The position numbers and the translations under genes were made by a program. From Halovenus sp. (GTDB lineage Archaea > Halobacteriota > Halobacteria > Halobacteriales > Haloarculaceae), in NCBI GenBank assembly GCA_028275025.1, contig JAQCNM010000103.1, positions 1 to 34,557 on the forward strand: a stretch of DNA of 34,557 nt, given 5' to 3'. Under the pieces are notes generated by a model that saw nothing but the letters and a program-made list of their open reading frames with translations, was not told the origin of the DNA and made no database searches. Shown here piece by piece: positions 1-34,557 of this stretch (its first letter is position 1; each line of letters opens with the position of its first letter).

Positions 1-1182
1 GTCGAGCAGTTCGGGCTCGACTGGCCCGACGGGGAGTCGGGTGCCCGTCTCCGCTCGCTCGTCCAGGATTTCAAGCAACGGTATCTCCACGGGGCGTCGG
101 TCACCTACGACGAGGAGACGGCACTGGGGTACGCGGTGTACCACCTCGCGCCGACGTTCGCGGCGGTCCAGTACGTTCTCGCCGAGCTCGCGGCCGCGGG
201 TCGTCTCGACCGGCAGTTGCGCGTACTCGACGTCGGCGCGGGCGTGGGTGGACCGGCGCTGGGGCTCACCGACCTGGCCGACGAGGAGACACTCGTCGAC
301 TACCACGCCGTCGAGCCGAGTCCGGCCGCCGACGTGCTGGTGACGCTGCTCGGGGAAACCGGGCGAAACGTCCATCCGACCGTCCACCGGGAGCCCATCG
401 AGGGGTTCGAGCCGCCGGTCGAGGGGTTCGACCTCGTGCTGTTCGCGAACGTGCTCTCGGAGCTCGAGGAGCCGGCTCCGCAGGTCGAGCGGGCGGTGAC
501 CTGGCTCGACCCCGCGGGGTCGGTGGTGGCGATCGAACCGGCCGACCGGAACACGGCGATCGGACTCCGCGAGGTCGAGCGGACCGTCGAGGCGGAGACG
601 GCGGCGTCGGTGTACGAGCCGACTGTCCGGCTGTGGCCCCACGAACGACCCGCGAGCACGTCCTGGTCGTTTGTCCGCAGACCACGGCTCTCGGTGCCGG
701 CGGTCCAACAGCGTCTCGACGAGGGCGAGCGAACGGCTACGGAGCAGGCGGAGCTGGCAGACGAGACCGGCGAGAGCCACGGACGGCTACCCGGTGACGG
801 TGAGTTCGTCAACGTCGACGTGCAGTACGCCTACTCGGTGCTAGGGGTGGACGGCGAGCGGGCGGTGTCGTTCCGGCCGAGCCAGGAACGGGTGTCGAAA
901 CTCGCCACCAGCGAACGCCACGTCACCGAGCGGGTCGACGTCGCGGTGATAAAGCTGAGCCCGGACCTCTCGGCCGGCAACCCGGTGTTTCTCGTCGGCG
1001 ACGGGAGTCAGCAGGTCGACCACTTCGCCGTGCTGACCGAGCCCTCGGCGCTCAACCGCCCGCTACAGGAGGCGGCGTACGGTGACCTCCTGTACATCGA
1101 GAACACGCTCGTCCTCTGGAACGACGACGAGGCGGCGTACAACCTCGTCGTCGACGGGGAGACGGTCGTGGACCGGGCGTAG
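1..1182 (+). CDS. Rsm22-family methyltransferase-like protein (5' end outside window)
   Basis: The reading frame is open from base 1, and the GTG at 136 falls inside an already well-coded stretch, so the gene begins upstream of the window. It encodes a SAM-methyltransferase fold: the glycine-rich motif I (LDVGAGVGGPALGL) follows a helix of the type YHLAPTFAAVQYVLAEL, and further on comes an acidic motif followed by FDLVLFANVLSELEEP. This arrangement fits the Rsm22 family (mitochondrial small ribosomal subunit Rsm22 and archaeal relatives), which is linked to assembly of the small ribosomal subunit. A C-terminal part after about residue 240 of the visible frame holds a beta-rich segment typical of the archaeal members. 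Methyl-transfer activity and substrate are not shown by the sequence. The next gene is 71 bases downstream and has its own promoter. Confidence 0.75.
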   Translation, partial: VEQFGLDWPDGESGARLRSLVQDFKQRYLHGASVTYDEETALGYAVYHLAPTFAAVQYVLAELAAAGRLDRQLRVLDVGAGVGGPALGLTDLADEETLVDYHAVEPSPAADVLVTLLGETGRNVHPTVHREPIEGFEPPVEGFDLVLFANVLSELEEPAPQVERAVTWLDPAGSVVAIEPADRNTAIGLREVERTVEAETAASVYEPTVRLWPHERPASTSWSFVRRPRLSVPAVQQRLDEGERTATEQAELADETGESHGRLPGDGEFVNVDVQYAYSVLGVDGERAVSFRPSQERVSKLATSERHVTERVDVAVIKLSPDLSAGNPVFLVGDGSQQVDHFAVLTEPSALNRPLQEAAYGDLLYIENTLVLWNDDEAAYNLVVDGETVVDRA

Positions 1183-1223
1183 CGACCCGAGCCACCGCAG
1201 GGTTCGCGGAGACGAACGGTGGC

Positions 1224-1230
1224 GTTTATG
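1224..1230 (+). promoter_or_regulatory. TATA-like box for the PUA-protein gene
   Basis: GTTTATG lies about 27 bases before the ATG at 1254. That spacing predicts transcription starting at or next to the start codon, so the mRNA would be leaderless. Confidence 0.5.
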
Positions 1231-1253
1231 CGCTCGGCCCCCGAGATGCGCGT

Positions 1254-1745
1254 ATGGACGTCAAGTCGCGTCACCACCTGCGCTCGGACGCAGTCGCGGA
1301 GATCGAAACCGCGCTCGCGGCGAATCTCGGGGTCGACGTCGACGCCGACACCGTCGAGAACGTCGAGTTGACCGACGGCGAGTGGAACATCGTACTGGTC
1401 GACGGGGAGCCGCTCGTGCTGTACGTCGAGAGCGGAAACGGCCGCGAGCCGTTTCTCACCGTCAGAGGGGCAAACGAGTTCCCGCCCGACGACCACGTCG
1501 TGACGGTCGACCCGGGTGCCATCCAGTTCGTCTCGAACGGGGCCGACGTGATGCGGCCCGGTATCGTCGCGGCCGACACGAGTATCGACGAGGGCGACCT
1601 CGTGGTCGTGACCGAGAAGACCCACGGAAAGGCACTCGCGGTCGGGCAGGCACTCGTCGACGGCTCCGAGATGCTCGGCAACGAGGGCCGTGTCGTCGAG
1701 TCGATCCACCACGTCGGCGACGAGCTCTACGAGTTCGACATCTGA
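1254..1745 (+). CDS. PUA-domain RNA-binding protein (MCT-1/Tma20-like)
   Basis: The 163-residue product has a short N-terminal pre-PUA part and a C-terminal PUA domain (about residues 75-155). The domain shows the motifs VTVDPGAIQFVSNGADVMRPGI and then GDLVVVTEKTHGKALAVGQAL, the typical PUA strands around a conserved glycine and proline. The PUA domain binds structured RNA. Archaeal proteins of this layout are grouped with MCT-1/Tma20 translation factors, but the RNA target cannot be read from the sequence. The ATG at 1254 is preferred because a TATA-like box sits 27 bases upstream. The neighbouring Rsm22-like gene also concerns ribosomes, although the two appear to be transcribed separately. 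Confidence 0.8.
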   Translation: MDVKSRHHLRSDAVAEIETALAANLGVDVDADTVENVELTDGEWNIVLVDGEPLVLYVESGNGREPFLTVRGANEFPPDDHVVTVDPGAIQFVSNGADVMRPGIVAADTSIDEGDLVVVTEKTHGKALAVGQALVDGSEMLGNEGRVVESIHHVGDELYEFDI

Positions 1746-1843
1746 GCGTCGGTCACCCGGACAGTCGGGAGAGCCACACCGGGACGACGGTTCTCTGCCC
1801 TGTCACAGGGAGTCTGCCGGCGGGCCGACCGGGCCGTGACAAG

Positions 1844-1850
1844 TCTTTAG
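1844..1850 (+). promoter_or_regulatory. Candidate promoter of korA
   Basis: TCTTTAG at 1844-1850 could act as the TATA element, giving a start near 1873 and a leader of about 30 bases. This leader carries a strong Shine-Dalgarno sequence (GGAGGA, 1895-1900) 6 bases before the ATG, unlike the leaderless genes around it. Confidence 0.4.
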
Positions 1851-1906
1851 TCGTCCGGTAGCCTACATCTAGACACGTCGTACATACCAGATATGGAGGA
1901 AAAACC

Positions 1907-3787
1907 ATGATAGATTCGAGTCTGATGTGGCGGATCGCCGGCGGGTCGGGCGACGGTATCGATTCGACGAGCCAGAACTTCGCGAAGGCGCTGATGCGGG
2001 CAGGGTTGAACGTGTTCACCCACCGACATTACCCATCGCGGATACGTGGCGGTCACACGTACGTCGAGGTGCGGGCGGCCGACGAACCGGTCCAGTCTCG
2101 CGGTGACGGGTTCAACTTCCTGTTGTCGCTGGGTGATAGCTTCGCCCGGAACCCACAGGACGAGGCCTACTACGGCACCGAGCAGGTGAAACCGCTGGTC
2201 GAGCAGTTCGACGACCTCAACGAGGGAGGGGTTATCGTCTACGACAGCGGTCTCCTGGAGTCGGAGATGGTCGCGGAGACCGACCTCGAGGAGCGGGCCG
2301 CCGAGAACAACTGGCACGTCTACCCGATGAACCTCCGGGGGATCGCCCGTGACCACGGGCGCGAGGTCATGCGAAACACCGCCGGTGTCGGCGCGACGGC
2401 CGCACTGCTCGGGATGGACACGAGCTACTTCGAGTCGCTGATCCGCGAGGCGATGTCCGGGGAGATAATGGACGCGAACCTCGCCGTGCTCGAGGAGGCC
2501 TACGAGCGGGCGGCCGCGCTCGACACCGACCACGACCTGGAGGTCCCGACGGGCGAGCACGACAGCCAGCAGGCGATGCTGAGCGGGTCGAACGCGATCG
2601 CCTACGCCGCCCTCGACTCGGGCTGTCGGTTTATCTCGGGCTACCCGATGACGCCCTGGACCGACGTGTTCACCATCATGTCACAGAACCTGCCCCGGTT
2701 CGGCGGCATCGCCGAGCAGGTCGAAGACGAGATCGCGGCCGCGGCGCTCGCGATCGGTGCCGCACACACCGGGGTGAAGGCGATGTCCGGGTCGTCCGGT
2801 GGCGGGTTCGCACTGATGAGTGAGCCGCTCGGGCTCGCCGAGATGACCGAGACACCGATCGTACTGGTCGAGGCGATGCGTGCCGGCCCCTCGACGGGGA
2901 TGCCGACGAAGACCGAGCAGGGCGACCTCGAGCACGTGCTGTACACGAGTCAGGGTGACTCCTGTCGGCTCGTCGTCGCACCGGGCAACCTGCGGGAGGC
3001 CTACGACCAGACCCGGGACGTGTTCCGTCTCGCCTACGACTACCAGCTCCCCGGAATCGTGCTCTACGACCAGAAACTCGGCGGCGAGATGCGGTCGGTG
3101 TCGACGGAGTTCTTCGACCGCGAGCCGGCACCGGACCCCGGGTCGGTCATCAGCGAGGACGAACTCGCCGAGGCGGCCCACGACGCCGCCGGCAAGTACA
3201 TGCGCTACGACACGGACGGGACAGACGGTGTCGTACCGCGGTCGGTCCCCGGACAGGAGGGCGGTCGGTTTCTGGCGACGGGCAACGAGTCGATGGAGGT
3301 CGGCCACATCAGCGAGGACCCGGACAACCGGACGGCACAGATGGACCGCCGGCTGGAAAAGCTCGACGCCATCCGTGAGGAACTCGCCGAGGCGGACCAC
3401 CAGACACTGCACGGCCCGGCCGAGGCGACCCACGGTATCCTCACCTGGGGGAGCAACCAGGACACCGTCTTCGAAGCGGTCGACCGCCTGCGGGCAGACG
3501 GATACGACGTCCACGCGATGGGTGTCAGCGACCTCATGCCGTACCCCAAAGAGGCGGTCGCCGGGTTCCTGTCGGGTGTCGAGGAGTGTCTCGTCGTCGA
3601 GATGAACGCGACCGCACAGTTTCGCGGCCTCACCCAGAAGCAGCTCGGGCGCTTCGGGTCGACGATGTCCAGTCTCCTCAAGTACGACGGCGAAACGTTC
3701 GAACCCGGCGAGATAGTCGAAGGGTTCGAGTCGAACATCGACGGACAGGAACCCGCGGGTAACGTCAGACTCGCGACAGGTGACTAA
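1907..3787 (+). CDS. korA: 2-oxoacid:ferredoxin oxidoreductase, alpha (gamma-alpha fused) subunit
   Basis: The 626-residue protein joins a gamma domain at the N-terminus (about residues 1-190; GGSGDGIDSTSQNFAKAL followed by RIRGGHTYVEVR) to the pyrimidine-binding alpha domain (from about residue 215; GYPMTPWTDVFTIM, AMSGSSGGGFALMSE). A C-terminal transketolase-like domain follows (ILTWGSNQDTVFEAVDRL). With the beta subunit encoded next, it oxidatively decarboxylates a 2-oxoacid using thiamine diphosphate and passes electrons to ferredoxin. Haloarchaea use such enzymes in place of the NAD-linked dehydrogenase complexes. The length matches the two-subunit haloarchaeal type. The sequence resembles the 2-oxoglutarate enzyme (Kor) more than the pyruvate one (Por) from memory, but substrate choice is not proven. 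The start is fixed by the GGAGGA ribosome-binding site. Confidence 0.88.
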   Translation: MIDSSLMWRIAGGSGDGIDSTSQNFAKALMRAGLNVFTHRHYPSRIRGGHTYVEVRAADEPVQSRGDGFNFLLSLGDSFARNPQDEAYYGTEQVKPLVEQFDDLNEGGVIVYDSGLLESEMVAETDLEERAAENNWHVYPMNLRGIARDHGREVMRNTAGVGATAALLGMDTSYFESLIREAMSGEIMDANLAVLEEAYERAAALDTDHDLEVPTGEHDSQQAMLSGSNAIAYAALDSGCRFISGYPMTPWTDVFTIMSQNLPRFGGIAEQVEDEIAAAALAIGAAHTGVKAMSGSSGGGFALMSEPLGLAEMTETPIVLVEAMRAGPSTGMPTKTEQGDLEHVLYTSQGDSCRLVVAPGNLREAYDQTRDVFRLAYDYQLPGIVLYDQKLGGEMRSVSTEFFDREPAPDPGSVISEDELAEAAHDAAGKYMRYDTDGTDGVVPRSVPGQEGGRFLATGNESMEVGHISEDPDNRTAQMDRRLEKLDAIREELAEADHQTLHGPAEATHGILTWGSNQDTVFEAVDRLRADGYDVHAMGVSDLMPYPKEAVAGFLSGVEECLVVEMNATAQFRGLTQKQLGRFGSTMSSLLKYDGETFEPGEIVEGFESNIDGQEPAGNVRLATGD

Positions 3788-3882
3788 ACGAGCCACACTA
3801 GACCGATGAGAAAAACACAGACCACACGACCGGCCGTACAGCGATTCGACCACACAGAGAGCGGACACACCGGAGGAGAGCG

Positions 3883-4815
3883 ATGACGTCGTTCTCGGCG
3901 ATCGGAGCGGACCGCGAGGCGACAAAGGAGGAGTTCACGCCCGGTGTCGAGCCACAACCGACGTGGTGTCCGGGCTGTGGTGACTTTGCCGTGCTGAAGG
4001 CCCTGAAGGGGGCGATGCCCGACGTCGGGCGCACCCCCGAGGAGGTGTTGCTCGTGACCGGTATCGGCTGCTCGGGCAAGCTCTCTAGCTACTTCGAGAG
4101 CTACGGCTACCACTCGATTCACGGGCGCGCGCTCCCCGTCGCCCGGGCGGCCAAACTCGCGAACCCCGGCCTGGAGGTCGTCGCGGCCGGCGGTGACGGC
4201 GACGGCTACGGTATCGGCGGCAACCACTTCATGCACACCGCCCGGGAGAACCACGACATGACCTACATCGTGTTCAACAACGAGATATTCGGGCTGACAA
4301 AGGGCCAGACCTCGCCCACCAGCCCGAAGGGACACAAGTCAAAGACCCAGCCGTCGGGCAGCGCGAAGGCACCCGTCCGGCCGCTGTCACTCGCACTCGC
4401 GTCCGGTGCCTCCTACATCGCCCGGACGGCGGCGACCAACCCTCGACAGGCCCAGGAGATACTCGCCGAGGCGGTCGAACACGACGGGTTCGCACACATC
4501 GACTTTCTCACCCAGTGTCCCACCTGGAACAAGGACGCAAAGGAGTACGTTCCCTACACCGATATCCAGCAGGACGACGAGTTCGAGTTCGACATCTCGA
4601 ACCGAAAGGAGGCCGGCGAGGCGATGTACGAGGCCGAGACCCGCCTCGCCGAGGGTGAGGTGCTGACCGGACGGTTCTACGAGCGCGAGCGGCCCTCCTA
4701 CGGCGAGGAGAAACGCGCCACCGGTGAGATGCCCGACGACCCACTCGCCGAGCGGTACTTCGAGGACGGGGACTGGGGGCGAACCGCCGACAGCCTGCTC
4801 GATCGACACACCTGA
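3883..4815 (+). CDS. korB: 2-oxoacid:ferredoxin oxidoreductase, beta subunit
   Basis: The 310-residue beta subunit carries the thiamine-diphosphate and iron-sulphur functions. The WCPGCGDF, GIGCSGK and FLTQCPTW segments supply the cysteines expected to hold a [4Fe-4S] cluster, and GGDGDGYGIGGNHF with the later FNNEIFGLTKGQTSPTS forms the diphosphate/metal site. It follows korA after 95 bases. The ATG at 3883 has a good ribosome-binding site (GGAGGAG) a few bases upstream, so it can be translated independently within the same transcript. The C-terminal 60 residues are acidic and charged, as in haloarchaeal homologues. Both cluster and cofactor motifs are complete, so an active enzyme with KorA is expected. 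Confidence 0.88.
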   Translation: MTSFSAIGADREATKEEFTPGVEPQPTWCPGCGDFAVLKALKGAMPDVGRTPEEVLLVTGIGCSGKLSSYFESYGYHSIHGRALPVARAAKLANPGLEVVAAGGDGDGYGIGGNHFMHTARENHDMTYIVFNNEIFGLTKGQTSPTSPKGHKSKTQPSGSAKAPVRPLSLALASGASYIARTAATNPRQAQEILAEAVEHDGFAHIDFLTQCPTWNKDAKEYVPYTDIQQDDEFEFDISNRKEAGEAMYEAETRLAEGEVLTGRFYERERPSYGEEKRATGEMPDDPLAERYFEDGDWGRTADSLLDRHT

Positions 4816-4832
4816 CTGCGGGCGTCCGGAGG

Positions 4833-4840
4833 CCTTTTTT
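4833..4840 (+). promoter_or_regulatory. T-rich promoter box for the CYTH gene
   Basis: CCTTTTTT lies about 26 bases before the ATG at 4863 and shortly after the korB stop. The spacing fits a leaderless promoter. The T-run could equally help terminate korAB transcription. Confidence 0.45.
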
Positions 4841-4862
4841 CATCGGTGCTCCTGTGAGCGGT

Positions 4863-5489
4863 ATGTTCGAGGTGGAGCTGAAGCTCCGGGCAGCACACGG
4901 CCCGATCAGAGAGCGACTGGAAGCTATGGACGCACGAAACGTCGGGCGTGTCACGCAGGTCGACACCTACTACAACGCGCCGGACAGGGACTTTGCGACG
5001 ACTGACGAGGCACTCCGGCTGCGCGAGGAGAGTGACACCGGCGGGCAAAGCGCCGGCGAGCGTGCGAGTGAGGACAGTGGCGGGAGTGACACCGACGCGC
5101 CTGTCGGTGACGAAGGCGGCACGGACGAGCGGGTGCTGTTGACCTACAAGGGGTCACTGGTCGACGACAGTTCGAAGACGCGAACGGAGGCGGAGACGCG
5201 CGTGGTCGACGGTGACGCGGTCCGTAACATCCTCGCGGGGCTCGGGTACGACGCCGCCGCCACGGTCGAGAAGAGACGCGACCGGTACGTGGTGGCCGAC
5301 TGCCGGGTGACACTCGACCGGGTCTCGGGTATCGGCGAGTTCGTCGAGGTGGAGTACCACGAGCCGGTGGTCGAGGGCGATATCGACGGTGCTCGCGGGG
5401 CCGTGACCGACCTCGTGACGGCGCTCGGCCTCGACCCGGCGGCGAGCATCCAGACCTCGTATCTCGGGCTCCAGCTCGCGGCCGAGTAA
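4863..5489 (+). CDS. cyaB: CYTH-domain protein, CyaB/class IV adenylate cyclase-like
   Basis: The protein opens with the CYTH signature EVELKLR (an ExExK motif) and continues with VDTYYNAPDRDF, EALRLREES, VLLTYKGS and later VEKRRDRYV, DRVSGIGEFVEVEYHEP, which are the strands of a triphosphate tunnel. CYTH enzymes act on triphosphates, as class IV adenylyl cyclases or thiamine-/inorganic-triphosphatases; the substrate here is unknown. Between the second and third strands (about residues 57-90) is a Gly/Ser/Asp-rich acidic insertion that looks disordered. ATG 4863 is preferred over the GTG at 4854, since the conserved motif begins at residue 2 and the promoter spacing fits. The protein is 208 residues from that start. 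Confidence 0.8.
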   Translation: MFEVELKLRAAHGPIRERLEAMDARNVGRVTQVDTYYNAPDRDFATTDEALRLREESDTGGQSAGERASEDSGGSDTDAPVGDEGGTDERVLLTYKGSLVDDSSKTRTEAETRVVDGDAVRNILAGLGYDAAATVEKRRDRYVVADCRVTLDRVSGIGEFVEVEYHEPVVEGDIDGARGAVTDLVTALGLDPAASIQTSYLGLQLAAE

Positions 5490-5514
5490 CCGGGGGTGCG
5501 GTGTGACTCCGACA

Positions 5515-5530
5515 GACCGAGCTCTCGGTC
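5515..5530 (+). terminator. Hairpin downstream of the CYTH gene
   Basis: GACCGAG and CTCGGTC form a 7-bp stem with a 2-base gap (a longer loop is needed in practice) 26 bases after the CYTH stop codon. No T-run follows, so this is only a weak terminator or mRNA-end candidate in the 146-base gap before dacZ. Confidence 0.25.
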
Positions 5531-5605
5531 GGGCCAGCCCCCGCGGTCACGCCCGTCAGCGGTGTGGCAGACGGGCGGCAGACGGCTGACCGATAGGACG
5601 CAAGG

Positions 5606-5612
5606 CTTTTTT
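5606..5612 (+). promoter_or_regulatory. Promoter of dacZ
   Basis: CTTTTTT sits about 27 bases upstream of the ATG at 5636. It predicts a leaderless mRNA for dacZ and the overlapping channel gene. Confidence 0.5.
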
Positions 5613-5635
5613 CTGTTGTCTCGCTCTCGTAGGTA

Positions 5636-6448
5636 ATGAGCGGAACGCAGGCTGTTGCTGAGGAGTTCTTGGAAGGGGCAGATGCGGTGCTTGTTTTCAC
5701 CACAGACGGGTCGACGTACGGGCGGTTCGAGGGCGAGGACCGGCCGGTGGTCGTCGTCGCGACGGAGAACGCCGTCGGCGCCGACACGTTCGTCGCGCTC
5801 CCACTCGAGTTCGACTCGACGACGGACCGAGTCCGGTTTGGAATCGAGGGGGCACTCGACGACGGTATCGTGGGAGAGGGCGACGACGTCGTCGGGTTCA
5901 CCCAGACGTTCGACGAGAGCCGACTCGACACTATCGTCCGGGTCCGGGCCGACGAGTTCACCCGGACCGGCCTCTACGACCTGTTTGTCAACTCCCGGGC
6001 CGACGCGCAGGTTATCCGGGACGTGTTCGACGTGGTGATCGAACTCGGCAAGAAAGGACAGAAAGGCAAACCCGTCGGGGCGCTGTTCGTCGTCGGCGAC
6101 GCGGGTAAGGTGATGAACAAGTCCCGGCCGCTGTCGTACAACCCCTTCGAGAAGTCACACGTCGACGTCGGCGACCCGATCGTGAACGTCATGTTGAAGG
6201 AGTTCTCCCGGTTGGACGGCGCGTTTGTCATCTCTGATGGGGGCAAGATAGTCTCCGCGTACCGGTATCTCGAGCCGGGGGCTTCGGGTGTCGATATCCC
6301 GAAGGGGCTCGGCACCCGCCACATGGCCGGTGGTGCCATCACCCGGGACACGAACGCCGTCGCGATCGTCCTCTCGGAGAGCGACGGGATGGTCCGTGCG
6401 TTCAAAGCCGGTGAGTTGATACTCGAACTCGACCCGGAGGCGTACTGA
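5636..6448 (+). CDS. dacZ: Diadenylate cyclase DacZ (c-di-AMP synthase)
   Basis: The 270-residue protein ends in a DisA_N/DAC catalytic domain. The two diagnostic motifs are present: DGA at residues 194-196 (RLDGAFVISDGG) and RHM at 228-230 (GLGTRHMAGGAITRDTNAVA). The N-terminal part (residues 1-130) is the archaeal DacZ-specific regulatory region, followed by GKKGQKGKPVGALFVVGD. The enzyme condenses two ATP into cyclic di-AMP; in Haloferax volcanii DacZ is essential and c-di-AMP level is linked to salt and osmotic balance (established for that species). The stop codon overlaps the start of an MscS-like channel gene (TGATG), so the two genes are probably translationally coupled. A leaderless promoter precedes the ATG. 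Confidence 0.9.
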   Translation: MSGTQAVAEEFLEGADAVLVFTTDGSTYGRFEGEDRPVVVVATENAVGADTFVALPLEFDSTTDRVRFGIEGALDDGIVGEGDDVVGFTQTFDESRLDTIVRVRADEFTRTGLYDLFVNSRADAQVIRDVFDVVIELGKKGQKGKPVGALFVVGDAGKVMNKSRPLSYNPFEKSHVDVGDPIVNVMLKEFSRLDGAFVISDGGKIVSAYRYLEPGASGVDIPKGLGTRHMAGGAITRDTNAVAIVLSESDGMVRAFKAGELILELDPEAY

Positions 6449-7233
6449 TGGTCAACGCGCTCGAGGAGATCGGGGACGCCATCTCCGACGAGTTCGCGAT
6501 CTCACTCGCGGTTTCTGCGCTGGTGTTGGGTCTGTTCGTGTCGTATCTCATCTGGCGCGTGACACACCGTCTGTTCGAGTGGACTGGCCTCGACAGCACC
6601 GTCGAGGGAACCACCTTCGAACGGGCCGCCGGCCGCTTTGGCACCTCGACAGCCGGTGTCGTCGGACTGTTGTTCGCGGTATCGGCGTACGCTGTTATCC
6701 TGCTGTTCGCGCTCAATCTCGTTCGTGTGGCCGAGGCGTCGGGGTTCTGGTCCGGTGTGGCGAGGCTGATGCCACAGTTGGTCGTGGCGATTGTCGCGAT
6801 AATCGTCGGTGTGATTCTGGGTGATAAGTCTCGCCTCGTCGTGCAGGAACGGCTCCGGTCGGTCAAGCTACCGGAGGCCGCTGTTATCCCGGAGCTAGTA
6901 AAGTACAGCATCTACTACATCGCGGCGCTGGTCGCGCTCGCACAGGTCGGCGTCGCCACGACGGCACTGCTCGTGTTGCTCGCCGCCTACGCGTTCGGGG
7001 TGGTGGTGCTCGCGGCAGTCGCCTTCCAGGACCTGCTCGCCGCCGGGGCGGCGGGTGTCTACCTCCTGTTGAACGAGCCCTACAGCATCGGTGACGAGGT
7101 TCGTATCGACGACCGACACGGCATCGTCCAGGAGATGACGATGTTCGCCACCCACATCGAGGACAACGGCGAGGAGTACATCGTCCCCAACCAGCAGGTC
7201 CTCCGGTCCGGTGTCGTCCGCGTGCGGAACTGA
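6448..7233 (+). CDS. MscS-like small mechanosensitive channel
   Basis: The 261-residue membrane protein has about four predicted membrane spans: residues 15-35, 68-95, 107-127 and the long 148-200 stretch that includes the pore-lining helix rich in Ala and Gly. An MscS beta domain follows (LLNEPYSIGDEVRIDDRHGI, ATHIEDNGEEYIVPNQQV). The chain ends after this domain, so the C-terminal alpha/beta cage of E. coli MscS is absent; this short form is common in haloarchaea. It begins on the last base of the dacZ stop codon. Coupling with a c-di-AMP synthase suggests a shared role in turgor or ion control; that is inference. Hypo-osmotic gating is a family property, not shown here. Confidence 0.8.
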   Translation: MVNALEEIGDAISDEFAISLAVSALVLGLFVSYLIWRVTHRLFEWTGLDSTVEGTTFERAAGRFGTSTAGVVGLLFAVSAYAVILLFALNLVRVAEASGFWSGVARLMPQLVVAIVAIIVGVILGDKSRLVVQERLRSVKLPEAAVIPELVKYSIYYIAALVALAQVGVATTALLVLLAAYAFGVVVLAAVAFQDLLAAGAAGVYLLLNEPYSIGDEVRIDDRHGIVQEMTMFATHIEDNGEEYIVPNQQVLRSGVVRVRN

Positions 7234-7259
7234 GAGAAGGCGACACGACTGACGCGGGG

Positions 7260-7267
7260 CTTTTTAT
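7260..7267 (+). promoter_or_regulatory. TATA box for the 65-residue protein gene
   Basis: CTTTTTAT lies about 26 bases before the ATG at 7290, the spacing of a leaderless haloarchaeal promoter. Confidence 0.55.
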
Positions 7268-7289
7268 CTGCCAGTTCCCTACCGGTGGT

Positions 7290-7487
7290 ATGACCCTCCT
7301 GTCGTTCGACGAGCAGGGAATCGACGTGGTGTACGAGGGGACCGAGTTTCGCCTGGAGAAGTCACTGGTCGAGGAGGCCATCGGAAAGGCGTACCCGGAC
7401 GTGACCGACCACGAGGTGCTCAAGATGGTCGAGGAGGACCCGCCGTTGTCCGGCGAGCCACAGCGTATCGACGATATCCTCGGCTGA
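7290..7487 (+). CDS. Small conserved haloarchaeal protein (DUF5800-like)
   Basis: The product has 65 residues, is acidic and has no membrane segment. It begins MTLLSFDEQGIDVVYEGTEF and ends with EPQRIDDILG. From memory it resembles a haloarchaeal family of unknown function (DUF5800), but I could not check this. It has its own TATA box and good codon use, which supports a real gene. It converges with mch, whose stop codon is only 4 bases away. Confidence 0.7.
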   Translation: MTLLSFDEQGIDVVYEGTEFRLEKSLVEEAIGKAYPDVTDHEVLKMVEEDPPLSGEPQRIDDILG

Positions 7488-7490
7488 CAG

Positions 7491-8423
7491 CTACAGCCCG
7501 AAACTCGTCGCGAGCAGTTCCTCGTCGGTGTCGCCGACGACGTGGGTGTCCCCACCGACGACGTCGACCGTGACCTGTGCCGGGCCGAAAAGCGCCGGCG
7601 AGAGCGCGTCGTACTGTCGGTCGACCTGGTCGAAGATATCCGCGAAGGGGACTCCGTACTCGGCCGGTGCCGTCGAGACGAGTTCGTCGAACCGGTCGAA
7701 CGGCTGGTCGACCGTGAGATGCACCCGACCGCCGTACGCGAGAGCGTCGTTCGTGAGTGCCAGCGCGCCCGGTTCGTCACCCGCAACTGGTGGAACCGGG
7801 GCAGACCCCGTGACCGAGAGCACGTTTAGCGGGTCGTAACCGAGTTCCGACAGCCGGAACGTCGCGAGTTCGGCCGCCCGCGAGGCGGCAACGACACTCC
7901 CGGTGACACTGGCAGTCGCGTACGACGGCAGGAACACACCGCTCTCGGGGACACCCGCCCGTTCGGCGACCTGTCTGACGACCTGCTCGTCCGGGAGTCG
8001 GTCGGTCTCCAGTGCCAGCACGGCAAAGTCGAAGTCGTCGCGGTAGTTGATGCGCTCGAAGATGGCCTCCTCTGCCACCAGTGCGCGGGCGGGACCGCTG
8101 CCGAGCGCCTCGAACCCGCCGGCGCTGACCTCCCAGCCGGCCTTGCCGGCACACAGCAACGCGAGCGCCGGCTGGTCGGTCGAACACTCGACGTGGGTCC
8201 GTGGTGTGCCCGCGACCGTACGGAGCTGCGTCCCCAGCGTCGCCAGCCCACCGGTCTGTATCTCCGCGAGCAGCAGTCCGGGCTCGATACCCCCCGGCAT
8301 GTCGACACCGAAGTCGAGCACCGCCGCGTCACCCGACAGGGAGTGGACCTCGATGGCGAGTTCGTCGGCGAAGTCGATGGCCTCGTCGACCAGTTCGGTG
8401 GCCATCCGGTTGAGACTCTCCAT
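7491..8423 (-). CDS. mch: Methenyltetrahydromethanopterin cyclohydrolase
   Basis: The 310-residue protein matches the Mch family along its whole length: MESLNRMATELVDEAIDFAD at the start, then GGIEPGLLLAEIQTGGLATL, ACTDQPAL-type segment (here STDQPALALLCAGKAGW), GSGPARAL, INYRDDFDFAVLALE and the end GDTHVVGDTDEELL. The enzyme interconverts 5,10-methenyl- and 5-formyl-tetrahydropterin. In haloarchaea, which are not methanogens, it serves C1 transfer on folate-type carriers (established for the group in outline). An in-frame extension to 8579 is open but runs into the left end of the transposon. ATG 8423 is chosen because family similarity begins there, the length is normal, and a TATA-like box (8446-8451) lies 25 bases upstream. 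Confidence 0.92.
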   Translation of the reverse strand: MESLNRMATELVDEAIDFADELAIEVHSLSGDAAVLDFGVDMPGGIEPGLLLAEIQTGGLATLGTQLRTVAGTPRTHVECSTDQPALALLCAGKAGWEVSAGGFEALGSGPARALVAEEAIFERINYRDDFDFAVLALETDRLPDEQVVRQVAERAGVPESGVFLPSYATASVTGSVVAASRAAELATFRLSELGYDPLNVLSVTGSAPVPPVAGDEPGALALTNDALAYGGRVHLTVDQPFDRFDELVSTAPAEYGVPFADIFDQVDRQYDALSPALFGPAQVTVDVVGGDTHVVGDTDEELLATSFGL

Positions 8424-8445
8424 ACCCCACTGTCCGGCTGCCGCG

Positions 8446-8451
8446 CTTAAG
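8446..8451 (-). promoter_or_regulatory. Candidate promoter of mch
   Basis: On the minus strand CTTAAG lies about 25 bases before the mch ATG, fitting a leaderless transcript. The transposon's left end is about 65 bases further upstream. Confidence 0.35.
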
Positions 8452-8517
8452 AAGACGGCGGGTTCAACAGACCGCCGGTCACCCGGTCTGTGCGGTGTCA
8501 CAGTGGTAACAGCGCGG

Positions 8518-8540
8518 AAGCCCACCCCTTCAGGGGTGGG
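8518..8540 (+). repeat. Left-end hairpin of the IS1341-type element
   Basis: AAG is followed by CCCACCCCT, a TC loop and AGGGGTGGG. It matches the right-end hairpin at 9908-9930 in all but one position. Confidence 0.85.
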
Positions 8541-8607
8541 AGGAAGCGCGTAAGCTGCACTACACAAACCACCGAACATAGCATCGCTGACTCTCCCACG
8601 CTATTCA

Positions 8608-8620
8608 AAAATATTAATAA
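8608..8620 (+). promoter_or_regulatory. AT-rich promoter of tnpB
   Basis: AAAATATTAATAA is the most AT-rich spot in this part of the window and lies about 30 bases before the tnpB ATG, so the gene probably carries its own leaderless promoter inside the element. Confidence 0.6.
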
Positions 8621-8644
8621 AGAAAAGACCTTACTGTGAGATAG

Positions 8645-9937
8645 ATGGCGTGGGAGGTAACTCGCACCGTGCGCGTCCGCCTCGACGTGCCTGACGACCG
8701 CAAGAGTGACCTCTACGCCACCAACGACAAATTCCAGTACTGTGCGAATCGCACTGCAGACTGGGCGTGGCGCTATCCCGACGAGGACTGCGTGACCAGC
8801 AAGAGCGACGCCGAAGACGCCATCTACGACGACCTCCGTGACGAAACCAACGGTCTGCACGCGAATCTCGTGCAGAAGGCCATCAAACGTGCCACCGACG
8901 ACATCGACAACTGCGTTGACAGGCTTGCAGACGGCGAGAACACCAGCAAGCCTGAGTACGACACGTTCAGCATTGTCTACGACAAACGGGCAGCGACCTA
9001 CTACCGCGACAAAGTGAGTCTCGCCACGGTCAACGGTCGTGTCGAGTGCGAGTACGACCTCCCCGATGACCCTGAGGGAACACCGCACGGCGAGTACCTG
9101 CTCAACGAGGACTACTCGTTCTCAACCAGTACCGTCCACTACGATAGCGAAGCCGACGAGTTCTATCTGCACGCGGTGATGGAGAGAGAACTCGACGTTG
9201 ATAGTCCTGAGAAAGCCGAGGATTCGAAAGTCCTTGGCGTGGACTGCAACGTCAACGACCACATCGCCGTCACCAGTACAGGAGCGTTCGTCGGTAACGC
9301 CGACTACCTCAACCATCAGAGACGCGAGTTTGAGAAACGACGTGCCAGCCTCCAACAGACGGGCACGCGGAGTGCCCACCTTACCTTCCAGCGTATCGGA
9401 GACAGGTTCGGACGCTGGAGCGAAGACTATCTCCACCAGTGTTCGAAAGCAATCGTGGAGGAGGCTCGTCGCCACGAGTGTACACACATCGCGTTCGAGG
9501 ACTTGGAACGAATTCGAGAGCGTATCATTGATGGGAAGAAGTTCCAACAGTGGGCGTTCAACGCGCTTCAGACAATGGTTGAGTACAAGTCCAACGAGTA
9601 CGGTATTATTGTGGATATCGTGAACCCGCAGTACACGAGTCAGCAATGCTCGAAGTGCGGGTGTACGTTGGAGGAAAACCGTGACGACCAGCAGTTCAAA
9701 TGTCTTGACTGTTCGTACACGGCGAACGCGGATTACAACGCGTCGAAGAACGTGGCGCGGAAACTTGCGCTCAATCTCCAGCGGGGGCAGAAGTCCCCTG
9801 CTGGAGGGGCGTTCTGTCAGTACGCCCTGAACTCAGGGGTGATGACCGTGAACGCTACTGAAGTGGCGTCCGACACTCCTGTGTCGGCAGAACGAGAGTC
9901 CACTGACAAGCCCACCCCTTTAGGGGTGGGTAGCTGA
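8645..9937 (+). CDS. tnpB: TnpB, RNA-guided RuvC nuclease of an IS1341-type element
   Basis: The 430-residue protein has the full TnpB plan: an N-terminal wedge/REC-like part, the RuvC-I aspartate D200 (KVLGVDCNVNDH), RuvC-II glutamate E285 (HIAFEDLERIRE), a four-cysteine zinc finger (C335, C338, C353, C356) and the RuvC-III aspartate D363 (NADYNASKNVARK). All catalytic and zinc residues are intact, so it may still cut DNA. TnpB proteins use an RNA from the element's right end as guide and cut at targets next to a short motif, which keeps the element in the population. The last 50 codons overlap the predicted guide-RNA scaffold, and the final residues (PTPLGVGS) are encoded by the right-end hairpin itself. 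No frameshift or truncation is seen. Confidence 0.92.
   Translation: MAWEVTRTVRVRLDVPDDRKSDLYATNDKFQYCANRTADWAWRYPDEDCVTSKSDAEDAIYDDLRDETNGLHANLVQKAIKRATDDIDNCVDRLADGENTSKPEYDTFSIVYDKRAATYYRDKVSLATVNGRVECEYDLPDDPEGTPHGEYLLNEDYSFSTSTVHYDSEADEFYLHAVMERELDVDSPEKAEDSKVLGVDCNVNDHIAVTSTGAFVGNADYLNHQRREFEKRRASLQQTGTRSAHLTFQRIGDRFGRWSEDYLHQCSKAIVEEARRHECTHIAFEDLERIRERIIDGKKFQQWAFNALQTMVEYKSNEYGIIVDIVNPQYTSQQCSKCGCTLEENRDDQQFKCLDCSYTANADYNASKNVARKLALNLQRGQKSPAGGAFCQYALNSGVMTVNATEVASDTPVSAERESTDKPTPLGVGS
9778..9930 (+). ncRNA. Predicted omega/reRNA scaffold (sense-overlapping RNA) of the TnpB element
   Basis: The 3' end of tnpB holds a hairpin at 9778-9804 (CCAGC/GCTGG plus GGGG/CCCC arms) and the right-end hairpin at 9908-9930. 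TnpB guide RNAs arise from this part of such elements, and sense-overlapping transcripts at IS1341-type tnpB 3' ends are known in Halobacterium. The guide would be the bases just after the element end (about 9931-9955). The 5' limit of the RNA is a guess. Confidence 0.5.
9908..9930 (+). repeat. Right-end hairpin of the IS1341-type element
   Basis: AAG plus CCCACCCCT, TT and AGGGGTGGG. It lies inside the tnpB reading frame, 7 bases before its last base, and copies the left-end hairpin. Confidence 0.85.
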
Positions 9938-9973
9938 CGGAACACACTTGTCCCTCAACGGCCTCCGTCTGGT

Positions 9974-10183
9974 ATGGCCACCGAATCGTGTGACGGCTGT
10001 GGTGAGACCGTGCGGATCGGCGGCGGAATCGCCAACCTCTGGATCTTCGACCACACACCCACCGAGGGGATGACACTCGAACTCGTCGACGGCTCCGAGC
10101 ATTTCCTGTGTTACGACTGCATCGACCGGCTCCCCGACGACCACGAGGTCGTCGCCGAGGACGTCGCCGCGCTCGACCGCTGA
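9974..10183 (+). CDS. Small haloarchaeal zinc-finger protein
   Basis: The 69-residue acidic protein has two CxxC-type pairs, CDGC at residues 6-9 and CYDC at 46-49, that could bind one zinc ion. Between them are GGGIANLWIFDHTPTEGMTL and ELVDGSEHFL. It belongs to the many short Cys-rich proteins of haloarchaea whose functions are mostly unknown; I do not recognise a named role. The ATG at 9974 is only 37 bases after the transposon hairpin, and no clear TATA box remains at the usual distance. Insertion may have altered its promoter, or a weak unrecognised one is used. Confidence 0.7.
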   Translation: MATESCDGCGETVRIGGGIANLWIFDHTPTEGMTLELVDGSEHFLCYDCIDRLPDDHEVVAEDVAALDR

Positions 10184-10283
10184 GCGACAGGCCCGGGCTC
10201 GTTCGACCACACAGACACACTCCACCGAACCAAACGGTCGAGTCCTGACACCGACAGTGGGTTTCTGGCCTGCTCTCGACCTC

Positions 10284-10292
10284 GTTAATAGA
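10284..10292 (+). promoter_or_regulatory. TATA-like box upstream of the broken membrane-protein gene
   Basis: GTTAATAGA is an AT-rich spot in the otherwise empty 185-base gap 10184-10368. It would start transcription near 10318, leaving a leader of about 50 bases with a GAGGTG ribosome-binding site (10359-10364) before the ATG at 10369. Nothing else is seen in this gap. Confidence 0.4.
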
Positions 10293-10368
10293 TCTTTCGG
10301 GCGTGGACGGTCCCCCTCCACAGTCTCTCTGCATCCTTGAGCCCACCCCGCGTACGTCGAGGTGTCTC

Positions 10369-10657
10369 ATGGCAACAACGAAGATGACAACCAACGAGAT
10401 AGAATCGGCGATGGGAGTGATTACAGCGGATGCTGCTGGTCGGTGCGGTGTTCGTCGCCGTGGGTTAGGTCCTGCTCACGGTGGCGGGTCTGCAGGAGGC
10501 GTTCGACATCAGCTCGGCACTGAGCGCGGACAGCACGGAGATGTGGCTCAAACTCGGCGCGGTCACACACATCCTGGTGGGTGTGTTCGTCGCACTGGCG
10601 GCGATTATCCGGACGCTCAGTCTGGTCCCACACCGGCTCGGCGCACAGATCGAGTAG
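10369..10657 (+). pseudogene. Broken small two-span membrane-protein gene
   Basis: A ribosome-binding site and ATG start MATTKMTTNEIESAMGVITA in one frame. The coding signal then continues in the next frame from about 10430 as MLLVGAVFVAVG, hits TAG at 10466-10468, and resumes as VLLTVAGLQEAFDISSALSA, then WLKLGAVTHILVGVFVALAA, ending RLGAQIE at TAG 10655-10657. Joined together, these pieces give an intact-looking protein of about 95 residues with two membrane helices separated by a polar loop. The two lesions, one frameshift (10425-10432) and one nonsense codon, mean the protein cannot be made as a single chain. High-GC3 codons on both sides support recent decay. The ancestral function is unknown. 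Confidence 0.65.
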
Positions 10658-10706
10658 GGCGACGGCGACACCGGGGAGGTCGCGCCGGAGCAGGCTGTCG
10701 AGTCTG

Positions 10707-11501
10707 TCAGCCCTGTGACCACGACGGCTCGGCGTGCTCGCCGAGAAAGCAAAGAAGGCGGTCGTTCACGGCCCGGGCGTGCTCGGCAAAACAGAGGTGT
10801 CGCCCCTCGACCGCCTCGAAACTGCCGTGTGGGAGGTCACGACCGAGTGCCCGGCCGACCGACACGGGGACGACCGGGTCCTCGATTCCGTGACAGACCA
10901 GTGCGGGCACGTCGAGTTCGTACAGCGGGCCGGCCACGAACCCGAGTGCGGCGGCAGCCTGCGCCCGGAACGCCGCGGTCCCGGCGTCCTCGGCCCTACG
11001 CCAGGCACAGACCTGTTCGACAGTGTCCGACCGGTCGAGAAACGCCGCCGAGAACGCGCCGGAGAGTGAGTCCCGGAGTCGTTCGGGGTCGTCACCGGTG
11101 GCGTGCAGGTCCCGAAGCGCGGTTTCGTCGACGCGGTCACCGTCGGCCGCGGTCCCGAACAGGGACAGCGTCGCCGCGCGGCCGAACTCGCGGGCGTAGC
11201 GGAGCGCGATCATCCCGCCCAGTCCGACACCGACCACGTGTGCACGGCGGGCCTCGGCCGCCGCGAGCACCGCCTCCAGGTCCGCGGCCATCGAATCGAC
11301 GCTGTAGGGGCCGGGCGGGGCGTCCGACCGACCGGTTCCCCGGAGGTCCCAGACGAGCGCCTCGAACGGGCCGGCGACGCGGTCGTACTGCCAGCCCCAC
11401 TGCCAGGCGCCGTAGCCCGCCTCACCGACGAACACGACCGTCTCACCGGCGCCCGCGCGTTCGTAGTGGAGTTCGACCCCGTCCCGTGTCGTGGCCGGCA
11501 T
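10707..11501 (-). CDS. Alpha/beta-hydrolase fold protein lacking the nucleophile serine
   Basis: The 264-residue protein has the alpha/beta-hydrolase order: strand-turn VVFVGEAGYGAWQW, the DLRGTGRSD segment (residues 52-60), nucleophile elbow, acid residue in HGIEDPVVP (D208) and histidine in EGRHLCFAEHA (H235). At the elbow, where GxSxG is expected, it reads GVGLGG, so position 93 is glycine instead of serine. Family members with this change are often non-hydrolytic or use another mechanism, so no reaction can be assigned. ATG 11501 starts one base after the stop of the small gene upstream, marking a two-gene operon. An upstream extension to 11597 lacks family similarity and overlaps that gene. 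Confidence 0.8.
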   Translation of the reverse strand: MPATTRDGVELHYERAGAGETVVFVGEAGYGAWQWGWQYDRVAGPFEALVWDLRGTGRSDAPPGPYSVDSMAADLEAVLAAAEARRAHVVGVGLGGMIALRYAREFGRAATLSLFGTAADGDRVDETALRDLHATGDDPERLRDSLSGAFSAAFLDRSDTVEQVCAWRRAEDAGTAAFRAQAAAALGFVAGPLYELDVPALVCHGIEDPVVPVSVGRALGRDLPHGSFEAVEGRHLCFAEHARAVNDRLLCFLGEHAEPSWSQG

Positions 11502-11502
11502 C

Positions 11503-11751
11503 TCACTCGGGGAGACACTCGTCGAGTTGCTCGACGACCGACCGGGCCTGGTCGGGGTCGAGTGCCAGTTCCACCTCGTTGTCACCGTCGTCCACACAGG
11601 CCAGTTTGACCTGCTCGTTGCCGAACGCCCGGGCCTTGACCGTCTCGATGTCGTACAGTTTGACCGTCGCGGACTTGTTCGAGGCGCCGACGTGTTTGAG
11701 CGTTCCGCCGTCGAGTTCGAACAGGAACTCCTCGATATCTGCGGTCAGCAT
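11503..11751 (-). CDS. Small conserved protein of unknown function
   Basis: The 82-residue acidic, soluble protein begins MLTADIEEFLFELDGG and contains KHVGASNKSATVKLYDIETV and a C-terminal helix (DQARSVVEQLDECLP). The regular alternation of the first two thirds suggests a small beta-rich fold, but I do not recognise the family. An in-frame ATG at 11778 would add nine residues (MSPARQQGA); both starts follow G-rich stretches, so the choice is open. The stop codon is one base from the ATG of the alpha/beta-hydrolase gene, so the two are probably co-translated. Upstream it diverges from the nuo operon. Confidence 0.65.
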   Translation of the reverse strand: MLTADIEEFLFELDGGTLKHVGASNKSATVKLYDIETVKARAFGNEQVKLACVDDGDNEVELALDPDQARSVVEQLDECLPE

Positions 11752-11878
11752 AGCCCCCTGTTGGCGTGCCGGAGACATAATCCCCCCAGCCTGCGAGCCG
11801 GGTTGAGACACCGAGTGGCGTCTGTCGGAGGGGTGAAAGGGGAATGTTGAAAGGCACGCCTGAAACATCTTCGTACGT

Positions 11879-12166
11879 ATGCTGTTCGAGCAAGTCGCGT
11901 TCGGACTGTTCGCGCTCGTGACCCTCGCGAGTAGTCTGGGAGTCGTGCTCGCGCGGGACATCTGGCACTCGGCACTGTTGCTCGGACTCGCACTGTCGAG
12001 TGTCGCGGTCCACTACGTCATGCTCGCCGCCGAGTTCGTGGCGGTGATACAGGTGCTGGTGTACGTTGGGGGGGTCCTCGTCCTCGTTACCTTCGGCGTG
12101 ATGCTCGCCCGGCGAGACGACCCCGGGTCCAGCGAGGTCGGCACCGTCGAACAGGAGGAGGCATGA
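11879..12166 (+). CDS. nuoJ1: NADH dehydrogenase-like complex, NuoJ N-terminal half
   Basis: The 95-residue membrane protein has three spans and ends in a short acidic tail. It matches the N-terminal half of NuoJ (VALFGLFALVTLASSL-type first helix, ARDIWHSALLLGLALSSVAV, then QVLVYVGGVLVLVTFGVML with the conserved GG). In haloarchaea NuoJ is split into two adjacent genes. It is part of the proton-pumping membrane arm of respiratory Complex I. Its stop overlaps the nuoJ2 start (ATGA). It is the first gene of the cluster here: the gene before it is unrelated and on the other strand, whereas nuoA-I normally precede it. Confidence 0.88.
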   Translation: MLFEQVAFGLFALVTLASSLGVVLARDIWHSALLLGLALSSVAVHYVMLAAEFVAVIQVLVYVGGVLVLVTFGVMLARRDDPGSSEVGTVEQEEA

Positions 12167-12498
12167 GCAGACCACGTCCCGTCCCGCCGGGTCGGCATCT
12201 CGTGCCGGGTCTGATCGCCGTTGGCCTGTTCGCCACGATGGCCGCGACGGTTCTCACGGCGGGTGGTACGCCCCCCGGTGAGTGGGCGTTCGACGACCCC
12301 GAGGGGTTCCCCGACGTGAGTCTCGTCTCGGGGCTGGGGTACGCACTCATCGGTGAACCCGCGGCCGCGGGTGGCGCACTCGCCTACGAGAACACCGAGA
12401 GCTTTCTGGTGGCGTTGCTCGTGCTCGCCGTCGTGCTCGATGCGGCACTCGACGGCGCACTCCTGCTCGCCAGCCGCGACGGAGAGAACGAACGATGA
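12163..12498 (+). CDS. nuoJ2: NADH dehydrogenase-like complex, NuoJ C-terminal half
   Basis: The 111-residue protein corresponds to the C-terminal half of NuoJ: one membrane helix near residues 15-35, an outside loop (PPGEWAFDDPEGFPDVS), the GLGYALIGE segment typical of the last NuoJ part and a final helix SFLVALLVLAVVLDAALDGA. It overlaps nuoJ1 and nuoK by 4 bases each (ATGA), which points to coupled translation and matched amounts of the subunits. Placement and order agree with the haloarchaeal nuo cluster. Confidence 0.82.
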   Translation: MSRPRPVPPGRHLVPGLIAVGLFATMAATVLTAGGTPPGEWAFDDPEGFPDVSLVSGLGYALIGEPAAAGGALAYENTESFLVALLVLAVVLDAALDGALLLASRDGENER

Positions 12499-12800
12499 CG
12501 GTCCCGCTCGAAGGGTACCTGTTGCTCTCGGCCGCGGTGTTCTGTATCGGTGTGTTCGGCGTGCTCGTGCGCCGGAACGCGCTGCTCTTTTTGATGTCCG
12601 TCGAACTGATGCTCAACGCCGCCAACATCAACCTCGTCGCCTTCGGCCTGGAGTATGGCAACCTCACCGGACAGCTGTTCGCCCTGTTCGTCATCGCGCT
12701 CGCGGCCGCGGAGGTGGCAGTCGGTATCGGCATCATCGTCAGCTTCGACCGCAACTTCGAGAGCATCGACGTGACCGACGCGGTCACGATGAGGTGGTGA
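12495..12800 (+). CDS. nuoK: NADH dehydrogenase-like complex subunit K
   Basis: The 101-residue, three-helix subunit has the normal NuoK length. The two membrane glutamates needed for proton transfer are present: E37 in LFLMSVELMLNAANINLVAF and E73 in IALAAAEVAVGIGI. It sits in the antiporter-like membrane arm of Complex I. It overlaps nuoJ2 (ATGA), and nuoL starts two bases after its last base. Confidence 0.92.
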   Translation: MTVPLEGYLLLSAAVFCIGVFGVLVRRNALLFLMSVELMLNAANINLVAFGLEYGNLTGQLFALFVIALAAAEVAVGIGIIVSFDRNFESIDVTDAVTMRW

Positions 12801-12801
12801 G

Positions 12802-14862
12802 ATGTCGGCACTGCTCGACCCTGCCGTCGGTATCGTCGCCTGTCCGCTGGTGGCGTGTCTCGTCACGCTGACCACCGGTCGGTGGCTCCCACTCCGGGGG
12901 GCTATCCCGGGGCTGGTCGCCACCGCCGGTTCGCTCGGGCTCGCGGTCTGGGTGGCCCTGCGCCTCGCTCTCGGAACTGCGCCCACCCACGAGACAGTCT
13001 ACACGTTCGTCGGTGGGGTGGACGGGCAGGGCGTCGTGTTCAGTTTCGGCCTGCTCGTCGACCCGCTGTCGGCGCTGATGCTCGTTGTCGTCTCGCTGAT
13101 CGCCGTTCTCGTCCACCTGTTCTCCGTGGGGTACATGAACGAGGAGGGTGAGTCTGACCTGGACCGTTACTACGCGGGACTCGGCCTGTTCACGTTCTCG
13201 ATGCTCGCGTTCGTCGTCGCCGACAACCTGCTGATGGCGTTTGTCTTCTTCGAACTGCTCGGGTTGTGTTCGTATCTCCTCGTCGGGTTCTGGTTTCGTG
13301 ACCCCGGCCCACCGAGTGCCGCGAAGAAGGCGTTTCTGGTGACACGCCTTGGCGACTACTTTCTCCTGGTCGGCGTGGTAGCGGTGTTTGCCACCTTCGG
13401 GAGCGGGGCCTTCGCCGGGCCAGACTCGTTCGTGACCGCCGCAGAGGGTGTCGTCGACAGCGACACCGGGTACACGTTTCTCGACCTGAGCGGCCAGCAG
13501 GTCGTCGACGGCATCGGTCTGCTGGTGCTCGGCGGTGCCATCGGCAAGTCGGCGCAGTTTCCCCTGCACACCTGGCTCCCCGACGCGATGGAGGGGCCGA
13601 CACCGGTGTCGGCGCTCGTCCACGCCGCGACGATGGTCGCCGCCGGTGTCTACCTCCTCGCCCGAATGTACGGGTTCTACGCCCTCTCGCCGACCGTGCT
13701 CGCCGTTATCGCGCTCGTCGGCGGGTTCACCGCCCTGTTCGCGGCGACGAGGGCGCTGGTCGAACAGGAGCTCAAACAGGTGCTCGCGTACTCGACGATC
13801 TCACAGTACGGCTACGTGATGCTCGCGCTGGGCGGCGGCGGCTACGTCGCGGCGGTGTTTCACCTCACTACCCACGCCGTGTTCAAGTCACTGCTGTTTC
13901 TGGGGGCCGGGGCGGTCATCGTCGCCACGCGCCACGAGGAGGACATGTGGGAGATGGGGGGGCTCCGCGAGCGACTCCCGGTCACGTACTACGGCTTTCT
14001 CGCCGGCTCACTCGCACTGGCCGGTGTGTTCCCGTTTGCGGGGTTCTGGTCGAAAGACGAACTGTTGTTCGAGACACTCGACCACGCCGCGGGTGGGGTG
14101 TCGGTGCTCTGGGTCGCGTACGCGATGGGGCTGCTCGCGGTCGCGGTGACGGTGCTCTACACCGTCCGGATGCTGTTGCTCACCTTCCACGGCGACCCGC
14201 GCACCGACCGGGCCGCCGACCCCGATTCGGTCGGCTGGACGATGCAGGCCCCGATGGTCGTGCTCGGTGTGCTCGCCGCCGTCGCGGGGGTGTTGAACCT
14301 CGGCACACTGAGAGGGGTACTCGGCGAGGAGACCCTCCTGCTCGCGGAGTTTCTGAGCGGTGAGACACTCGAGGGGTTCGGGGGTCTGACGACCGAGAAC
14401 GGAGGGTTCGCCCTCTCGGCGGGCCAGTACGCGGAGACACTCCACGACGCCGCCGGCTACGAGGCCGCGGGGCTGTCGCCGGTGCTCTCGGGTATGGTCG
14501 CGCTCGCGCTCGCGTTTGCCGGTGTCGCCGGGGCCGTGCTACTGTACCGCGGTGACGACCCCGACACACACGTGGCCCGGCTGGGTCGTCTGGGTTCCGT
14601 GCTCGCGAACAACGACCACCAGGACGAGTTCCAGGTCTGGCTGGCCAGTAGTGTGGCGAGGCGGGCGGCGCTTGCCGCGAACCGCTTCGACCGTGGCATC
14701 GTCGACGGCGTGGTCAACGGGCTGGGTGCGGTGGCGCTGTCACTCGGCGGGCGGTTCCGCCGTATCCAGACCGGTCTCGTCAGCAACTACACCGCCATGC
14801 TCGTGCTCGGACTGACGTTGCTGTTGCTCGTGTTCGGTCTCACCGAGGGGTGGTGGGTCTGA
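12802..14862 (+). CDS. nuoL: NADH dehydrogenase-like complex subunit L
   Basis: The 686-residue antiporter-like subunit has about 16 membrane spans. Diagnostic stretches are EGESDLDRYYAGLGLFTFSM, the proton-channel region HTWLPDAMEGPTPVSALVHA and VEQELKQVLAYSTISQYGYV, with the conserved lysines and the GFWSKDELLFE segment. The C-terminal part has the extra amphipathic stretch and last helix of NuoL. It forms the distal proton channel of Complex I. The gene is separated from nuoK by one base and its stop overlaps the nuoM start. Length and motifs are those of a complete gene. Confidence 0.93.
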   Translation: MSALLDPAVGIVACPLVACLVTLTTGRWLPLRGAIPGLVATAGSLGLAVWVALRLALGTAPTHETVYTFVGGVDGQGVVFSFGLLVDPLSALMLVVVSLIAVLVHLFSVGYMNEEGESDLDRYYAGLGLFTFSMLAFVVADNLLMAFVFFELLGLCSYLLVGFWFRDPGPPSAAKKAFLVTRLGDYFLLVGVVAVFATFGSGAFAGPDSFVTAAEGVVDSDTGYTFLDLSGQQVVDGIGLLVLGGAIGKSAQFPLHTWLPDAMEGPTPVSALVHAATMVAAGVYLLARMYGFYALSPTVLAVIALVGGFTALFAATRALVEQELKQVLAYSTISQYGYVMLALGGGGYVAAVFHLTTHAVFKSLLFLGAGAVIVATRHEEDMWEMGGLRERLPVTYYGFLAGSLALAGVFPFAGFWSKDELLFETLDHAAGGVSVLWVAYAMGLLAVAVTVLYTVRMLLLTFHGDPRTDRAADPDSVGWTMQAPMVVLGVLAAVAGVLNLGTLRGVLGEETLLLAEFLSGETLEGFGGLTTENGGFALSAGQYAETLHDAAGYEAAGLSPVLSGMVALALAFAGVAGAVLLYRGDDPDTHVARLGRLGSVLANNDHQDEFQVWLASSVARRAALAANRFDRGIVDGVVNGLGAVALSLGGRFRRIQTGLVSNYTAMLVLGLTLLLLVFGLTEGWWV

Positions 14863-16460
14863 TGTTCGTCGAGGGGTTGCTCGCGGTCACTCTCGCGAGT
14901 GCCGTCGTGGTGGCGGTGGCACCCGACCGCTACGCCGCGAAACTCGCCACCGGGCTGAGCCTCCTCCCCCTCGGCGGCGTCGCGCTCATGTGGACCCGAT
15001 TCGACGCCAGCGGCAACGCACTCACCGGCGGCGATATCGCCTTCGAGACACGGGAGACGTGGTTCCAACTCGGGCAGTACAGCGTCGACTGGCACGTCGG
15101 TCTCGACGGGGTGAGCTTCCCGTTGCTCGGGCTGACCGTGGTGCTCGTCACGGCCGCACTGGTCTCGGCCTGGACACCCATCACGGAGCGCGAGTCGGAG
15201 TTTTACACCCTCGTGCTCCTGCTCGAGACGGCGCTGATCGGTGTGTTCACCGCGCTAGATCTCGTTCTGTGGTTTGTCTTCTGGGAGTTCGTGCTCGTCC
15301 CGATGTACGTGCTCATCGCCGGTTGGGGCGGGCCGCGCCGGAACTACGCCGCGGTCAAGTTTCTCGTCTACACCAACCTCGGCTCGTTGTTGTTGTTCAC
15401 CGGGCTGTTCGCGCTCGTGCTGGGGCTCGGTGACTCGTTGTCGGCGCTGAGTATGCCCGACATCGCACAGACACTGCGCGCCGACGGCCAACTCGACGGG
15501 CTCGACGTCGACGTTGTCGGGCAGAGTATCACGGTCGGCCCCGACGGACTCCGGCTCGGTGCCTTTCTGCTCCTGTTTTTCGGTTTCGCGGTCAAGGTGC
15601 CGGTCGTCCCGTTGCACACCTGGCTCCCCGACGCACACGTCGAGGCACCCACACCGGTGTCGGTCATCCTGGCGGGTGTCCTCCTGAAGATGGGGACGTA
15701 CGCCCTGTTGCGGTTCAATTTCACTATGCTGCCCGGGGTCGCGCGGGACCTCGCCGTCCCGCTCGTGAGCCTCGGTGTCGTCAGCGTGGTCTACGGGGCG
15801 ACGCTCGCACTCGCACAGCAGGACCTCAAACGCATCGTCGCCTACTCGTCTATCTCCTCGATGGGCTACGTCGTCGTCGGTCTGGTGGCGTTCACCCCGC
15901 ACGGGATGGGTGGGGCCACCCTCCAGATGATAAGCCACGGTCTCATCTCCGGGCTGTTGTTCATGGCTGTCGGTGTCATCTACAACACTACCCACACCCG
16001 GATGCTCGGGGACATGAGCGGACTCGCCGACCGGATGCCGTGGACGGCGTGGATACTCGTCGCCGGGGCCTTCGGGTACATGGGGCTGCCGCTGATGAGC
16101 GGGTTCGCCGCCGAACTGCTCGTGTTCGTCGGCGCGTTCGACGCCGCGGCTATCCCCGCGGCCCCCCTGGTCACCGCGGTGGCGATGTTCGGCATCGTCG
16201 TCGTCGCGGGCTATCTCCTCTGGGGTGTGCAACGGTCGCTGTTTGGCCCGTACCGTCTCGACACCGACCACGACATCGGCCGCGCCCCGGCACACGACAT
16301 CGCGCCGATGCTCGTGTTGCTCGGACTGGTCGTCGCCCTCGGGGTCAACCCCGACCTCGTCTACGACGTCGTTCAGGAAGCTGTCTCGCCGTTGGTCGAC
16401 GGGGGCGCGACCGTCTGGCCCACCGACATCACCGACCACGTGCAGGGTGGCCGCCGATGA
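14862..16460 (+). CDS. nuoM: NADH dehydrogenase-like complex subunit M
   Basis: The 532-residue antiporter-like subunit has 14 expected membrane helices. Markers include WHVGLDGVSFPLLGLTVVLV near the start, WEFVLVPMYVLIAGWGG with the conserved glutamate, HTWLPDAHVEAPTPVSVILA and QQDLKRIVAYSSISSMGYVV. ATG 14862 is preferred: it overlaps the nuoL stop (TGATG) exactly as other junctions do here, while the GTG at 14850 would add four residues inside nuoL. The end overlaps nuoN by 4 bases (ATGA). It is one of the three proton-channel subunits of Complex I. Confidence 0.93.
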   Translation: MFVEGLLAVTLASAVVVAVAPDRYAAKLATGLSLLPLGGVALMWTRFDASGNALTGGDIAFETRETWFQLGQYSVDWHVGLDGVSFPLLGLTVVLVTAALVSAWTPITERESEFYTLVLLLETALIGVFTALDLVLWFVFWEFVLVPMYVLIAGWGGPRRNYAAVKFLVYTNLGSLLLFTGLFALVLGLGDSLSALSMPDIAQTLRADGQLDGLDVDVVGQSITVGPDGLRLGAFLLLFFGFAVKVPVVPLHTWLPDAHVEAPTPVSVILAGVLLKMGTYALLRFNFTMLPGVARDLAVPLVSLGVVSVVYGATLALAQQDLKRIVAYSSISSMGYVVVGLVAFTPHGMGGATLQMISHGLISGLLFMAVGVIYNTTHTRMLGDMSGLADRMPWTAWILVAGAFGYMGLPLMSGFAAELLVFVGAFDAAAIPAAPLVTAVAMFGIVVVAGYLLWGVQRSLFGPYRLDTDHDIGRAPAHDIAPMLVLLGLVVALGVNPDLVYDVVQEAVSPLVDGGATVWPTDITDHVQGGRR

Positions 16461-17953
16461 CACTCACGACACTGCCGGAGTGGGCCGCGCTCGGCCCCGT
16501 CTTCGCCCTGGTGGCGACGGCGCTTCTGGTGTTGCTCGTCAACACCGTGGCCCCAGACAGCGACCACGGCGGGCTGTTCGCGACACTCACGACCGGCGGC
16601 GGTCTCACCGGTCTCGGCATCACCGTCTGGTATCTGCTCGGCGACACCGGCCAGCCGGACGGTGGTGGTCCTATCGTGCTGTTCGACGGGAATCTCGTCG
16701 TCGACGGGATGGCGCTGTTTTTCACCGTCGTCCTCACGAGCGTCGTCGTACTGGTCGGACTCGCCAGCTACGACTACTTAGAGAGCTACCCCGACCGGGC
16801 GGCGTACTACAGCCTGACACTGCTGTCGGCGACCGGGATGACGCTCCTGGCGGCGGCAAACAGCTTCGTTATCGCGTTTATCAGTATCGAGTTGATCTCG
16901 TTGCCGTCGTACGCGCTTGTCGCCTCGATGAAACACGACCGCGGCAGTGTCGAGGGCGGCCTGAAGTACTTTCTGGTCGGTGCACTCTCCTCGGCGATTC
17001 TTGCCTACGGTATCTCGCTCGTGTACGTCTCGACGGGGAGTCTCGGGTTCGAACCGGTTGCCGAGGCGATTGTCCGTGACGGCATCGAGTTCCCGGGTAT
17101 CCTCGGGTTCGGCATCCTCATGATACTCGGCGGGTTCGCGTTCAAGATGGCCGCCGTCCCGTTTCACTTCTGGGCACCGGAGGCCTACGAGGGCGCACCC
17201 GCGCCGGTCTCTGCGTTTCTCTCCTCGGCATCGAAAGCCGCCGGTTTCGTCGTCACGTTCCGCGTGTTCACCCAGGTGTTCGACGGCGCACTCGGTGTTG
17301 TCGACTGGGTCGTGGCCGCACAGGTGCTCGCAGTCGTCACGATGACCGTCGGCAACCTCGCCGCGCTCAGACAGGAACGGATAAAACGGCTGCTCGCATA
17401 CTCCTCGATCGGACACGCGGGGTTCGCGCTCATCGCACTCGCCGCCCTGACCGGCGGCGACGACACGTTCGTGCTGACCGCCGGTATGGCGCACCTGTTC
17501 GTCTACGGCTTCATGAACACGGGTGCCTTCCTGATCGTCGCACTCGGCGAGTACTGGGGGCTCGGCCGGCGCATCGAGGACTACAACGGCCTCCGCGAGC
17601 AGGCACCCTTCGCCGCGGTTGCGATGACGGTGTTTCTGTACTCGCTCGCGGGGCTCCCGGCGGGCGGCGGGTTCCTCTCGAAGCTCTACCTGCTGTGGGC
17701 CTCACTCGAGGGTGGTGTGGCCGTCCTCGCGGTCGCACTGATCCTCAACAGCGCAATCTCTGTGTTCTACTACAGCCGCGTCGTCCGGGCCATGTGGACC
17801 GAACCGCCCGCCGACGACCTCGACATCGAGGAGCACCCGACCGGACTGTACGCCGCAATCGCGCTCGCCCTGCTGTTCACTGTGCTCCTGGCCCCCGGGT
17901 TCGGGTTCGTCCTCGAGTTCGCCGAGACCGGGGCAGACATCGTGACAGGGTAG
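16457..17953 (+). CDS. nuoN: NADH dehydrogenase-like complex subunit N
   Basis: The 498-residue antiporter-like subunit begins MTLTTLPEWAALGPVFALVA at the ATG that overlaps the nuoM stop. Markers include FISIELISLPSYALVASMKH, FHFWAPEAYEGAPAPVSAFL and RQERIKRLLAYSSIGHAGFA, the conserved proton-path segments of NuoN. An open frame runs further upstream but is only read-through of nuoM in another frame. It closes the cluster; no further nuo gene follows. Downstream lies a tandem-repeat array and then a convergent gene. Confidence 0.93.
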   Translation: MTLTTLPEWAALGPVFALVATALLVLLVNTVAPDSDHGGLFATLTTGGGLTGLGITVWYLLGDTGQPDGGGPIVLFDGNLVVDGMALFFTVVLTSVVVLVGLASYDYLESYPDRAAYYSLTLLSATGMTLLAAANSFVIAFISIELISLPSYALVASMKHDRGSVEGGLKYFLVGALSSAILAYGISLVYVSTGSLGFEPVAEAIVRDGIEFPGILGFGILMILGGFAFKMAAVPFHFWAPEAYEGAPAPVSAFLSSASKAAGFVVTFRVFTQVFDGALGVVDWVVAAQVLAVVTMTVGNLAALRQERIKRLLAYSSIGHAGFALIALAALTGGDDTFVLTAGMAHLFVYGFMNTGAFLIVALGEYWGLGRRIEDYNGLREQAPFAAVAMTVFLYSLAGLPAGGGFLSKLYLLWASLEGGVAVLAVALILNSAISVFYYSRVVRAMWTEPPADDLDIEEHPTGLYAAIALALLFTVLLAPGFGFVLEFAETGADIVTG

Positions 17954-17967
17954 CCCCTCGGGCTGGT

Positions 17968-18082
17968 TCTCGCGTCTCTCTCCGGTCGGTTCTCGTGTCT
18001 CTCTCCGGTCAGTTCGCGTGTCTCTCTCCAGTCGGTTCGGGTGTCTCTCTCCAGTCGGTTCGGGTGTCTCTCTCCGGTCAGT
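17968..18082 (+). repeat. Tandem array of five 23-base units
   Basis: Five direct copies occur at 17968-17990, 17991-18013, 18014-18036, 18037-18059 and 18060-18082, followed by a partial unit. All share a GTCTCTCTCC core followed by RGTCRGT; copies differ mainly at the first six bases and at two sites before the end. The array fills the gap between convergent nuoN and the dehydrogenase gene and includes the latter's stop codon (18078-18080). A 23-base unit does not keep a reading frame, so it is non-coding in origin. Confidence 0.9.
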
Positions 18083-18929
18083 TCTCGTACTCGTAGAACC
18101 CGCGGCCGGTCTTCTTGCCGAGGTCACCGGCCTCGACCTTGCGCTTGAGCAGGTATGCCGGTCTGTAGCGGTCGCCGAGCTCCTCGTGGAGGGTCTCGGT
18201 GGCGTGGAGCGCGACGTCGAGCCCGATGTGGTCTGCGAGTTCGAGCGGCCCCATCGGGGCGTTTGTGCCGAGTCGCAGCCCCGCGTCGATGTCCGCCTTC
18301 GAGGCGACACCCTCGTCGTAGGCCCGAATACCCTCGTTTATCCAGGGCATCAGCACCCGGTTCACCACGAACCCGGGCTTGTCGGCCGACTCCCAGGTTG
18401 TCTTGCCAAGCCCCTCTGCGAACCCGTGGGCCAGACCCGTCGTCTCCGGCGCGGTGTGCTCGCCGACCACCACCTCGACACCGGGCATCACCGGGACCGG
18501 GTTCATAAAGTGGACACCGACCACCTGCGACGGCCGTTCTGTCGCCGCCGCGATCGTGGTGATCGAGAGGGTGCTGGTGTTCGTCCCGAGCACCGTCTCG
18601 TCGTCACAGAGCCGGTCCAGACTGTCGAACACGTCCTGCTTGATATCGAGGCGCTCGACGACCGCCTCGACGACCAGGTCTGTTCCGGCCAGTTGCTCCA
18701 TCTCGGTCGTCGTGCTGATGCGGTCGCGAACGGTCTCGGCCTCGCCGGGACCGACGTCGTCGTCACGGGCCAGCCCGGACTCGACGCTGTCGACCCCCCG
18801 CTCGAGTGCCGCCCGGTCGACGTCCTGCAGGACGACGTCGTGGCCCGCGGTTGCCGCGACCTGTGCGATACCACTCCCCATCGTCCCGGCACCGACGACA
18901 CCGACACGCTGGATGTCTGCAGGCTCCAT
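18078..18929 (-). CDS. hbd: 3-hydroxyacyl-CoA (3-hydroxybutyryl-CoA) dehydrogenase
   Basis: The 283-residue protein is a complete single-domain 3-hydroxyacyl-CoA dehydrogenase. The Rossmann motif GVVGAGTMGSGIAQ is at residues 10-23, followed by LGTNTSTLSI, the catalytic-histidine segment VGVHFMNPVPVMPGVEVV, a GFVVNRVLMPWINEGI motif and the last strand GKKTGRGFYEYEN. It oxidises 3-hydroxyacyl-CoA with NAD in beta-oxidation, or acts in reverse in PHA or butyrate routes. ATG 18929 is set by the start of family similarity; the open extension to 19040 overlaps the divergent thioesterase gene. The neighbouring thioesterase supports a role in acyl-CoA metabolism. The stop codon lies in the tandem-repeat array. 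Confidence 0.9.
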   Translation of the reverse strand: MEPADIQRVGVVGAGTMGSGIAQVAATAGHDVVLQDVDRAALERGVDSVESGLARDDDVGPGEAETVRDRISTTTEMEQLAGTDLVVEAVVERLDIKQDVFDSLDRLCDDETVLGTNTSTLSITTIAAATERPSQVVGVHFMNPVPVMPGVEVVVGEHTAPETTGLAHGFAEGLGKTTWESADKPGFVVNRVLMPWINEGIRAYDEGVASKADIDAGLRLGTNAPMGPLELADHIGLDVALHATETLHEELGDRYRPAYLLKRKVEAGDLGKKTGRGFYEYEN

Positions 18930-19012
18930 ATCCGAGGCTCGGGTGGCACGGGCAAATGCCTGTCGAGAGGGGTGACCGACAGACCGAAGCGGGTGACGGC
19001 CACACACCGTGT

Positions 19013-19408
19013 ATGACCGACTACGAGACCGAGGTCCCACTCTCGGTCCGGTACCGCGACATCGACGCGCTCGGCCACGTGAACAACGCGGTCTACGTCA
19101 CCTACCTGGAGCAGGCCCGTGTCGAGTATCTCCAGACGGTGTTCGGAACCCGGTCGGTCGACCCGGGGTTCGTCGTCGCGCGCGTCACCGTGGACTACGA
19201 GCAGCCGGTCGAACTCGGCGACGACCTGCTCGTCGGGCTCGGAGTTACCGACATCGGCACCACGAGTGTCACGATGGGCTACGAGCTACGCGCCGACGGG
19301 GCGCTCGCGGCGACCGCAGAGACTGTGATTGTCGCACTCGACGACGACGACACACCGCGACAGATTCCCGACACCTGGCGCGAGCGTATCGCCGCCCACG
19401 AGGGGTGA
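19013..19408 (+). CDS. Hotdog-fold acyl-CoA thioesterase (4HBT family)
   Basis: The 131-residue protein shows the 4HBT signature: RYRDIDALGHVNNAVYVTYL with the active-site aspartate in RDID and the HVNN turn, then EQARVEYLQTV and a C-terminal strand pattern (VTMGYELRADGALAATAET). Such enzymes hydrolyse acyl-CoA thioesters. It is divergent from the 3-hydroxyacyl-CoA dehydrogenase gene, 83 bases apart, so the two may share regulation. ATG at 19013 is the first start in a frame with full family similarity. The chain length preferred cannot be read from sequence. Confidence 0.85.
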   Translation: MTDYETEVPLSVRYRDIDALGHVNNAVYVTYLEQARVEYLQTVFGTRSVDPGFVVARVTVDYEQPVELGDDLLVGLGVTDIGTTSVTMGYELRADGALAATAETVIVALDDDDTPRQIPDTWRERIAAHEG

Positions 19409-19533
19409 GAGCCCTGAGCACGGGTGACTCGACGGGCAGTCACCGGGGGGCCGGTCTGACCGTCGAGGACACAGGAGCGGTCGATGCCACAACCGCTCGG
19501 TGAGGGGCCGCTCACAGAGTAGTAACCACCGGG

Positions 19534-19614
19534 CGAACCCACCGACCGATGAGTGTCCAGCGAACCCACCGACCGATGAGTGTCCAGCGAACCCACAGAC
19601 CGATGGCCGTGCAA
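19534..19614 (+). repeat. Tandem array of three 27-base units
   Basis: Direct copies lie at 19534-19560, 19561-19587 and 19588-19614. The first two are identical; the third differs at a few sites. The unit is in phase, so the plus strand would read MSVQRTHRP repeatedly and the minus strand LDTHRSVGS. It lies just upstream of the DUF63 gene's predicted promoter, so it is most likely untranslated. The rest of the gap from 19409 to 19668 shows no gene. Confidence 0.85.
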
Positions 19615-19638
19615 CGGCGGCACACTGTACCGGAACGC

Positions 19639-19646
19639 TCAAATTC
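19639..19646 (+). promoter_or_regulatory. Candidate promoter of the DUF63 gene
   Basis: TCAAATTC is about 27 bases before ATG 19669. It is weaker than other boxes here but sets the start downstream of the repeat array. Confidence 0.3.
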
Positions 19647-19668
19647 CGAGCCACCCCGAAACCCGAGT

Positions 19669-20829
19669 ATGGAATCTATAGACCGGTACGGTGTCAGCCC
19701 CGAGCGGGCGTGGCTCGGTACACTCCTCGCGGTTGCGGTCACCGTTGCCGCCGCCGCCGTCGCGTTCACCGAGCGTGTCTACTGGGGGTTCATCTGGCGG
19801 TACTTCTGGGGGCCGGTGCACGCCGATGCCGACGGTGTCGACTGCTACGTTCACCTCCCCGAACAGGGACAGACAGTCGAGGGGAGCGGTATCAACTGCT
19901 CGCCCGGGGCCTACGACACGACAGCGTTTATCGCCGAACCGGGTTACACTGTCGTCTCGACACTGGGGTACATCACGGTGTTAGTGTTCATGCTCGCCGG
20001 TGTCTACCTGTTGTTCCGGAACGTGACCCTCGCCCCACACAAGCGGTTTTTCTACGCCATCGTGCCGTTCATGCTGTTCGGTGGGGCGCTCCGTGTCGTC
20101 GAGGACGCCTTCGTGGCGGCGATCGAGGCCGGGGTGAGCCCGGCGCTCGAGTTTCCCGCGAGCGCCCTGTTTATCAGCCCGTTTATCTACTTCACCGTGT
20201 TCGGTATCGCCACGGCGTCGTTTTTCCTCAGCAAGCGGCTCGAGCAGCGCGGTCTGACCGAGAGCTACACCAGACCGCTGGGGGTCATCGGGGCCGGGTG
20301 GCTCGCGACAACCGTCGGCTACCTGCTGTATCTCGCCGCGACAACCGACTACGTCAGCTTCGAGCCGGCCATCCCGGCGATTATCCTCGGTCTAGCGGCC
20401 GTCTCGGCGGTCGGTGTCTACGCCGGGGCCGAGCAGTTCTGGCCCGCCGCGAACACCGGCACCGGGCTCGTTGGACTGGTGGTGGTGTGGGGACACGCGG
20501 TCGACGGGTTCGCGAACGTGCTCGCAAACGACTGGACACAGGTGTGGAATCTCGGGGTCGACTACAGCCCCAAACACCCGTTCAACGAGTTCGTCATCGA
20601 CACCACGAACACGCTCCAGGGTGGAGACGCTATCGCGGGCGTCTACGTCGGCGAGGCCTGGCCGTTCGCGCTGGTCAAGATACTCGTACCGCTGGCTATC
20701 GTCGCACTGTTCAACGACGAGTTCATGGACGAGAGCCCCCGATTTGGCATCATGCTTCTGGGTGCGGTCATCGCGCTCGGCCTGGGCCCGGGGACACGTG
20801 ACATGCTCCGGTTCGCACTGGGCATCTGA
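19669..20829 (+). CDS. DUF63-family integral membrane protein
   Basis: The 386-residue protein has about eight to nine membrane spans and the DUF63 features HKRFFYAIVPFMLFGGALRV with the acidic VEDAF, VWGHAVDGFANVLANDW, and a C-terminal MLLGAVIALGLGPGTRDMLR. The family is archaeal, conserved and of unknown function. ATG 19669 (MESIDRYGVSPERAW) is preferred over the in-frame ATG at 19549, because the extra 40 residues are just translation of the 27-base tandem repeat and low-complexity sequence, and a promoter-like box lies before 19669. The stop is 4 bases from the convergent nadE stop. Confidence 0.85.
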   Translation: MESIDRYGVSPERAWLGTLLAVAVTVAAAAVAFTERVYWGFIWRYFWGPVHADADGVDCYVHLPEQGQTVEGSGINCSPGAYDTTAFIAEPGYTVVSTLGYITVLVFMLAGVYLLFRNVTLAPHKRFFYAIVPFMLFGGALRVVEDAFVAAIEAGVSPALEFPASALFISPFIYFTVFGIATASFFLSKRLEQRGLTESYTRPLGVIGAGWLATTVGYLLYLAATTDYVSFEPAIPAIILGLAAVSAVGVYAGAEQFWPAANTGTGLVGLVVVWGHAVDGFANVLANDWTQVWNLGVDYSPKHPFNEFVIDTTNTLQGGDAIAGVYVGEAWPFALVKILVPLAIVALFNDEFMDESPRFGIMLLGAVIALGLGPGTRDMLRFALGI

Positions 20830-20833
20830 GCTC

Positions 20834-22519
20834 CTACTCGATGACGTGGTCGTACGCGGCCGCAACCGGGTAGCTCCAGCCGCGACCGAGCGCCTTCTGT
20901 GTGATGCGCAGCGGCGGCGGCGTCTGGCGGCGCTTGAACTCGGCGCGGGTCACCCTGGAGAGTGCCTCGTCGACGACCTCGTCGGGGTGGGCCTCGCGGA
21001 GAGCCGTTCCGTCCCGACCGCCCTCGATGTACGCCTCGAGCACCGGGTCGAGCTGTTCGTACGGCGGGAGGTCGTCCGCGTCGGTCTGGTCCTCACTGAG
21101 CTCCGCGGTCGGTGCCTTCTCGATGACCGACCCCGGGATGACCGACGAGGCGGGGGCGTCGGCGGGGGGTGACTCGTTGAACGCCTCGGCCAACTCGTAG
21201 ACGAGCCACTTCTGGCAGTCACCGAGCGGTGCCAGCGCACCGACGGTGTCGCCGTACAGCGTACAGTAGCCGACAGCCGCCTCGCTTTTGTTGTCCGGTG
21301 TGAGCACCAGCGCGTCGCGCTCGTTTGCCAGGCTCATCAGGACGTCGCCACGGACGCGGGCCTGGAGATTCTCCATCGCGACACCGGTGAGCCGAACGGC
21401 GTTCTCCGTCACCGCCGCCCTGAGCGTCTCGACTGCGGGCCCGACGGGGACGACGTCGAAGGAAACCCCCAGGTTCTCTGCCACCGTCCGGGCGTCCGCG
21501 ACGCTCTGCTGGCTGGTGACGGTACTCGGCAGGGAGACGCCGTAGACACTGTCGGCCCCGAGAGCGTCCGCGGCGAGTGTAACAGCCACCGAGGAGTCTA
21601 TCCCCCCGGAGAGCCCGACGATAGCCTCGTCGAACCCGGTCTTTGTAAAGTAGTCGGCGACACCGAGTCCGAGCGCCTGCCGGGCCTGGCTTGCCTGTCC
21701 GTCGGGTGTGTCGCGGTCGCCTGCCCGAGCGAGCCGGTGGTCGGCGGTCGGAACGTCGACAACGGCTGTCTCGGAGTCGAACCCGGCGAGTCGGTCACCG
21801 ACGCCGTCTCCGGTCGCGACAAACGAGTGCCCGTCGAACACGAGTTCGTCGTTGCCGCCGACCTGGTTCGTGAACACTACCGGACAGCCGGTTCGTTCGG
21901 CGTGGTCACGGAACCGGCGGGCCCGCCGGGTCGGCTTGTCGAGACTGAACGGGCTCGCCGACAGCGTCAGTACGAGTTCCGCGCCGGCAGCTGCCGTCTC
22001 GGCCAGCGGGTCGGTCTCGTGGCGGCGCTGACCGGTGATGACCGCGTCGTGCCAGGCGTCCTCGCAGACGGTGAGTCCGACCTCGACACCGTCGACGGTC
22101 ACCACCACCGGCTCGTCGCCGGGCCGGAAGTACCGGTGTTCGTCGAACACGTCGTAGGTGGGGAGGAGTCGCTTGTGGTACCGTGTGGCAACCTCGCCGT
22201 CCCGGAGCAGTACCGCCGAGTTGTGCACCGGCGGGCCGGTGTCGGTGGCTGGGAGGGCCGCCCCGACCACGAGTGGCGGTCCGTCGGCGGTTCGCTCGGC
22301 GAGTGTCTCCAGTCCGGCCCGCTGTGCGTCGAGCACCCCTGCCCGGTGGAGCAGGTCACGCGGTGGGTAGCCGATGAGCGCGAGCTCCGGCGCGACCACG
22401 AGCAACGGGTCCGACTCGAGGGTGCGCTCGTACTCGCGGGCGATGCGTTCGGTGTTGCCGGCGACATCCCCGACCAGCGGGTCGTGCTGGACGATGCCGA
22501 CGCGAAACCCTGAGTCCAT
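20834..22519 (-). CDS. nadE: Glutamine-dependent NAD synthase
   Basis: The 561-residue enzyme has an N-terminal nitrilase-type glutaminase and a C-terminal NAD synthetase domain. The glutaminase triad is E45 (APELALIGYPP), K116 (TRYHKRLLPTYD) and C152 (LTVCEDAWHD). The ATP-pyrophosphatase loop SGGIDSS is at residues 304-310, followed by TPDNKSEAAVGYCTLYGDTV and the ending LRITQKALGRGW. It amidates deamido-NAD with glutamine and ATP. The start MDSGFRVGIVQHDPLVGD at 22519 is supported by a TATA-like box 29-36 bases upstream; the longer open frame to 23074 reads antisense through mvaD. Confidence 0.93.
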   Translation of the reverse strand: MDSGFRVGIVQHDPLVGDVAGNTERIAREYERTLESDPLLVVAPELALIGYPPRDLLHRAGVLDAQRAGLETLAERTADGPPLVVGAALPATDTGPPVHNSAVLLRDGEVATRYHKRLLPTYDVFDEHRYFRPGDEPVVVTVDGVEVGLTVCEDAWHDAVITGQRRHETDPLAETAAAGAELVLTLSASPFSLDKPTRRARRFRDHAERTGCPVVFTNQVGGNDELVFDGHSFVATGDGVGDRLAGFDSETAVVDVPTADHRLARAGDRDTPDGQASQARQALGLGVADYFTKTGFDEAIVGLSGGIDSSVAVTLAADALGADSVYGVSLPSTVTSQQSVADARTVAENLGVSFDVVPVGPAVETLRAAVTENAVRLTGVAMENLQARVRGDVLMSLANERDALVLTPDNKSEAAVGYCTLYGDTVGALAPLGDCQKWLVYELAEAFNESPPADAPASSVIPGSVIEKAPTAELSEDQTDADDLPPYEQLDPVLEAYIEGGRDGTALREAHPDEVVDEALSRVTRAEFKRRQTPPPLRITQKALGRGWSYPVAAAYDHVIE

Positions 22520-22523
22520 CTGA

Positions 22524-22534
22524 ACAACTGTTGT
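22524..22534. promoter_or_regulatory. Perfect 11-base palindrome at the nadE start region
   Basis: ACAAC-T-GTTGT lies between the nadE TATA-like box (22548-22555) and its start codon. A dyad here could be a repressor site. The site could also be chance. Confidence 0.25.
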
Positions 22535-22547
22535 AGGGTGTTCGTGG

Positions 22548-22555
22548 GTATAAAC
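22548..22555 (-). promoter_or_regulatory. Candidate promoter of nadE
   Basis: Read on the minus strand, GTTTATAC lies about 30 bases before the nadE ATG. The divergent mvaD gene starts 53 bases away on the other side and shows no clear box of its own. Confidence 0.5.
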
Positions 22556-22607
22556 GGTGCCGTCACAGGACCGAAGGCACAAGTGGAGTCGGGCAGTCTC
22601 TCGGGAC

Positions 22608-23579
22608 ATGAAGGCGACGGCGACGGCCCATCCGATACAGGGGCTGGTCAAGTACCACGGAATGCGCGACGACCAGCGACGACTGCCGTACCACGACTCG
22701 ATAAGTGTCTGCACGGCACCGGCACGGACGACGACGACGGCCGCGTTCGACGGCTCGCTGGAGAGAGACCGGTACGTCGTCGACGGCGAGACCGTGACCG
22801 GTCGGGGGGCAGAGCGTATCCGGTCGGTCGTCGACGAGGTCCGGGACCGGGCCGACATCGACCGACCGGTCCGACTCGAGTCGGAGAACTCGTTTCGGAC
22901 GAACGTCGGACTGGGGTCGTCGGCGTCGGGCTTCGCCGCGGCGGCGATGTCGCTCGTCGAGGCGGCCGGACTCGACCTGGGCCGCCCGACGGTGTCGACA
23001 ATCGCCCGTCGTGGCTCTGCCTCGGCCGCACGGGCGGTCACCGGGGGGTTCTCGACTCTGTCCGCGGGGCTCAACGACGCCGACTGCCGCTCGGAGCGGG
23101 TCGCGGTCCCCTCCGAGTTCGCGGAGTCGGTCCGGGTGGTCGCGGCGCTGGTCCCCGCCTACAAGGAGACCGAGGCTGCCCACACCGAGGCCGCAGAGAG
23201 CCACATGTTCCAGGCACGGCTCGCACACGTCCACGAACAACTCGGCGCGATGCGGGACGCACTCCGCGAGGGGTCGTTCGAGCGGGTGTTCGACACGGCG
23301 GAGCACGACTCGCTGTCACTCGCCGCGACGACGATGACCGGTCCCGCGGGGTGGGTCTACTGGCAGCCACAGACACTCGAGATATTCGAGACGGTCCGGG
23401 AACTCCGGGCGGCGGGGCTGCCAGTGTACTTCTCGGTGGACACGGGTGCGAGTGTCTACGTGAACACGACCGCCGAACACGCAGACCGGGTGGAAACAGA
23501 GATCGCGAACTGCGGGGTCGAAACCCGGATATGGGAGGTCGGTGGTCCCGCCCGTATCGACGGGACACCGCTTTTCTGA
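22608..23579 (+). CDS. mvaD: Mevalonate-pathway decarboxylase (phosphomevalonate/diphosphomevalonate decarboxylase-like)
   Basis: The 323-residue GHMP-kinase-fold enzyme has the decarboxylase start AHPIQGLVKYHGMRD, close to the KYWGKRD of classical enzymes, the phosphate-binding motif NVGLGSSASGFAAAAMSLVE (GLGSSASG at residues 101-108), RGSASAARAVTGGFSTLS, and the C-terminal YFSVDTGASVYVNT. In Haloferax volcanii the orthologous enzyme acts on mevalonate 5-phosphate, giving isopentenyl phosphate (established there). The same is likely here because the sequence type is the haloarchaeal one. It feeds the ether-lipid and carotenoid precursors. ATG 22608 is chosen since family similarity starts there. 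Confidence 0.85.
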   Translation: MKATATAHPIQGLVKYHGMRDDQRRLPYHDSISVCTAPARTTTTAAFDGSLERDRYVVDGETVTGRGAERIRSVVDEVRDRADIDRPVRLESENSFRTNVGLGSSASGFAAAAMSLVEAAGLDLGRPTVSTIARRGSASAARAVTGGFSTLSAGLNDADCRSERVAVPSEFAESVRVVAALVPAYKETEAAHTEAAESHMFQARLAHVHEQLGAMRDALREGSFERVFDTAEHDSLSLAATTMTGPAGWVYWQPQTLEIFETVRELRAAGLPVYFSVDTGASVYVNTTAEHADRVETEIANCGVETRIWEVGGPARIDGTPLF

Positions 23580-23585
23580 GACCGG

Positions 23586-24035
23586 TCAACCCTCGGGAGG
23601 TTCGAACTCGACGAGCGTCAGGTCGCGGTCGAGCATACAGTACTCGTGGGGCGGGTCGCCGTGTACCTCGTCGATACGGTGGGTCTCGTCGAAGGTCGCC
23701 CCGGCGGGTTCGCAGTACTCGTGGCTCGGACACTGCGTGTGCGGACAGGGACCCGCCAGCGAGACCTTGTTGCCGGCGAAGGCGTCGTCGGTCGTGACGT
23801 TCGCCGTGAGCGAGACCGGTTCGACCTCTACCGCGGTTACACCTGTGTCGTGGACGGCACACTCGAGCGTGCTGGCGTTCTCACGAACAGACGTGACCCG
23901 GTAGCGTCGGCCCTCGGTCAGGTTGAGACACTGTTTTCGGTAGGGACAGCCGTCACAGGCCGTCGACTCCCCGTGATAGACAAACTCCTCGCCGACGTCT
24001 GCGAGCCGTGTTCCGATAAGCGTGACTGTAGCCAT
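23586..24035 (-). CDS. UPF0179-family Cys-rich protein
   Basis: The 149-residue soluble protein has many cysteines in metal-site-like pairs: C27, C30 and C36 (TACDGCPYRKQC), CPHTQCPSHEYC further on and a last HEYCMLDRDLTLVEF. It matches the archaeal UPF0179 family, whose function is unknown; the cysteines suggest zinc or iron-sulphur binding. ATG 24035 follows a TATA box (24058-24066) by about 27 bases. It ends 6 bases after mvaD's convergent stop and diverges from tatC. Confidence 0.85.
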   Translation of the reverse strand: MATVTLIGTRLADVGEEFVYHGESTACDGCPYRKQCLNLTEGRRYRVTSVRENASTLECAVHDTGVTAVEVEPVSLTANVTTDDAFAGNKVSLAGPCPHTQCPSHEYCEPAGATFDETHRIDEVHGDPPHEYCMLDRDLTLVEFEPPEG

Positions 24036-24057
24036 GTGAGAGGGTACTCCCCGCCGG

Positions 24058-24066
24058 GGAATAAGT
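24058..24066 (-). promoter_or_regulatory. Promoter of the UPF0179 gene
   Basis: On the minus strand ACTTATTCC is about 27 bases before the start codon, a leaderless arrangement. Confidence 0.5.
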
Positions 24067-24091
24067 CTTGACGCAACTATCGAGAGAGAAG

Positions 24092-24100
24092 GCTTACAAG
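24092..24100 (+). promoter_or_regulatory. Promoter of tatC
   Basis: GCTTACAAG is about 28 bases before the ATG at 24124, facing away from the UPF0179 promoter 26 bases to the left. Confidence 0.45.
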
Positions 24101-24123
24101 ATGGCGAGCCAAATCCAGGGTCA

Positions 24124-25089
24124 ATGACAGCGGCGGACGGCGACGACCGTCCTGCTGGGGACACGACCGGCGCGGGCAACAGTGACGACACCGGGAGATC
24201 CGGGTCAGACGACCCGGTGGCGCTGAGCGACGGCGGGACCGCCTCGCCGACCGACGAACCGACACCGGAGTCCGGTGAGCCGTCACCGGAGGTCGACCTG
24301 CCCGGCGCGAACGAGGGCGGGTTCGACAGCGCCCCCGGCGACGAGGAGATGCCGCTGACCGAACACATCGAGGAGATGATTCGCCGGTTGCTCGCTGTTA
24401 TCGTCGTGATGGCCGGGGTGACGGTGCTCGTGTTCCCGGTTGCAGACACCGTCATCAACTTTCTCTGGTACTCGTTTCTGCCCCAACCGGACGGTGGTAT
24501 CAGCCAGTGTGGCAGCGTCGGTAGCGACCAGGTCTCGGCCTGTCCCCGCGTCTACCACCCGCTCGGCCTGCTTATCGCCCGTCTGAAGGTCGCCTCACTG
24601 GCCGGTTTCATCGTCGCACTTCCGGTGTTTGTCTACCAGACCTACCTGTTCATGCGCCCGGGGCTGTACCCGAACGAGCGCCGGTACTACCTCGCGGCCG
24701 TACCGACCAGCCTGGTGCTCGCGCTGGTCGGTGTTGCCTTTGCGTACCTTCTCATCCTGCCCATCATCTTCGTGTACTTTCTTGAGTACTCCGAGGGCGT
24801 GGCCGACATCGCCTTCGGCCTCTCGGAGACGTTCGACCTGATCATCCTGATGATGGGGCTGTTCGCACTCGTCTTCCAGATACCGCTTTTCATCATGCTC
24901 GCCATCATGATGGGCGTCACCACACGCCGGTGGATCGAACAGCGGCGTCTGCTGTTCTGGTTCTCGTTTGGCGGTATCGCGTTTATCTTCAGCCCCGACC
25001 CGACCGGGATGGCGCCGTTTCTGGTGCTGGCGACGATGATCGCGCTGTTCGAGCTCACGCTCGCCCTGCTGCGCTGGACCGGGCGGTGA
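24124..25089 (+). CDS. tatC: Twin-arginine translocase subunit TatC
   Basis: The 321-residue protein has an acidic, Gly/Ser/Thr-rich cytoplasmic extension of about 75 residues, then the TatC core with six membrane spans: MPLTEHIEEMIRRLL before the first helix, FIVALPVFVYQTYLFMRPGL, YPNERRY and SPDPTGMAPFLVLATM near the end. TatC recognises folded precursors with twin-arginine signals; haloarchaea use Tat for most secretion. The usual bacterial start lacks such a long N-terminal tail, a halophile feature. Haloarchaea normally carry a second tatC; none lies next to this one in the window. The 3' end overlaps, on the opposite strand, a broken gene. Confidence 0.92.
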   Translation: MTAADGDDRPAGDTTGAGNSDDTGRSGSDDPVALSDGGTASPTDEPTPESGEPSPEVDLPGANEGGFDSAPGDEEMPLTEHIEEMIRRLLAVIVVMAGVTVLVFPVADTVINFLWYSFLPQPDGGISQCGSVGSDQVSACPRVYHPLGLLIARLKVASLAGFIVALPVFVYQTYLFMRPGLYPNERRYYLAAVPTSLVLALVGVAFAYLLILPIIFVYFLEYSEGVADIAFGLSETFDLIILMMGLFALVFQIPLFIMLAIMMGVTTRRWIEQRRLLFWFSFGGIAFIFSPDPTGMAPFLVLATMIALFELTLALLRWTGR

Positions 25090-25315
25090 CCGACCGGTCG
25101 ACGGGGTCTCCGGGCAGAACGTGGCCGGTCGCCCGGGAGGAGCCGACGAACCGGTTCAACAGCAGCCACTCCCCTCGGGTGTCCGCCGACAGGCGCCACC
25201 GCTGGTCGGGTCGTGCTCGTCGATGTGAGCAAAGAAACAGGCGTGGTCACAGAAGTGGCTGGGCGAGTCACAGTCACGGACACAGACCGGGTCGTGCTCG
25301 AAGATGAGTACACAT
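25055..25315 (-). pseudogene. Frameshifted Cys/His-rich small protein gene
   Basis: On the minus strand an ATG at 25313-25315 follows a GGAGG ribosome-binding site, but its frame stops after 13 codons. The next frame reads LIFEHDPVCVRDCDSPSHFC and then DHACFFAHIDEHDP with strongly haloarchaeal codons and no start codon of its own. After 25208-25210 coding continues in a third frame as DQRWRLSADTRGEWLLLNRF followed by VGSSRATGHVLPGDP, ending at a TGA (25055) inside antisense tatC. Restoring one C in the run at 25208-25210 and removing one T near 25311 gives a continuous protein of about 85 residues. It looks like a recently broken gene downstream of mutL. It fills the 298-base gap otherwise without a gene. 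Confidence 0.65.
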
Positions 25316-25387
25316 ACGTTCGGCCTCCGGGAGCTCGAAGCTTGTTGACAGACACGCGGCGACCGGTTTCACGACGTGGGCAGACCG

Positions 25388-27427
25388 TCAGTGGCCGGGG
25401 TAGTCCCGTTCGAAACGGTCGTCGATCTCGTCTCCGTCGATGTGTATCAGCACCGGGCGGCCGTGGGGGCACGCCCACGGGTTGGTACAGTCGTCGAGCG
25501 CCGAGAGCAGGTCGACAACCGACCCCTCGGTGAGTGACGTGTTGCCCGTAATCGACGGGTAGCAAGCCATGTCCGAGAGCAGGTCGTCGGCGACGGCTTC
25601 GACGGTGTCTTCTGCCGCGCGCTCGCCGTCGACCAGGTCTGTGAGCACGTCACGGATGACCGCCGGGCCGGCGGCCTCGGCGACGGGGGCAGGGACGGTC
25701 GTCACCTCGACCGTGCGGTCGTCGACGAGGGTCGCACGAAAGCCCAACCGGGCGAGCGCGTCACGGTGGTCCTCGAACAGCGTGACCTCTCCGGCGGTCA
25801 GCTCAACCGCAACCGGCTCCGCGAGCGCCTGGGTGGTGACGTCGCCGTCGAACCGGTCGGCCAACCGCTCGTAGTTGATCCGTTCGTCGGCGGCGTGCTG
25901 GTCGATCAGAACCAGCCCGTCCTCTGCCTCGGCAACGACGTACGTGTCACCGAGCTGTCCGAGAACGCGGAGGTCGGGGAGGGTCGCGTACCCCGTTGGC
26001 GGGTGCGCGGGGTCACCCTGGAGCGTCGTCTGTGTGTTCGGTTCGTCACCGGCGGCCGACCGTCGTGAGTCGGGAGAGGACGACCCCGTCGAACCGGCCG
26101 TCCGGTCCGAAGGCTCGTCTCCGGACGACAGCGTCGGGTGTGACGTGTCGGGGCCACGTGACGGCCGGGCGGTGTCACCGTCTCCCGTGGACGTGTTGCT
26201 GGTACTGTCGGCCGTCGCGTCGGTATCGCCCGCGTCGGTGTCGGAGGTGATGTTAGACGCCGTGTCAGTGTCTGAGGAGGTGTCGGGAGTGGTGCCCTCC
26301 ACGGTCGCCGTGTCGGTATCACCCGCGTCGGTCGCACCGTCCGACGTAGACGACGGCTCTATCCTCGTCTGGTCGGGGGCACTCCGGCCACGCGGTGCCG
26401 ACGAGCGGAGGAGACCCGCGTCGAGCAGTGCCGCCTCGACGGTATCACGCACCTGCTCGCGAACCGCCTCGTCGTCTGCGAATCTGACCTCGAGCTTGCG
26501 GGGGTGGACGTTCACGTCCACCGTCGCGGGGTCGACCTCGAGAAAGAGCACCGCGAACGGGTACCGGTCGGCGGCGAGTTGGCCGTCGTACGCGTCCACG
26601 ACCGCCGTCCGGACGGTGTTCGCGGTCACGTACCGGCCGTTGACGAACGTCGAGAGGTACTCCCGGCTCGAACGGTTCGTCTCGGGGTGGCTCACCAGCC
26701 CCGAGACGGCTCGCAACGGGCCAGTCGGCCCCTCCGAGCTATCGCCGACCGGGAGCATCGACTCGGCTACCTCGCGGCCGTACACCGACAGGACCGCCTC
26801 GCGGCGGTCGCCCGAACCGGTCGTGGCGAACTGCTCTCGGCCGTTGTGCTCGAGCGTCACCGCGACGTCGGGGTTCGCGAGCGCGTAGTTCGTCACGACG
26901 GTACCGACGTGGCTGAACTCGGTCGAATCAGTCTTGAGGTACTTTCGTCGTGCGGGCACGTTGTAAAACAGGTCCCGCACCGCGACGGTGGTACCCGCTG
27001 GACAGCCGACCGGCGAGACGTCCGTCACCTCGCCGCCTTCGACGGTGAGCTCCGTTCCCCGACCGCCGTCACGGGGTCGGCTCCGGAGGCGCAGCCGCGA
27101 GACGGCACCGATGGCGTGGAGCGCCTCGCCGCGGAAACCGAGGGTTCCAACGCCGCCCGACAGGTCGTCGATGTCGCGTATCTTGCTCGTGGTGTGTTTC
27201 TCGATCGCCTGGCGCAGGGTCTGTTCGTCCATGCCGACCCCGTCGTCGGTCACCCGCACGAGGTCGGTGCCACCGGACTCGACTGCAACGGTCACCCGGG
27301 AGGCGTCGGCATCGAGGCTGTTCTCGACGAGTTCCTTTACCGCGGAGGCGGGCCGCTCTACCACCTCGCCCGCCGCGATGCGCTCGACGGTCTGCTCGTC
27401 GAGTTCCCGTATCTCCGGTGTTGACAT
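25388..27427 (-). CDS. mutL: DNA mismatch repair protein MutL
   Basis: The 679-residue protein has the GHKL ATPase domain (VENSLDAD at residues 34-41, DDGVGMD at 61-67, GTLGFRGEAL at 94-103), a transducer domain, a long Asp/Thr/Ser-rich linker (about residues 340-480) and a C-terminal endonuclease/dimer domain. The nuclease motif DQHAADE is at 509-515 and a zinc-site CPHGRP starts at 653, so nicking activity is expected, as in MutL proteins of organisms without MutH. The start MSTPEIRELD at 27427 begins the family similarity. No mutS lies in the window, though many haloarchaea keep mutS and mutL together. It follows pccA by 56 bases on the same strand. Confidence 0.93.
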   Translation of the reverse strand: MSTPEIRELDEQTVERIAAGEVVERPASAVKELVENSLDADASRVTVAVESGGTDLVRVTDDGVGMDEQTLRQAIEKHTTSKIRDIDDLSGGVGTLGFRGEALHAIGAVSRLRLRSRPRDGGRGTELTVEGGEVTDVSPVGCPAGTTVAVRDLFYNVPARRKYLKTDSTEFSHVGTVVTNYALANPDVAVTLEHNGREQFATTGSGDRREAVLSVYGREVAESMLPVGDSSEGPTGPLRAVSGLVSHPETNRSSREYLSTFVNGRYVTANTVRTAVVDAYDGQLAADRYPFAVLFLEVDPATVDVNVHPRKLEVRFADDEAVREQVRDTVEAALLDAGLLRSSAPRGRSAPDQTRIEPSSTSDGATDAGDTDTATVEGTTPDTSSDTDTASNITSDTDAGDTDATADSTSNTSTGDGDTARPSRGPDTSHPTLSSGDEPSDRTAGSTGSSSPDSRRSAAGDEPNTQTTLQGDPAHPPTGYATLPDLRVLGQLGDTYVVAEAEDGLVLIDQHAADERINYERLADRFDGDVTTQALAEPVAVELTAGEVTLFEDHRDALARLGFRATLVDDRTVEVTTVPAPVAEAAGPAVIRDVLTDLVDGERAAEDTVEAVADDLLSDMACYPSITGNTSLTEGSVVDLLSALDDCTNPWACPHGRPVLIHIDGDEIDDRFERDYPGH

Positions 27428-27483
27428 CGGCTCGCTGTACCCGCGGCAGCGACTTGTGGCTATCGGCATCCGGAGGCGTCGGC

Positions 27484-29334
27484 TCAGTCGAGCACCACGA
27501 GCACGTCGCCCATGTCGACACTCTCGTCCTCCGCGACCGGAACTCGTCTGACTGTGCCGCCGAACTCGGCGACGACGTCGTTTTCCATCTTCATCGCCTC
27601 CAACACGCAGAGCACGTCACCCGCGGCCACCTCGTCACCCTCGTCGACGGTGACTTCGAGGATGGTCCCCTGCATCTCCGCGGTGACTCTCTCCCCCTCG
27701 GCACCGGTGGCCGCGTCAGGGGTGTCGCTGCCGGACCCGCCACCGGTCGGCGCGCCCGAGGGGCCGCCGTCGTCGCCGCCGGTCTGCGGGGGTTCACCGC
27801 GCTCCTCGAGTTCGACCTCGAAGCGCTTGCCGTCGACCTCGACGGTGAACTCCCGGGTGTAGGCAGTCTCGTCTCCCTCCGTGTCGGTCAGTGTCGTCTC
27901 GCCGAACCGCTTCTGTGCCGCCTCGATGCGGTCCTGCTCGAGCTCCTCGTCGATGTACTTCGTCGTGTGGGTCCCCCCGAGAAAGGCGTCGTCGTCGAGC
28001 ATCAGCCGGTGGAACGGGATGATGGTGACGATCCCTTCGATGTCGAACTCGGCGAGGGCGCGCTTGCTCCGGGCGATCGACTCCGTTCGGTTACGCCCGT
28101 AGACGACGAGTTTCGCTATCATCGAGTCGTAGTCGGTCACCAACGGCTCACCCTGTCTGAGTGCGTCGTCGAGCCGGACACCGGGCCCACCCGGCGGGTC
28201 GTACGTGTCGAGTCGCCCGCCGGTTGCCGGGGCAAAGTCGTCCGCCGCGTTCTCGGCGTTGATACGGAACTCGAAGGCGTGGCCGTCGACGGTCACCTCG
28301 TCCTGTTCGAAGTCGAGTGCCTCGCCCTGTGCGACCCGGAGCTGCCACTTGACGATGTCGATACCGGTTATCTCCTCGGTGACGGTGTGCTCGACCTGGA
28401 TACGAGTGTTTACCTCTAGAAAGTAGAAGTTCGTTTCCGCGTCGAGCCGTTCACCGGCCGCGGCGTCCCGGTCGGGCGCTTCCTCGACGAGAAACTCGAA
28501 GGTGCCGGCGTTGTAGTAGCCGGCGGCGTCGGCACCGCGGCGGGCGGCCTCGCCGATCTCGGCGCGCAGTTCGTCGGTCAGCGCCGGCGAGGGGCCCTCC
28601 TCGATGACCTTCTGGTGGCGGCGCTGGAGCGAGCAGTCACGCTCGCCGAGGTGACGGACGTTGCCGTGGTGGTCTGCGAGGATCTGCACCTCGATGTGGC
28701 GGGGGTTCTCGAGAAACCGCTCCAGATAGACGGTGTCGTTGTCGAAGTATGCCTCACCCTCGCGCTTTGCGCTCTCGAGTTGCTCCTCGGCCTCGGCCGG
28801 GTCGCGGACAATCTTCATCCCGCGACCGCCACCGCCGCCCTCTGCCTTTATCGCGACCGGGTAGCCGTACTCCTCAGCGAACGCACGGACCGCGTCGGCG
28901 CTCTCGACCGGTTCGGTGTCACCCGGGACGATGGGAACGTCGGCGGCTTGCATCGTCTCGCGGGCGCTGGTCTTCTCACCCAGTTGACGCATCGAGTCCG
29001 ACGCGGGGCCGACCCAGGTCACACCCTCGGTCGCCTCGACCGCGGCGGCGAACTCGGCGTTCTCCGCGAGAAAGCCGTAGCCCGGGTGGATGGCGTCGGC
29101 GTCTGCCCTCTGTGCGGCCCCGATAACCGCGTCGTGGTCGAGGTAGGAGTCCGCGGCCCGCGCCGGCCCGACGTTGTACGCCTCGTCGGCGTGGCGCACG
29201 TGCCCGCCGTGTTTGTCTGCATCACTGTAGACCGCGACGGTGTCGATACCCAGGTCGTCACAGGCACGCATGACCCGTACCGCGATCTCCCCGCGGTTCG
29301 CAACCAGTACCTTGTCGAAGCTCGTTTCTGTCAT
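27484..29334 (-). CDS. pccA: Acyl-CoA (propionyl-/acetyl-CoA) carboxylase, biotin carboxylase-BCCP subunit
   Basis: The 616-residue protein joins a biotin carboxylase ([23 protein letters not shown]-grasp motif [23 protein letters not shown]) to a C-terminal biotin carrier domain with the biotinylation site LEAMKMEN (K582). Between them is a Gly/Ser-rich flexible linker. It carboxylates biotin with ATP and bicarbonate, and PccB moves the carboxyl group to the acyl-CoA. In haloarchaea it works with PccB and the small PccX in propionyl-CoA use. ATG 29334 overlaps the pccX stop codon (ATGA), so the three genes pccB-pccX-pccA form one operon. Confidence 0.92.
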
Positions 29335-29663
29335 CGTTCGAATCTGTCTGCTCGTCCTGCGGCAGTCCAGTTGTCTGTCGGTGCACCGCGCGGCACGCGC
29401 CGCGGGCCGTTCATCACCCCGTCGATGCGACCCGCGAATCGAAATCGCTTACCATCCCAACTCTCGACCGCCTCGTCCTGGTCGTCGGTCGGTTCGTCGA
29501 GGTACTCGGCCAGGGCCGCCGCGATCGCCGCGGTCTCCCGGTCGCTCGGACGCCCGCGCACGGTCAGATCGCCTCGTGGCGACCCGACCGAGCGCTGGTG
29601 CCTGCCGGTGTCGGTCCCGTCGTCGGCGCGGTCACCACCTGGAGATGTCTGGTCGGGAGCCAT
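29331..29663 (-). CDS. pccX: Small third subunit of the acyl-CoA carboxylase (PccX/epsilon-like)
   Basis: The 110-residue protein has an acidic, low-complexity N-terminus and then a helix [19 protein letters not shown] and a short core [15 protein letters not shown]. This is the pattern of acyl-CoA carboxylase epsilon subunits, where a helix ends in a Trp-Arg core. Haloferax mediterranei needs such a subunit, PccX, for propionyl-CoA carboxylase (established there). Here it sits between pccB and pccA: its ATG is one base after the pccB stop, and its stop overlaps pccA. Its exact fold is not shown by the sequence. Confidence 0.8.
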
Positions 29664-29664
29664 C

Positions 29665-31215
29665 TCAGAGCGGCATGTTCCCGTGTTTGCGGTCGGGGTT
29701 TGTCGCGCGCTTCGAGCGCAGCATCTCGAGGTCGTCGACCAGTCGGGGCCGGGTGTCTGCGGGTTCGAGCACGTCGTCGACGAACCCGCGGTCGGCCGCC
29801 GTGTAGGGGTTGGCGAACTCCTCGCGGTACTCCTCGATGAGTTGGTCGCGGCGCTGTTCGGGGTCGTCCACCGCGTCGAGTTCGTCACTGTAGAGAACGT
29901 TGACCGCGCCGCGTGGCCCCATCACGGCAATCTCGGCCGTGGGCCAGGCGTAGTTGACATCGGCACCGATATGTTTCGATGCCATCACGTCGTAGGCACC
30001 GCCGTAGGCCTTGCGCGTGATGACGGTGAGCAGCGGCACGGTCGCCTCGGAGAAGGCATAGAGGAGTTTCGCACCGTGGCGGATGATACCGCCGTGTTCC
30101 TGGTCGGTCCCGGGCATGAACCCCGGAACGTCGACGAAGGTGAGAATCGGGATGTTGAACGCGTCACAGAACCGCACGAAGCGGGCACCTTTCACCGAGG
30201 ACTCGATGTCGAGGGTGCCCGCGTTGACCCGTGGCTGGTTCGCCACCACACCGACGGCGTGGCCGTCGAGGCGCGCGAACCCGACCGCGAGATTGCGTGC
30301 GAACGACCCACCCACCTCGAAAAACGAGCCCTCGTCGGTGACACGCCCGATGACGGCCGTCATATCGTACGGCTGTCGTGGCTCGTCGGGGACGATGTCG
30401 GCGAGTTCGTCGTCGCGGCGGTCCGGGTCGTCCCAGGGGTCTACCCGAGGTGGGTCCTCGACGTTGTTCTGTGGGAGATAGGAGAGCAGGTGTGCCACGT
30501 CGTCGAGTGCGGACTTCTCGTCCGCGGCGGTGAACTGTGCCACACCGGACTCGGTGGCGTGTGTCGTGGCACCGCCGAGTTCGTCGAACCCGACACGCTC
30601 GCCGGTGACCGTCTCCACCACGTCGGGACCGGTGATGAACATGTGGCTCGTCTCCTCGACCATCATGATGAAGTCCGTGATCGCCGGAGAGTAGACCGCA
30701 CCGCCGGCACAGGGACCCATGACGACCGATATCTGCGGGACGACACCGCTTGCCTGCTGGTTCCGGTGGAATATCTCGGCGTAGCCGGCGAGTGAGTCGA
30801 TCCCCTCCTGGATGCGCGCGCCGGCGGAGTCGTTCAGCCCGATTATCGGTGCGCCGGTCTCTATCGCGCGGTCCATCACCTTTGTGACCTTCTCGGCGAA
30901 CACCTCGCCCAGTGACCCGCCGAACACGGTGAAGTCGTGGGCGAACAGAAAGACGGTGCGACCGTCGACCGTGCCGTAACCCGTTACCACACCGTCACCG
31001 GGCACCTGTTTTTCCTCCATGTCGAAGTTGTGCGAGCGGTGGGTGCGGAACTGGTCGAACTCGGTGAAGCTCCCGTCGTCGAGAAAGTAGTCGATGCGTT
31101 CACGTGCGGTGAGTTTCCCCTTTGCGTGTTGTTTCTCGATGCGTTCCTCGCCACCACCGCTGCGGGCCTCCTCGCGGCGCTCCCGCAGTTCGTCGATACG
31201 GTCGTCGGTGGTCAC
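29665..31215 (-). CDS. pccB: Acyl-CoA carboxylase, carboxyltransferase subunit
   Basis: The 516-residue carboxyltransferase has the N-terminal and C-terminal crotonase-like halves: KGKLTARERIDYFLDDGSF, DSAGARIQEGIDSLAGYAEI, MGPCAGGAVYSPAITDFI in the first and VDVPGFMPGTDQEHGGIIRH, ITRKAYGGAYDVMASKHIGA in the second. It transfers the carboxyl group from biotin to propionyl- or acetyl-CoA. The start codon is GTG (31213-31215), placed by a GGGAGGGGA ribosome-binding site; a TATA box lies at 31261-31269. It is the first gene of the pccB-X-A operon and diverges from the noncoding RNA locus. Confidence 0.92.
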   Translation of the reverse strand: MTTDDRIDELRERREEARSGGGEERIEKQHAKGKLTARERIDYFLDDGSFTEFDQFRTHRSHNFDMEEKQVPGDGVVTGYGTVDGRTVFLFAHDFTVFGGSLGEVFAEKVTKVMDRAIETGAPIIGLNDSAGARIQEGIDSLAGYAEIFHRNQQASGVVPQISVVMGPCAGGAVYSPAITDFIMMVEETSHMFITGPDVVETVTGERVGFDELGGATTHATESGVAQFTAADEKSALDDVAHLLSYLPQNNVEDPPRVDPWDDPDRRDDELADIVPDEPRQPYDMTAVIGRVTDEGSFFEVGGSFARNLAVGFARLDGHAVGVVANQPRVNAGTLDIESSVKGARFVRFCDAFNIPILTFVDVPGFMPGTDQEHGGIIRHGAKLLYAFSEATVPLLTVITRKAYGGAYDVMASKHIGADVNYAWPTAEIAVMGPRGAVNVLYSDELDAVDDPEQRRDQLIEEYREEFANPYTAADRGFVDDVLEPADTRPRLVDDLEMLRSKRATNPDRKHGNMPL

Positions 31216-31260
31216 CGGTATCCCCTCCCGGTCATACTGTTCTAGTGGACTGCCAGCGGG

Positions 31261-31269
31261 GTAAAAAGG
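31261..31269 (-). promoter_or_regulatory. Promoter of the pccBXA operon
   Basis: Read on the minus strand CCTTTTTAC gives a TATA-like box about 49 bases before the GTG start, so the mRNA would carry a leader of about 20 bases with the ribosome-binding site. Confidence 0.5.
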
Positions 31270-31341
31270 ATTCTGTCATGGGCCGGACCGGCCACGGGCA
31301 GGGCGACCCCACCGAGTTCGTGTAAGAAAACGTAGTGTAAT

Positions 31342-31357
31342 CGGTAGATTTAATACC
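31342..31357 (+). promoter_or_regulatory. BRE/TATA promoter of the noncoding RNA
   Basis: CGGTAGA followed by TTTAATA (31349-31355) is one of the clearest TATA boxes in the window. At the usual 24-27 bases it predicts a start at an A around 31375-31377, just before the RNA's closing helix, and no start codon of a plausible gene follows. Confidence 0.65.
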
Positions 31358-31375
31358 CCGCGCGTCAGTAGTTGA

Positions 31376-31870
31376 CAATCCCCACGGTGGACGTGGGCGC
31401 ACACGAACGTCCCGGGTTGGATCGGCGATAGCCGAGATGGCACGGGATGGGGGCCAACGCCAACACACCCGTGAGGGTGTGGAGGCTTAGGTCCCGAAGG
31501 AGAACCGAACCGGTCCAGTGCGTCGCCGCCGCGGCGGTGGCGGAGCAAGGCCAACTACCGGATTACGCGCAAGCGGAGTTCGGAAACACGACGGCACGCC
31601 GGTGAAAACCCGGCTCACGCCGGTTCGCGACGGCAGTGCCGGTGAGAGTCCGGCTACCGTCGACGGAGGGCCACGGACGAGGGCTCGTCCCCTGCGGGAC
31701 GCGCCCGAAGTTCACCGGTCCGTCGATGTCGGCAACATCCGGTGGGAACCCGGACAAAGCCAGGCGAGTCGGTAACCGGCGGTGAGAGCCCGCCGAAAGC
31801 CGTCACCGGTCGTGCGGACCGGGGACAACGTCCCCCGTTCGGTGCAGTACCCGCGTCTACGGTGGGACCC
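31376..31870 (+). ncRNA. Large structured noncoding RNA of unknown class (about 495 nt)
   Basis: No convincing protein frame exists in this stretch. The predicted transcript start lies 2-4 bases before 31379-31393, which can pair with 31854-31867 in a helix of about ten to twelve pairs broken by small bulges, closing the whole RNA. Inside are hairpins with GNRA tetraloops: UCGGC-GAUA-GCCGA (31422-31435), ACACCC-GUGA-GGGUGU (31465-31480), CGC-GCAA-GCG (31566-31575). Four hairpins have 7-base loops UGAAAAC, UGAGAGU, UGGGAAC and UGAGAGC on GC stems (31598-31614, 31638-31654, 31738-31754, 31778-31794). Further strong stems are at 31681-31706, 31725-31739, 31806-31822 and 31821-31835; a few neighbouring stems share one or two bases. 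The gene runs convergent to the exporter. It lacks the SRP helix-8 motif and the RNase P GAGGAAAGUC and ACAGAA motifs. Confidence 0.6.
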
Positions 31871-31909
31871 ATTCATTCCGCATCTACCCCCGGCAGGGTC
31901 ACCTCCGTG

Positions 31910-34486
31910 TCAGTCCGAGGACGACGCCGACTGTCGCAACCCCTGTTCACCCTCTCGACGGACGAACCGGGCCCACTGGTACAGCAGGCTCGGGAGAACA
32001 AACACGCTCAGGAGAAACGACGCGGCGAGCGTGAGCGCGAGGATGACACCCATCGACTGGAACGTGGCGAGCGGCGCGACGATCAGCAGTGCGAACGTGC
32101 CCGTCGACGTGACCGCACTCCCGAGCAGTGCACCACCGGTCCCGGTCGTTGCCTCCCGCAGGGCCGTTCCGACGTCGGCCCCGCGCTCGAGTTCGGTCGC
32201 GAACCGGTCGCTGATGTGGATGTTGTAGTCGATACCCAGGCCGATCGCGATACTCACGATGAGGGCGGTGACCGCGGTCAACGGCTCGCCCAGCAGGAGC
32301 ATCCCCCCGAACACCAGCGCGAGCACCAGTGCGATCGGCAGGGCGGTCACCAGACCGAGTGTCGCGCTGTTGTAGGCGATCCGGTAGACGGCTGCCAGAA
32401 CAACGAACACCCCGGCCAGTGCCAGCAGCATCGTCGTGACGATGCCGTCGACGATCTCCGCGATGTAGGCGTCGTTGAGCGTGCCACTGCCGACCGCGGT
32501 GACCGACGCGGCGGTGGCCCCGTCGATCTCCTCCTCGATATCGAACATCGCCGTGGCACGGTCGTCACCGAACCCGCCCTGGACCGGCACGAGCAGACGC
32601 ATCGACGCGTAGCCGTCGTCGGTCTGTTCGAGCAGCCGTGTCGCCTGGGGGGCGGCCTCGACAAACGCATCGAGTGTCGCCGGGACGTCCTGTTGGGGAA
32701 CGAGCGACCGGAGTCGGTCCGGGTCACTCGTCTGGGTGTCGGCGGCGGCCGCGAACTGCGCGGCGAACGCGGAGTCGGGGTTGTCGGCGGCGAGTTCCTG
32801 CATCGCGGTGAGCGGTGAGCGCACGTCGACGACACCGCCCTGGTTGACCACGACGTCCGGGTCGGCCGCGGCGGCGGCCGTCTCGCCGGTCGCCAGCGCC
32901 TGCATCGTCTCCGCCGTCGCGACGTCGCCACGTAACAGGAACTGCGTGAACGCGAAGGTGCTGTCGGGGTCGTCGCCGGTCGTGGCGAACTGGTCGTCGG
33001 CAAAGGAGAGTTGCTGTGCCGCCTCGGTCTCGTGGAGTTCGTACGCCATCGGGCCGGGGAGTTCGGACTGCCAGCCCGGGTCCGACAGGGGGTCGCTGTC
33101 CTGGAACTGCTGGCGGTCGACCTCGGTGAACGCCACCCCGCCGACGGCCCCGACCACCAGCGCCAGCGCGATGACGACCACACTGGCCCGCTGTGCGACC
33201 GTCACACTCCCGCCGAGAACGCGGCCCAGGTACGAGCCCTTTCCGAGGGCTACCGCCGTGCGGTCGAAGCCGAACCGCTCCCAGAGGCCGTCGGCACTCG
33301 TCTTCAGGGCCGGCACCAGCGTCGTGAAGATGACGAACGCCGAGAGCACGGCGAGGATAAACGCGACTGTGAGGTCCCGTATCAGGCCGACGGGGTTCGT
33401 CAGGTTCGGGACGAAACCGACCACAGCGGTCACTGTCACGAGCACGAACGCGACCATCACCGCAGCGGTCGACCGCCGGAGGCTGTCCCGGATCCCGTCG
33501 TCCGTGCCACGTCGCTCCCGGTACCGCATGAACACGTGGAAGCTGAAGTCGATACTCAGCGCGATGGCGAGCACCGGGACGACCAGCCCCGTCTGCTGGC
33601 CGAGCAGCCCGAGCCAGCCCATCAGGCCGAACGTCCACAGGAGTGTCACGACGACACCGGTGAAACTGACGACCACGTCGGTGACGTCCCGGTACGCGAA
33701 CCCGAGGATCACCGCAAGCACGAACAGAATCATCGGAACGACGAGCCAGGCCAACTCGGGGAGCACCTGCTGGGTGACATCCTCCTGTAGGCCGGCGGTC
33801 GTGAACACCGTCACCGGGGTCGACTCGCTGACTGTCGTAGCGGCCTCGCCGAGTTCGTCCGTGATATCTGCCCCGTCGGTGACGGTGAGCAACAGCCGCA
33901 TCCCCGCAGCGTCACTCGTGCCAGCCTCGTAGTCCACCGGCAGGAACTGTCGGATCTGGTCGCTCTCGGCCTCGGCGAGTGTGGCCCGGACAGCCTCGTC
34001 GACAGCGGCCGGACTCGCGTCGGCGACTGCCTGTCGCTGTGTCGCCAGGTCGGGGTCGGGCTCGTCGGCCAGGCGCACGGCAACGGGGACCGCCGGGTTG
34101 CGGATACTGTCCCCGGGTGTCTCCCCGGCGAGTGCGTCGGTGACCGACGCGGAGTCACCGACCGCGATCTGGTAGTCGAGTGCGGCCAGCAGCCCCGCCT
34201 TGTTCAGCACCGACCCGTCGTTGCCCTGAATGTACACCGCATCGGTCGAGGTCTCGTCTTCCCCGTCGAAGTAACGCGCGTCGAGATACGTCTCCGCGTC
34301 GTGGACAGCCGTTCCCTCGATAACGCTCTCACTGGCCCCGTTTTCGGCGTCGCGTTGCTCCTGAGTCAGTCCAAAGACGACCCCGGCGGTCAACACGAGC
34401 ATCACCAGAACTACAACTCGGTTGTGGTCTGTCACCACCCTGGCGACCCCACCTGTGACCGCGGTGAGTCCGTCTGCGAGGTTCAT
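31910..34486 (-). CDS. RND/MMPL-superfamily membrane exporter
   Basis: The 858-residue protein has the two-fold RND plan: a first membrane helix (VVVLVMLVLTAGVVFGLTQE), a large outer domain of about 220 residues, five or six helices including AIALSIDFSFHVFMRYRERR with the conserved aspartate, then a second outer domain and a second helix bundle with the matching IAIGLGIDYNIHISDRFATE. It belongs to the archaeal/bacterial MMPL-like exporters, which move hydrophobic molecules or lipids using an ion gradient; the cargo is unknown. ATG 34486 (MNLADGLTAVTGG) is chosen over an upstream in-frame ATG at 34543, because a TATA box (34509-34516) lies 26 bases ahead. The C-terminus ends in a Ser-rich tail near the noncoding RNA's 3' end. 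Confidence 0.88.
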   Translation of the reverse strand: MNLADGLTAVTGGVARVVTDHNRVVVLVMLVLTAGVVFGLTQEQRDAENGASESVIEGTAVHDAETYLDARYFDGEDETSTDAVYIQGNDGSVLNKAGLLAALDYQIAVGDSASVTDALAGETPGDSIRNPAVPVAVRLADEPDPDLATQRQAVADASPAAVDEAVRATLAEAESDQIRQFLPVDYEAGTSDAAGMRLLLTVTDGADITDELGEAATTVSESTPVTVFTTAGLQEDVTQQVLPELAWLVVPMILFVLAVILGFAYRDVTDVVVSFTGVVVTLLWTFGLMGWLGLLGQQTGLVVPVLAIALSIDFSFHVFMRYRERRGTDDGIRDSLRRSTAAVMVAFVLVTVTAVVGFVPNLTNPVGLIRDLTVAFILAVLSAFVIFTTLVPALKTSADGLWERFGFDRTAVALGKGSYLGRVLGGSVTVAQRASVVVIALALVVGAVGGVAFTEVDRQQFQDSDPLSDPGWQSELPGPMAYELHETEAAQQLSFADDQFATTGDDPDSTFAFTQFLLRGDVATAETMQALATGETAAAAADPDVVVNQGGVVDVRSPLTAMQELAADNPDSAFAAQFAAAADTQTSDPDRLRSLVPQQDVPATLDAFVEAAPQATRLLEQTDDGYASMRLLVPVQGGFGDDRATAMFDIEEEIDGATAASVTAVGSGTLNDAYIAEIVDGIVTTMLLALAGVFVVLAAVYRIAYNSATLGLVTALPIALVLALVFGGMLLLGEPLTAVTALIVSIAIGLGIDYNIHISDRFATELERGADVGTALREATTGTGGALLGSAVTSTGTFALLIVAPLATFQSMGVILALTLAASFLLSVFVLPSLLYQWARFVRREGEQGLRQSASSSD

Positions 34487-34508
34487 ACGGGCAGGTCTCT
34501 GTCGATGT

Positions 34509-34516
34509 ACATAAAC
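34509..34516 (-). promoter_or_regulatory. Promoter of the exporter gene
   Basis: On the minus strand GTTTATGT lies about 26 bases before the ATG at 34486, the leaderless spacing seen at several genes of this window. Confidence 0.55.
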
Positions 34517-34557
34517 GGTCGACCCAGGGCTCTCTCCTCGCAACGGGGGTCACAGAT

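Follow-up and report, generated by a model that had tools for sequence, protein, structure and literature searches.

Positions 31376 to 31870 of the window (the whole 34,557-nucleotide stretch of Halovenus sp. DNA analysed here) encode a structured RNA, which confirms the original observation made in a first-pass annotation of this DNA. The RNA belongs to a new, previously undescribed family and is specified by a free-standing noncoding RNA gene. The gene is recognised by its fold and conservation; there are no transcript data, and the transcript itself is inferred. We lean towards the fuller reading that this free-standing gene of a new family supplies the RNA partner of HARP, a protein-only RNase P, with binding inferred and no expression data available.

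Locus and fold of the window RNA

The gene occupies the + strand of an intergenic region bounded by two genes on the − strand, for a methylmalonyl/propionyl-CoA carboxylase-type subunit (29665–31215) upstream and an RND-type exporter (31910–34543) on the other side. Relative to shuffled sequences, folding gives z = −7.0 for the + strand and z = −4.4 for the − strand. A strong TATA box and a transcript start just before a long-range closing helix had been proposed from the letters alone. The box is present and is kept by close homologues, and its position places the expected start near 31376–31379, in agreement with the 5′ strand of helix P1 (Table 1). In many promoters of this RNA outside the window type (L106, L111, L140, L147 and others), a GGTANCNTAC-like sequence follows the TATA-like box at a distance of about 10 nt.

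Only the intergenic location would favor the interpretation that the RNA acts in cis, as a leader or riboswitch belonging to a neighbouring gene. Both flanking genes in the window lie on the opposite strand, and elsewhere (84 RNA hits, clustered by neighbouring genes) the flanks vary and face either way. As no downstream gene is shared across loci, this explanation is already contradicted, and we give it next to no credence.

The window-type RNA forms a structure of 104 pairs. In ten window-type homologues, 97.7% of the cells are standard pairs and 23 pairs have changed on both sides. None of 500 shuffled controls was as good, and sliding of the partner strands reduces pairing to 34–49%. A nearly identical fold was recovered from the window-type homologues by unconstrained RNAalifold. 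Thus, the closing helix proposed by the first-pass annotation is right, and it extends into helix PA. One caveat is that the 5′ strand of P1 could alternatively self-fold in many relatives. The interior had been described as dense in GNRA hairpins and GC stems. P6 has a GNRA loop, but many of the interior hairpins are T-loop-like arms rather than GNRA hairpins. The arms are located in P7 (31598–31614, 31638–31654, 31738–31754 and 31778–31794), each with 5 bp and a 7-nt UGNRANY loop. Hairpins of this size, which is that of a tRNA T-arm, recur in P7 of many homologues. The spacing between P6 and the 3′ core, which reflects P7 size, ranges from 0 to about 260 nt across homologues, and the smallest forms have one short hairpin.

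Table 1. Features of the RNA gene in the window (coordinates are window positions).
Feature	Position	Strand	Evidence
TATA-like box TTTAATA	31349–31355	+	Sequence; TTTAATA/TTTATA-type box equally spaced in close and distant homologues; promoter activity is a prediction
Structured RNA, about 490 nt, long (window-type) form of the new family	31376–31870	+	z = −7.0; homologues 78–84% identical; model R1 140 bits; covariation
Closing helix P1, 5′ strand	31381–31397 (31381–31385, 31390–31397)	+	Pairs with 31850–31866 in all window-type homologues; 2 compensated pairs; covaries in 57 other copies
Closing helix P1, 3′ strand	31850–31866 (31850–31857, 31862–31866)	+	As for the 5′ strand; 31381–31385 pairs with 31862–31866 and 31390–31397 with 31850–31857
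Helix PA, 5′ strand	31399–31409 (31399–31402, 31404–31409)	+	5 of 10 pairs compensated in window type; 96–100% paired in 57 other copies, 3 significant pairs
Helix PA, 3′ strand	31836–31845	+	As for the 5′ strand
Hairpin P2	31410–31447 (31410–31414/31443–31447, 31422–31426/31431–31435)	+	Paired cells 98–100% in window-type homologues
Hairpin P3, two internal loops	31450–31495	+	Window-type alignment; significant covariation of P3a and P3c among 57 copies
PB, 5′ strand (GGAGA)	31499–31503	+	Partner 31831–31835; 82–100% paired across 57 copies; one A-C mismatch in window copy
PB, 3′ strand	31831–31835	+	Partner of 31499–31503
Long-range core helix P4, 5′ strand	31510–31516	+	4 of 7 pairs compensated in window type; 3 significant pairs among 57 copies
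P4, 3′ strand	31816–31822	+	Partner of 31510–31516
Hairpin P5	31521–31542	+	6 of 9 pairs significant in 57 copies
Most conserved strand AAGGCCAACTA	31547–31557	+	Near-invariant; still recognisable in distant members L194–L196
P4b, GGCC (within AAGGCCAACTA) with GGTC	31549–31552/31808–31811	+	Covaries in 57 copies
Hairpin P6, GNRA loop (GCAA)	31558–31583	+	3 significant pairs in 57 copies
Variable domain P7, four T-loop-like arms	31584–31807	+	T-arm stems 100% paired; compensatory changes in 3 of 4 arms

Across 57 diverse copies with the variable P7 removed, the fold is fully nested and consists of P1, P1b, PA, P2, P3, PB, P4, P5, P4b, P6 and P7. Covariation was evaluated with our own R-scape-like script (not R-scape itself), in which the null redistributes substitutions along the tree. 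Significant covariation was found for 23 of 60 pairs (E < 0.05, testing structure pairs only), including pairs in the long-range helices P1 (2), P1b (1), PA (3), P4 (3) and P4b (1). Six pairs pass a stricter all-pairs test, among them one in P1 and one in P4. The 3′ ends of family members were placed by scored consensus across loci.

These data show an architecture in which P1 pairs the ends, stacked PA, PB and P4 lead to a core with P2, P3, P5 and P6, and P7 is a replaceable element that grows and shrinks. The window RNA has the nested P1, PA, P4 and P4b with compensatory changes and the conserved core strands by which the family is recognised. Considered separately, a GGAGA/UCUCC pseudoknot was rejected, as this pairing is nested (PB), and a kink-turn in P3 was rejected by eye because the internal loop is unsuitable.

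Comparison with known RNA families

No Rfam 15 family reached its gathering threshold in the window. At the same thresholds, a search that covered the window plus seven loci of family members, the most distant among them, returned only two unrelated tRNA genes. Relaxed thresholds gave nothing credible for the window and distant members, the best matches being mir-342 (E 0.56) and IMES-1 (E 1.4). The lack of SRP and RNase P signature motifs had already been remarked upon, and neither model matches the window. The genuine genes for archaeal RNase P RNA (RF00373; G000:C131, 175 bits) and archaeal SRP RNA (RF01857; G000:C147, 180 bits) sit elsewhere in the genome. There were no matches in a pattern scan of a virus collection and none in a search of phage DNA. 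We did not find a published description of the RNA in the literature searched, which was open-access only.

A large, GC-rich RNA with GNRA and T-loop hairpins could in principle be a divergent RNase P RNA, SRP RNA or self-splicing intron. The absence of any Rfam match and the separate canonical RNase P and SRP RNAs count against this, as do the typical occurrence of a single copy per genome, the varied loci and the lack of an encoded protein. We regard a divergent known RNA as exceedingly improbable. The earlier suggestion of an undescribed class of large structured RNA is supported by the lack of an Rfam match, the existence of homologues, the covariation and the conserved architecture.

Homologues and distribution

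Homologues were found, though at varied loci with differing flanks. A DNA search of 59 related genomes recovered seven near full-length homologues (78–84% identity) and, in other families of the same order, matches to the core. A two-block pattern search of 84,980 species returned 39 stretches, comprising 36 haloarchaeal loci and three bacterial matches; the latter are attributed to chance, as the rest of the RNA is missing. A covariance model of the P3–P6 core (R1) had matches in 119 of the 392 genomes sampled from the order. Four matches below 26 bits were dropped, leaving 115 genomes, about a third of the haloarchaeal genomes sampled, mostly with a single copy. Two unlinked strong copies are present in each of G032, G289, G318 and G390, and two tandem copies on the same strand, about 300 nt apart, in G230 (L151:6001–6588). 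The RNA of one window-type copy (L071:2535–2900) stops within P7 and runs into the end of what appears by eye to be an IS200/IS605-type-like element; this copy is probably interrupted.

Outside the order, a second covariance model identified two clear members (G416 and G425) and one weaker (G434), which share the core strands AAGGCCAAGTA, GGAGAAACCGCAGCA or GGGAAAACCGCAGCA, and GGAAAA. All three were confirmed by a third model, R3, which was built including them. These genomes, from the same phylum, are all HARP-positive. Our guess is that the distant host families are also halophiles. Improved models failed to detect the RNA in 39 of 40 HARP-positive, RNA-negative haloarchaea; the single weak match (G203, 38 bits) is at background level with R3. 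R3 likewise found no RNA in another 29 HARP-positive genomes that belong to the phylum but not to the order.

Genomic association with HARP and Rnl3

Clustering of the genes around the 84 RNA hits identified an 'RNA ligase partner protein' (TIGR03875/PF08745) as the commonest immediate neighbour. In the literature this protein is known as HARP, a protein-only RNase P (PMC12153264). HARP adjoins the RNA in several families, in divergent or convergent orientation, and the genes farther away are unrelated. At divergent loci, the HARP start codon is 123–142 nt from the conserved 5′ anchor of the RNA, and at convergent loci the HARP stop lies 87–107 nt past the end of the core model. The gaps between the two are 115–240 nt in 18 tabulated genomes. 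Two annotated Halorussus plasmids carry the unannotated RNA beside an 'RNA ligase partner protein' (HARP), and RNA, HARP and the RNA ligase Rnl3 are clustered in G108 and G046 (HARP of G046 was read from sequence). In the three non-haloarchaeal carriers (L212, L213 and L214), HARP adjoins a histidyl-tRNA synthetase-like gene (identified by eye) and not Rnl3. In two genomes the Rnl3 match is split by about 73 bases inside one open frame (G174:C1:2159049–2160188 and G369:C8:75916–77070), which suggests an insertion in the ligase.

Among the 392 genomes of the order, 106 have both RNA and HARP, 9 the RNA only, 56 HARP only and 221 neither. HARP is thus found in 106 of 115 genomes with the RNA vs. 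56 of the 277 that lack the RNA (odds ratio 46; Fisher p = 1e-42 across genomes, uncorrected for relatedness). Because relatedness of the genomes inflates this p-value, we also counted genera: HARP occurs in 42 of 45 genera with the RNA vs. 17 of 50 others (p = 8e-10).

In PMC12153264, Rnl3 is described as the genomic partner of HARP in 89% of HARP genomes, and the remaining genomes are left open. In the order studied here, the RNA occurs in nearly all HARP genomes that fall outside the Rnl3 pairing (45 of 46). The lone exception is a genome of 85% completeness in which the HARP match is fragmentary. Where HARP and Rnl3 are both present, the RNA is found in 61 of 116 genomes, and either Rnl3 or RNA accompanies HARP in 161 of 162. 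Since almost all HARP genomes devoid of Rnl3 contain the RNA, the RNA and the ligase look like alternatives. Among the control genomes, Haloferax volcanii has HARP and no Rnl3 match, and the pattern would predict the RNA in that species.

From the co-occurrence, the adjacency and the presence of the RNA in HARP genomes without Rnl3, we infer that the RNA is probably the partner of HARP in halophiles, as a substrate, regulator or decoy. This inference is based on genomic linkage, which is no proof of physical binding, and there are no binding data. Also weighing against it are the roughly half of Rnl3-positive HARP genomes that show no RNA and the 29 sampled HARP genomes outside the order in which none was found.

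The window lineage is the strongest evidence against strict dependence on HARP. No HARP match exceeds the cut-off in nine of the ten window-type genomes, the window genome (78.6% complete) among them, and the only positive one (G029) is listed at 5% contamination. Completeness of these genomes is 63–88% each, and nine absences are unlikely to arise from incompleteness alone. Thus, this lineage probably lost HARP, and kept and enlarged the RNA, which there must act alone or with something else. G019 and G067 (99% complete) also have divergent RNAs and no HARP. Taken with the window-type genomes, they indicate that HARP is not strictly needed.

RNA and HARP may instead have been co-retained in halophiles for a shared ecological reason, without joint function. 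Both are patchy and mainly haloarchaeal, and the HARP-less window lineage retains the RNA. It is harder to reconcile with direct adjacency in several families on alternate sides and with unrelated flanks, or with the complementarity with Rnl3, and we consider it rather improbable.

Possible roles of the RNA

If the RNA is the partner of HARP, HARP, an oligomeric PIN-domain protein-only RNase P, would bind it, and the RNA would either be its dedicated substrate or restrain or direct its nuclease. The RNA and Rnl3 may be alternative means by which HARP is given a task or is curbed.

As a dedicated substrate, the RNA would mature through cleavage by HARP, and in genomes with Rnl3 the ends juxtaposed by P1 would be ligated into a circle. 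P1 does bring the ends together, and G108 and G046 group all three genes. As an endonuclease, HARP recognises structure, reading the tRNA elbow and the cleavage site (PMC8266387), and for C/D box RNAs it has been proposed that HARP and Rnl3 act together in processing and circularisation (PMC12153264). The predicted starts, however, coincide exactly or nearly with P1, so that hardly any leader would remain to be trimmed, and 45 genomes with the RNA have HARP without Rnl3. We consider this role possible but, on balance, unlikely.

Alternatively, the RNA could be an inhibitor or antitoxin, a decoy that curbs the PIN nuclease by occupying the HARP oligomer, with Rnl3, able to reseal cuts, as the alternative safeguard. 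Such a role is consistent with the near-constant company of Rnl3 or RNA in HARP genomes, the divergent placement at about 125–140 nt in many loci and the frequent T-arm-like hairpins in P7. A toxin-antitoxin interpretation of HARP-Rnl3 was raised in the 2025 paper (PMC12153264). Some of the smallest HARP-adjacent forms lack T-loop arms, however, and the RNA is retained in the window lineage in the absence of HARP. Also unfavorable is that HARP is not known as a toxin in archaea. We hold the decoy role, too, to be unlikely, and consider it and the substrate role about equally likely.

More broadly, we tentatively suggest that HARP of halophilic archaea does not stand alone as a protein RNase P and instead forms one half of a ribonucleoprotein system, in which a dedicated large RNA would bind the oligomer and control or target its nuclease, with Rnl3 as an alternative partner; we put this forward as a possibility and would not yet rely upon it. 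HARP-positive archaea also possess an RNA-based RNase P, and HARP knockouts showed no growth phenotype under the conditions tested (PMC12153264, PMC8266387), so the archaeal role of HARP is unexplained. If true, the ribonucleoprotein arrangement would account for the retention of HARP in archaea that have a normal RNase P. An unannotated RNA that accompanies HARP is a concrete candidate for its substrate or regulator, and the role of HARP becomes directly testable in genetically tractable haloarchaea.

Comparison with known systems

Type III toxin-antitoxin systems pair an RNA antitoxin with an endoribonuclease. They resemble the present system in the linkage of a structured RNA to a ribonuclease gene in variable neighbourhoods. 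The differences are that HARP is a PIN_5 protein and that the RNA is one large fold, which in many cases is divergent to HARP or not linked to it.

Archaeal RNase P RNA (RF00373) is likewise a structured RNA associated with RNase P activity, an association that for the RNA described here is inferred. The two differ in that our RNA is unmatched by that model in a genome with a separate canonical copy, and in that HARP is described as acting without RNA.

The large ornate noncoding RNAs OLE, GOLLD and ROOL (PMC12286853) likewise run to several hundred nucleotides, form many helices, have a peripheral domain that can expand and encode no protein. The RNA described here has no Rfam match to them, is archaeal and is linked to HARP.

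The HARP-Rnl3 gene pair (Seshadri and Gopalan 2025, PMC12153264), in which Rnl3 is a Pab1020-type RNA ligase, involves the same HARP with the same patchy distribution in halophiles, but no dedicated noncoding RNA is mentioned in the available part of that paper. Beyond that pair, the RNA is present in 45 of the 46 HARP genomes of the order without Rnl3 and occurs with both HARP and Rnl3 in 61 others.
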